From Chitinophagaceae bacterium (GTDB lineage: Bacteria; Bacteroidota; Bacteroidia; Chitinophagales; Chitinophagaceae): a DNA stretch of 64,000 nucleotides. The translations under genes were made by a program, and so were the position numbers. The DNA is taken from the NCBI GenBank assembly GCA_947375185.1, contig CANCEU010000003.1, positions 20,528 through 84,527 on the forward strand. Direction: 5' to 3'. Below, piece by piece: positions 1 to 64,000 of this stretch (positions are counted from its first letter, which is position 1; the number at the start of each line of letters is the position of its first letter). The notes under the pieces are model-generated. The model did not search any database. It was not told the DNA's origin and saw only the letters and a list, made by a program, of their open reading frames with translations.

Positions 1-1101
1 GATATCAGCAGGAAGTTCACGCCATTCGTATTGTTGATTTCTCAATTGGGGTTCAAAACCAGCTTCTTTAATGGCTTCTTGGATGGTTTTATAGGTAAAA
101 CGGTGAGGTGCGCCAGCAGCACTTACTACGTTTTCTTCCAACATAATACTTCCAAAATCATTCGCGCCTGCCTCTAAACAAACCTGAGCTGTTGCCTTAC
201 CAACGGTTAACCAACTTGCTTGAATATTTTTAATATTTGGCAACATGATACGACTAATGGCAATCATACGAATATACTCTTCGGTAGTTGTCAAATTATG
301 AACGCCTCTAATTTTAGTTAATAGTGTATCTACATCTTGGAAAGTCCAAGGAATAAATGCCAAGAAACCTTTTGCGTTTGCAGGTTTTTTATCCTGTACT
401 TCACGTATGCGTACTAAGTGCGTAAATCTTTCTTCCAAAGTTTCAACGTGACCAAACATCATAGTAGCGCTTGTAGTAATATTTAATTGGTGAGCTGCGG
501 CCATCACATCTAACCATTCGTCTGCACCACATTTACCATTTGATACCAATTTACGAACACGATCAACTAATATCTCCGCACCCGCACCTGGCAAGGAATC
601 CATGCCTGCAGTTTGTAATGCTTTCAACACTTCGGTATGTGTCATACCCTCCAACTTTGCAATATGTGCAATTTCAGGGGGTCCCAAAGTGTGCAATTTG
701 ATGGTTGGAAATTCTTGTTTTATTTGGCTAAAAATATCTGTATAAAATTTTAATCCTAATTCTGGATGATGACCACCTTGCAATAATAATTGATCTCCTC
801 CCCATTCAAGTGTCTCTTTAATTTTTACACGATAAGTATCCATATCTGTAATATATGCTTCGGGATGTCCAGGGATTCTGTAGAAATTACAAAATTTACA
901 ATTAGCAATACATACATTAGTTGTGTTTACATTTCGGTCAATTTGCCAAGTTACTTTACCATGAGGTACTTGTTTTTTTCTTAACTCATTGGCGATGTAG
1001 CTAATTTCATTTAAAGGGGCATGTTCAAATAAAAACATTCCTTCCTCCTTTGTTAAGTACTCAAAATTCAGGGCTTTCTTATATAATACTTCTAATTCCA
1101 T
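1..1101 (-). CDS. mqnC: Cyclic dehypoxanthinyl futalosine synthase (radical SAM, menaquinone futalosine pathway), 3' end cut by window edge
   Basis: Reverse-strand translation MELEVLYKKALNFEYLTKEEGMFLFEHAPL...NVCIANCKFCNFYRIPGHPEAYI...EAGANDFGSIMLEENVVSAAGAPHRFTYKTI; CxxxCxxC radical SAM motif; ORF is open to position 1, so it is absent from the ORF track. Confidence 0.9.
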   Translation of the reverse strand, partial: MELEVLYKKALNFEYLTKEEGMFLFEHAPLNEISYIANELRKKQVPHGKVTWQIDRNVNTTNVCIANCKFCNFYRIPGHPEAYITDMDTYRVKIKETLEWGGDQLLLQGGHHPELGLKFYTDIFSQIKQEFPTIKLHTLGPPEIAHIAKLEGMTHTEVLKALQTAGMDSLPGAGAEILVDRVRKLVSNGKCGADEWLDVMAAAHQLNITTSATMMFGHVETLEERFTHLVRIREVQDKKPANAKGFLAFIPWTFQDVDTLLTKIRGVHNLTTTEEYIRMIAISRIMLPNIKNIQASWLTVGKATAQVCLEAGANDFGSIMLEENVVSAAGAPHRFTYKTIQEAIKEAGFEPQLRNQQYEWRELPADI

Positions 1102-1121
1102 ATACTTCGTTTTAAGAGTAA

Positions 1122-1129
1122 CAAAGTTA
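1122..1129 (-). promoter_or_regulatory. Bacteroidota -7 element TAACTTTG upstream of mqnC
   Basis: Perfect TAnnTTTG match on minus strand, about 20 nt upstream of the mqnC start. Confidence 0.5.
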
Positions 1130-1202
1130 AGGCTTAAAGGGTTCGGTTCATACCCCTATTTATTTTATCTATATTCTCTAATTGACTCTTGTTTAAAAGG
1201 AG

Positions 1203-1210
1203 TAATTTTG
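1203..1210 (+). promoter_or_regulatory. Bacteroidota -7 element TAATTTTG upstream of M16 peptidase
   Basis: Perfect TAnnTTTG; likely ATG at 1220 (the track start 1208 is a TTG inside the element). Confidence 0.5.
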
Positions 1211-1219
1211 TTCTCCATT

Positions 1220-2461
1220 ATGATACAATTTGACCGATTTCAATTAGACAATGGCTTGAAAGTGTTAGTCCATCAGGATACAACTACACCTATGGCCGTG
1301 GTGAATATATTATACAATGTAGGCGCCAAGGATGAAAATCCCGAAAAAACGGGGTTTGCCCATTTATTTGAGCATTTAATGTTTGGAGGAAGTATTAATA
1401 TTCCCGAATATGACGAGCCATTACAAAGAGCGGGGGGTGAAAATAATGCTTACACTACCAATGATTTAACGAATTATTATTGCCAATTACCAGCAGAAAA
1501 TATTGAAACTGCATTTTGGTTAGAGAGTGACAGAATGTTATCACTTGCTTTTAGTCCAAAGAGCTTGGAAGTGCAACGAAAAGTGGTATGTGAAGAATTT
1601 AAGGAGCACTACATTAATAAGCCTTATGGTGATGCTTGGCATAAAATGCGTACACTAGCCTACACCAAACATCCTTATCGTTGGATGACTATTGGTGCTT
1701 CACTTGCGCACGTGGAGCAGGCAACTATGGAAGATGTAAAAGATTTTTTCTTTCAATTTTATCGTCCAAATAATGCCATTTTGGTCGTTACAGGAAATGT
1801 AAAAACAGAAGATGTAAAAGTATTGGCTGAAAAGTGGTTTGGTCCCATTCCAGCAGGTAAACCTTACGAAAGAAATTTACCAAAAGAACCTAAGCAAGAA
1901 AAACATAGAAGTTTAGATGTACGTGCCGATGTGCCAATGGATATGTTGATGATGACATGGCATATGGGAGGTAGATTTGATGAGTCATACCATGCAACTG
2001 ATTTATTAACCGAAGTATTGGGAGGAGGTGCATCGTCACGCTTATATGAGCAGCTAATTAAAGTAAGACAATTGTTTTCTTCTATTTCTTGTTATCATTT
2101 TGGTACGATTGATCCAGGATTATTTGTAATCACTGGAAAATTGGTAAAAGGGATTAGTATGTCGGTTGCTGAAAAGGCAGTGTTAGAAGAAGTGGAAAAA
2201 ATGAAACATGAAATTTTAGATGCCAAGGAAGTGCAAAAAGTGATTAATAAAACAGAGAGTATGATTTGTTTTGAAGACATGAGTATTATGAATCGTGCAC
2301 AAAGTTTGGCCTTTTATGAATTAATAGGTGACGCAGCTTTAATGAATGATGAGCTTGCAAAATATCAATCGGTAACCTCTGCGCTTATTCAATCTACAGC
2401 AAAAACAATTTTCGAAGATAGCAACAGAAACACATTATATTATTATAGCAAAACATCCTAA
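1220..2461 (+). CDS. M16 family zinc metallopeptidase (catalytic subunit type)
   Basis: MIQFDRFQLDNGLKVLVHQD..., HxxEH motif in FAHLFEHLMFGG. Confidence 0.9.
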   Translation: MIQFDRFQLDNGLKVLVHQDTTTPMAVVNILYNVGAKDENPEKTGFAHLFEHLMFGGSINIPEYDEPLQRAGGENNAYTTNDLTNYYCQLPAENIETAFWLESDRMLSLAFSPKSLEVQRKVVCEEFKEHYINKPYGDAWHKMRTLAYTKHPYRWMTIGASLAHVEQATMEDVKDFFFQFYRPNNAILVVTGNVKTEDVKVLAEKWFGPIPAGKPYERNLPKEPKQEKHRSLDVRADVPMDMLMMTWHMGGRFDESYHATDLLTEVLGGGASSRLYEQLIKVRQLFSSISCYHFGTIDPGLFVITGKLVKGISMSVAEKAVLEEVEKMKHEILDAKEVQKVINKTESMICFEDMSIMNRAQSLAFYELIGDAALMNDELAKYQSVTSALIQSTAKTIFEDSNRNTLYYYSKTS

Positions 2462-2515
2462 TCATCAATAAATTAGTTTACGTTTCGCAATTTAAATTCG
2501 CATAATTACCATCCT

Positions 2516-3799
2516 ATGTCATTAGATAGAACCATCGCTCCCAATATAAAAGACGCTGTTGATTTTGATATTCAATTAAAGCCTTGTCAAAAATACACTT
2601 TAGATAATGGGGTAGAAGTTTATGCCTTTGAAGGAGGCGCACAGGAGGTAATGTTAATGGAATTGGTATTTTCTGCCGGCAATAGTTTTGAAACAAAAAA
2701 CTGGGTAGCACCTGCAACCAATTATTTATTAAAAAATGGAACTAGCAATAAATCTGCTTTTGAAGTAAATGATGCTTTTGAATTTTATGGTGCGTATTTA
2801 AATAGGTCATGTTATAACGAAACTGCTACAATTAGTTTACATAGTTTAACCAAACATTTTCAGGAAGTTATTCCTGTTGTTAGCGAATTGGTTGCTGATG
2901 CGGTATTCCCTGAGAATGAATTAGATATTTACAAGAAAAATCAAATACAACAACTCACTTTAAATTTAAAAAAGGGAGATTTTATCGCCAATCGATTTAT
3001 TGATGAATACTTATTTGGTATTGACCATCCTTATGGAAAGTATTCAAGTGAAGAGGCTTATAATCAATTAACGCGCGAGGATTTAGTTGCTTTTTACAAT
3101 AAATATTATAAGGAAGGAAAGTGTATTGTATTTATGGCCGGCAAGTTTCCTGCAAATATTGAATCTACCTTAAATAAATATATTGGTTCATTGCCTTTGA
3201 ACAAGCATATTATTGAAACGCCGGAACATGCTATTGTTGCTGCCACCGAAAAAAAATACAGTGTAGTGAACGATCCAAGTTCAGTGCAAGGTTCTATTCG
3301 TATTGCACGTCATTTCCCAAATAGACATCATCCAGATTTTGCGCCAGTGCAAGTATTGAATAATATTTTTGGTGGATTTTTTGGCTCTCGTTTAATGAGT
3401 AATATTAGAGAGGATAAGGGGTATACTTATGGTATTCATAGTTATTTGCAAAATCATATTCAACAAAGTGCATGGTTAATTAGTACCGATGCTGGCAAGG
3501 ATGTATGTAGCGCAACGATTGATGAAGTTTATAAAGAAATGGCCATATTAAGAAATGAATTGGTAGCACTAGATGAATTAAATTTAGTGAAGAACTATAT
3601 GTTGGGTTCATTATTAGGCGATGTCGATGGCCCGTTCCAAATTATTGGACGTTGGAAATCTTATATTTTAAACGGTTTAACCGAGGAGTATTTTTATAAT
3701 ACTATTAAAACGGTAAGAGCCATACAGCCGCAGCAATTACAAGACTTGGCAAACAAGTATTTGAATGAGTCAGATTTTTATGAGTTAGTGGTATATTAA
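2516..3799 (+). CDS. M16 family peptidase-like protein lacking the HxxEH zinc motif (non-catalytic partner)
   Basis: M16 fold with SRLMSNIREDKGYTYGIHSYL; expected HxxEH position reads VAPATNYLLKNGT. Confidence 0.85.
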   Translation: MSLDRTIAPNIKDAVDFDIQLKPCQKYTLDNGVEVYAFEGGAQEVMLMELVFSAGNSFETKNWVAPATNYLLKNGTSNKSAFEVNDAFEFYGAYLNRSCYNETATISLHSLTKHFQEVIPVVSELVADAVFPENELDIYKKNQIQQLTLNLKKGDFIANRFIDEYLFGIDHPYGKYSSEEAYNQLTREDLVAFYNKYYKEGKCIVFMAGKFPANIESTLNKYIGSLPLNKHIIETPEHAIVAATEKKYSVVNDPSSVQGSIRIARHFPNRHHPDFAPVQVLNNIFGGFFGSRLMSNIREDKGYTYGIHSYLQNHIQQSAWLISTDAGKDVCSATIDEVYKEMAILRNELVALDELNLVKNYMLGSLLGDVDGPFQIIGRWKSYILNGLTEEYFYNTIKTVRAIQPQQLQDLANKYLNESDFYELVVY

Positions 3800-3925
3800 G
3801 TGCCATTTTTGAGCTAATATTCCCTTTTTGACAGCTGTTTATCCAAAAATATGCTCAGTTAGTAAGCTTATTAAATTATTTAAGTGACTGATTTACAAAT
3901 GATTGTAAAATATTTTTTATTTATT

Positions 3926-3950
3926 TAGTACTATGTGATACATGGTACTA
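3926..3950. promoter_or_regulatory. Near-perfect 25-bp palindrome, candidate PadR operator
   Basis: TAGTACTATGTGATACATGGTACTA; arms TAGTACTATGT / ACATGGTACTA match except at one position; contains ATGT/ACAT half-sites. Confidence 0.6.
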
Positions 3951-3960
3951 AATATTCGCT

Positions 3961-3968
3961 TAGCTTTG
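3961..3968 (+). promoter_or_regulatory. Bacteroidota -7 element TAGCTTTG upstream of padR-like gene
   Basis: Perfect TAnnTTTG, 18 nt before ATG at 3987. Confidence 0.55.
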
Positions 3969-3986
3969 TGGTCTAAAGTAATTATT

Positions 3987-4346
3987 ATGGATATTCAAAA
4001 CACACAAAGTCAGATGCGCAAGGGCGTATTGGAGTTTTGCATATTGTCCATCATTCAAAAAGGCGAGGTTTATCCAAGTGATATCGTCGAGCAAATGAAA
4101 ATGGCCAATTTGCATATACTTGAAGGGACTTTGTATCCTTTATTAACAAGATTAAAGAATGCGGGGCTATTAAATTATAGATGGGTGGAAAGTGTAAGTG
4201 GCCCACCAAGAAAATATTTTGTACTAACAGAAGATGGCAATAAGGCGTATGATATATTATTAAAAACCTGGAACGATATGACAGGCGCTGTTAATCAACT
4301 TACACAAACCCCTAATGATACTTCTGAAGCAATTGCAGCTTCATAG
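3987..4346 (+). CDS. PadR family transcriptional regulator
   Basis: MDIQNTQSQMRKGVLEFCILSIIQKGEVYPSDIVEQMKMANLHILEGTLYPLLTRLKNAGLLNYRWVESVSGPPRKYFVLTEDG; classic PadR wHTH. Track start at 3942 is upstream of the likely promoter. Confidence 0.92.
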   Translation: MDIQNTQSQMRKGVLEFCILSIIQKGEVYPSDIVEQMKMANLHILEGTLYPLLTRLKNAGLLNYRWVESVSGPPRKYFVLTEDGNKAYDILLKTWNDMTGAVNQLTQTPNDTSEAIAAS

Positions 4347-4373
4347 CATTATTCAATATTTAAATAGCTTTTT

Positions 4374-6590
4374 ATGAACAAAGTAATCAATATCAATTTT
4401 CAAGGTCGAATTCTTCCAATTGAGGAACTGGCTTATGAAATATTAAAACAATATATAGAATCATTGCGCGTATATTTCGCCAATGAGGAAGGTCGTGATG
4501 AAATTATCAATGACATTGAATGTCGTGTTGCAGAACTATGTGATGATAAATTAAAGAAAGGGGAACTGTGTATTAATGAATCAACAATTAATTTAATTAT
4601 TGCGAGCATTGGTCGTCCAGCAGATTTTGAAGCACAAGACGGGTTTGAGCAATCTACTTTCAATAATAATTCTGATACAAAACAGGATAGTGAAGCGAAT
4701 AAGCATATGGGCTGGGAATCTTCCACCCATAAGCGTTTATATCGTGACGAACAAAATAAAGTATTAGGTGGTGTGTGTAGTGGCATCGCCAATTATTTTA
4801 ATGTAGATCCATTGGTGGTTAGAATTTTATGGATTTTCTTAATTGGTGTAAATGTTTTAGGATACCTTATTTTATGGATTGCGGTACCAAGTTCATCTGT
4901 GAAGGAAGTAGGGGGTGTTCGTAAGCGTTTATTCAGAGACATTGACAATAAAATAATTGGAGGTGTATGTGCCGGCCTTTCTAAATACTTTGGTTTAAGG
5001 GTTGGTATCATACGTTTATTATTTATGATCCCTTTTATTAGATTCATTTTTAATTTTAAACATTTACACTTGTTTCAATTTTGGGATAGTCTTGACTTCC
5101 CCAATATTTTAGATATCACATTTAGTCCAGGTGCTGTTTTTGTTTACATTATTCTTTGGTTAGTATTACCTGAAGCAAAAACAAGTGCAGATAAATTGGA
5201 AATGGTGGGTGAGAAGGTTGATTTGAATAGTATCAAAAATACCATTCAAAATGATATGGAAGGATTCAGCAAAAGAGCGCAAAGTTGGGGCAGCGAATTT
5301 TATAAAAAGAATAAATCAAATAATACAGCTACCAATACAACTACTGCTACTAATAGTAATCAACAAAATATTGTTCCTCCAACAAATAAAGGAGTATTAT
5401 ATTTTATCGGCCGCATAATTACTATTTCAGTGAAAGTGTTTGTTTACTTTATTTTAGGAATAGTGGGCATTAGTGTTTTAGCTGCTTTATTCGGATTAGG
5501 AGTTGCCGGTACAAGTTTATTACCTTTGAAAGGTTTTATAATTGAAGATGGTATTCAATCTTATGCAGTTTATGGAGTGATTTTATTCTTTTTGTGGGTC
5601 CCCGTTATTGCATTGGTGACTGCCATCATTCGAAGAATTGCAGGGTTTAAAAAAGCAAATATTTGGGTTAGAACTACTTTTATTTCATTGTGGGTGGTAG
5701 GCTGGGTATGTGTTTTTTATTTACTAAGTAGTTTGGGTAATAGTTTTTCTAAACACAATATACCTGCAGAACAATCTATGGTATTAGTAAATGCTAAAGT
5801 TGATTTTTTAGAATTAACTTCTAAAGCTAATTTAAAATACTATGAAGATAGATTGATGAATATTTCGCCATTTGATAGTTACAATGATGAGGATACTATT
5901 TATGTAAGAAATTTACGTGTTAGAATTATTCAATCAAAATCAGATAGTTTTGAAGTTAAAGTGGTGAAGCTAAGTAATGGTAAGACATTGCAAGAATCAA
6001 ATCAATTGGCAACCAATATTGCTTTTAATGTTGAACAAAAGGATTCTGTTTTATTATTAGACAAGGGAATAGGAATTCATAAAAATAATAAATTTAGGAA
6101 TCAGCATATTATTATGACCATTGCAGTTCCTGTTGGCAAGCGTATTAAAATTAGTAATAACAACTGGCGCCAATTTAATATGAAATTCAATCGAACTTCC
6201 GTACAAACAGGCACCTTTAATGAAATTGGAAATGGTTGGTATGATGAGTGGAATGAGCCTTGGGATAATGAGTCTTATGCTTTTGAAAAAGGAGTGGAGT
6301 ATAAAATGACTGCAACTGGATTGCAAGAAATAAAACGAGATAAGGAAGTTGAAATAGAAAAGGAAATAGATAATCCTGACGAAATACAAGATAAATTGAA
6401 CAAATTAAAAGAAGAGCGTTTGGAATTAGAAAATCAAAAGCTAGAATTAGAAAAGACCAAGAAATCGAATTCTGATAAACCAGTTGAAAAAAAGGTAGCC
6501 TTAAATATCTCCAATAATGTTAAACCAATTACCAAATTGGCTTCTAGGTTTGCTGATATGCATTGGGTTCTTGATCGATTCTCTTATTAA
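4374..6590 (+). CDS. PspC domain-containing membrane protein with two PspC domains
   Basis: KRLYRDEQNKVLGGVCSGIANYFNVDPLVVRILW and KRLFRDIDNKIIGGVCAGLSKYFGLRVGIIRLLF; several TM segments; C-terminal coiled coil. Confidence 0.9.
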   Translation: MNKVININFQGRILPIEELAYEILKQYIESLRVYFANEEGRDEIINDIECRVAELCDDKLKKGELCINESTINLIIASIGRPADFEAQDGFEQSTFNNNSDTKQDSEANKHMGWESSTHKRLYRDEQNKVLGGVCSGIANYFNVDPLVVRILWIFLIGVNVLGYLILWIAVPSSSVKEVGGVRKRLFRDIDNKIIGGVCAGLSKYFGLRVGIIRLLFMIPFIRFIFNFKHLHLFQFWDSLDFPNILDITFSPGAVFVYIILWLVLPEAKTSADKLEMVGEKVDLNSIKNTIQNDMEGFSKRAQSWGSEFYKKNKSNNTATNTTTATNSNQQNIVPPTNKGVLYFIGRIITISVKVFVYFILGIVGISVLAALFGLGVAGTSLLPLKGFIIEDGIQSYAVYGVILFFLWVPVIALVTAIIRRIAGFKKANIWVRTTFISLWVVGWVCVFYLLSSLGNSFSKHNIPAEQSMVLVNAKVDFLELTSKANLKYYEDRLMNISPFDSYNDEDTIYVRNLRVRIIQSKSDSFEVKVVKLSNGKTLQESNQLATNIAFNVEQKDSVLLLDKGIGIHKNNKFRNQHIIMTIAVPVGKRIKISNNNWRQFNMKFNRTSVQTGTFNEIGNGWYDEWNEPWDNESYAFEKGVEYKMTATGLQEIKRDKEVEIEKEIDNPDEIQDKLNKLKEERLELENQKLELEKTKKSNSDKPVEKKVALNISNNVKPITKLASRFADMHWVLDRFSY

Positions 6591-6640
6591 TAAAGGATTG
6601 TTGTTGATTTTGGTTATGATTGATTATTGATTTCGGAATA

Positions 6641-6670
6641 ACACCCCTTCTCAGCCAGAAGGGGTGTTTT
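6641..6670 (+). terminator. Rho-independent terminator
   Basis: ACACCCCTTCT-CAGCC-AGAAGGGGTGT followed by TTT. Confidence 0.85.
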
Positions 6671-6690
6671 ATTTGGCACCTTTTTTTGAT

Positions 6691-6698
6691 TATATTTG
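6691..6698 (+). promoter_or_regulatory. Bacteroidota -7 element TATATTTG upstream of gcvT
   Basis: Perfect TAnnTTTG, 18 nt before the ATG. Confidence 0.55.
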
Positions 6699-6715
6699 TA
6701 CAAATAATATAATCC

Positions 6716-7810
6716 ATGAGCGAAGTTTTAAATACCCCATTTACAAATAAACATGTTGCATTAGGTGCTAAAATGGCTCCATTTGCAGGGTACAATATGC
6801 CTATTAGTTATACAGGCATTAATGATGAGCATGCAGCTGTTCGTAACAATGCGGGCGTTTTTGATGTTAGTCATATGGGTGAGTTTATTTTGAAAGGGCC
6901 AGATGCATTGGATTTAATCCAACGTGTCACAAGCAATGACGCATCGGTGTTAGAAGATGGTAAAGCACAGTATAGTTGCTTGCCAAATACAACAGGAGGT
7001 ATTGTAGATGACTTATTGGTGTATTGTGTGGAGAAAAACAAAGTGTATATGTTAGTGGTGAATGCTTCTAATATTGAAAAAGATTGGAATTGGATTAGTA
7101 GTTATAATACAAAGCAGGTTGAAATGCATAATATAAGTCCAAAGACAGCATTGCTTGCAGTGCAAGGTCCAAATGCGACAAAAATTGTGCAAAGTATGAC
7201 GGATATGGATGTGTTAAATATGCCGTATTATAGCTTTGCTAAAGGAAAATTATTAGATATTGATAACGTTTTAATAAGTGCAACTGGTTACACAGGGGCA
7301 GGTGGTGTAGAAATTTATTTTGATGATGAAAATGATAATGCAAATAAAGTATGGGATGCATTATTTGCTGCCGGTGCTGCTTATGGTTTACAACCAATAG
7401 GATTGGGAGCTAGAGATACATTAAGATTAGAGATGGGCTTTTGTTTATATGGTAATGATATTGATGATACTACAAGCCCTCTAGAAGCTGGATTAGGATG
7501 GATTACCAAATTCACTAAAGATTTTACAAATGGGGCTAATTTGAAAACACAAAAAGAGAATGGTGTTGCCAAAAAATTAGTAGGCTTTGAAATGATTGAT
7601 CGCGGTATTCCTCGTCATTATTATTTAATTAAGGATGCTGCTGGAAACAATATTGGTACAGTGACTTCAGGTACTCAAGCGCCAAGTTTAGGAAAAGCAA
7701 TAGGAATGGGCTATGTAGCTACTGAACATGCAAAAGTAGGTACTGAAATTTTCATTGACATTCGAAATACACCCGTAAAGGCTAAAGTGGTTAAATTCCC
7801 ATTTAAGTAG
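6716..7810 (+). CDS. gcvT: Glycine cleavage system aminomethyltransferase (T protein)
   Basis: [57 protein letters not shown]... Confidence 0.95.
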
Positions 7811-7847
7811 TGAAATTGTAATTTAGTTTTTTATTAAATAATATATT

Positions 7848-7870
7848 AAAGGAGCTTCGGCTCCTTTTTT
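7848..7870 (+). terminator. Rho-independent terminator with TTCG tetraloop
   Basis: AAAGGAGC-TTCG-GCTCCTTTTTT. Confidence 0.9.
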
Positions 7871-7939
7871 CGTAGTATTAATACTTGAATCTAGCATCAA
7901 GATGAGATGCAATTTTGTCTTTCATTAAAAAATAAAAAT

Positions 7940-8296
7940 ATGAAAGCGATTAAAAACAAAGTACAATTAGTTGGTCGACTGGGTGCTGATCCTGAAATGA
8001 AAGTATTCGGGGATGATAAAAAATTGGCCAATCTTCGTTTGGCAGTCAATGATCGTTATAAAAATGTAAAGGGGGATTGGATGGATGAAACGCAGTGGTT
8101 TAGTTTAATTGCTTGGTCTAAATTGGCGATTTATGTTGAGAAACATTTGGCAAAAGGGGCTGAGGTTGCAATTGAAGGACGATTGGTAAACAAATCTTTT
8201 ACTGATAAAGCAGGTGTTAAAAGAACTAGTACCGAAGTGGTATTAAGCGAAATTCTAATTTTATCCAAACAAAAGGAATTGCCTTTGAAAAATTAA
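7940..8296 (+). CDS. ssb: Single-stranded DNA-binding protein
   Basis: MKAIKNKVQLVGRLGADPEMKVFGDDKKLANLRLAVNDRYKNVKGDWMDETQWFSLIAW; ATG at 7940 more likely than the track start 7907. Confidence 0.9.
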   Translation: MKAIKNKVQLVGRLGADPEMKVFGDDKKLANLRLAVNDRYKNVKGDWMDETQWFSLIAWSKLAIYVEKHLAKGAEVAIEGRLVNKSFTDKAGVKRTSTEVVLSEILILSKQKELPLKN

Positions 8297-8313
8297 TGGG
8301 TTTAGTATCTTTG
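8284..8313 (+). promoter_or_regulatory. Bacteroidota promoter: -33 TTTG (8284-8287), 18-nt spacer, -7 TATCTTTG (8306-8313)
   Basis: Both consensus boxes present; only 4 nt between the -7 box and the comB ATG. Confidence 0.6.
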
Positions 8314-8317
8314 CGAT

Positions 8318-9055
8318 ATGAGTAAAGATAATTTAGTGAAGCCGAGCTTGCATACCGTACTAACCCCACAGTTATTAGATCTATATGAAATAAAAGATAG
8401 TATTGTTGTCATTATTGATGTTTTTAGAGCGACATCAACTATGGCAACAGCACTTCATAATGGTGCCACTAAAATTATTCCTGTGGATAGCCCAGAGGCA
8501 TGTATCGAAATGGGTAAGGCTACTGGTGGAATCACAGCAGGGGAAAGAGATGGCAAAATTATACCAGGCTTGTCTTATGGTAATTCGCCATCTGAATATC
8601 CTCGTTCATTTATAGAAAATAAAACACTTGTAATTACCACAACAAATGGAACAAAGCTTTTGCATATGGCATTGCGAAAAGGGGCTAAAGAAGTTATAAC
8701 TGGATCCTTCCCGAATTTGACAAATGTGGTGGAGTATTTGAAAAAACAAAATGCACCAGTCATATTGGGATGTTCAGGTTGGAAGAATCGTTTTAATATC
8801 GAAGATACTTTGTTTGCTGGTGCTGTTATTGAAGCGGTAAAAGAACATTTCACCATTCATTGTGATAGTAGTTTTATGGCGAACCAGCTATACATTCAAC
8901 AAAAAGATAATTTGCCAACATATATACAAACTTTAACGCATTGGCATCGTTTAGCAGCGTATGGATTAGAATCTGACATGATTTATTGTGTTACAAAAGA
9001 CATTGCGCCTAGTTTGCCCATATTTAAGGATGGTGCACTGATAAATGGGCTATAA
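8318..9055 (+). CDS. comB: 2-phosphosulfolactate phosphatase (ComB family)
   Basis: VVIIDVFRATSTMATALHNGATKIIPV...AGERDGKIIPGLSYGNSPSEY...TTTNGTKLL. Confidence 0.85.
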   Translation: MSKDNLVKPSLHTVLTPQLLDLYEIKDSIVVIIDVFRATSTMATALHNGATKIIPVDSPEACIEMGKATGGITAGERDGKIIPGLSYGNSPSEYPRSFIENKTLVITTTNGTKLLHMALRKGAKEVITGSFPNLTNVVEYLKKQNAPVILGCSGWKNRFNIEDTLFAGAVIEAVKEHFTIHCDSSFMANQLYIQQKDNLPTYIQTLTHWHRLAAYGLESDMIYCVTKDIAPSLPIFKDGALINGL

Positions 9056-9083
9056 GAATGTCGAAAAATAGCCTGTAATTTCG

Positions 9084-9091
9084 TACATTTG
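9084..9091 (+). promoter_or_regulatory. Bacteroidota -7 element TACATTTG upstream of SNF2 helicase
   Basis: Perfect TAnnTTTG. Confidence 0.5.
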
Positions 9092-9129
9092 CAAATTGCC
9101 CTTTTCAAAGGGGCGATATTGTATAATTT

Positions 9130-12100
9130 ATGGCATTACCCTACTTAGTAAAACACATTTATAGCTTCGGAACCGAAGAGGTAATTAGACGTGGGAAAAA
9201 AATATTCGCACTGAAAAATATCGAATTAGTAAAGTTTGATCCATTATTAGGCAGCATTCACTGCCGTGTTAAAGATGATGGTTATAGCACGTATTATAAA
9301 GTAACTATTGAAAATTTTAAAAGTCCTTCCACACTTTCATTAAGGTGCGGTTGTCCCTATAACTTATCAGAAGTTTGTAGACACAAAGCAGCTGCTTTGT
9401 TTTTTGTACAAGACTTATTAGATAAGAATTTATTGGATTATAAACAAACTTCTTATCTAACGACACATACTCAGCTACGCACAAAGAATTTGGATTTAAA
9501 AATGATTCGAATGCTATGTTCAAAAAGTACTTTTGAGCGCGCCGAAACAATTTTAAAATCGAATAGACCTCATATTACGGAGAGTGCCAATGAAAAAGTA
9601 GTTGCTGAAGTGGAGGAAAATAGTAAAACATTTCACATTATTATTCAAAAAAATGAGGAAAGATTCTTTGATACTTCATGTGATTGTTTATCCGAAACCG
9701 AGTATCCGCTTTGTATTCATAAGACCATTTTATTACTGCAGTTGTTTCAATTAAAAGGGGCTGATTATTTTGAAACAATTAGAAATTGGGACAGAGAGAA
9801 GAACAAATTATTAGCACTCTACGGCTACACTTTAGATGATTATATCGAAGACAAGTTTGAGTTTACTTATCAGGATGGGAAGCCTTATTTGAAAGTACTA
9901 GATGATAGAATTCAAAAAGTGAATGCGGCGCCTGCTGTTACCATTCGAAAAATTCCAAAATCTAATGATTGGGATATCGAGGAGGAACATGGCACAAGCA
10001 ATACAGTTGCTAAAACGGTTGAAAGATTCGGATTAGTTATTCTACAAGCAGAAAATGAATACCCTCATTTATTATTTAATGTAATAAAAGGAGAGGTAAA
10101 TGAAGAAGGTAATGCATTTGTGAGCAAGGTTGAAAAAATTGACCTGCCAAAATTTTTAATCCCATTGGATATCAGCGATGAGGATAAGAATTTGATTCAA
10201 ATGGTACGTAAATTACAAACTAGCGAGCTTATAAAATACCTTGATAAAAATTCACCGTTCATGGGAATTTGGGATACTATTTTAGGCGGCGATGAGGAAG
10301 GTTTGCCAAATGAAACTAGGGAATTGATTCAGGAATATATTCATCCAAAATTGGAAAAATTATGGAGAGACATTTCAGAACATCCTTTCCATTTTCACTT
10401 ACCTGCTAAAAAAACATTTACTACTTCGAACTTACAGAAAGCTGAATTAATATTTAATCCAATTCAACCTAGTTTTAAAGTTGAAAAAAAAGCAGATAAG
10501 TACATTATTCATGCGCAAGTTATTTTACCAAATGGTACCATTTCAATTGCAGACAATCATGCGAAATCACATTATATTTTCCAACACGAGCATCAATTTT
10601 ATACTTGGAAAAATAGAGAAGATTTAAAATGGGTGGAACAATTTATGCCAACAGGGATCAATGAAGTTGATTTAAAAGATTGGCCAATGTATTTACAGTC
10701 TGTTTTATTGCCATTGTCTAAATCATATCAAGTTGAATTAGGTAATGTAAAACAAGAAAAATTAAAAGGGATCAAGCCTGAACTGCAAATCATTCTAAAA
10801 GAAGATAGAGATTATTTATTATTTGAGCCTATCTATACCTATAAGGACATTACAGTTACTTCGGAGGAAGGCCCTTCGGTGATACAACAGCAGGGTGATA
10901 AAATAGTTATACTAGAAAGAGATTTAGCCGAAGAGCGTACTTTAATGAATGTGATTGAACAATTGCATTCAGGCTTTGTGCGTTTTGAAAAAGGAAATGT
11001 ATTGGCATTAAAAGGCGCTGAAGTTTTAAAAAATAATTGGTTCTTTTTATTCATCGATTTACTTAAGGAAAAACAAATTCCATTATTTGGATCAGAGAAT
11101 TTAAAGCAATTTAAATTTAATACTGCCAAGCCGTCTACTAAAATGTACATAAGTAGCAATACTGATTGGTTTGATGCTAAAGTGGAAATCTCTTTCGGAG
11201 AACAAAAAGTGTCTGTTCAGGATATTAAAAATATGCTTGCAAATAAGCAACAATTTGTTCCTTTAAAAGATGGAAGTTTGGGTGTTTTGCCTGAAAAATG
11301 GTTGAATAAATATTCCTTGTTATTTAAAGTTGGAGAGGGTAGTCAGCAAAATTTAAAATTAAGCAAATATCACTTTTCTATTTTAGATGAATTGTATGAG
11401 CAAAGAGATGAGGAGGAATTAATTTTTCAACTCGAAGGCAAATACGAAAAAATTAGAGAAAAATACTCAATCTCAGATGTGCCGCCACCTGAACATTTAA
11501 CCCCCATACTTAGGCCTTATCAGGTAAGTGGATTTCAATGGTTGAACTATTTACATGATGTTCAATGGGGAGGTATATTAGCAGATGATATGGGATTGGG
11601 TAAAACCATTCAAACGCTTTCTTTTCTTCAACATTTAAAGGAAAAAAACGGCACCCTAGTCGCACTAGTAGTATGTCCAACCACCCTTTTGTTTAACTGG
11701 CAAAATGAATTAAAAAAGTTTACTCCAAGTTTAACATTCCGCATTCATCATGGAGGTACGAGGACAAAAAATCAATTATTTAAAGAGCCAATCGAAGTAA
11801 TTATTACTACTTATGGAACTTTAAGAAGTGATATAAAAATGTTCTCAGAAGTTAAATTTGACTATGTCATTTTGGACGAAAGTCAAGCGATCAAAAATCC
11901 AACTAGTAAAGTAACTAAGGCAGCTTGTTTATTACAGGCCACCAATAAATTATGTTTGAGTGGTACACCGTTACAGAATAATACTTTCGATATTTATGCT
12001 CAAATGAATTTCTTAAATCCGGGCATGCTTGGAACAGTTGAATATTTTAAGCATAATTTTTCCATGCCAATTGATAAGTTTGATGAAAAAGAGCAAAAAG

Positions 12101-12894
12101 AGCATTTAAGAAAATTTGTATTCCCTTTTATTTTACGCCGTACAAAAGAACAAGTTGCAAAAGACTTGCCAGAAAAACAAGAAATGGTTTTGTATTGTGA
12201 AATGGGAACTGCACAACGAAAAATATATGAGGCTTACCGAAATGATTATAGAGATAAGTTAATTGGAATGGTTGAAGAAAAAGGAATTCAAAAATCACAA
12301 TTATCTATTTTGCAAGGCTTAATGAAGTTGCGTCAAATTTGTGATAGCCCTGCAATTATAAAAGATGAAAACTATCCTAATGAATCGGTTAAGTTAGCAG
12401 AATTAACGCGTGAAATAGCTGAAAACATTGGTGATCATAAAGCATTGGTATTTTCTCAATTTCTTGGAATGTTAGGATTAATTAAAGAGGAATTAACTAA
12501 GTTGGGAATTGATTACGAATATTTTGACGGAGGAAGTACAATTCAAGAAAGAGAAAAAGCAATTGAACGTTTTCAAAATGATTCAAAATGTAGAGTGTTC
12601 TTAATTTCATTAAAAGCGGGTGGTGTGGGTTTGAACTTAACAGCAGCTGATTATGTATATATAGTGGATCCTTGGTGGAATCCAGCCGTTGAACAACAAG
12701 CAATAGATAGAACACATCGTATTGGTCAAACTAAAAATATTTTTGCGTATCGTATGATTTGTAATGATACTGTAGAAGATAAGATATTAAAACTTCAGGA
12801 TAGAAAAAGATCTTTGGCCAAGGAATTAATTTCCGATGAAGATGGATTTGTGAAGTCCTTGACCAAAGATGATATCGCTTATCTATTTAGTTAG
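9130..12894 (+). CDS. SNF2-family DEAD/DEAH helicase with SWIM zinc finger
   Basis: CGCPYNLSEVCRHKAAALFF (SWIM-like); GGILADDMGLGKTIQTL (Walker A); VILDESQAIKNP; HRIGQTKNIFAYRMI. Confidence 0.93.
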   Translation: MALPYLVKHIYSFGTEEVIRRGKKIFALKNIELVKFDPLLGSIHCRVKDDGYSTYYKVTIENFKSPSTLSLRCGCPYNLSEVCRHKAAALFFVQDLLDKNLLDYKQTSYLTTHTQLRTKNLDLKMIRMLCSKSTFERAETILKSNRPHITESANEKVVAEVEENSKTFHIIIQKNEERFFDTSCDCLSETEYPLCIHKTILLLQLFQLKGADYFETIRNWDREKNKLLALYGYTLDDYIEDKFEFTYQDGKPYLKVLDDRIQKVNAAPAVTIRKIPKSNDWDIEEEHGTSNTVAKTVERFGLVILQAENEYPHLLFNVIKGEVNEEGNAFVSKVEKIDLPKFLIPLDISDEDKNLIQMVRKLQTSELIKYLDKNSPFMGIWDTILGGDEEGLPNETRELIQEYIHPKLEKLWRDISEHPFHFHLPAKKTFTTSNLQKAELIFNPIQPSFKVEKKADKYIIHAQVILPNGTISIADNHAKSHYIFQHEHQFYTWKNREDLKWVEQFMPTGINEVDLKDWPMYLQSVLLPLSKSYQVELGNVKQEKLKGIKPELQIILKEDRDYLLFEPIYTYKDITVTSEEGPSVIQQQGDKIVILERDLAEERTLMNVIEQLHSGFVRFEKGNVLALKGAEVLKNNWFFLFIDLLKEKQIPLFGSENLKQFKFNTAKPSTKMYISSNTDWFDAKVEISFGEQKVSVQDIKNMLANKQQFVPLKDGSLGVLPEKWLNKYSLLFKVGEGSQQNLKLSKYHFSILDELYEQRDEEELIFQLEGKYEKIREKYSISDVPPPEHLTPILRPYQVSGFQWLNYLHDVQWGGILADDMGLGKTIQTLSFLQHLKEKNGTLVALVVCPTTLLFNWQNELKKFTPSLTFRIHHGGTRTKNQLFKEPIEVIITTYGTLRSDIKMFSEVKFDYVILDESQAIKNPTSKVTKAACLLQATNKLCLSGTPLQNNTFDIYAQMNFLNPGMLGTVEYFKHNFSMPIDKFDEKEQKEHLRKFVFPFILRRTKEQVAKDLPEKQEMVLYCEMGTAQRKIYEAYRNDYRDKLIGMVEEKGIQKSQLSILQGLMKLRQICDSPAIIKDENYPNESVKLAELTREIAENIGDHKALVFSQFLGMLGLIKEELTKLGIDYEYFDGGSTIQEREKAIERFQNDSKCRVFLISLKAGGVGLNLTAADYVYIVDPWWNPAVEQQAIDRTHRIGQTKNIFAYRMICNDTVEDKILKLQDRKRSLAKELISDEDGFVKSLTKDDIAYLFS

Positions 12895-12932
12895 TAGCTA
12901 TTATTGGTGCGCCCTAAATAATATTTCCGTTA

Positions 12933-13256
12933 TTATTTTAGTTCCGCCGAACCTAAACCAGCTTTAGGATTTTTTAAAAATTCATTCTTGCATTCGCTCG
13001 AGCAGAATCCAAGTACATGTCCATCGTAGTGAGCGGTATCGCTGATGCCTGCAGTTACTGGCATGCCACAAGTTGGATCTTTTTTATTGTCTACCAAACT
13101 CGTCGCAAATGTTATAGTTGTTGATGTGTCAGCGGACATAGAGGTAGCTGTGTCCTTTTTTACTTCACTTTGTTCAGTCTGCTGAACTCCACATGCTGTA
13201 AATATGCTTGCTCCCACTAATAAGCTCAATCCAATTATTTTTTTCATAAGGTTCAT
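12933..13256 (-). CDS. YHS domain lipoprotein
   Basis: MNLMKKIIGLSLLVGASIFTACGVQQ (lipobox) and DPTCGMPVTAGISDTAHYDGHVLGFCSSECKNEFLKNPKAGL. Confidence 0.8.
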   Translation of the reverse strand: MNLMKKIIGLSLLVGASIFTACGVQQTEQSEVKKDTATSMSADTSTTITFATSLVDNKKDPTCGMPVTAGISDTAHYDGHVLGFCSSECKNEFLKNPKAGLGSAELK

Positions 13257-13271
13257 TTTGTTCTCTATATC

Positions 13272-13279
13272 CAAAATTA
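13272..13279 (-). promoter_or_regulatory. Bacteroidota -7 element TAATTTTG for the YHS gene
   Basis: Perfect TAnnTTTG on minus strand. Confidence 0.45.
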
Positions 13280-13414
13280 CGAAGCCTTAAGGGCAAAATA
13301 AAAACTAACAACTATTATTTTAGGACCTTTTATTGTCTTTTATGCCTTTCAAGTTCAAATTATAGCTACGATTGGGTCATATTTGTTTAATTATTTTATA
13401 CTTTTACTACCTAA

Positions 13415-13651
13415 TTCCTATCAAAGGATAATATTATGAAACAAGGACAATTAAATACTATACCAGTTAGTGCAAATTTTGCACCGGTCCTTGTATTGAA
13501 CAGCCCCATCAGGTTGCCGCTTGCGGTATCATTTTCACCCCGACGTGGATTCTGATAGGACGAGCAGTTGGCAATTGCCCCTATCAGTGGAAAAAACCCC
13601 GAAATTTTCTAGAAACGCCAGAAGTGTCATTTCCTTAAATTTTTAAGATCA
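13415..13651 (+). promoter_or_regulatory. Structured 5' leader of the arginine biosynthesis operon (candidate cis-regulatory RNA); 5' end inferred
   Basis: About 235 nt non-annotated, GC-richer than its surroundings; helices ACAAGGAC(13441-13448)/GTCCTTGT(13487-13494), GTGCAA(13470-13475)/TTGCAC(13479-13484), CTGATAGG(13552-13559)/CCTATCAG(13580-13587). Confidence 0.6.
13436..13555 (+). CDS. Candidate 39-aa leader peptide MKQGQLNTIPVSANFAPVLVLNSPIRLPLAVSFSPRRGF
   Basis: ATG...TGA ORF in the arginine operon leader, ending Ser-Pro-Arg-Arg-Gly-Phe; too short for the ORF track. Confidence 0.45.
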   Translation: MKQGQLNTIPVSANFAPVLVLNSPIRLPLAVSFSPRRGF

Positions 13652-14260
13652 TTGGAACAGCAAATTATAGTACGTGTAGCCCATAGTGGCGATGTTCATT
13701 ATGCAACAACCATCACTGATGAGATGGCTTCCTCTGCAAAAGCGCGTGGAACAGGGATTGCGAAGCGTAGTCCTGAATATGTTGCTAAAAAAATTGAAGA
13801 AGGTAAATCAGTTATTGCGCATACTCAAGATGGAACTTGGGTAGGCTTTTGTTATATCGAAGCTTGGCAGCATGGTCAATTTGTTGCCAATAGTGGATTA
13901 ATTGTTTCTCCAGCATTCAGAAAAAGTGGGATGGCTAAAAAGATAAAGCAAACTATTTTTCAATTGTCTCGAGAAAAGTATCCCAATGCAAAATTGTTTG
14001 GTTTAACAACTGGCTTGGCTGTTATGAAAATTAATAGTGAATTAGGTTATGAGCCAGTAACTTATAGTGAATTAACAGATGATGAAGAATTCTGGGCAGG
14101 TTGTAAGAGTTGTGTCAATTACGAAATATTAATGAGTAAGGATCGCAAAAATTGTATGTGTACTGCAATGTTACTTGAGCCAAAAGCGTCAGTAGAGACT
14201 CCGCAAGAAATTTCAAGTGGATTAAAAAGCAAATTATTAAACTGGTTTAGAAAAAAATAA
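13652..14260 (+). CDS. GNAT family N-acetyltransferase, candidate ArgA-like N-acyl-glutamate synthase; TTG start
   Basis: GNAT fold (LIVSPAFRKSGMAKKIKQTIFQLSREKYPNAKLFGLTTGLAVMKINSELGYEPV); first gene of the arg operon; no in-frame ATG upstream before the TAG at 13610. Confidence 0.75.
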   Translation: MEQQIIVRVAHSGDVHYATTITDEMASSAKARGTGIAKRSPEYVAKKIEEGKSVIAHTQDGTWVGFCYIEAWQHGQFVANSGLIVSPAFRKSGMAKKIKQTIFQLSREKYPNAKLFGLTTGLAVMKINSELGYEPVTYSELTDDEEFWAGCKSCVNYEILMSKDRKNCMCTAMLLEPKASVETPQEISSGLKSKLLNWFRKK

Positions 14261-14265
14261 AGAAT

Positions 14266-15465
14266 ATGGAAAAGGTCGTACTTGGATTTAGTGGAGGGTT
14301 AGATACTACATTTTGTGTAAAATATTTGACTCAAGATAAGGGCTTAGAAGTACATAGTGTAATTGTGAACACGGGTGGATTTACTGAAGAAGAGTTGAAA
14401 AAAGTAGAAACACATGCTTATGCATTGGGAGTAAAAACACATACCACTGTAAATGCAGTAAAAGGATATTACGAGAGCATCATTAAATACTTGGTGTATG
14501 GCAATGTTTTAAAAAACAATACCTATCCATTAAGTGTTAGTGCGGAACGTTTAAGTCAGGCATTACATATAGCAGAGCATGTGAAAAAAGTGGGTGCTAA
14601 ATTGGTAGCGCATGGAAGTACAGGTGCGGGCAATGATCAGGTGCGATTTGATATGATTTTTCAAATCATGATTCCTGGGATTGAAATATTAACTCCAATC
14701 AGAGATTTACAATTAAGCAGAGAAGCGGAAATTGAATACTTGAAAGGAAAGGGCGTGGAGATGAACTTTGAAAAAGCAGCTTATTCTATCAATAAAGGAT
14801 TGTGGGGAACGAGTGTGGGTGGTAAAGAAACATTGAACTCGAAAGGCATGTTACCCGAAAGTGCATGGCCTACGCAAATGACAAAGGAAGGAGCAACTGA
14901 AGAAATGGTGATTCGTTTTGAAAAAGGAGAAATCACGAAAGTAAATGGTCAATCCTTTACACATCCAACTGAAGCCATTCAATATATTCAATCTATTGCA
15001 GGCGCTTATGGGATTGGTAGAGACATACATGTTGGGGATACCATCATTGGTATCAAAGGTCGTGTAGGATTTGAAGCTGCTGCCCCCATGGTCATTTTAA
15101 AAGCACATCATGCATTAGAAAAACATGTATTGACTAAATGGCAATTATCATGGAAAGATCAATTAGCATCGTTCTATGGTAACTGGTTGCATGAGGGACA
15201 AATTTTAGATCCAGTGATGCGTGATATTGAAGCATACTTAACTAATTCTCAAGAACAAGTTAGTGGAAATGTATTTGTTCAATTGAATCCGTATCGCTTT
15301 CAAATTATTGGTATTGAATCAGAAAATGATTTGATGAGTGCTAAGTTTGGAAAGTATGGCGAAATGAATACTGGATTTACTGGTGCTGATGTAAGAGGAT
15401 TTACCAAAATTTTTGGCAATCAAACAGGAATTTTCCACAACGTGAAAGAATCTAATAAAAAATAA
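14266..15465 (+). CDS. argG: Argininosuccinate synthase
   Basis: VVLGFSGGLDTTFCVKYL; AHGSTGAGNDQVRFD. Confidence 0.93.
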   Translation: MEKVVLGFSGGLDTTFCVKYLTQDKGLEVHSVIVNTGGFTEEELKKVETHAYALGVKTHTTVNAVKGYYESIIKYLVYGNVLKNNTYPLSVSAERLSQALHIAEHVKKVGAKLVAHGSTGAGNDQVRFDMIFQIMIPGIEILTPIRDLQLSREAEIEYLKGKGVEMNFEKAAYSINKGLWGTSVGGKETLNSKGMLPESAWPTQMTKEGATEEMVIRFEKGEITKVNGQSFTHPTEAIQYIQSIAGAYGIGRDIHVGDTIIGIKGRVGFEAAAPMVILKAHHALEKHVLTKWQLSWKDQLASFYGNWLHEGQILDPVMRDIEAYLTNSQEQVSGNVFVQLNPYRFQIIGIESENDLMSAKFGKYGEMNTGFTGADVRGFTKIFGNQTGIFHNVKESNKK

Positions 15466-15478
15466 AATTAAGCATCTG

Positions 15479-16459
15479 ATGCAAAAGGTTAATATTGGAA
15501 TAGTTGGTGGAGCTGGTTATACAGGTGGTGAACTACTACGTGTATTGTTACGCCATCCTAATGCGCATATTGCTTTTGTGCACAGCACCAGTAGTGCTGG
15601 AGAATTGGTAAGTAAAGTACATGCTGATTTAGTGGGAGATACTAATTTACAATTTACTAATGTATTAGACCAAAACATTGATATTCTTTTTTTATGTGTA
15701 GGTCATGGAGATGCTAAAAAGTTTCTAGCTGCCAATCAAATAAAAGCGGGCATTAAAATCATAGATCTTTCACAAGATTTTAGGTTAGCATCAACTGCAG
15801 TTTTTGGAGAAATGCAATTTGTATATGGTTTACCTGAATTACAAAAATCGTCTATTCAAAAAGCAAATTATATTGCCAATCCAGGTTGTTTTGCTACCGC
15901 TATTCAATTAGGGTTGTTGCCATTGGCTGCAAAAGGGTTATTAAATGAAGTGTATACCACTGGCATTACAGGTTCAACTGGTGCAGGACAAGGGTTAGCT
16001 GCAACGAGTCACTTTAGTTGGAGAGCCAATAATATTCAAGCCTATAAAACTTTACAGCACCAACATCTAAATGAAATTGGCGAAAGCTTGGCTAACTTGC
16101 AAGGCAATCAAAATGCCGAAGTTCATTTTGTACCATGGAGAGGTGATTTTACAAGAGGTATTTTTGTAACATCGGTTGTTGGGTGTGATTTGAGTATCGA
16201 TGCAATATATGAATTATACAATGCTTTTTACGAAGCGCATCCATTTACACATGTTTCCAAAAACAATATTGATTTAAAACAGGTAGTAAATACCAATAAA
16301 TGTTTAATCCATATTGAAAAGCAAGGAAATAAAATTGCAATTCATTCTGTTATAGATAATTTATTGAAAGGTGCAGTTGGGCAAGCAGTACAAAATATGA
16401 ACTTACTTTTAGGACTAGAAGAAGGGACAGGTCTGCAATTAAAAGCAAATTATTTTTAA
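15479..16459 (+). CDS. argC: N-acetyl-gamma-glutamyl-phosphate reductase
   Basis: NIGIVGGAGYTGGELLRVLLRHPNA; ANPGCFATAIQLGLLPL. Confidence 0.95.
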   Translation: MQKVNIGIVGGAGYTGGELLRVLLRHPNAHIAFVHSTSSAGELVSKVHADLVGDTNLQFTNVLDQNIDILFLCVGHGDAKKFLAANQIKAGIKIIDLSQDFRLASTAVFGEMQFVYGLPELQKSSIQKANYIANPGCFATAIQLGLLPLAAKGLLNEVYTTGITGSTGAGQGLAATSHFSWRANNIQAYKTLQHQHLNEIGESLANLQGNQNAEVHFVPWRGDFTRGIFVTSVVGCDLSIDAIYELYNAFYEAHPFTHVSKNNIDLKQVVNTNKCLIHIEKQGNKIAIHSVIDNLLKGAVGQAVQNMNLLLGLEEGTGLQLKANYF

Positions 16460-16520
16460 TAATATTAATTAGTAAAAGAGAAATCTAGTAAACGATTTCA
16501 TTAATATAAAACTTTCAATC

Positions 16521-17672
16521 ATGTCATTATTCAATGTTTATCCTTTAAATCCTATTGCTATTACTAAAGCTGCGGGCAGCCGGGTATGGGACGATAAGGG
16601 GCAAGAATATTTGGACATGTATGGAGGCCATGCTGTTATAAGCATTGGACATACTCAACCTCACTGGGTAAAGCGCATCGAGGAACAACTGCATGCGATT
16701 GCGTTTTATTCTAATTCGGTAATTATGCCAATTCAAGAAAAATTGGCTATAGCATTAAATGAAATTAGTGGAAAAAAAGATTTTCAATTGTTTCTATGTA
16801 ATAGTGGCGCAGAAGCAAATGAGAATGCATTAAAGTTAGCTAGCTTTCATACCGGAAGAAAAAAAATTATTGCGTTTAAGAAATCATTTCACGGAAGAAC
16901 TTCATTAGCAGTAGCTGCTACAGACAATCCAAGTATTGTGGCTCCCGTAAACGATACGGATAATATTATCTTTTTGCCATTTAATGATGTTGCTGCATTA
17001 GAGAATTGTTTTGCCTTACAAGGTACTGAAATTGCAGCTGTAATAATTGAAGGTATACAAGGTGTTGCAGGCATTCATGAAGCAAGTGATTCATTTTTGC
17101 AGGCCATCAGAAAAGTTTGTGATGAGAATGGGGCAGTTTATATAGCAGACAGTGTACAATGTGGATATGGTCGATCTGGTCAATTTTTCGCACATGATCA
17201 TGCTGGAGTAAATGCAGATATTTACGCTATGGCAAAGGGTATGGGAAATGGTTTCCCAATTGGCGGAATATTAATTGCACCACATATTCAAGCTAAGTTT
17301 GGAATGTTGGGTACTACTTTTGGTGGCAATCCATTAGCATGTGCTGCGGCATTAGCAGTTATTGAAGTAATGCAAAAAGATAATTTAATCAAAGCTGCAC
17401 AAGAAAAAGGAATCTATTTAATAAATGCTTTGAAAAATATTAAAGGTGTTAAGGCAGTAAGAGGTAGAGGGTTAATGATTGGTTTTGAAATGGAGGCAGG
17501 ATTGGAAGATATTCGAAAAGTTTTATTGAATGATGTAAAAATATTTACAGGTGAGGCAAAGCCAAATGTTGTAAGATTGTTACCATCCTTGGCGATAAGC
17601 ATGGAGGATATCAATTTATTTTTAACCGGGTTGAATAAAGCAATTCAACTTTTGAAGCAAAACGCAGCGTAA
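16521..17672 (+). CDS. argD: Acyl-ornithine aminotransferase (PLP, class III)
   Basis: YLDMYGGHAVISIGHTQPHWV; SGAEANENALKLA; FHGRTSLAVAAT; AMAKGMGNGFPIGG. Confidence 0.92.
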   Translation: MSLFNVYPLNPIAITKAAGSRVWDDKGQEYLDMYGGHAVISIGHTQPHWVKRIEEQLHAIAFYSNSVIMPIQEKLAIALNEISGKKDFQLFLCNSGAEANENALKLASFHTGRKKIIAFKKSFHGRTSLAVAATDNPSIVAPVNDTDNIIFLPFNDVAALENCFALQGTEIAAVIIEGIQGVAGIHEASDSFLQAIRKVCDENGAVYIADSVQCGYGRSGQFFAHDHAGVNADIYAMAKGMGNGFPIGGILIAPHIQAKFGMLGTTFGGNPLACAAALAVIEVMQKDNLIKAAQEKGIYLINALKNIKGVKAVRGRGLMIGFEMEAGLEDIRKVLLNDVKIFTGEAKPNVVRLLPSLAISMEDINLFLTGLNKAIQLLKQNAA

Positions 17673-17676
17673 GCTC

Positions 17677-18645
17677 ATGAAACAATTTATTTCAGTAAAA
17701 GATGTAACGGATATCAATTTATTGGTAAAGCAAGCATTGCACTATAAAGCAAATCCATTTATAGATAAAGCATTAGGTGCCAATAAAAGAATTGGGTTGT
17801 TGTTTTTGAATCCAAGTTTAAGAACAAGATTGAGTACACAAGTTGCTGCTCAAAATTTAGGTATGGAGCCTATAGTATTTAATGTTGATAAGGAAGGTTG
17901 GGCATTAGAGTTTACGGAAGGTGCAATCATGAATGGAACAACTGTAGAACATATTAAAGACGCTGCTCCCATTTTGGGTAATTATTTTGATATACTTTGT
18001 ATAAGGACATTTCCTGGATTGCAAAATAGAGCGGATGATTACGGTGAAAAAATAATCAACCAGTTTATTAAGTATGCCGGAATTCCAATTGTGAGTTTAG
18101 AGTCAGCGACTTTGCACCCATTACAATCTTTAACCGATATAATAACCATTCAGGAATCAATTAACTTGAATGAAAACTTAAAAAACAAACAACCTAAAAT
18201 AGTGTTAACCTGGGCGCCACATATTAAGCCTATACCACAATGTGTAGCTAATAGCTTTAGTGAATGGGTGAATGCATGGGGAGAAGCAAATTTTGTCATT
18301 ACCCATCCTGTTGGATATGAATTAGACACGCAATACACACATGGTGCAACTATTTCGCATCATCAAGAGGAAGCTTTAAAAGATGCCGATTTTGTTTATG
18401 TAAAAAATTGGAGTAGTTATAGTGAATATGGAAAAGTGCTTTCAACTGATGAAAGTTGGATGTTGACGAATGCGAAGCTAGCTTTAACTAATAATGCGAA
18501 AGTGATGCATTGTTTGCCTGTGAGAAGAAATGTAGAATTAAGTGATGAAATTTTAGATGGCGCAAATAGTTTGGTCACAAAAGAAGCATCTAATAGAGTA
18601 TGGGCAGCACAGTCAGTACTAGCAAATATTTTAGGTTCATTATAA
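17677..18645 (+). CDS. argF': N-acetyl/N-succinyl-ornithine carbamoyltransferase
   Basis: NPSLRTRLSTQVAAQNLGM; HPLQSLTDIITIQE; MHCLPVRRNVELSDEIL. Confidence 0.92.
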   Translation: MKQFISVKDVTDINLLVKQALHYKANPFIDKALGANKRIGLLFLNPSLRTRLSTQVAAQNLGMEPIVFNVDKEGWALEFTEGAIMNGTTVEHIKDAAPILGNYFDILCIRTFPGLQNRADDYGEKIINQFIKYAGIPIVSLESATLHPLQSLTDIITIQESINLNENLKNKQPKIVLTWAPHIKPIPQCVANSFSEWVNAWGEANFVITHPVGYELDTQYTHGATISHHQEEALKDADFVYVKNWSSYSEYGKVLSTDESWMLTNAKLALTNNAKVMHCLPVRRNVELSDEILDGANSLVTKEASNRVWAAQSVLANILGSL

Positions 18646-18670
18646 TTTAATAATGAACACAAATCATAAA

Positions 18671-19453
18671 ATGGAAAAATTATACATCATTAAAATTGGA
18701 GGTAATATCGTTGACAATCCTGTATTGTTAACGGAGTGCCTAACTGCTTTTTCAAAATTGAAAGGGCAAGCTATTTTAGTGCATGGGGGCGGAAAATTAG
18801 CTACCCAAATGGCAACATCCATGGGGGTTGAGCAAACCATGGTGGATGGAAGAAGGATTACCGATGAGACAACGTTGAAAATTGTAACCATGGTATACGC
18901 AGGTGCAATCAATAAAAATATAGTTGCACAATTGCAATCATTGGGAGTGAACGCAATGGGTTTAACTGGGGCAGATGGAAATTTAATATATGCCCATAAA
19001 AGAATAGATAGTGCTATTGATTATGGCTTTGTTGGTGATGTAGATGGAATCAATACTGAGTTGGTAAAACAATTATTATCTAGTTCAATTAAATTAGTAG
19101 TAGCACCCATTACCCACGATGGCAATGGTCAATTATTAAATACCAATGCCGATACAATTGCTCAAAGCATTGCAACAGGTATGGCTAAGCAATATGAGGT
19201 GCATTTAATATATGGTTTTGAAAGAGAAGGGGTATTATCAGACGTTAATAATCCTGATTCAATTATCGCGTTTATTGATCGACCGGCTTACGGTACATTA
19301 AAAGAACAAAAAGTCATCTTTGAAGGAATGATTCCTAAAATTGACAACGCGTATTTGGCTTTAGAAGGTGGTGTGCAATCAGTCATCATTGGAAAAGCGG
19401 AAAAAATGAATCAATTAATTAACGGTACTGCAGGTACCACAATCAAAATATAA
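18671..19453 (+). CDS. argB: N-acyl-glutamate kinase
   Basis: MEKLYIIKIGGNIVDNP; LVHGGGKLATQMATSMGV; MGLTGADGNLI. Confidence 0.9.
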   Translation: MEKLYIIKIGGNIVDNPVLLTECLTAFSKLKGQAILVHGGGKLATQMATSMGVEQTMVDGRRITDETTLKIVTMVYAGAINKNIVAQLQSLGVNAMGLTGADGNLIYAHKRIDSAIDYGFVGDVDGINTELVKQLLSSSIKLVVAPITHDGNGQLLNTNADTIAQSIATGMAKQYEVHLIYGFEREGVLSDVNNPDSIIAFIDRPAYGTLKEQKVIFEGMIPKIDNAYLALEGGVQSVIIGKAEKMNQLINGTAGTTIKI

Positions 19454-20556
19454 TGTCACAGACCAATAACATACAACAAAACAGTGCACAGATTATAGCT
19501 TTACAAGAGGAAGCAAAACAATTATTAGAAAAATTAATTGCTTGCCCTTCCTTTAGCAAAGAGGAGGATAAAACTGCTGATTTAATTCAAGCTTATTTAC
19601 TTCATAAAAAAGTAAAAACAGAAAGAATTAAAAATAATATTTGGGCAGTAAATACACATTACGATGAAGTAAAGCCAACCTTATTGTTAAATTCTCATCA
19701 CGATACCGTTAAAGCAAATAAAGGATTTACAATTGATCCTTTTGTCCCAATTGAAAAAGAGGATAAATTATTTGGGCTGGGAAGTAATGATGCAGGAGGT
19801 TGTTTGGTGAGTTTAATAGCTACTTTTTTGTATTACTATGATAGAGCCGATTTGCCATTTAATATTATTTTAGTGGCTTCTGCCGAAGAAGAAATATCAG
19901 GGGTAGACGGAATTGAATTGGTATTACCATCATTGCCTAAAATTGATTTTGGAATTGTAGGAGAGCCAACTTTGTTGGAAATGGCGATAGCTGAAAGAGG
20001 ATTATTGGTGTTAGATGTGGTGGCTTCTGGAAAGTCAGGACATGCTGCAAGAGAAGAAGGGGAAAGTGCCCTATATAAAATATTGCCAGATATCGAATGG
20101 TTTAAATCTTATGAATTTGAAAAAATTTCTGACTTATTGGGAAAGGTAAAAATGACTGTAACCGTTATTGAGACAGAGAATAAACAACATAATGTGGTAC
20201 CTTCTACTTGTAAAATAGTTGTAGATGTTCGTGTAAATGAATTATATACGTTTGAAGAAATATTGGAGACTATTGGGAAGCATGTAAAGTCGTCAGTAAT
20301 ACCAAGATCATTAAGAATGCGTTCTACAGGAATTGCACTTGATCATAAATTAATTCAAGCAGGGTTGGCGCTAGGTAAAGGATATTATGGTTCAGTGACT
20401 ACATCTGACAAAGCATTAATGCCATTTCCAACTTTAAAAATGGGGCCAGGTGATTCTGCCAGAAGTCATACTGCAGACGAGTTTATCTTTGTAAGAGAAA
20501 TAGAGGAGGGAATTCAGACTTATATACAACTAATTGATAAAATGATTTCATTATGA
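19453..20556 (+). CDS. argE: M20 family acyl-ornithine deacylase
   Basis: NSHHDTVKANKGFTIDPF; GSNDAGGCLVSL; SAEEEISGVDGIE; operon position. Confidence 0.88.
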   Translation: MSQTNNIQQNSAQIIALQEEAKQLLEKLIACPSFSKEEDKTADLIQAYLLHKKVKTERIKNNIWAVNTHYDEVKPTLLLNSHHDTVKANKGFTIDPFVPIEKEDKLFGLGSNDAGGCLVSLIATFLYYYDRADLPFNIILVASAEEEISGVDGIELVLPSLPKIDFGIVGEPTLLEMAIAERGLLVLDVVASGKSGHAAREEGESALYKILPDIEWFKSYEFEKISDLLGKVKMTVTVIETENKQHNVVPSTCKIVVDVRVNELYTFEEILETIGKHVKSSVIPRSLRMRSTGIALDHKLIQAGLALGKGYYGSVTTSDKALMPFPTLKMGPGDSARSHTADEFIFVREIEEGIQTYIQLIDKMISL

Positions 20557-21890
20557 GTAAGCTTTGGCAAAAAAATAATAAGGTAGCTAGTTCGGTTGAA
20601 CAGTTTACTATTGGTAAGGACCAGGAAATGGATTTATACTTGGCTGCTTATGATGTATTAGGATCCATTGCGCATACCACGATGTTATCTGAGGTTGGTC
20701 TTTTAACAAATTCAGAGCAAGTTCAATTAAAAAAAGCATTGGTTGAAATATATGCAATGGTGCAAGCAGGTAATTTTCAATTAGCAGAAGGCGTTGAAGA
20801 TATTCATTCACAGGTGGAAATGCTATTAACTGAAAAGCTGGGTGATATTGGTAAAAAAATTCATAGTGCACGTAGTAGAAATGATCAGGTTTTAGTAGAT
20901 CTTAAATTGTTTTTACGCGCTGAATTAATGTCATTAACCACTTCAGTTCAATCCTTATTTAGTTTGTTGCAAAATAAAAGTGAGCAACATAAAAATGATT
21001 TATTACCCGGATATACGCACTTGCAGTTGGCCATGCCATCTTCCTTTGGTTTGTGGTTAGGGGCATACGCTGAAAGTTTAGTGGACGACATGACCATATT
21101 GCAAGCAGCATTTACAGTTGTGAATAAAAATCCATTAGGATCTGCTGCAGGATATGGATCTTCATTTCCAATTAACCGAACAAGGACAACTGAATTATTG
21201 GGTTTTGAGACATTGAATTATAATGTTGTTTATGCGCAAATGGGTCGTGGTAAAGCGGAAAGAATTACAGCTATGGCATTGGCAAATTTTGCAGATACAT
21301 TGTCAAGACTAAGTATGGATGCTTGTTTATTTATGAATCAGAATTTTGGGTTCATTAAATTCCCTGAAGAATTAACAACAGGATCAAGTATTATGCCGCA
21401 TAAAAAAAACCCAGATGTATTTGAATTGATAAGATCTTATTGCAATCGTATAAAAGCACTGCCTAATGAAATTATGATGATGACTACAAACCTGCCTTCG
21501 GGTTATCATCGTGATTTACAATTATTAAAAGAACATTTATTTCCAGCATTTCAACAATTGAAAAATTGTATGGAAATGGCTTCTTTGATGATTCAGCATA
21601 TGGAAGTGAAACAAGATTTATTGGAGGATCCTAAATATCAATATTTATTTAGTGTTGAAGAAGTCAATAAATTAGTGAATGCGGGTGTTCCTTTTAGAGA
21701 TGCGTATAAAAAAATTGGATTGGCAATTGAAGACGGAAATTATACATATTCAACAAAGGTTGCCCATACCCATGAGGGCAGTATTGGAAACCTTTGTACG
21801 GCAGAAATTGCTATTGCTATGAAAAAAGTGTTAAATAGTATGGAATTTGAGAAAGTTGACCAAAAAATTAACCAATTATTGAAGCCCTAA
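20553..21890 (+). CDS. argH: Argininosuccinate lyase
   Basis: DIHSQVEMLLTEKLGDIGKKIHSARSRNDQV; GSSIMPHKKNPDVFELIR. Confidence 0.95.
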   Translation: MSKLWQKNNKVASSVEQFTIGKDQEMDLYLAAYDVLGSIAHTTMLSEVGLLTNSEQVQLKKALVEIYAMVQAGNFQLAEGVEDIHSQVEMLLTEKLGDIGKKIHSARSRNDQVLVDLKLFLRAELMSLTTSVQSLFSLLQNKSEQHKNDLLPGYTHLQLAMPSSFGLWLGAYAESLVDDMTILQAAFTVVNKNPLGSAAGYGSSFPINRTRTTELLGFETLNYNVVYAQMGRGKAERITAMALANFADTLSRLSMDACLFMNQNFGFIKFPEELTTGSSIMPHKKNPDVFELIRSYCNRIKALPNEIMMMTTNLPSGYHRDLQLLKEHLFPAFQQLKNCMEMASLMIQHMEVKQDLLEDPKYQYLFSVEEVNKLVNAGVPFRDAYKKIGLAIEDGNYTYSTKVAHTHEGSIGNLCTAEIAIAMKKVLNSMEFEKVDQKINQLLKP

Positions 21891-21893
21891 TTG

Positions 21894-21901
21894 TATTTTT
21901 G
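21894..21901 (+). promoter_or_regulatory. Bacteroidota -7 element TATTTTTG
   Basis: Perfect TAnnTTTG upstream of the FKBP gene. Confidence 0.45.
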
Positions 21902-21938
21902 GCATCGCTAAATAAAAATTAGTATATAAAAATTAAGT

Positions 21939-22688
21939 ATGAAAAAAGGATTATTATTCATTGGATTGTTTTCGAGTTTGATTGCAGTAGCACAAACAAA
22001 GCCTGTAACTGCTACAAAGGCGTCAACAACAAAAACCGCTGCACCTTCTACTAAACCAAAGTTGGCTTTAACTTATACGCCATCACAAACTTTAAAAACA
22101 ACTAAAGACAGTGCTTCATATGCATTAGGTTATAGAATCGCACAAAGTTTAAAAGGACAGGGTTTGCAAGATGTAAACTTTGAAATGTTTAAAAAAGGAA
22201 TGGCTGCAGGGACAATTACTAAAACAGAAATCCCTGATAGCTTATTAGATGTTTGTATTAAAAACTACCAAGATAAAATGAGTCAAGAAAAAATCACAAT
22301 TAACAGAGCTGCTGGGAAAGCGTTCTTAGAAGAAAATGCAAAAAAAGAAGGTGTTATTAAAATGACCAATGGCATGCAGTATTTAGTATTAACTGCAGGT
22401 ACAGGCACTGAGCACCCTACCTTAAAAAGCAAAGTAAAATGTCATTACCATGGCACTTTAATTGATGGAACTGTATTTGATAGCTCAGTTCAAAGAGGTG
22501 AGCCAATTAGTTTCCCATTAAATGGAGTAATTAAAGGATGGCAAGATGCTGTTCAATTAATGACGGTTGGTGCTAAATGGAGATTGTTCATTCCAAGTGA
22601 ATTAGCTTATGGTGAGCGTTCTGCAGGTCCAGTTATCGGGCCAGGTACAACATTGATTTTTGATGTTGAATTATTAGGCATAGAATAA
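21939..22688 (+). CDS. Exported FKBP-type peptidyl-prolyl isomerase
   Basis: Signal peptide; KVKCHYHGTLIDGTVFDSSVQRGEPISFPLNGVIKGWQDAVQLMTVGAKWRLFIPSELAYGERSAG. Confidence 0.93.
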   Translation: MKKGLLFIGLFSSLIAVAQTKPVTATKASTTKTAAPSTKPKLALTYTPSQTLKTTKDSASYALGYRIAQSLKGQGLQDVNFEMFKKGMAAGTITKTEIPDSLLDVCIKNYQDKMSQEKITINRAAGKAFLEENAKKEGVIKMTNGMQYLVLTAGTGTEHPTLKSKVKCHYHGTLIDGTVFDSSVQRGEPISFPLNGVIKGWQDAVQLMTVGAKWRLFIPSELAYGERSAGPVIGPGTTLIFDVELLGIE

Positions 22689-22709
22689 TAGCCTTAAAAT
22701 AGTTTAAAG

Positions 22710-22733
22710 ACCCCCTTAATTGGGGGTTTTTTA
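22710..22733 (+). terminator. Rho-independent terminator
   Basis: ACCCCCTTAATTGGGGGTTTTTTATT. Confidence 0.85.
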
Positions 22734-22747
22734 TTGGTATTATGTGG

Positions 22748-22755
22748 TAATTTTG
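22748..22755 (+). promoter_or_regulatory. Bacteroidota -7 element TAATTTTG
   Basis: Perfect TAnnTTTG, 18 nt before ATG 22774. Confidence 0.5.
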
Positions 22756-22773
22756 AGGACGTAAATTGAATAT

Positions 22774-23523
22774 ATGAAACAGTACATTGGTCTTTTCTTT
22801 TTTATCAGCATTTTGACTTTAGCTTGTTCTCCAAACAATGTCAAGTCAGATGAGCAAATTGTAAAAATATTGGATAGCGCAAAAATGAAAGGTTGTTTCG
22901 CATTAATGGAAAATGGGTCCGCTCAGTTTACCATAACTAATTTAGCAATTTACAAGGATTCTTCCTTTGCGCCTTACCATACCTTTTTTGCTGTGCCAAG
23001 TTTAATAGCGTTAGATAGAGGGTATATTAATCATACTGCTAGTACTTGGGTGAGCAACGACTCTGTTGCTTATTATCAAAGTATTATTGAAAAAATAGGG
23101 AGAACTGATTTGCTGAAAGTAATTGACTCCTTACATTATGGAAAAGGAATTGTAAGTAATGATTTAAATAATTTTTGGAGAGATAGTTCACTGCGAATTA
23201 CGCCTGATGAGCAATTGGGATTTATAAAAAAATTATATTTCAATCAATTGCCTTTTCAAAAGCGCTCTCAGGATATATACAAGCAAATGATTTTAAAAGA
23301 GGATAATGCTAGCTATAAACTAAGTTATATTTACGGATCTGAGCAAAGTGAATCTGCATCCAATTGGATAATAGGTTATGTTGAGGAAAACAAGCATCCT
23401 TATTTTTTCGTGATGTATGTTGTTGATCAAAATAATTCGGATAATAAAAATGAAAAAGCTAAAACAGTTTCGGTTTTAAAATCAATTTTACTTCAACAAG
23501 GCTTTTTAAAAGGAATTAGATAA
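22774..23523 (+). CDS. Class D (OXA-like) beta-lactamase-fold lipoprotein with degenerate active site
   Basis: Lipobox LTLAC; PYHTFFAVPSLIALDRG aligns with OXA PASTFKIPNSLIALE; YYQSIIEKIG; HYGKGIVSNDLNNFWRDSSLRITPDEQLGFIKKLYFNQLPF; SNWIIGYVEENKHPYFFV. Confidence 0.75.
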   Translation: MKQYIGLFFFISILTLACSPNNVKSDEQIVKILDSAKMKGCFALMENGSAQFTITNLAIYKDSSFAPYHTFFAVPSLIALDRGYINHTASTWVSNDSVAYYQSIIEKIGRTDLLKVIDSLHYGKGIVSNDLNNFWRDSSLRITPDEQLGFIKKLYFNQLPFQKRSQDIYKQMILKEDNASYKLSYIYGSEQSESASNWIIGYVEENKHPYFFVMYVVDQNNSDNKNEKAKTVSVLKSILLQQGFLKGIR

Positions 23524-23557
23524 TTATAATTTTATTTACTAAACCATAGTATATATT

Positions 23558-25576
23558 ATGCAGTACTACTGTAACTCATTAACTTCCTATCAGCGCTTTA
23601 TTACAAGAACAGTAAAAGTGGGCAATCTTACTATTGGAGGAGGGAATCCAATACGTGTGCAAACAATGACTACTACTGACACAATGGACACTGATGCAAC
23701 GGTAGCGCAGGTAATTAAATGTATTGAAGCAGGTGCAGAGTTAGTTAGAATTACTGCCCCAAGTAAAAAAGAAGCAGACAATTTAGCAAATATAAAAGCA
23801 GCTTTAAGAGACAAAGGTTACGATACTCCACTGGTCGCGGATATTCATTTTACACCTAATGCTGCTGAAATTGCAGCTACCATTGTTGAAAAAGTAAGGG
23901 TGAATCCAGGAAATTATGTAGACAAGAAAAAATTTGAACAAATTGAATATACAGATGCGGAGTATATTGAGGAAATTGAGAGAATAAGAGAGCGCTTTAC
24001 GCCACTTGTTTTAATTTGTAAAGCGAATGGAACTGCAATGCGTATTGGAACTAATCATGGTTCATTGAGTGATCGAATCATGAGCAGGTATGGTGATACG
24101 GCGAATGGAATGGTAGAAAGCGCGATGGAGTTTTTAAGAATCGCGCGTAGCTTGGATTATCATCAGATTATTTTGAGTATGAAGTCCAGTAATCCTCAAG
24201 TAATGGTACATGCTTACCGTTTATTATTACAACAAATGCAAAATGAGTTTGGAGAATGTTATCCTTTGCATTTAGGGGTAACAGAAGCAGGAGATGGAGA
24301 GGATGGAAGAATTAAAAGTGCAATTGGAATCGGCACATTGTTGGAAGATGGAATTGGGGATACTATTAGAGTTAGTTTAACCGAGGATCCTGAGTTGGAA
24401 ATTCCTGTTTGTCGTGATATTGTTAAAAGATATAATGGGCAAGCTGCTAACTTAAATAGTGCAAGCATTTTACCGATTGATAAATTAACTTATAATCCTT
24501 TTGAATATAAAAGAAGAACCTCATCAACAGTATTGAATATTGGTGCGGGTCAAGTTCCGGTGGTAGTTGCAGACTTAAGTCATTTGGAAGTGATATCAAG
24601 AGAATGCTTAATTGCAATTGGATATACGTATAACAGTGCTACGGACAAATGGAGCATTAGCGATGCTGCAGCAGACTATGTGTTTACAGGTACTAAATTA
24701 ATTGACTTTGATTTGCCAGGCACTTTACGTATCATTTCATCTGATTTAGGATTATCATCCAATAATGAAAGCACTAAGTATTTCCCAATATTTAATGGCG
24801 ATGATTACTTATCAGCTCAACATAAAAATAGTGCACTCAATTTTGTAATGATTGACTGCTATAGTGTCTCTACACAAGTATCTGATGAACAATTATTACA
24901 AATTGCAAAAGACACTACTGTCGTTTTTTGTTTAAGTAGCCAATTACAGCATGCAATGCCTGCAGTGAGACGTATGCTTGTAAAGTTTATGGAATTGGGA
25001 ATTGATTCTCCAGTAATCTTAATGACAGATAGCAATAATAAAACAACCGATGAACATTTAATTCATTTTGCAACGGAGACAGGTGCTTTATTGTTGGATG
25101 GAATGGGAGATGGGATATGCTTAAGTGTATCTGCGGATGTTTACAATGCTTCAGCTGGTAAAATGGCTAATTTGTCTGGCAGAAATTATAACAGTAATTC
25201 ATCTGTTGAACAGTTTTTGAATGCTACTAGTTTTGGTATTTTGCAGGCAACTAGAACAAGAATTTCAAAAACAGAATATATCTCCTGTCCAAGCTGTGGA
25301 CGTACGTTATTTGAGTTACAAGAAACGACCGCTAAAATTAGAAAAGTCACGAATCATTTAAAAGGATTGAAAATAGCTATTATGGGTTGTATAGTGAATG
25401 GTCCGGGTGAAATGGCAGATGCCGATTTTGGATATGTTGGTAGTGGCGTTGGTAAAATCACACTATATAAGGGTAAAGAAGTAATGAAACGGAACATTGA
25501 TAGTGAAGTAGCAGTTGACGAATTAATTCAATTATTAAAAGAAAATGATGCATGGATTGATCCAATGCAACACTAA
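23558..25576 (+). CDS. ispG: (E)-4-hydroxy-3-methylbut-2-enyl-diphosphate synthase, long three-domain form
   Basis: VKVGNLTIGGGNPIRVQTMTTTDTMDTDAT; C-terminal SCPSCGRTLF...IAIMGCIVNGPGEMADADFGYVG. Confidence 0.95.
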   Translation: MQYYCNSLTSYQRFITRTVKVGNLTIGGGNPIRVQTMTTTDTMDTDATVAQVIKCIEAGAELVRITAPSKKEADNLANIKAALRDKGYDTPLVADIHFTPNAAEIAATIVEKVRVNPGNYVDKKKFEQIEYTDAEYIEEIERIRERFTPLVLICKANGTAMRIGTNHGSLSDRIMSRYGDTANGMVESAMEFLRIARSLDYHQIILSMKSSNPQVMVHAYRLLLQQMQNEFGECYPLHLGVTEAGDGEDGRIKSAIGIGTLLEDGIGDTIRVSLTEDPELEIPVCRDIVKRYNGQAANLNSASILPIDKLTYNPFEYKRRTSSTVLNIGAGQVPVVVADLSHLEVISRECLIAIGYTYNSATDKWSISDAAADYVFTGTKLIDFDLPGTLRIISSDLGLSSNNESTKYFPIFNGDDYLSAQHKNSALNFVMIDCYSVSTQVSDEQLLQIAKDTTVVFCLSSQLQHAMPAVRRMLVKFMELGIDSPVILMTDSNNKTTDEHLIHFATETGALLLDGMGDGICLSVSADVYNASAGKMANLSGRNYNSNSSVEQFLNATSFGILQATRTRISKTEYISCPSCGRTLFELQETTAKIRKVTNHLKGLKIAIMGCIVNGPGEMADADFGYVGSGVGKITLYKGKEVMKRNIDSEVAVDELIQLLKENDAWIDPMQH

Positions 25577-25579
25577 AGT

Positions 25580-26473
25580 TTGTTTATGTATTTTGTTTTT
25601 TACAGTTTCTTTTATTTAATTTCTTTATTGCCTTGGCGTGTTTTGTATTTTATAAGTGACGGCGTTGCTTTTATTTTACGAAGTGTAATTAAATATAGAG
25701 TAGGCGTAGTGGATTATAATTTAACTATTGCGTTTCCGGAAAAATCAATACAAGAAAGAAAAAAAATAGCAAAACAATTCTATCAACAGTTTACAGATTC
25801 GTTTATAGAGACCATTAAAATATTGTCCATTTCAGATAAGACATTTGAAAAAAGATTTTCCTCCAACATTGAGGTATTAAATGACTTATACGAATCAGGC
25901 CAAAATATTCAATTTATGGCTGGACATTTTTTTAATTGGGAATTTGCCAATTGGGGAGTGGCTAAATATGGTAAGTGTCCGTTTTTGGCAGTCTACATGC
26001 CATTAAGCAATAAAGGCTTTAACAAATTAATTTATGACTTGCGTGCCAGGTATGGATCTGTTTTAATTCCAGCAACTAGCTTTAGAACCCAATTTGCAAA
26101 ATATGTAGCGCAAGGGCAGTATGGACTTGCTTTAGCAGCGGATCAAAATCCTGGAAACGTATCTCAAGCATATTGGGTGAATTTTTTTGGAAGACTTACC
26201 CCGTTTGTGAAAGGTCCGGAAAAAGGCGCTAAATTAAATAACACTGCACAAGTATTTGTACATTTTCACAGAACAAAGCGAGGGTATTATCATTCCGAAT
26301 ATCAGATTATGACCACTCAGCCCAATCAATTTGAAGATGGTCAACTTACCTTGCAATATGTTAAATTGTTAGAAGATAAAATAAAATCGAATCCTTCTAA
26401 TTATTTGTGGAGTCATCGTAGATGGAAATACACTTTTGATCCAATTGCGCACGAAAAATTGTTAGTAGAATAA
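25580..26473 (+). CDS. Lysophospholipid/lipid A acyltransferase (LpxL/HtrB family)
   Basis: GHFFNWEFANWGVAKYG; AADQNPGN; WSHRRWKY. Confidence 0.85.
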   Translation: MFMYFVFYSFFYLISLLPWRVLYFISDGVAFILRSVIKYRVGVVDYNLTIAFPEKSIQERKKIAKQFYQQFTDSFIETIKILSISDKTFEKRFSSNIEVLNDLYESGQNIQFMAGHFFNWEFANWGVAKYGKCPFLAVYMPLSNKGFNKLIYDLRARYGSVLIPATSFRTQFAKYVAQGQYGLALAADQNPGNVSQAYWVNFFGRLTPFVKGPEKGAKLNNTAQVFVHFHRTKRGYYHSEYQIMTTQPNQFEDGQLTLQYVKLLEDKIKSNPSNYLWSHRRWKYTFDPIAHEKLLVE

Positions 26474-26508
26474 TTCAATAACTAATATTTAGATAATTTC
26501 AGTAAAGG

Positions 26509-27198
26509 CTAGTCGGCTAGAAAACTATTCTTGGTGTCATCTGTCTTTGTGATAGTAGGCTTCTTGATTGTTTCAAAACTAAATTTATCCTTCAAAAACT
26601 GTACTGCCACCCATCCTTCATTGACGATTCTAATATTATGGATGCCTTGTTTTTTTAGCATACTTGCTGCCAAAGTATTTGTTGTGCCATCTTCGCTAAT
26701 AATATAAATATTGAAATGCTCATCTAATTCAGACATACTTCCTGGATCCATAAATTCAGCCAAAGGCAAGGAGACTGAATTTTTAATATGAGATTTATTA
26801 AATGCATCTTCCTCTCTAATATCTAATGGCATTAAAAATTCATCAAACGGAATGTCCATAGCAAGCTCATCTACTTCTACATCAATTAGCATATCATGCC
26901 TTGCTCCAGTTGATTGCCAGGTTTCGTAACCTCCGTTTAAAAATCCTAAAACATTTGTAAATCCTGCTTCTGAAAAATAAGCCAAAGTTTCTTTTTCTAA
27001 TGATGGATCTAAAATCAATATTAAAGGAGATGTTTTCTCAATCGCCCCCATCGCTACTGCATATTTTACAGTAGCGGGGGTGATATGTAATGAGTTTGGG
27101 ATATGACTAGTCATCCATTGATCCTGAGGCCTAGTATCAATTAAAATATTATTAAGGTCTTCAAGCATAAGCTTGAATTGATCAATAGTTAATGCCAT
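26509..27198 (-). CDS. Tandem rhodanese-like domain protein without catalytic cysteines
   Basis: ILIDTRPQDQWMTSHIPNSLHI and PLDIREEDAFNKSHIKNSVSLPLAEF; no Cys in all 229 aa. Confidence 0.8.
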   Translation of the reverse strand: MALTIDQFKLMLEDLNNILIDTRPQDQWMTSHIPNSLHITPATVKYAVAMGAIEKTSPLILILDPSLEKETLAYFSEAGFTNVLGFLNGGYETWQSTGARHDMLIDVEVDELAMDIPFDEFLMPLDIREEDAFNKSHIKNSVSLPLAEFMDPGSMSELDEHFNIYIISEDGTTNTLAASMLKKQGIHNIRIVNEGWVAVQFLKDKFSFETIKKPTITKTDDTKNSFLAD

Positions 27199-27200
27199 TC

Positions 27201-27536
27201 TTATCCAACTAATTGTTCAACAAATTGATTCACTTGCTCTAAACGGTCATAATCAACTGTGTAAAAAATGTATTTTCCTTCTCTAGTAGTAACAACAATG
27301 CCAGCTCTTCTTAAAATAGCTAAATGTTGTGAAGCGACTGATTGTTCTAATCTTAGTTTTACGTAAATGTTTGTAACGGTCATTTTTTGTTGCTCGTCAA
27401 TAAGCTTAACAATTTGCTGACGTAATTTGTGGTTTAAAGCTCTTAAAATCATTGCAGCTTTCTTGCTGTGTAGCAAATCCACTTTTACTGGCGATTTGCC
27501 ATTTGATAATTGTAATTGAGGTAATGATTGGTTCAT
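27201..27536 (-). CDS. ArsR family transcriptional regulator
   Basis: ALNHKLRQQIVKLIDEQQKMTVTNIYVKLRLEQSVASQHLAILRRAGIVVTTREGKYIFYTVD. Confidence 0.9.
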   Translation of the reverse strand: MNQSLPQLQLSNGKSPVKVDLLHSKKAAMILRALNHKLRQQIVKLIDEQQKMTVTNIYVKLRLEQSVASQHLAILRRAGIVVTTREGKYIFYTVDYDRLEQVNQFVEQLVG

Positions 27537-27538
27537 GA

Positions 27539-27555
27539 CAATAATAGTATTATTG
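27539..27555. promoter_or_regulatory. Perfect 17-bp palindrome at the ArsR gene start, candidate operator
   Basis: CAATAATA-G-TATTATTG, perfect 8+8 inverted repeat with a 1-nt centre. Confidence 0.6.
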
Positions 27556-27581
27556 GGGGGTTATGAATAAAAATCTTATAA

Positions 27582-27589
27582 CAAAGCTA
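27582..27589 (-). promoter_or_regulatory. Bacteroidota -7 element TAGCTTTG for the arsR-rhodanese operon
   Basis: Perfect TAnnTTTG on minus strand. Confidence 0.5.
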
Positions 27590-27667
27590 CATTATATAAT
27601 TTAAAAACTAATATATAATTATTTGCGATTTAAGGAATATGTGTTGAAATTTATCAAATAAATACCC

Positions 27668-28360
27668 TTAGACTTTAGTGGAGGGAATTTGATAAAAATC
27701 TTTTAGGTAAGCCGGTTTACTATAGGCTATATCCTCAAAATCCTTGTTATTCCACTTTATTTTTGCAAGTTGAATAAACGCTTCCATTTCGTAAGACGCT
27801 TCCATAAAATATATTTCCGATTGATCCGTAATGGTTCTAGATTTTATTGCCCCATTTCCAACGCATAACACTGGGCCGTTTTTTAAAAGGCTATTAAAAT
27901 AATCAATATCTAAAATGATAGATTGTTCTGGAATAATTATGGAATTATCTGCCTTATAAATTGCGCCAAATACTTCCATTCTCTTAGCGTCAATCATGCA
28001 AAATATTTGAATGATATCTCTTTGTTGAATCACTACAGGATGTGTGCTCGCTTGCTGAGCCAAAAGGGCCAATGTAGAGATGCCGATTAATGGTTTACCA
28101 ATTGCATAGGCAATGCCTTTTGCACTTGATAAGCCAACCCTTAAACCTGTATAACTACCAGGACCCATTGTTACAGCTACTGCATCAATTTGATGAACGG
28201 TAATACCCGATTTTGAAAGTATTGCTGCAATTGCCACCTGAACAAAAGATGCATGTGTATTTGCCTGACTGTTTTGCTCCAAGGCAAGCAATTGGTTGTC
28301 CTTAGTAATGCCGATCATTGCATTTTCTCCAGCCGTGTCTATGTATAAAATAATTGCCAA
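27668..28360 (-). CDS. tsaB: tRNA threonylcarbamoyladenosine biosynthesis protein TsaB, probable TTG start
   Basis: AIILYIDTAGENAMIGITKDNQ...VAVTMGPGSYTGLRVGLSSAKGIAYAIGKPLIGISTLALLA. Confidence 0.9.
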   Translation of the reverse strand: MAIILYIDTAGENAMIGITKDNQLLALEQNSQANTHASFVQVAIAAILSKSGITVHQIDAVAVTMGPGSYTGLRVGLSSAKGIAYAIGKPLIGISTLALLAQQASTHPVVIQQRDIIQIFCMIDAKRMEVFGAIYKADNSIIIPEQSIILDIDYFNSLLKNGPVLCVGNGAIKSRTITDQSEIYFMEASYEMEAFIQLAKIKWNNKDFEDIAYSKPAYLKDFYQIPSTKV

Positions 28361-28378
28361 TTTCCTATAATTGTTTTG

Positions 28379-28386
28379 CAAAAATA
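28379..28386 (-). promoter_or_regulatory. Bacteroidota -7 element TATTTTTG for tsaB
   Basis: Perfect TAnnTTTG on minus strand; overlaps the track ORF start 28381. Confidence 0.5.
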
Positions 28387-28436
28387 AGCCTGTATTTGCA
28401 AGAAAATTAAGAAATTGTGCTTCTAATTAAATTAAT

Positions 28437-28823
28437 ATGTCAAAACAAATCATTCAAACGGATAAAGTACCTGCTCCAATTGGACCTTATAGTCAAGCTG
28501 TGATAGCAAATGGGTTCTTATTTGCAAGTGGGCAAATTGCCTTTGATCCAGCTACAGGTGAATTGGTATTAGATAGTATCCAATCCGAAACCAAGCAGGT
28601 TATGGAAAATATCAAAGCAATTTTAGAGGAAGCTAAAATTGGTTTTGAAAACATTGTAAAGACTAGTATTTTCTTAAGTGACATGCAGTTGTTTGCGCAG
28701 GTTAATGAAGTTTATGGGGGGTATTTTACTAGTAATTTCCCGGCAAGAGAAACTGTTGCAGTTAAAACACTTCCAAGAAATGTAAATGTCGAAATAAGTA
28801 TTACTGCAGTAATTGCATTGTAA
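28437..28823 (+). CDS. RidA family protein (reactive intermediate deaminase)
   Basis: TDKVPAPIGPYSQAVIANGFLFASGQIAFDPATGEL; FPARETVAVKTLPRNVNVEISITAV. Confidence 0.95.
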   Translation: MSKQIIQTDKVPAPIGPYSQAVIANGFLFASGQIAFDPATGELVLDSIQSETKQVMENIKAILEEAKIGFENIVKTSIFLSDMQLFAQVNEVYGGYFTSNFPARETVAVKTLPRNVNVEISITAVIAL

Positions 28824-29762
28824 TTATTTATAAAATAATTGGTATTGTGTTTTCAATATCCAAACCGACTGGGGCTGCATAATGTGTAGCCCCATTTTAT
28901 TATTTAAACAATCCGGCGCTGCACTTAAATTTTCAATCGCAATACTTTTTCTATTACTTGGGATATATAGTTGTAAATATGGGTAGTTTGAATCTGGCGT
29001 TACAACTAACTTAAAATTATTACTTTCTAAAGTAGTAGCCGGATTGCGCTTGTCTAATAAATATCCGTTGTCTAGTTCAATTGCAGCAATGCTTTTAGGA
29101 GATTCAAATTCATGGCAGGGCAATACATCACCTGTAGGTAATAGTGATTCATCGTAAACAAGTATTCCTTTATTATAAAATTGAAGGGTACATTCATTTA
29201 AGGTTTCGTCTAGTTTGAAATAGGGATGCCATCCATCCATCATCGGGAAACTTTTGTGATCCTTATTCGTGATGCTGGTTTCAACATACACTTTATTTTC
29301 TTTTTCAAAAATCCATTTGATAGTAACCGAATAGTTGAATGGAAAACCATTGTCAATTTGATTGTATTCATAGTTCAATGTTACCCATGCTTCGTTTTCG
29401 GTAGATACAGTTTCAACTATTTCAAAAATGGAATCATATAAAACTCCATGTAAAGCGTGTGCTCCTAAATAAAATTTTTCAATAGTATAGGGTTTGGACT
29501 CATGTACGTATTTTCCATTTTGAAGCCGACAGGAAAAAGGATTCATTTTTCCACCTTTAAATCCGTTTGCTTCAAAATTTCCCCATCCCCCTTCAAAATT
29601 ATTTCCGTCAATAATATCGAAACATCCTGCATCCGGAGTAAGTATCCAACTATTAAGCAGTCCCCCTTTTGTTGAAATATCAATATGTTCCTGCGTTAAC
29701 TGGTTCTTAATGCGAATCAGCTTAAAGTCAGCAATTGCTTGAATATCTATTGAGAAAGACAT
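28824..29762 (-). CDS. Aldose 1-epimerase family protein
   Basis: GAHALHGVLYDSIFEIV; MMDGWHPYFKL; IAIENLSAAPDCLNN. Confidence 0.85.
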   Translation of the reverse strand: MSFSIDIQAIADFKLIRIKNQLTQEHIDISTKGGLLNSWILTPDAGCFDIIDGNNFEGGWGNFEANGFKGGKMNPFSCRLQNGKYVHESKPYTIEKFYLGAHALHGVLYDSIFEIVETVSTENEAWVTLNYEYNQIDNGFPFNYSVTIKWIFEKENKVYVETSITNKDHKSFPMMDGWHPYFKLDETLNECTLQFYNKGILVYDESLLPTGDVLPCHEFESPKSIAAIELDNGYLLDKRNPATTLESNNFKLVVTPDSNYPYLQLYIPSNRKSIAIENLSAAPDCLNNKMGLHIMQPQSVWILKTQYQLFYK

Positions 29763-29799
29763 GATTAACTGTTTGAATCGTAATTTAAAACTAATCTAT

Positions 29800-29807
29800 T
29801 AACTTTG
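29800..29807 (+). promoter_or_regulatory. Bacteroidota -7 element TAACTTTG
   Basis: Perfect TAnnTTTG before ATG 29826. Confidence 0.5.
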
Positions 29808-29825
29808 ATATCAAATATAAAACGA

Positions 29826-30398
29826 ATGTACAAATTTTTTATAGCGGTTTGTTTATGCTTATCGATTAGCTCATTTGCTCAAAAAATGAATAAGTATGAT
29901 AGTACATTAAAAATTGGTAAAGCTGGTTTTAAGGTTACCTGTTTAAATCGTAAGCCAGAAACAAATATATTGAGTATTAAACCTGTTGGATTTAAAAATG
30001 AAGCAGGCGAAGTGTTGCGTGAAATTAGGGGTAGGGTATTGTCAGCTGAAGTGGATGATTTTAACCAAGATAATTTCCCAGATTTGATTATTTATATCAT
30101 TGATGTTTCGGGGAAAATAGTTCCTTTTACAATTAGCTCAAAGGAAAACGAATATATTCAACCGATACTATTTCCTGATATTACAAATGATATGGTATTA
30201 AGTAAAGGATATCGTGGTAAAGACGAATATAAATTAGTGGAGGGTATTTTATTTAGAAAATTCCCTATTTATGATACGGATACTGCTATCAAGGAACCTA
30301 CAAAAAAGGCAAGACAAATAATGTACAGAGTAGTAACTGGGGAAAGAGGTATGTTAAACTTTAAAGTGTTTAAAAATTTTGATTTAAATGTAGATTAA
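29826..30398 (+). CDS. Exported hypothetical protein
   Basis: Signal peptide MYKFFIAVCLCLSISSFAQ; VDDFNQDNFPDLIIYIID segment resembles a VCBS/FG-GAP repeat; the track start (TTG 29805) lies within the -7 element. Confidence 0.6.
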   Translation: MYKFFIAVCLCLSISSFAQKMNKYDSTLKIGKAGFKVTCLNRKPETNILSIKPVGFKNEAGEVLREIRGRVLSAEVDDFNQDNFPDLIIYIIDVSGKIVPFTISSKENEYIQPILFPDITNDMVLSKGYRGKDEYKLVEGILFRKFPIYDTDTAIKEPTKKARQIMYRVVTGERGMLNFKVFKNFDLNVD

Positions 30399-32590
30399 TA
30401 TCCGTCTGCAATTACAATTTTTCCCACCCCTTTTTCGCTTCCATTGAGGTCTCTTACAAACACCAAATAAATTCCGGTAGCCACTTTTTTGCCTTCATAT
30501 GTTCGTGTGTTCCAAATAGCTTGGCCTCCCAAAGCATTGGTTTGGTATAAAAGCTTGCCATTTAAATCAGTAATTTTTACAATGGCATTTTCTACCAATC
30601 CTTTAAATGCAACTAAACCGTTGAAATTAGGCGGAACGGGATTCGGAAAAATTTGTATGTTTTTTTGTGTTGTTGCCCCTTCAGTAGCAGTGCCTCTGTA
30701 ACTTACCATTCCATTATTGGTATTAAAAAACACTTCACCTGTTTTTGGATCTATAATAATTTGTAATAAAGTATCAGAGGTCAATGGACTATTTGATTTT
30801 GTGAAATGTTCTATTATATCAAGTCCATCTTCACTTAATAGCCAAGCGCCATTATTGGTTCCAATCCATTTTCGATTAGCCCCATCCACTGTAATGCAAC
30901 GAACAATTTCTTTCTGAAATAAATAACCATTAAATCCATTATTATTCACTATTGGTAAATAGGCATTACAAGGCGAATTAGCAATATCTCCACAGTTAAA
31001 AATACCTATACCATTATCTGTTCCCACCCAAATGCTCCCTAATTTATCACTAGCAATACTTGTCACATGGGTGCTTGGTAAGTTTCCATTTGATTGTCCT
31101 GTAGATAATTGTTTCCAAATTTCAGTTCCATATATATCCTTGGATTGGTAAATGTAAATACCTTGATTATTTGGTGCAATTATCCAAGCCTGTTGTTGAT
31201 TGCTGACAATAAATTTATCAAGTCCATTTTTATTAAAATTATCGGGGATATCAATTGTAATCCAATTGTTATTGGATTGACGAATAATTCCTTTTTGATC
31301 TTGTATGACCCAAATTGAACTATTTTGATCCCCACTAATTTCTTTGAAAGTTCCGATGAATGTATTTGGAATAATTATTTCAGCTTGACTATTATTATTT
31401 ATCACATGTGTTAAGTTGTGATCACTCGTAAACCAATAACTATCGTCTGCTTTTGAAATTGTACTTGCATGCAGTATGGGTAAATTTAAATTGCCCATTT
31501 GTCGATAGCTATTCCAACCAGAGCTATTAAAACTTGCGTATCCCGATATATTTCCAAATGGCGCAACTAAATTATTTTCATTTATTGAAATTGTTCCATT
31601 AATGGATGCTTTTGTGCCCCCTAGGTTGGCAAATTGATAAGTATTTGAAGTGCTTTTTTTGTATACAAGACCTAAATTACTATCCGCAATCCAATAGGTG
31701 TTATTGTTATCTAAAAGTGTTTGCATAGGCGCATTTAAATAAGTACTATCTGTCATTAATGTGATAGTGTTATCCTTATTTAATTGGGCTATTGCACCTT
31801 TATTAGAAGTGTATTGTATGTTAAGTATTAAATTATTAGCATTGCTATCTATGTGTTGAATAATACCATTGCGTATTTGAAAAATAGCTGTTGATAGGGG
31901 CAATTGAAAAATACTTGCCGAGGAATAGCCGTATATAATATTGTTTTTTTGGGTTAAATGATTAACTGTAAGTCCATCAAAGTTTGATAAATGCCCCCAT
32001 TGATTGGGTTGTGTTCCATTTATGTATGGCGAAGCCCAAATACCCTTTTCGGTAGCTGCATAAATACTATCATGGGCAATGGTTAAGGAGTAGGTAATAG
32101 TTGGCTGTTGAGTTGTGTTCGGAAACCATGTATCTTTTATTTCATGTTTGTTCAAATCAATTGTTACAATACCAAAATTGGTAGAGAGTAATGCTAAATT
32201 TTGATAAATAAAAATGGCATTAATTTTTTTATCTGCATATAAATTTGATAATTGAATAGCATTTATATTATAAACTTGGTCACCCTTTAGCACATCAAGA
32301 TTGCTATTGGAATAGCTTATTATCATTTGGGTTTGAATAGCATCCCATGTGATATTGGTTATGCCAATATCAGACAAGCCAGTTGTTTTGTCTATCCAGT
32401 TTATAACTCCTTTATCATCTAATTTGGCAATTTGAAAAGGAGTATATGCATATGTAAAATCGCCTTTTATAACACCCATAACACTATGGTTGTCAAAGTG
32501 CCCTCTCCATTGACCAATTGTTCCTATTTTGTTTTGTGCATTACAAAAAACAAAAATAAAATAAAGCAGTATCGTTAACCAGGGTTTCAT
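30395..32590 (-). CDS. porZ: PorZ-like type IX secretion protein (beta-propeller plus CTD-like domain)
   Basis: Signal peptide; IGTIGQWRGHFDNHSVMGVIKG...; propeller repeats SIWVGTDNGIGIFN; C-terminal IQIFPNPVPPNFNG...VKITDLNGKLLYQT...GIYLVFVRD. Confidence 0.7.
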   Translation of the reverse strand: MKPWLTILLYFIFVFCNAQNKIGTIGQWRGHFDNHSVMGVIKGDFTYAYTPFQIAKLDDKGVINWIDKTTGLSDIGITNITWDAIQTQMIISYSNSNLDVLKGDQVYNINAIQLSNLYADKKINAIFIYQNLALLSTNFGIVTIDLNKHEIKDTWFPNTTQQPTITYSLTIAHDSIYAATEKGIWASPYINGTQPNQWGHLSNFDGLTVNHLTQKNNIIYGYSSASIFQLPLSTAIFQIRNGIIQHIDSNANNLILNIQYTSNKGAIAQLNKDNTITLMTDSTYLNAPMQTLLDNNNTYWIADSNLGLVYKKSTSNTYQFANLGGTKASINGTISINENNLVAPFGNISGYASFNSSGWNSYRQMGNLNLPILHASTISKADDSYWFTSDHNLTHVINNNSQAEIIIPNTFIGTFKEISGDQNSSIWVIQDQKGIIRQSNNNWITIDIPDNFNKNGLDKFIVSNQQQAWIIAPNNQGIYIYQSKDIYGTEIWKQLSTGQSNGNLPSTHVTSIASDKLGSIWVGTDNGIGIFNCGDIANSPCNAYLPIVNNNGFNGYLFQKEIVRCITVDGANRKWIGTNNGAWLLSEDGLDIIEHFTKSNSPLTSDTLLQIIIDPKTGEVFFNTNNGMVSYRGTATEGATTQKNIQIFPNPVPPNFNGLVAFKGLVENAIVKITDLNGKLLYQTNALGGQAIWNTRTYEGKKVATGIYLVFVRDLNGSEKGVGKIVIADGY

Positions 32591-35421
32591 TATTTTAATT
32601 CAGCATAAATCGCTTCTTGAATTTTTGGTCTAAGATTTAATGAACTAAAAACTTTGTTGTCTCTTGTTGGAAATACTCTGTTTGATAAAAATATAAATAA
32701 GATCCCTGTTGTTGGATCTGCCCAAACACAAGTGCCTGTAAATCCAGTGTGACCAAATGTAGCAGGTGATGGACTTGCGCTTGGATAGGGATCTTTACTA
32801 GTTGCATTGTTTTTTTCAGGCTTGTCAAAACCTAATCCTCTTCGGCTATTGTTAGTATTATATGCAGTAAATTTTGCTATCGTGCTAGATTGTATAAATT
32901 GTTTTCCCTCCCAATTTCCGTTATTAAGAAACATTAAATATAGTTTTGCTAAGTCGGTTGCATTGCTAAATAAACCTGCATGTCCAGCAATTCCACCCAT
33001 CGTTGAAGCGCCTTCGTCATGTACGCTACCTCTAATAAGTTCATGTCGAAAATAATCATCAACTTCTGTTGCTGCTATATTCTCCAGATTGGTTTTCTCC
33101 ATAGGTAGAAAGCCAGTACTTTTCATTCCCATTGGGTCGTAAAATGTTTTTTTAGTATAGTCGTTTAAATTCATGCCCGTAATTTGTTCTACTATTTTTC
33201 CTAAAAATATAAAGTCATTATCGCTATAAATATATTTGCCTGCTTCAGTTACTGGGCTTCTTAATATTTGATTTTGGATTGTATCCATCCAATAATCTAC
33301 CAAGTATTTATTTGGAGCTATAAATTGATGATGGGTATTATCTATCTTATTGCTTACTAAGCCAGGTTTATATGTTCCATTGCTTTGTAATAAAGATTCA
33401 TAAAATTTAATGTATGGATAAAGTCCTGCTTGATGTAGTAATAAGTCTTTTAAGGTAATGTTAGCCTTGGTGCTTCCCTTGACCCAAGGAAGGTAATCGC
33501 CAATAGTTTTGTTGATATCCACTTTACCTTCGTCTACCAGTTTCATAATACTTACGGTAGTCGCTGAAACCTTTGTAACGGAAGCTAAATCATAGTAGGT
33601 GTCCAATGTGACTGGGCTTGATCCTTCCCCTGCGGTTGTTCCATATGCCTTGTTGAAAATTATTTTATTATTCTTTGCTACTAATATCTGACATCCTGGT
33701 ATCGCCTTTTTTTTAATAGCGTCAAAAACAATAGAATCAATCGAGCTAAATTGTTGAATTGTTATAGATGAAGTTCCATAGGGAAGATTGTCTGAAACTG
33801 TTACTGGTAATTGCCCGGTAGCTTTAGTATTTCCTTGCAACCATTGCAGAACTGCCTTTTGAACGTATTCATTGTCTTCGTAGGCAAATAAAATATTAGC
33901 AATATTTTTGAAATCTGCAACAGCATAAGGGTTGCCTAAAATAAGATGTATCCAATTTTGAGGATGTGGTTGATTTAAGAATTGTAAAATAAAGGAAGGT
34001 ATCTGAAAATGATTTGCAGGACGACGACTGTAATTGTGTAAACCTACAATTACTTGCTGGAAATTACCCAAGCTATCTTTTATTCGATCTAATGCACTGC
34101 TGTCCTTTGGGTTCACTAAAAAAACTTTTACTCCATAGTTTGTTTCTAAAGATTTAGTCAAATAAGTATGCTGAGCTGTATTTAATGCAATGTAAGCTGT
34201 GGGTATTTCTTTATTTAAATTTGGTAAGCTACTTGCACTGGCATAAGTCAATGATTGAGCAGCCATTGCTGATTTTAGCTGACTTACAGATTGGTTCAAA
34301 TCTGCTATGATATTGGTAGTATCAATGAATTGTTTTTTATTTAACCCATATTTAAATTTCGCACTCAATACTTTTTTTACACGGCTATTGATGTCCTCTT
34401 CGCTTAATCTTCCTTCTTGAATTGCCTGTTTAATTTTTTCGATTGATTGTCCAATGTCTCCAGGTAAACATAGCATGTCGTTACCTGCTAATAATGCGCG
34501 TACATTTGCTTCGCCACGAGGGAAGTAATTGCTAATTGCTTGCATATCCATTGCATCGGTAACACTTAATCCCTTAAAGCCCAATTCCTTTTTCAATAAT
34601 TCATTAATTGCTTTAGGAGATAAAGAGGTTGCATATTTAGGCGTAGTGTCAATTGCAGGAACTGATAGGTGCGCTACCATTACTGAACCAATACCAGCTT
34701 TAATGAGCGCTCTAAATGGAGCTAATTCTAAACTATCTAAGGCAGCTCTTGATTTATTGATGATAGGGATATCTAAATGCGAATCTACACTTACATCGCC
34801 ATGTCCAGGGAAATGTTTTGCTGTTGCCATAACACCGTTATCTTGCAGGCCTTTCATGTAAGCAATGCCATGTTGAATGACACGATCTTTATTTTGCCCA
34901 AAACTACGGTCATTAATAACCGGATTGTATGGGTTGTTATTAATATCAATGTCGGGTGCATAATTTACATGAATACCCATTCTTTTACATTGTGCTGCAA
35001 CTGCCGCTCCCATATCATAAACTAGTTTGTCAGACGCAATTGCACCCAATGATAATTGTCTTGGAAACATCTCAACACTATCTAAGCGCATTCCAACACC
35101 CCATTCGGCGTCCATGGTAATGAGCAAAGGTGTTTTGGCGATGGATTGATAATAGTTGGTTTGCATTGCTTCACGCACAGGGCCGCCCTGAAAAAAGCAA
35201 AGACCTCCAATATTGAATTGCTTTATTAATTGACTTAAGGTATCAATTTTTTTTTCATCCCAATTACTATGGGCTCTTAATACCATTAGTTGTGCAATCT
35301 TTTCATCCAAGCTTAACGCATTGAACTGTTTTTTAACCCATCTTTTTTCGGCCCTTGTTTGGGCATTCATTTGGAAGGTAAGTACACAACATACTAATAG
35401 CAATAAAAATCCTTTTTTCAT
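32590..35421 (-). CDS. Glycoside hydrolase family 3 (NagZ-like) fused to serine beta-lactamase-like hydrolase
   Basis: GH3: TAKHFPGHGDVSVDSHLDIP, VTDAMDMQAI; second domain: YDLASVTKVSATTVSIMKLVDEGKV, HQAGLYPY, GHTGFTGTCVWADP. Likely start at MKKGFLLLLVCCVLTFQMNAQ. Confidence 0.88.
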   Translation of the reverse strand: MKKGFLLLLVCCVLTFQMNAQTRAEKRWVKKQFNALSLDEKIAQLMVLRAHSNWDEKKIDTLSQLIKQFNIGGLCFFQGGPVREAMQTNYYQSIAKTPLLITMDAEWGVGMRLDSVEMFPRQLSLGAIASDKLVYDMGAAVAAQCKRMGIHVNYAPDIDINNNPYNPVINDRSFGQNKDRVIQHGIAYMKGLQDNGVMATAKHFPGHGDVSVDSHLDIPIINKSRAALDSLELAPFRALIKAGIGSVMVAHLSVPAIDTTPKYATSLSPKAINELLKKELGFKGLSVTDAMDMQAISNYFPRGEANVRALLAGNDMLCLPGDIGQSIEKIKQAIQEGRLSEEDINSRVKKVLSAKFKYGLNKKQFIDTTNIIADLNQSVSQLKSAMAAQSLTYASASSLPNLNKEIPTAYIALNTAQHTYLTKSLETNYGVKVFLVNPKDSSALDRIKDSLGNFQQVIVGLHNYSRRPANHFQIPSFILQFLNQPHPQNWIHLILGNPYAVADFKNIANILFAYEDNEYVQKAVLQWLQGNTKATGQLPVTVSDNLPYGTSSITIQQFSSIDSIVFDAIKKKAIPGCQILVAKNNKIIFNKAYGTTAGEGSSPVTLDTYYDLASVTKVSATTVSIMKLVDEGKVDINKTIGDYLPWVKGSTKANITLKDLLLHQAGLYPYIKFYESLLQSNGTYKPGLVSNKIDNTHHQFIAPNKYLVDYWMDTIQNQILRSPVTEAGKYIYSDNDFIFLGKIVEQITGMNLNDYTKKTFYDPMGMKSTGFLPMEKTNLENIAATEVDDYFRHELIRGSVHDEGASTMGGIAGHAGLFSNATDLAKLYLMFLNNGNWEGKQFIQSSTIAKFTAYNTNNSRRGLGFDKPEKNNATSKDPYPSASPSPATFGHTGFTGTCVWADPTTGILFIFLSNRVFPTRDNKVFSSLNLRPKIQEAIYAELK

Positions 35422-35473
35422 AATCTTAAGATTTGAGCATTCGCCAATTCGGTTCCTGCAATTTAAGCATAAA

Positions 35474-35505
35474 AAAAAGCTTACCCTAAGTTGAGTAAGC
35501 TTTTT
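35474..35505. terminator. Bidirectional-looking intrinsic terminator
   Basis: AAAAAGCTTAC-cctaagttga-GTAAGCTTTTT. Confidence 0.75.
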
Positions 35506-35525
35506 ATATAGAATTTTAGTAACGG

Positions 35526-35930
35526 TTATTCCGCTGTTTCGTCCTCGGTAGGAATTGTTGGCTCCACGTTGTGTTTTTGTAACTGTGCAAACCATTTTAC
35601 CATTTTTTTCATATCACTTCCATAAACTCTATCAAAGTCCATTTTAGGGAACACTTTTTTAAAGTATGCAGTTACTGCTTTTGGGTCTTTTTCATTTGGC
35701 AAAGCCTCTTTTGATTTACCCATAGCAATAAACACTTCCGCTAAAAACACATTTTCGTGGGTTGTGTACACTTCGATACTCTCTAAATGTGAGAACTGGT
35801 GGGCTCTTGAGCTTATAAATTGGGTATTGTTATTTTCTAATGAAGTGGCAATTGCACCGTCATTTTTACTTGTCACTAATTCGAATAGTCCTGACATTCC
35901 AGAAACCGAGATCAATTTGCTGTATTCCAT
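35526..35930 (-). CDS. DUF5606-like conserved Bacteroidota protein
   Basis: MEYSKLISVSGMSGLFELVTSKNDGAIATSLENNNTQFISSR. Confidence 0.65.
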   Translation of the reverse strand: MEYSKLISVSGMSGLFELVTSKNDGAIATSLENNNTQFISSRAHQFSHLESIEVYTTHENVFLAEVFIAMGKSKEALPNEKDPKAVTAYFKKVFPKMDFDRVYGSDMKKMVKWFAQLQKHNVEPTIPTEDETAE

Positions 35931-35995
35931 AGCTGCTATGTGTTTAATTTACAGGCGCAAATTACTGAAAAACCCCCAATTTTCATTTTTTAAAC

Positions 35996-36003
35996 TACCT
36001 TTG
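35996..36003 (+). promoter_or_regulatory. Bacteroidota -7 element TACCTTTG
   Basis: Perfect TAnnTTTG before ATG 36024. Confidence 0.5.
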
Positions 36004-36023
36004 TTTCACTTAAAATTTAGTTT

Positions 36024-37223
36024 ATGCCAGGTTTTGAATTCTTTGGTGATGAAGAAAGAAAAGAAGTAAATGATGTCCTAGAGACAGGTATTTTAATGCG
36101 CTATGGATTTGATGGTCCGCGCAAAGGAATTTGGAAATCAAAAGAGCTGGAAGCAGCAATTTGTAGTCGTTTTGGTAGTGCATATGCGCAATTAACCTCT
36201 AGTGGTACTGCGGCATTAACCACCGCAATGGCTGCGTTGGGAATTGGTGCTGGTGACGAAGTAATCATGCCTGCCTTTACATTTGTTGCAAGTTTTGAAG
36301 CAGTATTAAGTATGGGTGCTGTGCCTGTTTTAGTAGATATAGATGAAACATTGACTTTAGCGCCCGATGCTGTAAAGGCCGCAATTACGCCTAAAACAAA
36401 ATGTGTAATGCCTGTTCATATGTGTGGAAGTATGGCAGATTTAGATGCATTAAAAGCAATTTGTGCTGAACATAAATTAATATTATTAGAAGATGCTTGT
36501 CAAAGTATTGGGGGAACTTATAAAGGAAAGTCGTTAGGTACGATTGGAGATGCAGGAACGTTTTCCTTTGACTTTGTAAAAACGATTACATGTGGAGAGG
36601 GTGGTGTAGTGATGACCAATAACAAAGATGTTTATATCAAATCTGATGCTTTTACTGATCATGGACATGATCATTTAGGTATTGACAGAGGGGCCGATTT
36701 GCATCCATTTTTAGGATACAATTTTAGAATAAGTGAATTGCATGCAGCGGTAGGTTTAGCACAAATTAAAAAATTAGACACTTTTTTAGCGTTACAAAAA
36801 AGAAACAACCAAATTTTAAGATCTTATATGGAGCAGGTGCCTGGTGTAAGTTTTAGAGTGGTGCCGGATCCTGCAGGGGATAGTTTTAGTTTCTTAAGTT
36901 GGTTTTTGCCCACGCAAGATCAAACTGAAAAAGCAATTGAAGCTTTGAAAGTTGCAGGCATTTTGGGCGGTAATTTTTATTGGTATGCCAATAACTGGCA
37001 TTACATCCGTAAATGGGATCATTTAAAAACTGCAAAAAGTTTGTACGGGCTAAGTGAGGCACAGCAAAACGCTTTAATTAATTTACAAAATAATGCATTT
37101 GCCAAAAGTGATGCTATTATGAGTAGATGTATTTCAACTGCAATAAGCTTAACATGGTCTGAAGAACAAGTGCATGAAAAAGGTGCTCAATTTTTAGCTG
37201 TTTTGAAAGCTGCTCTTTCGTAA
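36024..37223 (+). CDS. DegT/DnrJ/EryC1/StrS family PLP aminotransferase
   Basis: LTSSGTAALTTAMAALGIGAGDEVIMPAFTFVASFEAV; LEDACQSIGGTYKGKSLGTIGDAGTFSFDFVKTITCGEGG. Confidence 0.92.
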   Translation: MPGFEFFGDEERKEVNDVLETGILMRYGFDGPRKGIWKSKELEAAICSRFGSAYAQLTSSGTAALTTAMAALGIGAGDEVIMPAFTFVASFEAVLSMGAVPVLVDIDETLTLAPDAVKAAITPKTKCVMPVHMCGSMADLDALKAICAEHKLILLEDACQSIGGTYKGKSLGTIGDAGTFSFDFVKTITCGEGGVVMTNNKDVYIKSDAFTDHGHDHLGIDRGADLHPFLGYNFRISELHAAVGLAQIKKLDTFLALQKRNNQILRSYMEQVPGVSFRVVPDPAGDSFSFLSWFLPTQDQTEKAIEALKVAGILGGNFYWYANNWHYIRKWDHLKTAKSLYGLSEAQQNALINLQNNAFAKSDAIMSRCISTAISLTWSEEQVHEKGAQFLAVLKAALS

Positions 37224-37232
37224 AGAATACAT

Positions 37233-38762
37233 ATGTCATTAGGTCAGTCGTTACAACAAAAGCAGTTACAAAGATTGTCTCCTCAGCAAATTCAGTTAAT
37301 GAAATTGTTGCAGATACCTAGTGCTCAAATTGAACAAAGAGTTAAAGAAGAGTTGGAAGAAAATCCAGCACTCGAAATGAATTTAGATTTGTTGGATGGA
37401 GATGCTTCAACTGCTTCAGAAGAAATGAAAGATGATTTATTGCAGGGCTTGCCAGATGAAGAAGAGGCGGTTCCTGTAGATGAATATGAAATGAGCAATG
37501 AAGAGTTGAGTGAATACAACTATGATGATGATGGGGATATTGCAGATTATAAAACTAAGGATGATTATTATCCAGAATTAGATGATGATAAAATAATTCC
37601 AATAAAGGCCGAAGCCAGTTTACATGAATTGTTAATGGATCAGCTTAGTATGCTTGATTTAGTAGAAGATGAATATAAAATTGCAGAACAAATTATTGGA
37701 AGCTTGGATGATGATGGCTATTTGAGAAGAGCATTACAATCTATTGCAGATGATTTGGCTTTTAAGCAAGGGATGTGGGTGGAAGAGCATAACATTGAAA
37801 ATGTGCTTGAAAAAATTCAAAATTTTGATCCGGCTGGTATTGCTGCAAGAAATTTGAAAGAGTGTTTGTTGTTGCAATTAAACAGAAAGCTTACCTCGGA
37901 TGAATTTGATCATAAGCAAGAAAATAAACAATATTTGAACTTAGCGGTTCAAATATTGGAAAAATATTTCGAAGAGTTTACGCGAAAACATTATGACAAA
38001 ATTCAAAAGAGTTTGCATTTGAGTGAGTCTAGTATGAAAGAGGTAATGCATCAAATCATTTCGCTCAATCCCAAACCAGGTGCAGAAATTGCTCAAAACA
38101 ATGAGGCAGAGAAATACATTATTCCTGATTTTACAGTTTTCATTAATAACAGCAAGTTGGAGCTTACTTTAAATAGTCGAAATGCACCACCATTAGTTAT
38201 AAGTGACGATTATAAGATGATGCTTAAAGAATATGAGTTGGGACAAAAGCAAGATAAGTCGCAAAAAGAAGCAGTGTTTTTTATTAGACAAAAAATAGAT
38301 GCTGCAAAATGGTTTATTGAAATGATTATTCAAAGGCAGCAAACATTGCTAAAAACAATGCAAGCCATTTTATTGCATCAGGAATCCTTTTTTTTAAGTG
38401 GGGATACTACACAATTAAGGCCCATGATTTTAAAAGACATTGCAGAGAAAACTTTATTAGATGTGTCAACTGTAAGTAGGGTTGCTAATAGTAAATATGT
38501 ACAAACTGAATTCGGCACTTACTTATTGAAATATTTTTTTAGTGAGTCATTAACAACCGATTCAGGAGAAGAAGTTAGTACAAAAGAGGTGAAAGCAATT
38601 TTACAAGAGTTAATCGAACAAGAAGATAAACATAAGCCTTTGAGTGATGATGAATTAACCGAACAACTCCAATCCAAAGGTTATAATATTGCAAGGAGGA
38701 CTGTTGCAAAATATAGAGAACAATTAAATATACCCGTTGCTAGGCTTAGGAAAGAGCTTTAG
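37233..38762 (+). CDS. rpoN: RNA polymerase sigma-54 factor
   Basis: LKQxQLQRLSPQQIQLMKLLQIPSAQIEQRVKEELEENPALE; C-terminal RPON-box-like ARRTVAKYREQLNIP. Confidence 0.95.
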   Translation: MSLGQSLQQKQLQRLSPQQIQLMKLLQIPSAQIEQRVKEELEENPALEMNLDLLDGDASTASEEMKDDLLQGLPDEEEAVPVDEYEMSNEELSEYNYDDDGDIADYKTKDDYYPELDDDKIIPIKAEASLHELLMDQLSMLDLVEDEYKIAEQIIGSLDDDGYLRRALQSIADDLAFKQGMWVEEHNIENVLEKIQNFDPAGIAARNLKECLLLQLNRKLTSDEFDHKQENKQYLNLAVQILEKYFEEFTRKHYDKIQKSLHLSESSMKEVMHQIISLNPKPGAEIAQNNEAEKYIIPDFTVFINNSKLELTLNSRNAPPLVISDDYKMMLKEYELGQKQDKSQKEAVFFIRQKIDAAKWFIEMIIQRQQTLLKTMQAILLHQESFFLSGDTTQLRPMILKDIAEKTLLDVSTVSRVANSKYVQTEFGTYLLKYFFSESLTTDSGEEVSTKEVKAILQELIEQEDKHKPLSDDELTEQLQSKGYNIARRTVAKYREQLNIPVARLRKEL

Positions 38763-38777
38763 TAATTAAATAATATT

Positions 38778-39419
38778 ATGGAAAACAATACAGCCAAACC
38801 ACTTCGTATTAGTGCGCAAATCATATCCTATGTTTTCCATCCGTTGTTTGTCCCTACATTATTTTTCCTTTATTTGGTCAAAGTGGTTCCCTATGAATTT
38901 GTAGGTATAACCGAGTGGCAATTAAAATTAAAAATATTTAGCATTTTTTGGCTAACCGCCTTTTTCCCTGCATTTGCAGTGTTCTTGTTGTGGAGATTAA
39001 AATTTAGCGAAAGTATTTTTTTAAGAACGCAAAAAGAACGTGTAATACCATATGTAATTACTATGTTTTTTTATTGGTGGATGTATTATTTGAGTCGAAC
39101 TTTTACCGATCAGCCAATAGCACTAAAATTTTTCTACTTTGGAATATTTATAGCGAGTAGTTTAGGATTAATTGCTAATAACTTTATAAAAGTAAGCTTA
39201 CACGCTATTGGGGTAAGCGGGCTATTGACTGCAGTCATATTGGTTAGTTTTCTTTATCCAATAAATAATTTTATTTGGATAATCGCTGCCGCAATGCTTG
39301 CTGGTGTTGTTGTTAGTGCTAGGATGATAGTGAGTGATCATACTAAGCAAGAACTTATTATTGGATTTGGTATTGGCATTCTTACGCAACTAATCGCTTA
39401 TTTTTGGGTATTATCATAA
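38778..39419 (+). CDS. PAP2-like integral membrane protein
   Basis: Multi-TM; VSLHAIGVSGLLTAV resembles the PAP2 SxH motif. Confidence 0.5.
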   Translation: MENNTAKPLRISAQIISYVFHPLFVPTLFFLYLVKVVPYEFVGITEWQLKLKIFSIFWLTAFFPAFAVFLLWRLKFSESIFLRTQKERVIPYVITMFFYWWMYYLSRTFTDQPIALKFFYFGIFIASSLGLIANNFIKVSLHAIGVSGLLTAVILVSFLYPINNFIWIIAAAMLAGVVVSARMIVSDHTKQELIIGFGIGILTQLIAYFWVLS

Positions 39420-39431
39420 AATGAAATAATC

Positions 39432-41756
39432 ATGTGGTATCGTCTAGGACAAAAAATTGTCAAGTATAAAGTAACTAGCTTAGTCCTATTAGCGATTGCG
39501 ACCCTTGTAATGGGATATTTTGCAGCACAGGTTAAACTAAGTTATGAGTTTACTAAAGCTATTCCCGAGGACAATCCCAAATTTATTGTTTACAAGCAGT
39601 TTGTAAAAAAGTTTGGAGTAGACGGCACCACCATGGTAGTTGGTTTTCAATCCGATAGTCTATACAATCCTGCTTTCTTTAATGCTTTTGTTGACTTACA
39701 TCAATCTATTAAATTAATTCCTGGTGTTACTGATGTGTTGAGTGTTCCATCAGCATATGATTTAAAAAAGGATAGCGTAAATACAAAATTTATTGCAGCT
39801 AAGATTTTTTCGCCACCTTATACCAATGACTCTTTACTGAAGCAACATAAAGCTGCTTTTGAAAGTATTCCCTTTTATAAAAATCTACTATACAATCCGG
39901 ATAGTCATTCGTACATGATGGCAATCAGTTTTGTGCCAGATTCCATTAATAGTGCTGCTAGATCCCATATTATTGCGGAGCTTAACAAAAAATTGGAAGC
40001 ATTTAGTAAATCTACAAATGTGGAATTACACATAAGCGGCTTGCCTTATATCAGAACAATATTAGCGGACCGAATTAAAAAAGAGATGCTTTGGTTTTTA
40101 ATAGGTTCCCTAGTTTTATGCGCTATTACGCTATTGCTTTTTTTCCGTTCTATCTCTGCTATGTTAATGAGTTTGGCAGTGGTAGCGATGGGTGTTATCT
40201 GGAGCTTTGGCACCATGGTATTATTAGGTCAAAAAATAACCTTATTAACAGCACTGATCCCACCTTTAATTGTAGTTATTGGTATTCCTAATTGTATTTA
40301 TTTTCTAAATAAATATCATACTTCCTATAAAGAAACCAATGATAAAGAATCCGCTATTATAAATATGGTTGGACGTATGGGTATTGTTACTTTATTCTGT
40401 AATATAACCGCTGCGATTGGTTTTTTTGTATTTGCATTTACCAAGAGTCCATTATTAAAAGAATTTGGTTGGGTATCTGGTATAAATATCATGGCTTTGT
40501 TTTTTATCAGTTTATTTTTTATCCCTCCTGTACTTACTTATTTAAAAGCGCCGCAGCCTAACCATGTAAAATATTTAGACAACCCATTTTTAGAAAAAGT
40601 ATTGGTTAAAATTGAGAGATGGACTTTTGTACATACTAAATGGGTTTTTGGCATTACTATTATATTTGTAATTGTTTCGGGGATGGGGTTAGCGCGCATA
40701 AAAAAGGAGGCATTTATTGTAGATGACCTTCCTAAAAAAGACAAACTATATACCGATCTTAAATGGTTTGAGCAACAAGGCGGAGGGGTAATGCCAATGG
40801 AAATTGTAGTAGATACCAAAAAGAAAAATGGTTTAGTAAGAAGTATTCATCCATTAGAAGATATTGATAGAATGCACCAATATTTAAGTGAACAACCCGA
40901 GCTAGGTAAGCCAATTGGATTGATAGAGGGAATCAAATTTGCTAAACAAACTTTTTATGATGGTGATACCTTGGCATATACTATTCCATCAGGGACAGAG
41001 ATGGCATTTATTGCGCCCTATTTAAAATTAGGGCCTAATGGGACAAATAATAAAAATGCGAATAACCCAACACAATTGCTAAATAAATTTATTGATAGTG
41101 ATAAGCGTGCAACGAGAATTAGTGTAAATATGAAAGATATTGGTAGTGCAAAATTGCCTGCTTTTTTAAACAGAGTTGACAGCGCAACAAAAGCAATTTT
41201 TGACACTAGTAAGTATGATATTCAGATTACGGGAAGTAGTGTTACCTTTTTAGAAGGAAGTAATTTTATTATTAAAGGGTTAAGCGAATCCATATTTTGG
41301 GCATTTTTATTGATAGCGATTTGTATGATTTTCTTATTTAGATCCTTTCCAATATTAATGTGTTCAATGATACCTAATATTGTGCCACTATTAATGACAG
41401 CCGGCGTTATGGGATGGGTTGGCATTTCCTTAAAACCATCAACTGTATTGGTATTTAGTGTGGCATTAGGGATTGCTATAGATGTGACTATTCGCTTTTT
41501 AGTGAATTATAAACAAGAACTACCTCGCTTAAATAATCAGGTTAACATTACTTTAGTTCAAACCATTAAGCATACTGGAATTAGCATTATCTATACCTCG
41601 TTGGTGTTGGTGGCAGGGTTTGTAATTTTTTGTTTTAGTGATTTTGGAGGTACAAAAGCACTTGGATGGTTAACCTCTTTGACACTTGTTGTAAGTACGC
41701 TTACCAATTTAATATTATTGCCAGCATTAATTAAAACATTTATAAAACAAAAATAG
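39432..41756 (+). CDS. MMPL/RND family transporter
   Basis: Duplicated RND architecture; GMARIKKEAFIVDDLPKKD; VALGIAIDVTIRFLVNYKQEL. Confidence 0.88.
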   Translation: MWYRLGQKIVKYKVTSLVLLAIATLVMGYFAAQVKLSYEFTKAIPEDNPKFIVYKQFVKKFGVDGTTMVVGFQSDSLYNPAFFNAFVDLHQSIKLIPGVTDVLSVPSAYDLKKDSVNTKFIAAKIFSPPYTNDSLLKQHKAAFESIPFYKNLLYNPDSHSYMMAISFVPDSINSAARSHIIAELNKKLEAFSKSTNVELHISGLPYIRTILADRIKKEMLWFLIGSLVLCAITLLLFFRSISAMLMSLAVVAMGVIWSFGTMVLLGQKITLLTALIPPLIVVIGIPNCIYFLNKYHTSYKETNDKESAIINMVGRMGIVTLFCNITAAIGFFVFAFTKSPLLKEFGWVSGINIMALFFISLFFIPPVLTYLKAPQPNHVKYLDNPFLEKVLVKIERWTFVHTKWVFGITIIFVIVSGMGLARIKKEAFIVDDLPKKDKLYTDLKWFEQQGGGVMPMEIVVDTKKKNGLVRSIHPLEDIDRMHQYLSEQPELGKPIGLIEGIKFAKQTFYDGDTLAYTIPSGTEMAFIAPYLKLGPNGTNNKNANNPTQLLNKFIDSDKRATRISVNMKDIGSAKLPAFLNRVDSATKAIFDTSKYDIQITGSSVTFLEGSNFIIKGLSESIFWAFLLIAICMIFLFRSFPILMCSMIPNIVPLLMTAGVMGWVGISLKPSTVLVFSVALGIAIDVTIRFLVNYKQELPRLNNQVNITLVQTIKHTGISIIYTSLVLVAGFVIFCFSDFGGTKALGWLTSLTLVVSTLTNLILLPALIKTFIKQK

Positions 41757-41784
41757 CTATGCGCTTTCGCTGCATAGCTATTTT
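41751..41784. terminator. Intrinsic terminator overlapping the MMPL stop codon
   Basis: AAATAGCTATGC-gctttcgct-GCATAGCTATTTT, 12-bp perfect stem. Confidence 0.85.
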
Positions 41785-41800
41785 ATTTCCTTTGCAATTG

Positions 41801-42937
41801 TTAGTGTAGAATATTGCTCAAGGTATCTTGTAATGCTTTTCCTCTTAATTCCTTGGCGATAATATTGCCATTTGGATCTAATAGTACATTGAATGGAATG
41901 CCTTCAATTTGGTAGGTAGATACAACTGTACTTTCCCATTTTTTCAAATCACTAATATGTTGCCAATTTAATTTATCTGCTTTAATAGCTTCTAACCAGT
42001 TTGATTTTTGATCATCTAAAGAAACACCCAATACGGTAAAGTTTTTCTTTTTAAACTTTTCATACGCAGCTACAACATTTGGATTTTCAGCTCGACATGG
42101 CCCACACCAACTTGCCCAAAAGTCAACCAATACATATTTCCCTTTTAAGCTGCTTAGGGTAATAATTTTACCAGCAGGATCTGCTAAAGCAATTTCTGGT
42201 GCCGGTTGTCCAACCGATAGGGCAGTTGTTTTAGCGTTTGTTTGTACTTGGGTATTCAACATGTTTGCAAACTGAATAAGTGGTTCCGCCTTTATTTTTT
42301 CTGCTGTTGCTTTAGCTAAAGCCAAAACTTGTGCAGTCTCCATAGATCTTAAACTTAATCCCAATAGATAATAAATCATGGCTGGGCTAGTACTGCTGTT
42401 TATGGTGCTTTGTACAAACTTATTTAAGTCTTCAATTTTTTCTACTCGTTGTTTTTGTAAAAAATAGATCGTACTGTCTTTTGCTTGTTGTTTTTGCAAA
42501 AGATCTAAACTATATAAAGTTGAAAAAATGGAAGAATCTTTCTTGCGATATTCTTTTAAAAATGAAATGAGCGCTTCGCTTGACTTAGAGCCTTTGATAG
42601 TATATGATTGATAGTTTTTCGCATCGGCATTTAATTGAATATTCTTTTCATCGTTTACAAAAAGAATTTCCATTTCTTTTTCTGTTGCAATCCGATATAT
42701 GCCTTCTTGTTTAGCAATGAAATCAAAACTATACTTTCCTTTTTCATCAAGTGTTATTGAATCCAATGTAATAATTGGCTTTTCGCCAAATGGTATTTCT
42801 TGAAGTAATAATTTTTGATTCGCAGCATTTTGAATTGTGCCCGCAATATTATATCGAGCCTCTCCGTTTTTGTTTTGGCACCCTACAAAAGAACATGCAG
42901 CAATGGCAATAACGCCAATTAGATTTTTTATTTTCAT
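41801..42937 (-). CDS. TlpA-like thiol-disulfide oxidoreductase with DUF4369-like N-terminus, lipoprotein
   Basis: Lipobox AACSFVGC; VDFWASWCGPCRAENP. Confidence 0.9.
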   Translation of the reverse strand: MKIKNLIGVIAIAACSFVGCQNKNGEARYNIAGTIQNAANQKLLLQEIPFGEKPIITLDSITLDEKGKYSFDFIAKQEGIYRIATEKEMEILFVNDEKNIQLNADAKNYQSYTIKGSKSSEALISFLKEYRKKDSSIFSTLYSLDLLQKQQAKDSTIYFLQKQRVEKIEDLNKFVQSTINSSTSPAMIYYLLGLSLRSMETAQVLALAKATAEKIKAEPLIQFANMLNTQVQTNAKTTALSVGQPAPEIALADPAGKIITLSSLKGKYVLVDFWASWCGPCRAENPNVVAAYEKFKKKNFTVLGVSLDDQKSNWLEAIKADKLNWQHISDLKKWESTVVSTYQIEGIPFNVLLDPNGNIIAKELRGKALQDTLSNILH

Positions 42938-42943
42938 TATTGT

Positions 42944-44389
42944 TTATTTAGACAACTGCACTTCTAGCAATTGTGTTGTTATTTTGGGGTCTGCTTTTCC
43001 TTTACTCAGTTTTTTCACTTCACCTACAAACAGACCTATTAAACCTTTCTTTCCTTTTTTATATTCGGCAACCTTATCTGGGTTGGCTAATAATACTTGT
43101 TCTACCCAGTCATTAATTTCGTCGGATGAATTGGTTTGAAGTAAATTATTTTCAAGTGCATATTGAGTAGGGCTCTGAGGCGTCTCCATAATTGCTTTGA
43201 AAACCTTTCCTGACGCAACAGAAAAATTCAATTTTCCTTGGTCTACTAAATTTAATAATTCAACTAAGTGAGGTATAGCGATTGCTATAGTGTTATAATT
43301 AGTATGGTGTTCATTTAGGTATTCTCTAATTGGGCCAATGATCCAATTAGCTGCTGCCTTGTAATGACTTGTTTGTTTAGTCCATGCAATGTAAAAATCC
43401 GCTTCGTCCTTGTGTTCGCATAATTGATTGATATCATATTCAGTAAGTCCATACTTGCTTTTCCATTCAACTTTCAATTCATTTGGTAATGCAGGTAAAT
43501 TAGCGCTAATACTTTCTATATAATCCTTAGTCAAATGAAAGGGCGCTAAATCTGGATCCGGGAAATACCTATAGTCATTAGCGTCTTCCTTATCCCTGAT
43601 TGAAAAGGTAGTATCATTATTAGCGTCAAAACTACGGGTTTGTTGAATAATGGTCCCTCCTGTTTCTTTTAGTTCGATTAATCTTTCTATTTCGTATTCA
43701 ATCGCTTTTTTAATATTTCGAATTGAATTCAAATTTTTTACTTCAACTTTTGTTCCTAGCGTGGTTTCTCCTTTTAATCTTACTGAAATATTAGCATCAC
43801 ATCTTAAACTACCTTCTTCCATATTCCCATCACAAACGCCTAACCATCTTACTAGCTTTCGCACTTCTGTTACATATAAAAATGCATCCTCGGCCGAATG
43901 AATACAAGGTTCCGTTACCATTTCAATTAATGGGGTACCTGCACGATTCAAATCAATTAGTGTATCAGTAGGAGAGATGTCATGAATGCTTTTCCCCGCA
44001 TCTTCCTCTAAATGAATTCGATTTAATTGAATTGTTTTTTCTCCTTCATTTGTTTGTATAACTACATTGCCCCCCACACATATGGGAGTAGTATGTTGTG
44101 ATATTTGGTAGCCTTTTGGTAAGTCAGGATAAAAATAATTTTTACGCGCAAAATAATTGTCTTCGGCAATTGCACATCCACAAGCCAATCCCATTTTAAT
44201 AGCATACTCAACAGCCTTCTTATTTGTTTTAGGAAGCGTACCAGGATGTCCCATGGTGATTGGGCTTATATGTGTATTAGGTTCTGCACCAAAACTAGTT
44301 GCATCGCCGCAAAACAATTTACTATTGGTCGATAATTGTGCATGTATTTCGAGGCCAATAACTGCTTCGTATTTATCCATATTTGCCAT
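42944..44389 (-). CDS. gatB: Aspartyl/glutamyl-tRNA(Asn/Gln) amidotransferase subunit B
   Basis: YEAVIGLEIHAQLSTNSKLFCGD; DLNRAGTPLIEMVTEP; RYFPDPDLAP. Confidence 0.95.
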   Translation of the reverse strand: MANMDKYEAVIGLEIHAQLSTNSKLFCGDATSFGAEPNTHISPITMGHPGTLPKTNKKAVEYAIKMGLACGCAIAEDNYFARKNYFYPDLPKGYQISQHTTPICVGGNVVIQTNEGEKTIQLNRIHLEEDAGKSIHDISPTDTLIDLNRAGTPLIEMVTEPCIHSAEDAFLYVTEVRKLVRWLGVCDGNMEEGSLRCDANISVRLKGETTLGTKVEVKNLNSIRNIKKAIEYEIERLIELKETGGTIIQQTRSFDANNDTTFSIRDKEDANDYRYFPDPDLAPFHLTKDYIESISANLPALPNELKVEWKSKYGLTEYDINQLCEHKDEADFYIAWTKQTSHYKAAANWIIGPIREYLNEHHTNYNTIAIAIPHLVELLNLVDQGKLNFSVASGKVFKAIMETPQSPTQYALENNLLQTNSSDEINDWVEQVLLANPDKVAEYKKGKKGLIGLFVGEVKKLSKGKADPKITTQLLEVQLSK

Positions 44390-44393
44390 GTAG

Positions 44394-44401
44394 CAAAAAT
44401 A
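44394..44401 (-). promoter_or_regulatory. Bacteroidota -7 element TATTTTTG for gatB
   Basis: Perfect TAnnTTTG on minus strand, 4 nt before ATG 44389. Confidence 0.45.
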
Positions 44402-44441
44402 CAAGAAATGGCTCATTTAAAGCCCCTTTAATCGGGTACAA

Positions 44442-44470
44442 AAATGCCCTCAATTTAGTTGAGGGCATTT
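44442..44470. terminator. Intrinsic terminator
   Basis: AAATGCCCTCAA-tttag-TTGAGGGCATTT. Confidence 0.8.
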
Positions 44471-44518
44471 GGGATTGAATAATTGGCGAATCAGCCCCAA
44501 TTAATAATTTAAAGGCTT

Positions 44519-45736
44519 CTATAAATCAGCCGATTTTAGCTTTTTTGGGATTTTAACTTCTATCTTCTTTTTTTCACCATTTCTTTGAACTGTAAATTTT
44601 AAAATCTGCCCTTCTTGTAAGTAATTCCATTTTAAGTCATTCACATCTGTTACTTTGTTTTCATCAAATTGAATGATGATGTCATTCGATTTTAATCCAC
44701 CCTTTTCAGCAGGAGAGCCAGCGGTAATACTTTTGATTTTAACACCATCTCCTGATTCAGTGTCTTCAATCGAAATACCCAGCTTCGGTTTTTTATTGAT
44801 GCGCGCATTTAGTGCATCTAATTCAGGCATTTCAAAATTAAAATTTTGATCAGGACTTATTCTAAACCCACGACCTAAATTAAATGGTCGGGGTGCATTT
44901 AATGCTTTGTTTTTTGCAAGTGTTGATGTTGTTGTTTGTTCTTTACCTTCTCTTATAAAAGTAATTGTTACTTTGTCATCAGCTTTGAATGATCCAATTG
45001 CTTCGTAAAGTGACTTAGGTCCGTCAATAATTTTATCATTTACCTTACTTATAATGTCGTCTTTTTTTAATCCCGCTTTTTCAGCTGGACTTCCTTCACT
45101 CACTGTATTTATCTTGGCACCTTTTTCGTTCTCTTCACTTATAACACCTAAAAACGCTTTGTTGGTAGGAGGTGCCGGAGGTGTAACCATGTCTAAAACA
45201 TCATCGCTACCCATTCCATCTTCATCATGTGAATCATTATCTTCCCTAATTTCTTCGATGATTATTTTTTTTGGCGCGCCTTTTCCTACAAAAGGTTTAG
45301 ACATCATTTTTAATCTAGGATCATTTTTATCAGCAGGCTTCCCATTGATTGTTATTTTATCACCATCAATTACTATTGATAAATTTATTTTTTTGTTAAT
45401 TGTGGTATCATTGTCTCCATTAATTATGGTTTCAATTGAACTTTCATTTATAGTTGGATTATACTTTTCCTTGAGTATAATTTCAACAACACCTTTTTCG
45501 CCTTTTTTACCGTATTTTTTTGTTGCCTTGGCACCTTTAAGCACATTAACAGATTCAATCTTGTTTGGATCAAAATCGTCCATTTTTGCAGCTTCCGAAA
45601 TAACACCATTAACTACGATTAATGGGTTTTCTGCATTCGCCTTAACCGATTTGTTAATGACAATTACTTCTTTTTGTGCAGTTACTGTTGAAGTAATAAG
45701 CACCATCATTCCTAATCCTAATATTATTTTTTTCAT
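44519..45736 (-). CDS. Exported protein with TonB plug-like segment followed by two PDZ domains
   Basis: PLIVVNGVISEAAKMDDFDPNKIESVNVLKGAKATKKYGKKGEKGVVEIILK; PDZ: KAFLGVISEENEKGAKINTVSEGSPAEKAGLKKDDIISKVN and KLGISIEDTESGDGVKIKSITAGSPAEKGGLKSNDIIIQFD. Confidence 0.85.
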   Translation of the reverse strand: MKKIILGLGMMVLITSTVTAQKEVIVINKSVKANAENPLIVVNGVISEAAKMDDFDPNKIESVNVLKGAKATKKYGKKGEKGVVEIILKEKYNPTINESSIETIINGDNDTTINKKINLSIVIDGDKITINGKPADKNDPRLKMMSKPFVGKGAPKKIIIEEIREDNDSHDEDGMGSDDVLDMVTPPAPPTNKAFLGVISEENEKGAKINTVSEGSPAEKAGLKKDDIISKVNDKIIDGPKSLYEAIGSFKADDKVTITFIREGKEQTTTSTLAKNKALNAPRPFNLGRGFRISPDQNFNFEMPELDALNARINKKPKLGISIEDTESGDGVKIKSITAGSPAEKGGLKSNDIIIQFDENKVTDVNDLKWNYLQEGQILKFTVQRNGEKKKIEVKIPKKLKSADL

Positions 45737-45842
45737 ACACTTTGATTTAATACGAAATATTTTGTAGATCAAAAATAAGGAAATATTTTAACTACGAAAC
45801 AATTCGGAAATGTTAAATTTTATAAAAAATCAGTTCATTAAA

Positions 45843-45871
45843 AAGGCCTTAGCTGTTTAAACTAAGGCCTT
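45843..45871. terminator. Intrinsic terminator (AAGGCCTTAG/CTAAGGCCTT)
   Basis: 10-bp perfect stem, loop ctgtttaaa. Confidence 0.7.
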
Positions 45872-45904
45872 GAATTTCAATTATTTATTTGAAAAAATGA
45901 CTCA

Positions 45905-48598
45905 TTAAAGCATTGAACTCACTGCTTCAATTACCTTATCTAACTGAGTGGCATCCTGCCCCCCAGCTGAGGCTAATGTTTTTTGGCCACCTCCGCCACC
46001 TTTAATTAAACCTGCTATTTTTTCTTTAATGATTTGTGGAGCCTGCCATCCTTTTTCTTGAACCAGATTTTCACTTATTGACAACACCACAGCTGCTTTT
46101 GCTTCTATTTCATTTACCAATACAATCACTGATTTGCTTTGAGTTGAAGCTAATAATTGTGCCAATTTTTTCAAATTGTCAGCACTATTTAAATTTACTT
46201 TAGCACCTAAAAACGCAATTCCATTTTTATCAATAAATTGATTTGTGTAGGTATCCACCAAGCTATTTACTAATTGGGCTTCCTGACTTTCTAATTTTTT
46301 ATGCAATTCTTTTTGAGTTGCTTGTAATGCTGCAATGGTATCATTCAAGACATCCACCGAGGAGTTTTCATTCCAGTCAGGTGTTGTAAATGAAGTTGAT
46401 AATTTAGTAGCTATAGTTGCACATGCTTCTGTTAATTGTACAATTTGCTTATGTAATTTTTCATTGACAGCAGTTAAAAATAAATTTGCTGCCTTGCCCA
46501 CTACTGCTTCAATTCTTCTGACTCCCGCTGCTACCGAAGATTCTGCTTTTAAAATAAAGTTTCCAATCTCTCCTGTATAACCTACATGGGTACCTCCACA
46601 TAATTCGATAGAATAGGACGGGTCCATTACAACTACACGTACCTTGTCTCCATATTTCTCTCCGAACAACGCCATTGCGCCTAGTGCGATGGCTTCATCC
46701 TTGCTCATTTCATTAATTACGACAGGTACATTTTCTTTTATTTTCTCATTTACCATTTTCTCTACAGCAGCAATTTCAATTGCTGTCATCTTTGCAAAAT
46801 GTGAAAAGTCAAAACGTAATTGTTCATTATTTACCAAGCTGCCTTTTTGGGCAACATGCATTCCTAATACATTTCGCAATGCAGCATGAAGCAAGTGTGT
46901 TGCAGAGTGATGTGCAGTTGTGTTTTTTCTTAAGTTAATATCTACATTCGCTTTTACGGTAATTCCAATATTTGCAGGAAGGGTATCTGTGAAATGAATA
47001 AATAAATTATTTTCTTTTTTGGTATCAGTCACTGCTAACTTAGTTCCGTCTTCAAATTCGAAAATACCTTTATCACCAACCTGTCCTCCACTTTCTGCAT
47101 AAAACGGAGTAGTTGCCAATACCCATTGGTAGGCTTCCTTCCCTTTTGCTTTTACATTTCGGTATTTCACAATTTTAGTATCGGCAACTGTATCAGTATA
47201 TCCAATGAACTTGGTTTCAATATCTTCACCCACTTGTATCCAATCACCTGTATCAATGGCAGTAGCTGCACGGCTTCGGTCTTTTTGTTGTTGCATTTCT
47301 TTTTCAAATCCCTCTTCGTCTACATTTAATCCATGCTCACTAGCAATTAAACGTGTTAAGTCAACTGGAAAACCATAAGTATCGAATAATTCAAATACCA
47401 ATTTGCCTTCAATTGTTTGTCCTTTGCTATGTGTATTGGTTATGTCATCAATTCGCTTTAAACCTTTCTCTAAAGTTCTTAAAAATCCTTCCTCTTCTTC
47501 TTTAACTACTTTACTTACAAATTCTAATTGACTATTCAATTCTGGGAAAACATGTTCAAATTGTTTCGCAAGCAATGGCATTAACTGATGTAGCAATGGT
47601 TGCTTATAATCCAGATAAGAATAATAATATCTAACGGCTCGTCTTAAAATTCTTCTTATAACATAGCCAGCTCCTGTGTTGGCAGGTAGTTGTCCATCCG
47701 CAATAGTAAAAGCAATTGCACGAATATGGTCTGCAATGACTCTGAATGCCACGGCTTGCTTGCTATCGCTAAAATCATAAGTTTGACCTGTTAATTGTGC
47801 TACCATGTCAATTGTTCCTGTAAATACATCGGTATCATAATTGCTTTTCTTTCCTTGTATTACGCGCACTAAGCGCTCAAATCCCATTCCTGTATCAACA
47901 TGCTTTGCAGGCAATGGTTCAAGGCTACCATCTTTTTTACGATTGTATTGGATAAATACATTGTTCCAAATTTCAATTACTTGTGGATGATCTTTGTTTA
48001 CTAAATCACGTCCTGGTATTTTAGCAATTTCTTCCTCTGATCTCATGTCAACATGTACTTCACTACAAGGACCACATGGCCCAGTGTCACCCATTTCCCA
48101 GAAATTATCTTTTTTAGTTCCATAAATAATTTTTTCTTCGGGCACCCATTTTCTCCATTCTGCTAATGCAATACTTGATTGAGGTAAATTTTCTGCAGGA
48201 TCTCCTTCAAAAACAGATACGTATAATCGAGCAGGATCTAATTTATATACTTTGGTTAATAATTCCCAAGACCATGCTATTGCTTCAGCTTTAAAATAAT
48301 TTCCAAAACTCCAGTTGCCTAGCATTTCAAACATGGTATGATGATAAGTGTCAACGCCCACTTCTTCCAGATCATTATGCTTACCACTTACTCTTAAACA
48401 TTTTTGAGTATCAGCAATTCGTGCATGTGCAGGAACTTGATTTCCTAAAAAATAATCTTTAAACTGATTCATCCCCGCATTCGTAAATAATAGGGTAGGA
48501 TCATTTTTTACAACAATAGGTGCTGATGGCACAATGGCATGGCCCTTGGATGCAAAAAAATCTAAAAACTGTTGTCTAATTTCTGAACTTGTCATCAT
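45905..48598 (-). CDS. alaS: Alanyl-tRNA synthetase
   Basis: SSEIRQQFLDFFASKGHAIVPSAPIV; HHSATHLLHAALRNVLG; ELCGGTHV. Confidence 0.97.
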   Translation of the reverse strand: MMTSSEIRQQFLDFFASKGHAIVPSAPIVVKNDPTLLFTNAGMNQFKDYFLGNQVPAHARIADTQKCLRVSGKHNDLEEVGVDTYHHTMFEMLGNWSFGNYFKAEAIAWSWELLTKVYKLDPARLYVSVFEGDPAENLPQSSIALAEWRKWVPEEKIIYGTKKDNFWEMGDTGPCGPCSEVHVDMRSEEEIAKIPGRDLVNKDHPQVIEIWNNVFIQYNRKKDGSLEPLPAKHVDTGMGFERLVRVIQGKKSNYDTDVFTGTIDMVAQLTGQTYDFSDSKQAVAFRVIADHIRAIAFTIADGQLPANTGAGYVIRRILRRAVRYYYSYLDYKQPLLHQLMPLLAKQFEHVFPELNSQLEFVSKVVKEEEEGFLRTLEKGLKRIDDITNTHSKGQTIEGKLVFELFDTYGFPVDLTRLIASEHGLNVDEEGFEKEMQQQKDRSRAATAIDTGDWIQVGEDIETKFIGYTDTVADTKIVKYRNVKAKGKEAYQWVLATTPFYAESGGQVGDKGIFEFEDGTKLAVTDTKKENNLFIHFTDTLPANIGITVKANVDINLRKNTTAHHSATHLLHAALRNVLGMHVAQKGSLVNNEQLRFDFSHFAKMTAIEIAAVEKMVNEKIKENVPVVINEMSKDEAIALGAMALFGEKYGDKVRVVVMDPSYSIELCGGTHVGYTGEIGNFILKAESSVAAGVRRIEAVVGKAANLFLTAVNEKLHKQIVQLTEACATIATKLSTSFTTPDWNENSSVDVLNDTIAALQATQKELHKKLESQEAQLVNSLVDTYTNQFIDKNGIAFLGAKVNLNSADNLKKLAQLLASTQSKSVIVLVNEIEAKAAVVLSISENLVQEKGWQAPQIIKEKIAGLIKGGGGGQKTLASAGGQDATQLDKVIEAVSSML

Positions 48599-48723
48599 GG
48601 ATCGGAATTTTAAGCGATTTCTTCCTTAATAAGCTATATTTGTAAAGTTTTTTAAGGAGCTTCAAAGGTAAGGAAATAGGCCCTTTTTTAATGAAAAATA
48701 TACCTAATAATAAGGCTAGATAG

Positions 48724-49695
48724 ATGAAGAAAATAAAATATTTCTTTAATACGCATACCCTGAGATTTGAAAAAATCGAAGTGCCTCTTAGGGTGCGCTT
48801 ATTACAGCTATTTGGTTTTATATTGGCCTCAATTACAACTGGTATTATTATTGTAATCTTAATTTTCCAATACATAGACTCTCCCAAGGAAAAATTATTG
48901 CGTCAACAAAATGAGTCTTATCGTGAAAGTTATAGTGTTTTGCAAGAAAGAGTGAAACAATTGGAATTGCAAATGGCTGAATTAGAAAATCGGGATAATG
49001 ATGTATATAGATCCATTTTCGAGGCTGATCCAATCCCAGACAGCGCACGTGTTAAAGAAATGGAAGCAAAGAAAGAAGTAAGGTTAATTCAAAATTTGTC
49101 TAATGCTGATCTTATCAAAAACATGGTGGCTCAATTGAATAAATTAATTTTAAGGGTGGCTTATCAAGGCACATCATATGTTGAGATCACTAATATGGTA
49201 AAGAATAAGGAAAAATTATTAAAAGCTATTCCTGCTATCCAACCTGTAAGCAATAAAAACTTAAATAGAATTGGTGGAAGTTTTGGGTATCGTGTTGACC
49301 CAGTATATAAAGATTTTCGTTTTCACCAAGGTTTAGATTTTACGGCACCTTCTGGAACGCCTATTTATGCTACTGCCGATGGAACCGTTCAAGCTGCTGG
49401 CTTTAGTACCGATGGCTACGGAAATAAAGTGGTTATTAATCATGGCTATGGGTACCAAACTTTATATGGTCACATGGTGAGCGTGAAAGCAAAAGTAGGG
49501 CAGTCTGTTAAAAGGGGAGAGGTTATAGGATATATAGGAAGCACAGGTAAGAGTACCGGCCCGCATTGTCACTATGAGGTTATTAAAAAAGGAATCAAGG
49601 TAGATCCCGTTTATTATTTTTATAACGACTTAACACCCGAACAATTTGATCGATTGCTTAAAGCTGCTGCAAACAATAAACAAAGTTTAGACTAG
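48724..49695 (+). CDS. M23 family metallopeptidase (membrane-anchored)
   Basis: FHQGLDFTAPSGTPIYATADGTV; GPHCHYEVIKKGIKVDP. Confidence 0.93.
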   Translation: MKKIKYFFNTHTLRFEKIEVPLRVRLLQLFGFILASITTGIIIVILIFQYIDSPKEKLLRQQNESYRESYSVLQERVKQLELQMAELENRDNDVYRSIFEADPIPDSARVKEMEAKKEVRLIQNLSNADLIKNMVAQLNKLILRVAYQGTSYVEITNMVKNKEKLLKAIPAIQPVSNKNLNRIGGSFGYRVDPVYKDFRFHQGLDFTAPSGTPIYATADGTVQAAGFSTDGYGNKVVINHGYGYQTLYGHMVSVKAKVGQSVKRGEVIGYIGSTGKSTGPHCHYEVIKKGIKVDPVYYFYNDLTPEQFDRLLKAAANNKQSLD

Positions 49696-49706
49696 TTTGT
49701 TAAGGA

Positions 49707-50144
49707 TTAACTACTATGGTCGGCTATAATTTTCCACCCATCTTTTGTTTTTCTAAATAGTAAGGTATACACACCATTAAGATCTCCAACTGATCGAATT
49801 AATTTCCATTTCCCAATAACAAAATAGTGATCTTTATTTAAGGGCTTGAAACTAATTATTTCAAATTGTAAAGTGCCCATGTGACTTTTGTCTGGGTAGC
49901 TTTTTTTATAATTTGCTAAGGTATTTGCGTATCCGTAAGTTGGGCCTGATTTTCCAATAAACACAAGACTATCACTGTGTAAATATCCTACCATAAAAGC
50001 GTCTAAATCTCCATTATTCCATGCCTTAATTTGGTTGTCTAAAATTGATTGAATCGCAACAATGTCTTTATTTTGAGCAAATGAAATTTCTGCAAAATAA
50101 AGCTGAGAAAAAATAATGGCGATGATCGATATCCATTTTTTCAT
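49707..50144 (-). CDS. Exported SnoaL/DUF4440-like (NTF2 fold) protein
   Basis: MKKWISIIAIIFSQLYFAEISFAQ; IQSILDNQIKAWNNGDLDAFMVGY...GVYTLLFRKTKDGWKIIADHSS. Confidence 0.8.
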   Translation of the reverse strand: MKKWISIIAIIFSQLYFAEISFAQNKDIVAIQSILDNQIKAWNNGDLDAFMVGYLHSDSLVFIGKSGPTYGYANTLANYKKSYPDKSHMGTLQFEIISFKPLNKDHYFVIGKWKLIRSVGDLNGVYTLLFRKTKDGWKIIADHSS

Positions 50145-50210
50145 AATAGAATGATTTTGAATTGTAACGAAAAGGTATGATAAATAAATAAATCTCCCTA
50201 ATTTGCGCAT

Positions 50211-50816
50211 ATGAGTTATAAGACTTTTTTAAAAAAGGATTTAAAATTGGCTGCCTTATTAAATGAGGATTCGCATGAATTAAAGCGTCGAAAAAATACA
50301 AGCATCAGATTAATTGCAAGTATTATTAGTCAACAATTGAGTACTAAAGTTGCGAAAATTATATTTGATCGATTTTTAGATTTGTATGGTGGAAAAGAAC
50401 CAAGTTGTGATCAGGTATTAGCCACTGATCCATTGACATTGAGAGGAATTGGTTTAAGTAATTCAAAGGTGGCTTATGTGCAAAATGTAGCACAGTTTTT
50501 TTTAGATCATAAAATCACAGACAGCCAATTATATAAAATGGATCCTGAAGAAGTGGTCACTTTATTGACACAAATAAAAGGAGTCGGAAGGTGGACGGTA
50601 GAGATGTTGTTGATGTTTAGTCTTGGTCATGAAAATGTATTTGCAGTAGATGATTTAGGTATTCAACAAGCAATGATTAAGTTGTACAATATCAAATACG
50701 AAACAAAAAAAGAGCTCCAAGCAAAAATGCTTGCTAAGTCAAATAAATGGTCACCTTATAAAACTTATGCTTGCTTGCACTTATGGAAGTGGAAAGACAC
50801 AAAAGCACCGGTATAA
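50211..50816 (+). CDS. DNA-3-methyladenine glycosylase II-like (HhH-GPD)
   Basis: LIASIISQQLSTKVAKIIFDRF; IKGVGRWTVEMLLMFSLGHENVFAVDDLGIQ. Confidence 0.9.
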   Translation: MSYKTFLKKDLKLAALLNEDSHELKRRKNTSIRLIASIISQQLSTKVAKIIFDRFLDLYGGKEPSCDQVLATDPLTLRGIGLSNSKVAYVQNVAQFFLDHKITDSQLYKMDPEEVVTLLTQIKGVGRWTVEMLLMFSLGHENVFAVDDLGIQQAMIKLYNIKYETKKELQAKMLAKSNKWSPYKTYACLHLWKWKDTKAPV

Positions 50817-50827
50817 AACTAATAGTA

Positions 50828-53419
50828 TTAAACTGAGTTTCTAGCTGCGTTTATAATTCCAAACATAGTCCTAGTTAATAGCTTTTCATAGGACGCTTTA
50901 AGTTCAACACTAATATTTGGTTCTTGAACGCGGCATAATGCATATTGTTGAACTGTTAGTAGCGGTAATACAATTCGATCTCTCAATAATATAGAGTGTT
51001 TAGCAACTGTATCGTTTTCCATTAAACTATTTGTGTTGCTTAATTCAAGATAAAGATGTGTAGTCAATTTAAACTCCTCTTTAATTTCATTCCAAATAGT
51101 TCGGTATTCAGGGTCTTTATCAATGTATTTTGTAATAGCAAAACTAGACTTTACCATACTCATCATGCTATTGTCAATCAATGTTTTAAAGAAACTAATA
51201 TTATTAAACAAGGATTGTACATCCTTCCACATTCCTTTTTCTTTTAGTACTTGTAATGCAGTACCCACCCCAAAAAATCCGGGTACATTTTGCTTCATTT
51301 GACTCCAACTTCCTACAAATGGAATGGCTCTTAAGTCTTCAAATTTCAATGTATTGCCAGCACCTCTTTTCGCTGGACGACTTGCGATATTACTTTTACT
51401 ATAATAATTGAGTGGGCTAAATTTTTGCAAATAAGGTAAAAATAATGGACTTTCTTTAAGTTGTTGGTAGGCTTGATAACTAATGTTTCCAAGCTCTTCC
51501 AATATTAATCTATCCTGATGAGACAACTGTAATTTTGTATCAGCAAATAATTCATGACTTACACCAGCACTTAATAATTGTTCTAAATTATATTGTGAGG
51601 AGTGGATTGTTCCAAAATTGGAAGTAATCGTTTGACCTTGAATAGTTAATTGAATTTCTTCATTTTCAATTTGATTGCCCATTGATGCATAAAATTGATG
51701 TGTCTTTCCACCGCCTCGGCTTGGTGGTCCACCTCGACCATCAAAGAATTTTACGACAATATTATTTTTCCTTGAAATATTGGTTAATACTTCCTTTGAT
51801 TTATAGATACTCCAGTTTGCTTGTAAATATCCTCCATCCTTTGTGCCATCACTAAATCCTAGCATAATAGGTTGCTGCATTTTCCTTGCTGCAAGGTGTG
51901 CTGCATATATTGGATGTTGATATAAGTAATTCATTATTGTTTCAGAAGCACTTAAGTCATCAATGGTTTCAAATAAAGGAACGATGTCGATATTTGTCAA
52001 ATTTTCATCCCATCCGCACAATCTAAAAAGTGCATATAGCTCCATTACATTTACTTCAGATTGACAATTGCTAATTACATAGCGATGGCATCCTGCAATC
52101 CCATTAATACTTTGTACCTGATTAATTGCATAGATACTTTCAATGGTATCTTTTGTAATAGTCTCTGTAAATTGGTTTGGATCAATTTGGTCTTTGATTG
52201 TAATTAAACAGGCCACTTTTTCAACAGCACTTAATTGGGAATAGTTATCTGGCAAATAGCTTTTCCCCGTTTTTTCCTTCATTGTTTTATTAATATCTAA
52301 TAAAACCTGTAAATGAATTCGGCTATCTTGTCTAATATCTAATGAAGCAAAGTGAGTGCCAAATATTTTCACTTTATTTAACAAACTATCTAACCTTGAA
52401 AGGTATAAAGAGTGATACTCGTCTTTTATTTTTTTTCGGATGGTAGTTAAGCATCCAATTATTTCTTCAACAGAGATAGGTTTACTTTGATCAGGTCTGA
52501 ATACATTTTCATATAAACTCGCTTCCAATGATGTCAATAAAGTATCTACACCTGCGAAAGTTAGTTTTCTTTTTAGTTTTCTTACGTCTCTATAATAACA
52601 AACAATAATGCTACTTCTTAATGCCTGTGCAACCTTAATTGTAGTTGCGGCATTAACAAATGGATTTCCGTCTCTGTCACCACCTGGCCAAAATCCAAGT
52701 TCTATAAATGGATTTTCACTTTCAAAATTGTTATCAAATACATCATTCACAATTGTATCGTAAATATGTCCAATTGAATGGTAAAACACATTTTCCAAAT
52801 ACCACATTAAATTTAATGCTTCGTCCGTTGGAGTGGGTTGCTTTTTATTAAAGAATGGGGTAAGTCCAAGTTGTTGAATATAATGATTAATTGTATTGTA
52901 ATCATTTTTTGCGATGGCTTCCCCCATATCATGAATGATTCCAAGCACATTGGAAGGGTAAAACTGGGTAGGATGTGCGGTAAGCACAATGCGCACTTTA
53001 AAATCTTTTAATTTATTTTTAAGTGCTTGTGTTTTTCCTGTAAAGCCTGCTTCTCTAATTAATGCCTTAATACTCCCAGCACCTTCCATGTCATTCACCG
53101 TGGTAAAAGCAGCATCTTCAATTGCATCAAATAATACCACTTGTCTCTCCATGTATTGAACATATTTAAACAAATGGTCAATTTTTTCAGACTCGCTAGT
53201 TACTTCTGTTTGACGATTAAAAAAGTAATCAATTATTTCAACTGGCGACTTTCCCTTAGCATACCCATCTTCACATGTCTGTAGCATAATAGGTAGTAAT
53301 GCACCTACATTCGCTATACCTGAATAAGGGAGCGCAGCGAATAAGCTGTTATAAATAATGTACTTATCTGATACATTACGTCTAAATTGTCCTGAATAGT
53401 TGTTAATTGAGCTTGCCAT
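50828..53419 (-). CDS. ppc: Phosphoenolpyruvate carboxylase, divergent Bacteroidota form
   Basis: VLTAHPTQFYPSNVLG; GFWPGGDRDGNPFV; FFDGRGGPPSRGGGKTHQF. Confidence 0.88.
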   Translation of the reverse strand: MASSINNYSGQFRRNVSDKYIIYNSLFAALPYSGIANVGALLPIMLQTCEDGYAKGKSPVEIIDYFFNRQTEVTSESEKIDHLFKYVQYMERQVVLFDAIEDAAFTTVNDMEGAGSIKALIREAGFTGKTQALKNKLKDFKVRIVLTAHPTQFYPSNVLGIIHDMGEAIAKNDYNTINHYIQQLGLTPFFNKKQPTPTDEALNLMWYLENVFYHSIGHIYDTIVNDVFDNNFESENPFIELGFWPGGDRDGNPFVNAATTIKVAQALRSSIIVCYYRDVRKLKRKLTFAGVDTLLTSLEASLYENVFRPDQSKPISVEEIIGCLTTIRKKIKDEYHSLYLSRLDSLLNKVKIFGTHFASLDIRQDSRIHLQVLLDINKTMKEKTGKSYLPDNYSQLSAVEKVACLITIKDQIDPNQFTETITKDTIESIYAINQVQSINGIAGCHRYVISNCQSEVNVMELYALFRLCGWDENLTNIDIVPLFETIDDLSASETIMNYLYQHPIYAAHLAARKMQQPIMLGFSDGTKDGGYLQANWSIYKSKEVLTNISRKNNIVVKFFDGRGGPPSRGGGKTHQFYASMGNQIENEEIQLTIQGQTITSNFGTIHSSQYNLEQLLSAGVSHELFADTKLQLSHQDRLILEELGNISYQAYQQLKESPLFLPYLQKFSPLNYYSKSNIASRPAKRGAGNTLKFEDLRAIPFVGSWSQMKQNVPGFFGVGTALQVLKEKGMWKDVQSLFNNISFFKTLIDNSMMSMVKSSFAITKYIDKDPEYRTIWNEIKEEFKLTTHLYLELSNTNSLMENDTVAKHSILLRDRIVLPLLTVQQYALCRVQEPNISVELKASYEKLLTRTMFGIINAARNSV

Positions 53420-53500
53420 GATTGTAGTTTAAAGGTACTACAAAAATTGGGAAGAATCCTTGAAACCCTTGTCCTCATTGATTCCTAATGAATGTTTGTT

Positions 53501-54259
53501 TTAGGAGTTGGGATTGTGTATGTAGGTTGGATATTGAATATCATGGTAAAATGCAAAGGTCCATTGAGCCGCAGCACCTTGTTCCCACCATAATTGTCGC
53601 CATTGCATTGCCGCTTTTCCGTCTAAATCATATTTTGCAACAAACTTAGATTTCATTTGTTGTAGTTGAGGTGCCACATCTCCTCCGAAGAAAAACGTGG
53701 TATCTGCTTCTTTAATCCATGCTACTTGATGGTATAAACTATGTCCTGCAGTGAGTTGATAATGTATTAAATCATCAATTACACCTTCATCTTCTGTAAG
53801 CCAAATAACCCCACTAAAATCTTCTAAGATGCTTACCTGTTCGGCTAAGTAAGATGGGTTTTGTCCGCTTACTGCTAAATCGAATTCCCTTTTTTGAACA
53901 TAATATTTTGCGTAAGGAAAACTAATAAAACGCTCATTATAGGTAGGATGTATGTAGCTAATTCCGCCTGCATGGTCCTTATGCAAATGACTCATAAATA
54001 CCTTTGTGATACTTGAAGGGTCAATTCCATTTTGCATTAAATTTTCATGTAACTGAAGAGCCCCTGATTTTCCAATATATCCAAGGCCAGTATCAAATAA
54101 AATAATGTCATTGTCAGTAACAACAACAAATGGCTGAATCTCTACAAGGATACTTCCCTTGGGTCTATTTTGTAAATTTTCAGTCGATGTATCAAATGGC
54201 ACAAACACTTTTGTTTGGTCAATTGTAAAACTACCCTCGGATAATGGATAAATACGCAT
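53501..54259 (-). CDS. MBL-fold metallohydrolase
   Basis: VFMSHLHKDHAGGISY; DIILFDTGLG. Confidence 0.88.
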   Translation of the reverse strand: MRIYPLSEGSFTIDQTKVFVPFDTSTENLQNRPKGSILVEIQPFVVVTDNDIILFDTGLGYIGKSGALQLHENLMQNGIDPSSITKVFMSHLHKDHAGGISYIHPTYNERFISFPYAKYYVQKREFDLAVSGQNPSYLAEQVSILEDFSGVIWLTEDEGVIDDLIHYQLTAGHSLYHQVAWIKEADTTFFFGGDVAPQLQQMKSKFVAKYDLDGKAAMQWRQLWWEQGAAAQWTFAFYHDIQYPTYIHNPNS

Positions 54260-54268
54260 AGTAATAAA

Positions 54269-55615
54269 TTATCTTAACACCATTTGTCTGTCTGCATCCA
54301 ATCTTAATAAGATAAATACCAACACGGTAAAAGTTAATAAAGAAGATCCACCATAACTAATGAGTGGAAGAGGAATACCCACAACGGGGAATAATCCAAT
54401 AGTCATGCTGATATTTACGGCAATATGGAAAAAGAATATCCCAACCACGCTATAAGCATACACTCTTGAAAAAGTACTTCTTTGCCTTTCTGCAATTCTT
54501 ATAATTCTAAATAGAAAAAATAAGTATAAGCCTAAAAAGGACGCAGTTCCAATGAATCCAAATGCTTCACCTAGTGAGGTGAAAATAAAATCGGTATTCT
54601 GTTCGGGTACATATTTTCCTCTAGTTTGTGTTCCTTTCAAAAATCCTCTTCCCCAAAATCCGCCCGATCCAATAGCAATTTTACTTTGCTTAACATTATA
54701 GTCGTCGGGCTTTTTCCCGTGCTGCTTGCCTGATGCAGATGCTGATTTTTTATTTTGACTACAATCATATTCTTTTCCAATCATGCTATATATTCTTGTG
54801 CTTTGATAGCACTCAAATACATTGTTAAAGATGTAAGGAACCACATACCGAATGGTACCAAAACAAATGGCCCAAATACCAATTACAATTAATATACTAT
54901 TTCTATTACGTTTAAATCTTTTGACCATACTAATAATAAAAACTGCAGCTATAATGGTAAGTATTATGGCAAGCAGGGTAGGCTCTAAAAGTAAGGTTGC
55001 AATTACTAATACCGCAAATGAAAGAGCAACAATAAGAATGACAGGAGGGAGGCCTTCTCGGTACATAGCAAATAGAAAAGCGCTATATACTAATGCCAAT
55101 CCCATTTCATGTTGCATTATAGAAAGAATTGCAGGAAGTGCAATGATGCCCCCAGCTATTAGATGAGACTTTATTTTGGTGAAGTCGGTTTCGGGTTTTG
55201 AAATAAATTTGGCCAAAATAAGAGCAGTAAAAATTTTACATAGTTCTGCTGGCTGTAAATTAAATCCACCAGCAATTGGTATCCAGCTTTTGGATCCATT
55301 TATGTTTTTCCCCAACACAAAAGTGGCCAGCATCAAAACAATTCCAACTCCATAGGAAATATTTGCTAGGGCAGTAAATACCTTGCTATCCATTAATAGA
55401 ATAAATATGCCCACAAATCCACAAAAAATTGCAAAGTAAATTTGTTTACTGTAACTATTTTTTCCTGCAATCAAGGAATTGCTCCAATTAATGTTTGGAT
55501 TAAACTCGACCATAAAAATGCACAATATCCCAATGGCTACCATTGCAAAATATAGAATGATAACAGCCAAATCAGTACCCTTAGAAAAATTATTTTGATT
55601 AGGTGTGTTGGACAT
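54269..55615 (-). CDS. rodA: Rod shape-determining protein RodA (SEDS glycosyltransferase)
   Basis: KSWIPIAGGFNLQPAELCKIFTALILAKF; IAIGSGGFWGRGFLKGTQT; GIPLPLISYGGSSLLT. Confidence 0.93.
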   Translation of the reverse strand: MSNTPNQNNFSKGTDLAVIILYFAMVAIGILCIFMVEFNPNINWSNSLIAGKNSYSKQIYFAIFCGFVGIFILLMDSKVFTALANISYGVGIVLMLATFVLGKNINGSKSWIPIAGGFNLQPAELCKIFTALILAKFISKPETDFTKIKSHLIAGGIIALPAILSIMQHEMGLALVYSAFLFAMYREGLPPVILIVALSFAVLVIATLLLEPTLLAIILTIIAAVFIISMVKRFKRNRNSILIVIGIWAICFGTIRYVVPYIFNNVFECYQSTRIYSMIGKEYDCSQNKKSASASGKQHGKKPDDYNVKQSKIAIGSGGFWGRGFLKGTQTRGKYVPEQNTDFIFTSLGEAFGFIGTASFLGLYLFFLFRIIRIAERQRSTFSRVYAYSVVGIFFFHIAVNISMTIGLFPVVGIPLPLISYGGSSLLTFTVLVFILLRLDADRQMVLR

Positions 55616-57737
55616 TTTTTGTGTTTATAGTCTTTTTCTTCTTTTTATTTATAAGCGCTGCACTATCTTTTTTAACAGTGTTGGAATTGTTTGTTGGAGG
55701 TATGGAACTTGTTTTTTTGAAACTTGAATCCACAGCCTTTTGAATAGTATCTTTTGGCTTTTGTGGTTTTGCATTATTTTCTGAAACCATTTCCATATCC
55801 CAAACATCTCCTAATTCATCATTGTTGTATTCTATTGGAGTTAAGCGTTCCGATTTATTATTGCGTACATACCAATCTTTAATAGACTGCGGCATAAGGT
55901 CAACATTAGCGAGGTATTCTGTTTTTGTTTTACTCTCGGCAGTAAGTGTATCGTTTAAATATTTCTCCATTAATAAGCCTCCAATTGGTCCAGCCCAAGT
56001 TGCACCAAATCCTGCATTCTCTACAACTACTGCAACTGCCACTTTGGGATTGTCTTTAGGCGCAAAACAAACAAATAAAGAGTGGTTTTTGCCATGAGGA
56101 TTTTGTGCTGTACCCGTTTTTGCGCAATATTCATGGCCAGGAACTTTAATGCCTGCGGCTGTTCCATATACTGTTACATCGTGCATCCCTTCTTTAATAA
56201 TTTTAAAGATATCACCAGAAATTTTTGTTACTTCTTGTTTGGTTCTAAATTTTGCAAGTATTGCTTTATCATCTTCATCTTCATCTTCTAAACTATCTAC
56301 AAAATGTGGAGTATAGTAAAATCCTTCATTTGCAATTAATGCCATTGCGTTGGCTAATTGTAATGGTGTTGCCGTCATTCTATCTTGACCAATGCCTAGG
56401 GTAAGCATATAACAACTATTCCAATATTTAGGGTTACCGAAATCCTTATTATACTGTGCAGTATCGGGAATACTTGCCTTGTTTTCGCTTGGCAAATCAA
56501 TCCCAAGTTTACGCCCTAAGCCAAAACTATTTACGTATTCTTTCCATTTTAAATAACCCTGTTTTGCATTGTGGTACTTAGGGTTGTCAATAGCCATTCT
56601 AAAAACCTGTAAAAAATATGAGTTACATGAATTGGCTAAAGCTAATTGCAAATTCGCAGCATGCCCAGCATTATGGTGTTCACATTTTCTTGGATCGCCA
56701 CATGAGGTATATAATCCAAAGCAATTGTAGCCAAAACTAGGAGAAATTAGGCCCTCATCTAATGCAATCAGCGCTCCCATTGGTTTAAATGTAGATCCAG
56801 GAGGGTATTGACCTTTAATGGCACGATTATAAATGGGTCTTGCAGTGTCAGTTAATAAACTTCCAATAGTTCTTCTTCTTTGATTGCCGGTTAATAAGTT
56901 GGGGTTATATCCAGGACTTGATGCCATTGCAATCACACCACCTGTTTTTGGGTTGATCACCACGGCACTACCAATTTTATGCTGTAATAATTTTTCGGCT
57001 AATTGCTGCACATCTACATCCATGCTTGTATATAAATTTCTACCTGCCACTGCTAATGTATCAAATTGTCCTTTCTCAAATGCGCCTTGTATTTTTCCTT
57101 TGTTGTCTCTTAAAAATCTTTTCACCCCACGCTGACCCATTAATACATTTTCATATTGTTTTTCAAGACCAGTCATACCCGCATAGTCTCCCATTTCGTA
57201 TCCTTCATCTTCATGCTTTTGTAAAAAATTAACATCCACTTCGGCAACATAGCCAAGTACATGGGCTGCAGTATTGTATGGGTAGGTTCTAATAGATCTC
57301 TCAGATAAAGAGAAGCCTGGGAATCGGTATAAATTTTCAGTTAATTGTGCGTAAAGCTCAGGAGAAAGAAAAGGCTCAAATATGCCCGCTTTCACTCTTG
57401 AGTTTTTTACAATTACTTCAATCATTCTTTTAGTAAACTCATCCTTGTCGATACGCAAAATATTACATAATGCAATAGTGTCTACGCCCTTTGCTTCATT
57501 TGGAATTACCACTAAATCATAACTAATACTATTTTCAAGTAAGGCTCTTCTTTTTCGATCGTAGATAATACCTCTGTCTGGGTATATGATTTTTCTAAAA
57601 ATAGCATTATTATCAGCAGCTAACTTGTACTTATTTGAAAATATTTGTAAGCTGATTAGTTGCCCAATGATAATTACAAAAACAAAGCCAATGATGATTT
57701 GAATAATACCGCCACGATTAGAATTGTACAATGCCAT
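55599..57737 (-). CDS. mrdA: Penicillin-binding protein 2 (transpeptidase)
   Basis: DRGIIYDRKRRALLENSISYDLVV; YPPGSTFKPMGAL (SxxK); ANSCNSYF (SxN); CAKTGTAQNPHG (KTG). Confidence 0.93.
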   Translation of the reverse strand: MALYNSNRGGIIQIIIGFVFVIIIGQLISLQIFSNKYKLAADNNAIFRKIIYPDRGIIYDRKRRALLENSISYDLVVIPNEAKGVDTIALCNILRIDKDEFTKRMIEVIVKNSRVKAGIFEPFLSPELYAQLTENLYRFPGFSLSERSIRTYPYNTAAHVLGYVAEVDVNFLQKHEDEGYEMGDYAGMTGLEKQYENVLMGQRGVKRFLRDNKGKIQGAFEKGQFDTLAVAGRNLYTSMDVDVQQLAEKLLQHKIGSAVVINPKTGGVIAMASSPGYNPNLLTGNQRRRTIGSLLTDTARPIYNRAIKGQYPPGSTFKPMGALIALDEGLISPSFGYNCFGLYTSCGDPRKCEHHNAGHAANLQLALANSCNSYFLQVFRMAIDNPKYHNAKQGYLKWKEYVNSFGLGRKLGIDLPSENKASIPDTAQYNKDFGNPKYWNSCYMLTLGIGQDRMTATPLQLANAMALIANEGFYYTPHFVDSLEDEDEDDKAILAKFRTKQEVTKISGDIFKIIKEGMHDVTVYGTAAGIKVPGHEYCAKTGTAQNPHGKNHSLFVCFAPKDNPKVAVAVVVENAGFGATWAGPIGGLLMEKYLNDTLTAESKTKTEYLANVDLMPQSIKDWYVRNNKSERLTPIEYNNDELGDVWDMEMVSENNAKPQKPKDTIQKAVDSSFKKTSSIPPTNNSNTVKKDSAALINKKKKKTINTKNVQHT

Positions 57738-57741
57738 TTAA

Positions 57742-58263
57742 TTATCGTTTTATATTGCGGCGGTTCATAACAAGTTCAACTAATAAAATCAACAAGACAC
57801 TCATTAAGCTTGTTGCAATCACTTTTCCTATGAAATAAGTAAAATTGCCAAACTGCAACCATTCCAAAAGCACTAAATAAAAGTGATGTATAAATGTAAG
57901 TAGAAATACATAAATAAGAAATGGTCCCCAGCCCATTGTTCCTACACTTGGCTCTTTTGTAACTTCCTCGGAGGTTTCTTGTGCTAACAATAAATTTAAT
58001 ATAGTTGGTCGTACATAACCTACTAGGGTTGCTGCTGCAGCATGAAGCCCTGGCGTATTTGTGAAAATGTCTAAGCTATATCCAAGTATAAATCCAAGTA
58101 TGGTAAGCGTTAATCTGTTGGTGCCGAATGGAAGCCATAACAAAAAAGTGAAATACAAGTATGGTGTAATAAATTGGTGTAATGGAGGCACTTCGTTTAA
58201 GATGATAATTTGTATCAACAAAAACAAAACAAATCGAATGCTATTTTTTAAAATATTATTCAT
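57742..58263 (-). CDS. mreD: MreD-like rod shape-determining protein
   Basis: Multi-TM; position between mreC and pbp2. Confidence 0.75.
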   Translation of the reverse strand: MNNILKNSIRFVLFLLIQIIILNEVPPLHQFITPYLYFTFLLWLPFGTNRLTLTILGFILGYSLDIFTNTPGLHAAAATLVGYVRPTILNLLLAQETSEEVTKEPSVGTMGWGPFLIYVFLLTFIHHFYLVLLEWLQFGNFTYFIGKVIATSLMSVLLILLVELVMNRRNIKR

Positions 58264-59110
58264 TAGTTGCCTCTGGTTTTTCTAATTGTTTTTGTTCGGC
58301 CATTCTTTTATTTTCAACCAAGTAAATATATTCTAAATTAAAAAAGTTAGTAGCAGCCTTAACATTTAAAGTTAAAAAATTACTAGCCGGATCTTTAATT
58401 ACACTTATTACTTTTCCTATCATTAATTGAGAAGGGAAATTCGATGAATAAGGACTGGTAAGCACAGTGTCACCAATTTTAGGTACGGCACTCTTTGAAA
58501 TATTTTTTAGCACCAAAACATTTGGGTCAGCTCCATCCCACTCAATACTTCCTGCCACTTTATCTCTTTTTAACATCGCGCTTACTTTACTATTGCGATG
58601 TAATAAACTCATTATTTTACTATAGTTATCATTTACTTCTACAACCACACCAACAATACTTCCATCAGGACTTATTGCTGCCATGTCTTTTACTACGCCT
58701 TGTTTTGCGCCACGCTCCACCCAGACATAATTTTTTTGTAATGTAAATGTGTTGCCAACAACTTTAGCAGGGTAGTAATAAAACTTTCTGATTTTCTCCA
58801 AGCTATCTTTCCTTAAAACAAGTGTGCCTGATTTTTTTGTGGTATCTATTGCGACAAAATCCTGCGCTAACTGATTTCGAAGTGCTGCGTTCTCTGCGAT
58901 CAATCGAGCATTCGTTTCTTTTAAATTAAAAAAGTAAGCCCAATTATTATAGTATCTGTTAATATTGCCAGCCGCTTGATTGGTTACGCCTCCAAAAAAC
59001 ACTTCATGAGATTTGCTATAGGACGACAACATTACTAATGATACAATTTGCAGTATCAAGAAACTAAAAAAAGTAAGGTTGTGTCTTATGAAACCAATGA
59101 TATTCTTCAA
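58256..59110 (-). CDS. mreC: Rod shape-determining protein MreC
   Basis: VERGAKQGVVKDMAAISPDGSIVGVVVEVNDNYSKIMSLLHRNSKVSAMLKRDKVAGSIEWDG. Confidence 0.92.
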   Translation of the reverse strand: MKNIIGFIRHNLTFFSFLILQIVSLVMLSSYSKSHEVFFGGVTNQAAGNINRYYNNWAYFFNLKETNARLIAENAALRNQLAQDFVAIDTTKKSGTLVLRKDSLEKIRKFYYYPAKVVGNTFTLQKNYVWVERGAKQGVVKDMAAISPDGSIVGVVVEVNDNYSKIMSLLHRNSKVSAMLKRDKVAGSIEWDGADPNVLVLKNISKSAVPKIGDTVLTSPYSSNFPSQLMIGKVISVIKDPASNFLTLNVKAATNFFNLEYIYLVENKRMAEQKQLEKPEATNE

Positions 59111-59125
59111 GCGTAAGGACTTTTA

Positions 59126-60151
59126 TTATCTCATGATGAAAGGGAAGCGTTGATAATTTTTCAACGCAATGCCTGTACCACGCACAACACTCTTAAGTGG
59201 GTCTTCGGCAACATGCACAGGCAATTTAATTTTTGCGCTTAATCTTTTATCAAGTCCTCTTAACAAAGAACCTCCTCCTGTTAAGTATAAGCCACGACGA
59301 TAAATATCTGCAGCTAATTCAGGAGGTGTTGTTTCCAATGCTCTTAAAATAGCTTCTTCAATTTTGAAAATACTTTTATCTAATGCTTCAGCAACTTCTT
59401 GATATGAAACCATAATTTGCTTTGGTATACCTGTAACTAAGTCTCTACCGTTTACTGGCATATCATCAGGAGGATTGTCTAAATCTTTTAATGCAGCACC
59501 AACATGAATTTTAATTTGTTCTGCAGTACGCTCACCAATTAATAAACTATGATAGCGTCTTAATGCCTCTAAAATATCAGCAGTAAATTCATCACCTGCA
59601 ATACGAATACTTTGATCACATACAATACCTGCTAATGCGATTACAGTAATACCTGTTGTACCACCTCCAATATCAATAATCATATTTCCAACTGGCTCCT
59701 CAACATCGATACCAATACCTAATGCAGCCGCCATTGGCTCATGAATCATGTAAACTTCTTTTGCACCTGCTTGTTCAGCACTATCACGCACGGCTCTTTT
59801 CTCAACCTCAGTAATCGATGAAGGAATGCAAATAACCATTCTCCAACTTGGAGGGAACAATGGTTTCTTTGGATAAATCATTTTCATTAACTCGCGAATC
59901 ATTAATTCAGCAGCATTAAAGTCGGCGATTACACCATCTTTTAATGGACGAACTGTTTTAATACTTTCGTGTGTTTTTTCATGCATCAACAATGCCTTCT
60001 TTCCTACACCTAAAACCTCTTTCATATTATTCCTGTTTAAGGCAATAATTGAAGGTTCGTTTACGACAACTTCATCGTTGTGGATGATTAATGTATTTGC
60101 GGTGCCCAAGTCCATCGCAATTTCTTGGGTAAAAAAGTTAAATAATCCCAT
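59126..60151 (-). CDS. mreB: Rod shape-determining protein MreB
   Basis: IAMDLGTANTLIIHNDEVVVNEPSIIALNR; IDIGGGTTGITVIALAG; LTGGGSLLRGLDKRLS. Confidence 0.97.
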   Translation of the reverse strand: MGLFNFFTQEIAMDLGTANTLIIHNDEVVVNEPSIIALNRNNMKEVLGVGKKALLMHEKTHESIKTVRPLKDGVIADFNAAELMIRELMKMIYPKKPLFPPSWRMVICIPSSITEVEKRAVRDSAEQAGAKEVYMIHEPMAAALGIGIDVEEPVGNMIIDIGGGTTGITVIALAGIVCDQSIRIAGDEFTADILEALRRYHSLLIGERTAEQIKIHVGAALKDLDNPPDDMPVNGRDLVTGIPKQIMVSYQEVAEALDKSIFKIEEAILRALETTPPELAADIYRRGLYLTGGGSLLRGLDKRLSAKIKLPVHVAEDPLKSVVRGTGIALKNYQRFPFIMR

Positions 60152-60258
60152 TATTGTTCTGAGTTTTGATAGTTCAATTTGAATGAAGCAAAATTCACTT
60201 AAATTACTTGAACTACAAAGCTTTTTAATAAAAGAAGTAGAATAATTTTTTTGTAAGA

Positions 60259-61545
60259 CTAAGGCTTGAATTCATAGCCAATATCTTTTCTAAAATACAT
60301 CCCTTCAAAGTGGATCTTAGAAAGTGCTTTTTGAGCATTTTCAACGGCATCCTGTAGCTGCTCCCCTTGTGCAGTTGTAGTTAGTACGCGCCCTCCATTA
60401 GTCACAATGGAATTTTCATTAAATGTAGTCCCAGCTTGAAATACAAGGGCTCCCGGAATGGTTGCAGCATCGGCTAATCCATGGATGGTAAAGCCTTTTT
60501 TATAGTCACCTGGATAACCGCCACTTACGGCCATAACGGTTGCAAATGAAGCAGCATGATATTCAATATTTACATCTTCTAAAGTGCCATTGTCGGCGGC
60601 AGCTAGCAAACTCACTAAATCAGTTTGTAAACGGGGTAGTATTACCTCGGTTTCAGGATCCCCCAACCGGCAATTGTACTCAATTACATAGGGTTCTCCA
60701 CCGCAGTTCATTAAGCCAAAAAACACAAATCCTTTGTATACTAGGTTTTCAGACTGAATGCCTTTAATGGTAGGTTTAATAATGCGTTCTTCCACCTTTT
60801 GCATAAAGGCATTGTCCATAAAAGGAACAGGGCTTACGCAACCCATTCCACCCGTATTTAGGCCGGTATCCCCTTCTCCAATTCGTTTGTAATCCTTGGC
60901 ATGACCAATGATTTGGTAAGTAAACCCATCGGTAAGTGCAAAAACACTCACTTCAATTCCATCTAAAAACTGCTCTATCACTACTTTTGCGCTAGCTTCT
61001 CCGAACTGTTTGTTTTGGATCATTTCTTCAAAACTTGTTAACGCTTCATCGTGTGTAAAGGCAATGATAACCCCCTTGCCGGCTGCTAATCCATCAGCCT
61101 TTAAAACAATTGGCAGGGTATGGGCTTTGATATATTCAATTCCTTGATCATAATTTTCAAGCGTAAATTCAGCATAGGAAGCAGTAGGAATATGGTGCCT
61201 TTGCATAAAGTGCTTGCTAAAAGCTTTACTTCCTTCCAATTGAGCTGCCTCGGCTGATGGACCAATCACATTTACATGTTTTGTATCCTCGTCGTTCGAA
61301 AAATAATCATATATGCCATTTACTAAGGGATCCTCTGGGCCAACAACAATCAAGTCAATCCCATTTTCCAAAACGCATTTTTTTAATCCTACAAAGTCAT
61401 TTACTTGAATAGCAACATTGGTTCCAATGCTTGCTGTGCCTGGATTTCCTGGCGCAATAAACAAATTATCACAGTGATGACTTTGTGCCATTTTCCATGC
61501 TAGTGCATGCTCTCTTCCACCACCGCCAATGAGTAAAATATTCAT
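60259..61545 (-). CDS. purD: Phosphoribosylamine-glycine ligase
   Basis: MNILLIGGGGREHALAWKM; LKADGLAAGKGVIIA; NCRLGDPETEVILPRL. Confidence 0.96.
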   Translation of the reverse strand: MNILLIGGGGREHALAWKMAQSHHCDNLFIAPGNPGTASIGTNVAIQVNDFVGLKKCVLENGIDLIVVGPEDPLVNGIYDYFSNDEDTKHVNVIGPSAEAAQLEGSKAFSKHFMQRHHIPTASYAEFTLENYDQGIEYIKAHTLPIVLKADGLAAGKGVIIAFTHDEALTSFEEMIQNKQFGEASAKVVIEQFLDGIEVSVFALTDGFTYQIIGHAKDYKRIGEGDTGLNTGGMGCVSPVPFMDNAFMQKVEERIIKPTIKGIQSENLVYKGFVFFGLMNCGGEPYVIEYNCRLGDPETEVILPRLQTDLVSLLAAADNGTLEDVNIEYHAASFATVMAVSGGYPGDYKKGFTIHGLADAATIPGALVFQAGTTFNENSIVTNGGRVLTTTAQGEQLQDAVENAQKALSKIHFEGMYFRKDIGYEFKP

Positions 61546-61624
61546 ATATAAAGGTTTGCAGCACGAAAGTAAAAATTATTGAAGGGATTTTATTAATTTG
61601 GGTCAATTAAATAAACAATTGTAT

Positions 61625-63127
61625 ATGTCAACTACAACGCAAAAACACCCAAAAGGCTTATATGTCCTGTTTGCAACGGAAATGTGGGAGCGTTTCAACT
61701 ACTATGGCATGCGTGCTATTTTGGTATTATTTTTAACAAAGGCATTGCTTTTTGATAAAATTTTTGCCTCACAAGTATATGGGAGCTACACCGGACTTAT
61801 CTATTTAACACCGTTATTAGGTGGTTATATCGCAGATAGATATTGGGGGAATAATAAATCTATAATAGCGGGAGGACTTGTAATGGCCATTGGAGAATTT
61901 GTGTTGTTTTTTTGCGGTCATTTTTACGATACGCCAGCTTTAGCAACTCCTTTATTTTATATTGGATTAGGCTGTATGATTGCTGGTAATGGATTTTTCA
62001 AACCAAATATTTCGAGCATGGTTGGGCAGTTGTATCCAAAAGGAGATTCTAAAATTGACGCTGCATACACTATTTTTTATATGGGCATTAACACTGGTGG
62101 AGCATTGGGACCAATTGTTTGTGGCTTGTTTGGAGACACTGGGAAAAATGGAGATTTTAAATGGGCGTTTTTTGCTGGTGGAGTTGCAATGATTTTGAGT
62201 GTGATTACTCAAATGGTATTTCAGAAAAAATATTTAGTGAATTCGGAAGGTCAGGAAATTGGGCTTGCACCTAAAGACGCTCCTAAGTTTTTTCAAAAAT
62301 TGCCAGTGATGGTTGGATTTTTATTTTTAATCTCATTGGTAACAATCGCATTGGTTTATATAGACATTATGGTTGTTAGTTATTTGTTTTGGTTATTACT
62401 TGCATGTATTTTATTTATTGCATTTATTATATTTTCAGATTCGTCTTTAGATTTGCTGCAAAAGAAAAAAGTAGCTGTATTATTTACCGTCTCCTTTTTT
62501 GTAATATTTTTTTGGAGTGCATTTGAACAAGCAGGTGCTTCGCTTACTTATTTTGCTTCAGAAAATACACAGAGAAATTTAGGATTCTTTGAAGTGCCAA
62601 CAAGTTTTTTCCAATCCTTGAATTCCATTTTTGTTGTGACCCTTGCACCATTGGTTGCTTGGATTTGGATTAAGCTTGGTAAAATAAATAAGGAACCTTC
62701 ATCGCCTTTTAAAATGGCAATGGGTTTAATGCTTTTAGCACTAGGATATTTATGGATTGCAACGGGTGTGAATGGAGTAGGTGCTGGAATAAAAGTAAGC
62801 ATGATTTGGTTAATCGGAATGTATATGATGCATACTTTTGGTGAACTTTGCCTTTCGCCAATTGGCTTGTCTTTATTTAATAAATTAGCGCCTATTAAAT
62901 TCGCTTCTTTGCTAATGGCAGTATGGTTTACAGCGAATGCCTTTGCCAATAAATTAGCAGGCGTGTTTAGTGCATTGTATCCTGAAAATGGTAAAATCAC
63001 TTCATTTGCTGGCTATCAAATTGGCAACCTTCATGAGTTCTTTATGTTCTTTGTATTCATGGCGGGAATTGCAGCAATTATTTTGTTTTTCTTGTCAAGT
63101 AAGTTGAAAAAATTAATGGAAAACTAA
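61625..63127 (+). CDS. POT/PTR family proton-dependent oligopeptide transporter
   Basis: LYVLFATEMWERFNYYGMRAILVLFL; LTPLLGGYIADRYWG; GNGFFKPNISSMVGQLY. Confidence 0.93.
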   Translation: MSTTTQKHPKGLYVLFATEMWERFNYYGMRAILVLFLTKALLFDKIFASQVYGSYTGLIYLTPLLGGYIADRYWGNNKSIIAGGLVMAIGEFVLFFCGHFYDTPALATPLFYIGLGCMIAGNGFFKPNISSMVGQLYPKGDSKIDAAYTIFYMGINTGGALGPIVCGLFGDTGKNGDFKWAFFAGGVAMILSVITQMVFQKKYLVNSEGQEIGLAPKDAPKFFQKLPVMVGFLFLISLVTIALVYIDIMVVSYLFWLLLACILFIAFIIFSDSSLDLLQKKKVAVLFTVSFFVIFFWSAFEQAGASLTYFASENTQRNLGFFEVPTSFFQSLNSIFVVTLAPLVAWIWIKLGKINKEPSSPFKMAMGLMLLALGYLWIATGVNGVGAGIKVSMIWLIGMYMMHTFGELCLSPIGLSLFNKLAPIKFASLLMAVWFTANAFANKLAGVFSALYPENGKITSFAGYQIGNLHEFFMFFVFMAGIAAIILFFLSSKLKKLMEN

Positions 63128-63147
63128 TTCCTGAAATTGCTTTATAA

Positions 63148-63182
63148 AAAAAGTCCCGTTGAAATCATCAGCGGGACTTTTT
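63148..63182. terminator. Intrinsic terminator between convergent POT transporter and acs
   Basis: AAAAAGTCCCG...CGGGACTTTTT. Confidence 0.88.
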
Positions 63183-63202
63183 TATTTTTCAGCCTATTAT
63201 AA

Positions 63203-64000
63203 TTACAACATGCCTTTTACAATTTCATCTACCACGCCAGGATCTAATAAGGTTGAAGTATCTCCAAGGCTACCAGTTTCGCCTTCAGCTACTTTTCGCA
63301 AAATACGACGCATAATTTTTCCAGATCTTGTTTTAGGTAAACCTGAAACAAATTGAATTTTATCTGGTTTTGCAATAGGGCCAATAATGCGCGTAACCGT
63401 TTGTAAAATATCCTTACGTACCATGTCGCCAGTACCATGGGTGTCTTGGCCATGTGAGCCAGTATAAATTACATAAGCATAAATACCTTGTCCTTTAATA
63501 TCATGCGGGTAACCAACAACAGCGCTTTCTACAACACCTGCGTGCATGTTTATTGCGTTTTCTACTTCGGCTGTACCAATTCGGTGTCCACTTACATTTA
63601 ATACATCATCTACGCGCCCTGTAATTCTAAATTGCCCTTCTTCATTTCTTAATGCACCATCACCAGTGAAATATAAATTTTCATAAGTTGCAAAATAGTT
63701 AGTTCGGCATCTTTCATGATCACCATATGTGGTACGTAGTGTTGCAGGCCAAGGTTGTGTAATACATAAATTACCTCGGTATAAGCCATCTTCTTTTTCA
63801 GTCACTTCATTGCCTTTATCATCTACTAAAATGGCTTTTACCCCAGGCATTGGGTAGGTTGCCCAGCCTGGTTTTCCAGGTGTGATCCCTGCCATATTTG
63901 ATATCATTACACCACCTGTTTCGGTTTGCCACCAGGTATCTACAATAGGGCATTTCTTTTTACCAATATGCTCATCATACCAATGCCAAGCTTCTTCATT
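63203..64000 (-). CDS. acs: Acetyl-CoA synthetase, C-terminal part (gene continues past the window edge)
   Basis: [16 protein letters not shown]...[23 protein letters not shown]...[22 protein letters not shown]; frame is open to 64000 on the minus strand. Confidence 0.96.

Follow-up and report, generated by a model that had tools for sequence, protein, structure and literature searches.

A structured leader before the arginine operon of a Chitinophagaceae bacterium is probably a ribosome-mediated attenuator that reads arginine codons

Upstream of the arginine operon in a 64,000-nt stretch of Chitinophagaceae DNA (the window; features are on its forward strand unless noted), we found a short open reading frame (ORF) that ends in arginine codons and whose stop codon lies inside a conserved hairpin, P1, with a loop predicted to pair with a second hairpin, P2. 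Judged from this sequence and those of its relatives, the leader is probably a ribosome-mediated arginine attenuator. The sensor half of this attenuator is well supported, and the readout half we infer, as convincing terminators occur in some clades only. The original prediction for this region had described a structured leader before the arginine operon, which is indeed conserved in relatives, and had called it a riboswitch or attenuator. The second word is the better one, since an Arg-codon ORF at a fixed distance from P1 explains the sensing; the 39-codon ORF itself, the P1-P2 loop contact and the phylum-wide Arg leader peptides had been missed.

The operon begins with a gene for a GNAT acyltransferase that has a TTG start (13652..14260; Pfam) and continues with argG, argC, argD, a carbamoyltransferase gene, argB, an M20 deacylase gene (argE-like) and argH (14266..21890; Pfam and NCBIfam). 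The GNAT protein (13652-14260) scored below every NCBIfam cut-off, yet heads arg operons across the phylum, and could be the missing first acyltransferase of the arginine pathway. The carbamoyltransferase (17677-18645) was closest to N-acetylornithine carbamoyltransferase (279.6 bits against a cut-off of 288), which makes an acylated ornithine route likely. A small divergent gene on the reverse strand (12933-13274) encodes a lipoprotein-like product with a CGMPV...CSSEC motif that is YHS-like by eye. Accounts of arginine control in bacteria usually centre on ArgR. The ArgR family, PF01316, was found in none of 41 relatives, including the genome of the window itself (93% complete), in a search whose controls were positive in 9 of 14 cases, a Bacteroides control among them; this fits a substitute regulator. 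Rfam 15, T-box included, gave no match at gathering score in the window and only chance matches at E values up to 10, in agreement with the earlier remark that no Rfam family could be recognized here.

The putative leader peptide ORF (MKQGQLNTIPVSANFAPVLVLNSPIRLPLAVSFSPRRGF-stop; 13436..13555; 39 codons), identified from homologues and frame conservation, runs through the conserved helices, and its 3′ end reads CGA CGT GGA TTC TGA TAG, for a peptide ending in ...SPRRGF-stop. A peptide search of 61 genomes returned 10 same-genus homologues at E < 0.005, all of which sit before the same gene as in the window. For the family as a whole we compared 80 Chitinophagaceae leaders (a set dereplicated at 85% identity). 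None had an in-frame stop in the 60 nt before P1 (0/80), compared with 37 and 54 in the other frames, and 78 of the 80 carried at least two Arg within the last ten codons, where nearly every leader has between two and four. Leader Arg fell at positions -3 to -8 before the stop (48 leaders at -6, 24 at -5, 69 at -4 and 49 at -3), with synonymous variation among the codons used. The same pattern of Arg conservation with synonymous variation marks CGA CGT (13541..13546; -4 and -3 before the stop) as the putative regulatory Arg codons of the window. CGA accounted for 99 of 211 leader Arg codons (47%) versus 9% in the 14 window genes that form the whole of our codon-usage baseline, and this excess is possibly in part attributable to RNA constraint; AGA made up 53% of the Arg codons in the same genes. 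On these comparisons we regard the frame-conserved leader ORF as real and probably translated. Readthrough or frameshifting of the leader stop into the GNAT gene was considered and rejected: although leader and GNAT gene are in the same frame in the window, relatives keep neither the stops between them nor the spacing. A second short ORF from the GTG at 13587 was likewise set aside, its frame not being kept (judged by eye).

P1 (13552..13587), defined by model matches and covariation, consists of an 8-bp outer stem CTGATAGG/CCTATCAG (13552-13559/13580-13587), an ACGA/C internal loop, a 3-bp inner stem GCA/TGC and a 9-nt loop, GTTGGCAAT, with the leader stop codon inside its left arm. The hairpin was invariant among close relatives and covaried family-wide. 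Its outer stem offers a single informative pair, the remaining ones being fixed by the search pattern, and this pair was UA in 67 leaders, CG in 42 and UG in 15, and broken in 0. The inner pairs also covaried (GC/AU; AU 55 and CG 54), although over the three pairs GCA/TGC only. The longer inner stem first proposed, GCAGTT-GGC-AATTGC, is therefore retained for these three pairs and not for the fourth and fifth, where we saw no covariation, which leaves an apical loop of about nine bases. The internal-loop ACGA was near-invariant (99/113), and in the linker that follows (TGGAAAAAACCCCGAA; 13588..13603; family consensus TGRAAAANYCYCC) three bases were invariant across 124 leaders: T at linker position 1, G at position 2 and A at position 4.

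A covariance model of this RNA, R1, found matches in 60 of the 200 family genomes searched and at 58 of the 80 named GNAT loci, including those of Sediminibacterium, Niabella, Terrimonas, Flavihumibacter, Ferruginibacter and Hanamia, and all R1 matches checked precede the GNAT-arg operon. DNA and covariance-model searches of a phylum sample gave no real match outside Chitinophagaceae. We also looked for copies before other operons and rejected the idea: there was one real R1 match per genome, except in a fragmented assembly (G846, two), and the R1 matches at L069-L071 were chance ones inside genes.

Upstream of P1 and within the ORF lies Hairpin A (ACAAGGAC/GTCCTTGT around GTGCAA/TTGCAC; 13441..13494). 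In 21 close relatives the pairing of its outer helix (13441-48/13487-94) and inner helix (13470-75/13479-84) was preserved in 85% of cells, and there were 26 double-sided changes versus 9.9 in shuffled alignments and a covariation of 0.232 versus 0.102 ± 0.017 (0/500 shuffles), a result that covers the close, ATG-started group only. A small 5′ hairpin, TCCT-ATCAA-AGGA (13416..13428), was paired in 89% of cells in 21 relatives, and two of its pairs showed double-sided changes. CCTATCA (13417-23), previously proposed to compete for the TGATAGG segment, forms mostly an arm and the loop of this small TCCT/AGGA hairpin; the competing pairing had 0 double-sided changes and individual pairs that fail in as many as 11 of the 21 relatives, and we discard it. 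ATCAGG (13508-13513), the other proposed rival partner, resembles the P1 left arm, not its partner, and falls in a variable part of the ORF. As for the promoter that had been thought plausible, the -7-like element of Bacteroidota type seen in the sequence, TACTTTTA (13399..13406), is kept in most of 21 close relatives and remains a candidate, whereas the TTTG at 13382-13385 is only 13 nt from it, nearer than is usual for a -33 element.

The folding energy of the whole leader was only mildly better than that of shuffled sequences (z -1.76; 11/200), which is insufficient for a claim of structure, and the claim is therefore carried by the comparison across relatives. On that comparison we take the helices to be real and conserved. 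All the segments quoted in the original prediction are present where it placed them, and its nested helices are conserved; the covariation it suggested testing among related arg operons was found in 21 close relatives for Hairpin A and across the family for P1.

P2 (ACGC-CAGAA-GTGT; 13615..13627) represents a recurrent downstream hairpin, centred about 32 nt beyond P1 in many leaders: the best downstream hairpin was centred 30–35 nt past P1 in 23 of 80 leaders versus 3.5 after shuffling, with sequences that differ. Comparison of the leaders shows the predicted pairing of the P1 loop with P2. In the window, TTGGC of the P1 loop (13568..13572) would pair with GCCAG of P2 (13617-13621) through 5 bp, including one G-U, that are conserved and show no double changes. 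This assignment draws on conserved co-occurrence, GCCA being present at the expected offset in 18 of 39 leaders with TGGC in the loop and in 0 of 77 without it (Fisher p 1e-10, relatedness uncorrected), and on a sister clade in which a covarying NACC:GGTN contact occupies the same place as TTGGC:GCCAG. GGT was found at the P2 position in 51 of 61 leaders with ACC in the loop versus 7 of 55 without ACC. The pair flanking ACC:GGT took all four Watson-Crick combinations (C:G 17, G:C 7, T:A 6, A:T 4) and was Watson-Crick in 34 of the 51, against 14.3 ± 3.0 by permutation. The mean complementarity score between the P1 loop and P2 was 11.2, compared with 9.6 when loops were exchanged (z 6.4) and 10.0 when P2 was shuffled (z 5.8). 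When 49 leaders were placed on a tree of their GNAT genes, the contact sites changed 16 and 17 times and the pair only 22 times, which amounts to 11 shared changes versus 2.9 expected (p 5e-7); this is a parsimony count, many branches of the tree have weak support, and the supported ones yield too few independent pairs for a decision.

In the ACC clade the contact uses the P2 loop and is compatible with the P2 stem, which argues against a plain either/or switch. When P1 was partly blocked in the fold, TTGGC:GCCAG appeared as an ordinary long-range helix, so that this pairing may serve in more than one state. A pairing of the P1 right arm with a downstream GGAYTGG, noticed by eye, was rejected in favor of the loop contact, which explains it better. 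We observed as well that in ACC-clade leaders (L136, L148, L132 and others) the P2 loop, YUGGUNR, resembles an anticodon loop of seven bases with its U-turn, and its partner in P1 is NACC.

P2 is followed by a T-rich tract, CATTTCCTTAAATTTTTA (13628..13645), recognized from base composition across leaders; at 40–60 nt after P1, T made up 42–47% and G 4–9% in 80 leaders. A terminator score of at least 8 was reached by 18% of leaders versus 7.5% of shuffled ones. In several Sediminibacterium-type leaders P2 and then a U-run form a good terminator (e.g., AAACACAGAGGTGTTTTCTTTTT), whereas terminators are weak elsewhere and many ACC-clade leaders have no U-run after P2. A universal intrinsic terminator is not supported, convincing examples being confined to some clades.

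In the mechanism that we propose, scarcity of charged tRNA-Arg would make the ribosome wait at CGA CGT with most of P1 uncovered; P1 would then fold and its loop capture the 5′ part of P2, such that P2 and the T-rich tail would fail to terminate and the operon would be on. When arginine is plentiful, the ribosome would stand at the stop codon and cover the entire P1 left arm, leaving P2 to fold alone, and transcription would end, or initiation at the weak TTG start would stay low. Rare Arg codons would sharpen the sensitivity of this sensor, and the attenuator would stand in for ArgR. Toeprints usually lie at +16, counted from the P codon's first base. With CGA (13541) in the A site the ribosome edge falls at 13553 and P1 was still predicted to fold; when the stop codon occupies the A site, the edge falls at 13565 and P1 was predicted to be unable to fold, suggesting that low arginine favors P1. 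Placing the second Arg codon (CGT) in the A site already abolished P1 in the predicted fold of the window. We infer that P1 holds back P2 via the loop contact, and the direction is right, with the operon on at low arginine; the near-invariance of P1 exceeds the needs of a simple masking model. At a little under even chances, the leader would have a new architecture, that of a tertiary-contact attenuator: the stop-codon hairpin would offer its loop to the second hairpin, and whether the two touch would depend on the ribosome standing on the Arg codons or on the stop. It would then be one branch of a Bacteroidota-wide Arg leader family whose RNA readouts were replaced lineage by lineage.

The same Arg-codon sensor could instead have translation (or mRNA stability or Rho) as its output; P1, linker and P2 would then fold into a compact pseudoknot and control how readily ribosomes reach the non-AUG start of the GNAT gene. 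The first gene starts with TTG in 44, GTG in 32 and ATG in 2 of the 78 leaders (of 80) in which a start was found, so 76 of 78 are TTG or GTG, and the distance from the end of P1 to this gene is narrow (48–88 nt, median 66 nt). Weak terminators in much of the family and, in the ACC clade, a kissing contact that can form alongside the P2 stem also point this way. Yet P2 and a U-run do occur together in several Sediminibacterium-type leaders, start control of one gene alone would not govern eight genes, and we did not see a consistent structure covering the first-gene start codon. We consider a translational output rather unlikely, in an estimate that is not exclusive of the one for the attenuator, the sensor being common to both.

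It is improbable, in our judgment, that the peptide itself senses arginine (or ornithine) by nascent-chain arrest, in the way of SpeFL or the fungal arginine attenuator peptide (AAP), with P1 only reading the arrested ribosome. Close relatives do share non-Arg residues (MKQ, NSPIRLP, RRGF or RRGC), and the final leader residues are narrow in choice (C 46, F 25 of 80). Family-wide, however, the peptides have little in common beyond the Arg codons, with start, length (24–50 codons) and middle all varying, and the final C of the last codon is required for pairing in P1. A metabolite riboswitch would have an incidental ORF and a ligand pocket built from P1 with its ACGA/C internal loop, the loop contact and the A-rich linker. 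It would suit the family-wide near-invariance of ACGA, linker and outer stem and the pseudoknot-like fold, but appears highly improbable given that RNA pairing needs do not account for the conservation of the ORF frame and the Arg codons, that Arg leaders persist in families without this RNA, and that Rfam gave no match.

The Arg-codon sensor of the proposed attenuator is, by comparison of genomes, widespread in the phylum, and the RNA part changes. GNAT-arg loci without this RNA keep Arg-ending leaders, RRPRI-stop in Chitinophaga, Segetibacter and others, and the Cyclobacteriaceae leaders end in RRQIRI and RPVRFVRI. Among 40 genomes sampled across Bacteroidota upstream of the same operon, 21 had at least four Arg in the last 12 residues of a leader ORF, versus 2.1 after shuffling and 1 on the reverse strand; the same test with other residues gave 0–3 genomes of 40. 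Lineage-specific Arg-ending leaders (RRIPRRR, TRRRP, RRPYMPRA) were observed in the arg operon upstream regions of 40 genomes (L204-L243), with downstream hairpins of their own, such as GGAAAT..ATTTCC in L224 and L231. Unrelated stems lie over the stop codon, at the same place, in some distant leaders (L204, L208, L173, L163), and most have none. As a rule for the phylum, a stop-overlapping P1-like stem was rejected: of the 36 distant leaders only 6 (L140, L163, L173, L176, L204, L208) reached p 0.05, and the mean was 13.6 versus 12.2 ± 0.4.

ArgR was not found, and the leader peptide, conserved across much of Bacteroidota, is the likely sensor in a phylum with few worked-out attenuators. The loop contact, if true, would read the position of the ribosome in a new manner, and lineages that keep the peptide sensor while swapping the RNA part would offer a natural series for the study of attenuator evolution.

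The trp, his, leu and thr leaders of enteric bacteria are the classic amino-acid attenuators. Common to these and to the present leader are a short ORF with codons for the amino acid of the operon and a stop placed so that ribosome position picks the hairpin; here, in contrast, the amino acid is arginine, the first hairpin holds the stop and touches the second by its loop, and there is no universal U-run terminator. SpeFL and the fungal arginine attenuator peptide are short peptides that control arginine or ornithine metabolism. They sense a ligand through the nascent chain, whereas the present leader would sense codons, and the likeness lies in what the peptides control. The uORFC-8-2 motif before cysS in Rhodobacterales also has tandem cognate codons in a short ORF and a conserved downstream structure, read as ribosome-mediated attenuation, but it concerns cysteine, another phylum and another structure (PMC8632094). 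According to the excerpted text of PMC10272879, the ilvB-II motif of Corynebacterium, found as a structured RNA candidate, resembles the arginine leader in having a conserved uORF that controls an amino-acid operon (ilvBNC), and differs in serving branched-chain amino acids in another phylum. Within the same phylum, excerpts of reports on Flavobacterium psychrophilum (PMC9723704) and Bacteroides thetaiotaomicron (PMC7366714) suggest leader-peptide attenuation before amino-acid operons or in long 5′ UTRs, and those excerpts name neither an arginine leader nor this RNA. Our literature search found no arginine leader peptide of Bacteroidota; a 2010 comparative attenuation survey and a 2007 note on pseudoknots in attenuation, both cited in an excerpt of PMC4833913, may bear on priority. 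The kind of control is classic, while this RNA and its loop-to-loop contact appear undescribed, and the leader probably represents a new family within a familiar class of regulators, set apart by its unusual loop contact.

Follow-up and report, generated by a model that had tools for sequence, protein, structure and literature searches.

A conserved arginine-ended leader peptide and stop-codon hairpin as a likely attenuator of the arginine biosynthesis operon in Chitinophagaceae

How is an arginine biosynthesis operon controlled in bacteria that do not possess the arginine repressor? The synthesis of this amino acid is a textbook case of control by the ArgR repressor, and its operons are not generally known to be attenuated. 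A search for ArgR (PF01316) in 150 Chitinophagaceae genomes, including the one studied here, gave no match, while the positive controls, Bacteroides among them, were recovered. The window analysed is a stretch of 64,000 nucleotides from a Chitinophagaceae bacterium (assembly GCA_947375185.1, contig CANCEU010000003.1, positions 20,528 to 84,527), and all positions below are counted from its first letter. It contains an operon in which an acetyltransferase gene, whose product is probably the N-acetylglutamate synthase, heads argG-C-D-F'-B-E-H:

13652 to 14260, forward strand: GNAT acetyltransferase, first gene of the operon, with a TTG start (gene calls and the contexts of relatives)
14266 to 21890, forward strand: argG, argC, argD, N-acetylornithine carbamoyltransferase, argB, argE-like gene and argH (profile scans; argH by its sequence)

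The region upstream of this operon suggests an answer. We consider it likely, judging from the sequence of the leader and its relatives, that the operon is governed by an arginine-responsive leader-peptide attenuator, whose dependence on arginine we infer from its codons and from the gene context. The first element of this attenuator would be a short reading frame:

13436 to 13555, forward strand: leader ORF of 39 codons, MKQGQLNTIPVSANFAPVLVLNSPIRLPLAVSFSPRRGF followed by the stop codon; an in-phase ORF with coding-type substitutions is found in nearly all relatives
13541 to 13546, forward strand: tandem arginine codons CGA CGT, codons -4 and -3 counted from the stop; codon -4 encodes arginine in 189 of 209 relatives

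The translation MKQGQLNTIPVSANFAPVLVLNSPIRLPLAVSFSPRRGF was read directly from the sequence between the ATG at 13436 and the TGA at 13553-13555. Relatives of this leader were collected in several ways. A blastn search with positions 13400-13660 as query over 101 relatives matched 50 same-genus genomes, and no convincing match came from other genera. A covariance model built on a 50-nt core, used with E-values up to 0.1 and thus including a few weak matches, found the element in 85 of 299 genomes and 37 of 104 genera of the family, and a fixed-pattern scan of named genomes gave at least 117 loci. The pooled set comprises 244 loci in 209 distinct contexts, the share of the pattern scan being taken from among the matches listed. 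The genera among these listed matches are Sediminibacterium, Terrimonas, Flavihumibacter, Flavisolibacter, Ferruginibacter, Pinibacter, Paracnuella and Flaviaesturariibacter, all Chitinophagaceae; the remaining ones are metagenome bins whose labels read Chitinophagaceae, Chitinophagales or Bacteroidota or give an older group name. The same acetyltransferase gene follows in all 209 contexts. Its start codon at 13652 is TTG, and most relatives likewise retain either TTG or GTG, which suggests a deliberately weak start.

The initial annotation had proposed the ORF at 13436-13555 from this one sequence, and the comparison bears it out. Upstream of the matching TGA, the leader frame stays open over at least 28 codons in 205 of the 209 contexts (98%), against 23% and 30% for the two shifted frames, and only in this frame do the codons evolve in a coding-like manner. 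Frame-disrupting indels in homologous leaders, named beforehand as a check, were not found: the in-phase ORF upstream of the TGA is kept in 50 of 50 same-genus genomes, with lengths of 30-41 codons and all length changes in phase. In these 50 genomes the end of the ORF and the hairpin described below are nearly invariant, and the leader terminates in Arg-Arg-Gly-(Phe or Cys), with a single exception ending in Arg-Arg-Glu-Phe. Apart from the Phe/Cys exchange and the one Gly/Glu exchange, the variable bases of the coding part lie almost all at synonymous sites. Because of the near-invariance within the genus and the in-phase length changes, chance is excluded as the origin of ORF and hairpin, and on this comparative evidence the 39-codon leader is a real, translated ORF.

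Selection on the peptide itself could be followed by pN/pS, computed in gapless subgroups with the last six codons left out. In the clade of the window's genus the leader frame has values of 0.22-0.56, and the other two frames have 0.83-1.9. In the HTKQ subgroup (HTKQFAFHAPITSGVYAVGFDVFTFSRPRRRP) the corresponding ranges are 0.15-0.32 and 1.3-3.6, with 0.15 in the main register and 0.21 overall. Amino-acid selection in this subgroup spans approximately 28 residues upstream of the arginine codons. Upstream of the putative arrest site discussed below, selection on the peptide is therefore strong in the HTKQ subgroup and moderate in the window's genus.

The most characteristic part of the leader is its end. 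The initial annotation had seen the codons CGA (13541-13543) and CGT (13544-13546) next to the stop; both are present, with GGA and TTC between them and the TGA, hence they are near the stop codon and not adjoining it. At least two arginine codons among the last ten occur in 208 of 209 leaders, in contrast to 9 and 28 of 209 in the shifted frames, and codon -4 encodes arginine in the 189 contexts given above, so its position is fixed relative to the stop. The terminus PRPRR is frequent (57 of 209). Codon usage is varied, with CGA 271, CGT 167, CGC 106, AGA 34, AGG 24 and CGG 7 times, and synonymous exchange can be observed directly, e.g. AGA CGA in the loci L127 and L130. It is arginine that is enriched and not positive charge in general, since the last eight codons of the 209 contexts contain 574 arginine but 6 lysine codons, whereas codons -30 to -9 contain 128 and 104, respectively. 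The leader carries control codons for the end product of its operon, as classical attenuators do.

The stop codon of the leader is part of a hairpin, P1:

13552 to 13559, forward strand: P1 5' arm CTGATAGG, which includes the leader stop TGA (covarying pairs; T-A and C-G replace each other in the outer stem)
13560 to 13563, forward strand: near-invariant P1 internal loop ACGA (alignment of relatives)
13564 to 13567, forward strand: 5' arm of the P1 inner stem, GCAG, pairing with 13575-13578 (compensatory G-C/A-T and C-G/A-T exchanges)
13568 to 13574, forward strand: P1 terminal loop TTGGCAA, of which TTGGC (13568-13572) is the proposed partner of 13617-13621 (loop-downstream covariation)
13575 to 13578, forward strand: 3' arm of the P1 inner stem, TTGC (compensatory exchanges)
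13580 to 13587, forward strand: P1 3' arm CCTATCAG (conservation and covariation in relatives)

The outer helix has 8 bp (13552-13559 with 13580-13587) and its 5' arm begins at the last base before the stop. The initial annotation had located the stop codon within a helix strand TGATAGG, and rightly so: TGATAGG (13553-13559), with the TGA as its first three bases, pairs with CCTATCA (13580-13586), and compensatory changes in relatives show the helix to be real. The covariation score of P1 is 0.232 against 0.107 in shuffled alignments, and 0.223 against 0.110 in a second alignment, and none of 500 shuffles reaches either value; kinship among the sequences inflates such covariation counts. Large parts of the outer stem do not vary and are as such uninformative on pairing, and part of the P1 invariance is built into the loci from the fixed pattern, but not into those from model R1. 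A short C-rich stretch 3' of P1 (CCCCGAAA, 13590-13605) is conserved throughout the Chitinophagaceae. A -1 frameshift that would extend the leader past its stop was considered and rejected, since in many relatives this frame runs into a TGA directly behind P1 (TGR at position +35) and the extension is not conserved.

Outside the Chitinophagaceae, only weak matches to P1 were found among 395 genomes of the class (model R1) and 299 genomes of the order (model R2) under strict filters. Four weak matches (L083, L084, L134 and L135) lacked the P1 arms and were discarded. By these searches, the unit of leader and P1 is confined to the Chitinophagaceae. Rfam 15 contains no family that matches it at the gathering score; there was one sub-threshold chance match, and only a tRNA was found elsewhere in locus L089.

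The near-invariant internal loop ACGA, together with the contact of the terminal loop described below, is reminiscent of small riboswitches, and P1 might be seen as a ligand-binding RNA with a short ORF overlapping it by coincidence. We regard this as very improbable, because clear selection for coding and for arginine acts on the overlapping ORF, other families keep arginine leaders with a different RNA (see below) and there is no Rfam match. The opposite simplification, that the ORF encodes a small functional protein without any regulatory role, could draw on the amino-acid selection in the HTKQ subgroup. It is still harder to believe, since the stop codon forms part of P1, the leader end is specific for arginine and its place in front of the arg operon is constant.

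The initial annotation had further suggested that the position of the ribosome at the arginine codons may decide with which of two partners TGATAGG pairs. The choice between two partners was not borne out, as no more than 3 of the 39 close relatives, and 6 of all 209 contexts, possess the exact upstream complement. The more general idea that a ribosome near the arginine codons or the stop can affect the helix gains support, the stop codon being part of a real helix. No mutually exclusive terminator/antiterminator pair was found among the leaders of the relatives compared. An antiterminator made of a P2 stem arm and the P1 3' arm was sought by eye in the list of loci; it showed no consistent pattern and was dropped. 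The second interaction that is conserved joins the P1 loop to an element located 30-65 nt further downstream:

13617 to 13621, forward strand: GCCAG, complement of the P1 loop and thus a candidate pseudoknot or kissing partner (co-occurrence of GCCA and TGGC)

In the window, the loop sequence TTGGC (13568-13572) can pair with this GCCAG. GCCA occurs downstream in 52 of 90 loci with a TGGC loop but in only 3 of 119 others, and TGGT in 81 of 99 loci with an NACC loop compared with 7 of 110 others. Within the NACC class, the base beside ACC matches the base beside GGT in 56 of 81 loci, whereas shuffling gives 30.2 +/- 3.8 and none of 20,000 shuffles reaches the observed number. This pairing can coexist with P1.

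That P1 is followed by no U-tract had already been noticed in the initial annotation. Indeed GTGGAAAAAACCCC comes next, and P1 is no intrinsic terminator. Across the family, terminator-like sites between P1 and the gene are not enriched (24% against 18% in shuffled sequences). For this reason translational or Rho-type control is also in our view the likelier reading, in agreement with what had been proposed from the single sequence. In four relatives (L046, L049, L056 and L206) there is a hairpin with a U-run between P1 and the gene, possibly a shift to intrinsic termination there. On the upstream side, the leader is probably preceded by a promoter:

13399 to 13406, forward strand: putative -7 promoter element TACTTTTA of the Bacteroidota type TANNTTTG (from the sequence; predicted for the window)

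Of 195 relatives, 100 carry TANNTTTG in the 60 nt that precede the leader start, compared with 7.0 +/- 2.4 in shuffled sequences, and transcription in the window probably starts near 13411-13415. Close relatives show a small inverted repeat, TCCT...AGGA, before the leader start (13415-13427), in which AGGA occupies a Shine-Dalgarno-like position.

From these elements a mechanism can be proposed in which the position of the ribosome on the leader would report the arginine supply, as the codons and the operon suggest. Between the first base of its A-site codon and its leading edge, a ribosome covers approximately 11-12 nt. When waiting at the arginine codons (-3 to -6), it would reach roughly to the foot of P1, and the hairpin would stay mostly free: the edge would lie at the foot with codon -4 in the A-site, and approximately three bases of P1 would be covered with codon -3. 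At the stop codon it would cover the whole 5' arm, and P1 could fold after release. It is this footprint reach at codon -4, codon -3 and the stop that might separate a P1-free from a P1-blocked state. By analogy to the trp geometry, we lean slightly towards P1 formed beside the waiting ribosome as the ON state. Folding of P1 and the loop-downstream pairing would then set the output of the operon via the weak TTG/GTG initiation or via Rho-type termination, both being proposed because intrinsic terminators are not conserved. The leader unit would in this way do the job of ArgR, which is absent from the Chitinophagaceae. Against an attenuator stand the failure to find a mutually exclusive terminator/antiterminator pair, by which textbook attenuation is recognised, and the distance of the arginine codons from P1; a starved ribosome hardly touches the hairpin, and the simplest occlusion model fits poorly.

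Two versions of the attenuator can be distinguished. They are alternatives within this interpretation, and the likelihoods attached to them are not to be added to that of the attenuator itself. In classical attenuation by codons alone, a shortage of charged Arg-tRNA would stall the ribosome at CGA or other CGN codons, and alternative RNA structures would decide about transcription termination, as they do in the trp and his leaders. This version accounts for what all subgroups show, arginine codons close to the stop that are exchanged for synonymous ones, AGA among them, and the few relatives with a hairpin and U-run before the gene are in line with it. On the other hand, terminator-like sites show no general enrichment, the P1 arm has no conserved alternative partner and selection on the upstream peptide stays unexplained. 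We therefore see it as a good possibility that falls short of being probable. A pure codon counter would not predict selection on approximately 28 upstream residues, so that codon counting is perhaps not the whole sensor.

This selection, with a pN/pS of 0.15-0.21 in the HTKQ subgroup against more than 3 in other frames, would be expected of an arginine-dependent arrest peptide. In this second version, the nascent chain would hold the ribosome at or near the stop when arginine is plentiful, so that the P1 5' arm is masked and the operon is kept low. It would explain both the arginine codons and the upstream selection and would make the stop-bound ribosome, which would cover the entire 5' arm, a long-lived state. 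The position of arginine relative to the stop, fixed at codon -4, and the failure of lysine to substitute for it also fit. Pro-Arg-Pro or type II proline-rich peptides arrest terminating ribosomes, and the PRPRR ends resemble them, a resemblance only (PMC11347161, PMC10449632). In contrast, conservation is weaker in the window's genus (0.22-0.56), the peptides of different subgroups have little in common but the end, and the selection could also reflect a released small protein. We consider this version possible but rather doubtful. A more far-reaching form is tentative and in our opinion rather unlikely, namely an arrest peptide by which a bacterium senses arginine and represses its biosynthesis: arginine would halt the ribosome at PRPRR-G-F/C-stop and thereby unfold a stop-codon hairpin with a loop-downstream contact, and the arginine-ended leaders of other Bacteroidia without ArgR would be independent versions. 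If true, the fungal arginine attenuator peptide would have its counterpart in bacteria.

Whichever version of the attenuator applies, unrelated arginine-rich leaders often exist at this place in other families of the class without ArgR. In a class-wide sample, ArgR was present in 7 of 119 genomes, in three of them beside the acetyltransferase gene. Among 40 ArgR-lacking loci from other families, 21 are preceded by an ORF whose last ten codons include three or more for arginine, compared with 3.9% in shuffled sequences, but none of the three loci with ArgR beside the acetyltransferase gene has one. Examples are VPFFPRR, SSRRRPMFRSRI, FSPSRRRPYMPRA and ARRPFSRRPARV, all directly followed by the stop codon. 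Their hairpins differ from P1, and several begin at or near the stop. Within the Chitinophagaceae, locus L256 lacks P1 proper, and TGATGCAGCT...AGCTGCATCA begins at its leader stop. Since families without ArgR have different arginine-ended leaders at the same place, such leaders seem to be a solution used throughout the class, and the P1 unit of the Chitinophagaceae one form of it. The loci L254-L294 show unrelated arginine-tailed small ORFs before the acetyltransferase gene, with FSIPAGIVF...VPFFPRR and stop common to several loci, and each of these ORF types may be an attenuator class of its own.

Leader regulation in Bacteroidota is little studied, and no arginine leader in this phylum was found in the literature searched. 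For Flavobacterium psychrophilum, unspecified leader-peptide attenuators before amino-acid operons have been predicted (PMC9723704). They resemble the present case in phylum and in the placing of leader peptides before amino-acid operons, but the passage on them names no arginine leader, P1/P2 RNA or replacement of ArgR (PMC9723704).

With attenuators of the trpL/hisL type, the Chitinophagaceae leader shares a short translated ORF before a biosynthetic operon, codons for the product amino acid near its end and a hairpin beside the stop codon. It differs in that no conserved terminator/antiterminator pair was found, and in possessing a near-invariant hairpin, a loop-downstream pairing and a partly conserved peptide. 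The fungal arginine attenuator peptide holds the ribosome together with arginine, and TnaC and SpeFL do so with their ligands. Common to these systems and ours are a conserved peptide, key residues near the stop, amino-acid metabolism downstream and, putatively here, an RNA element masked by a stop-bound ribosome. However, the two bacterial systems turn on genes of catabolism or polyamine metabolism, whereas here a biosynthetic operon follows and the arrest is hypothetical. The mix of codon-level and peptide-level conservation makes it possible to ask whether it is the supply of tRNA or the nascent chain that an attenuator senses. ArgR and its ARG boxes serve the same regulatory task; instead of this repressor, the Chitinophagaceae carry a conserved translated leader and a hairpin that contains its stop codon. 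If confirmed, leader translation would be the main arginine sensor across a large part of the Bacteroidota.
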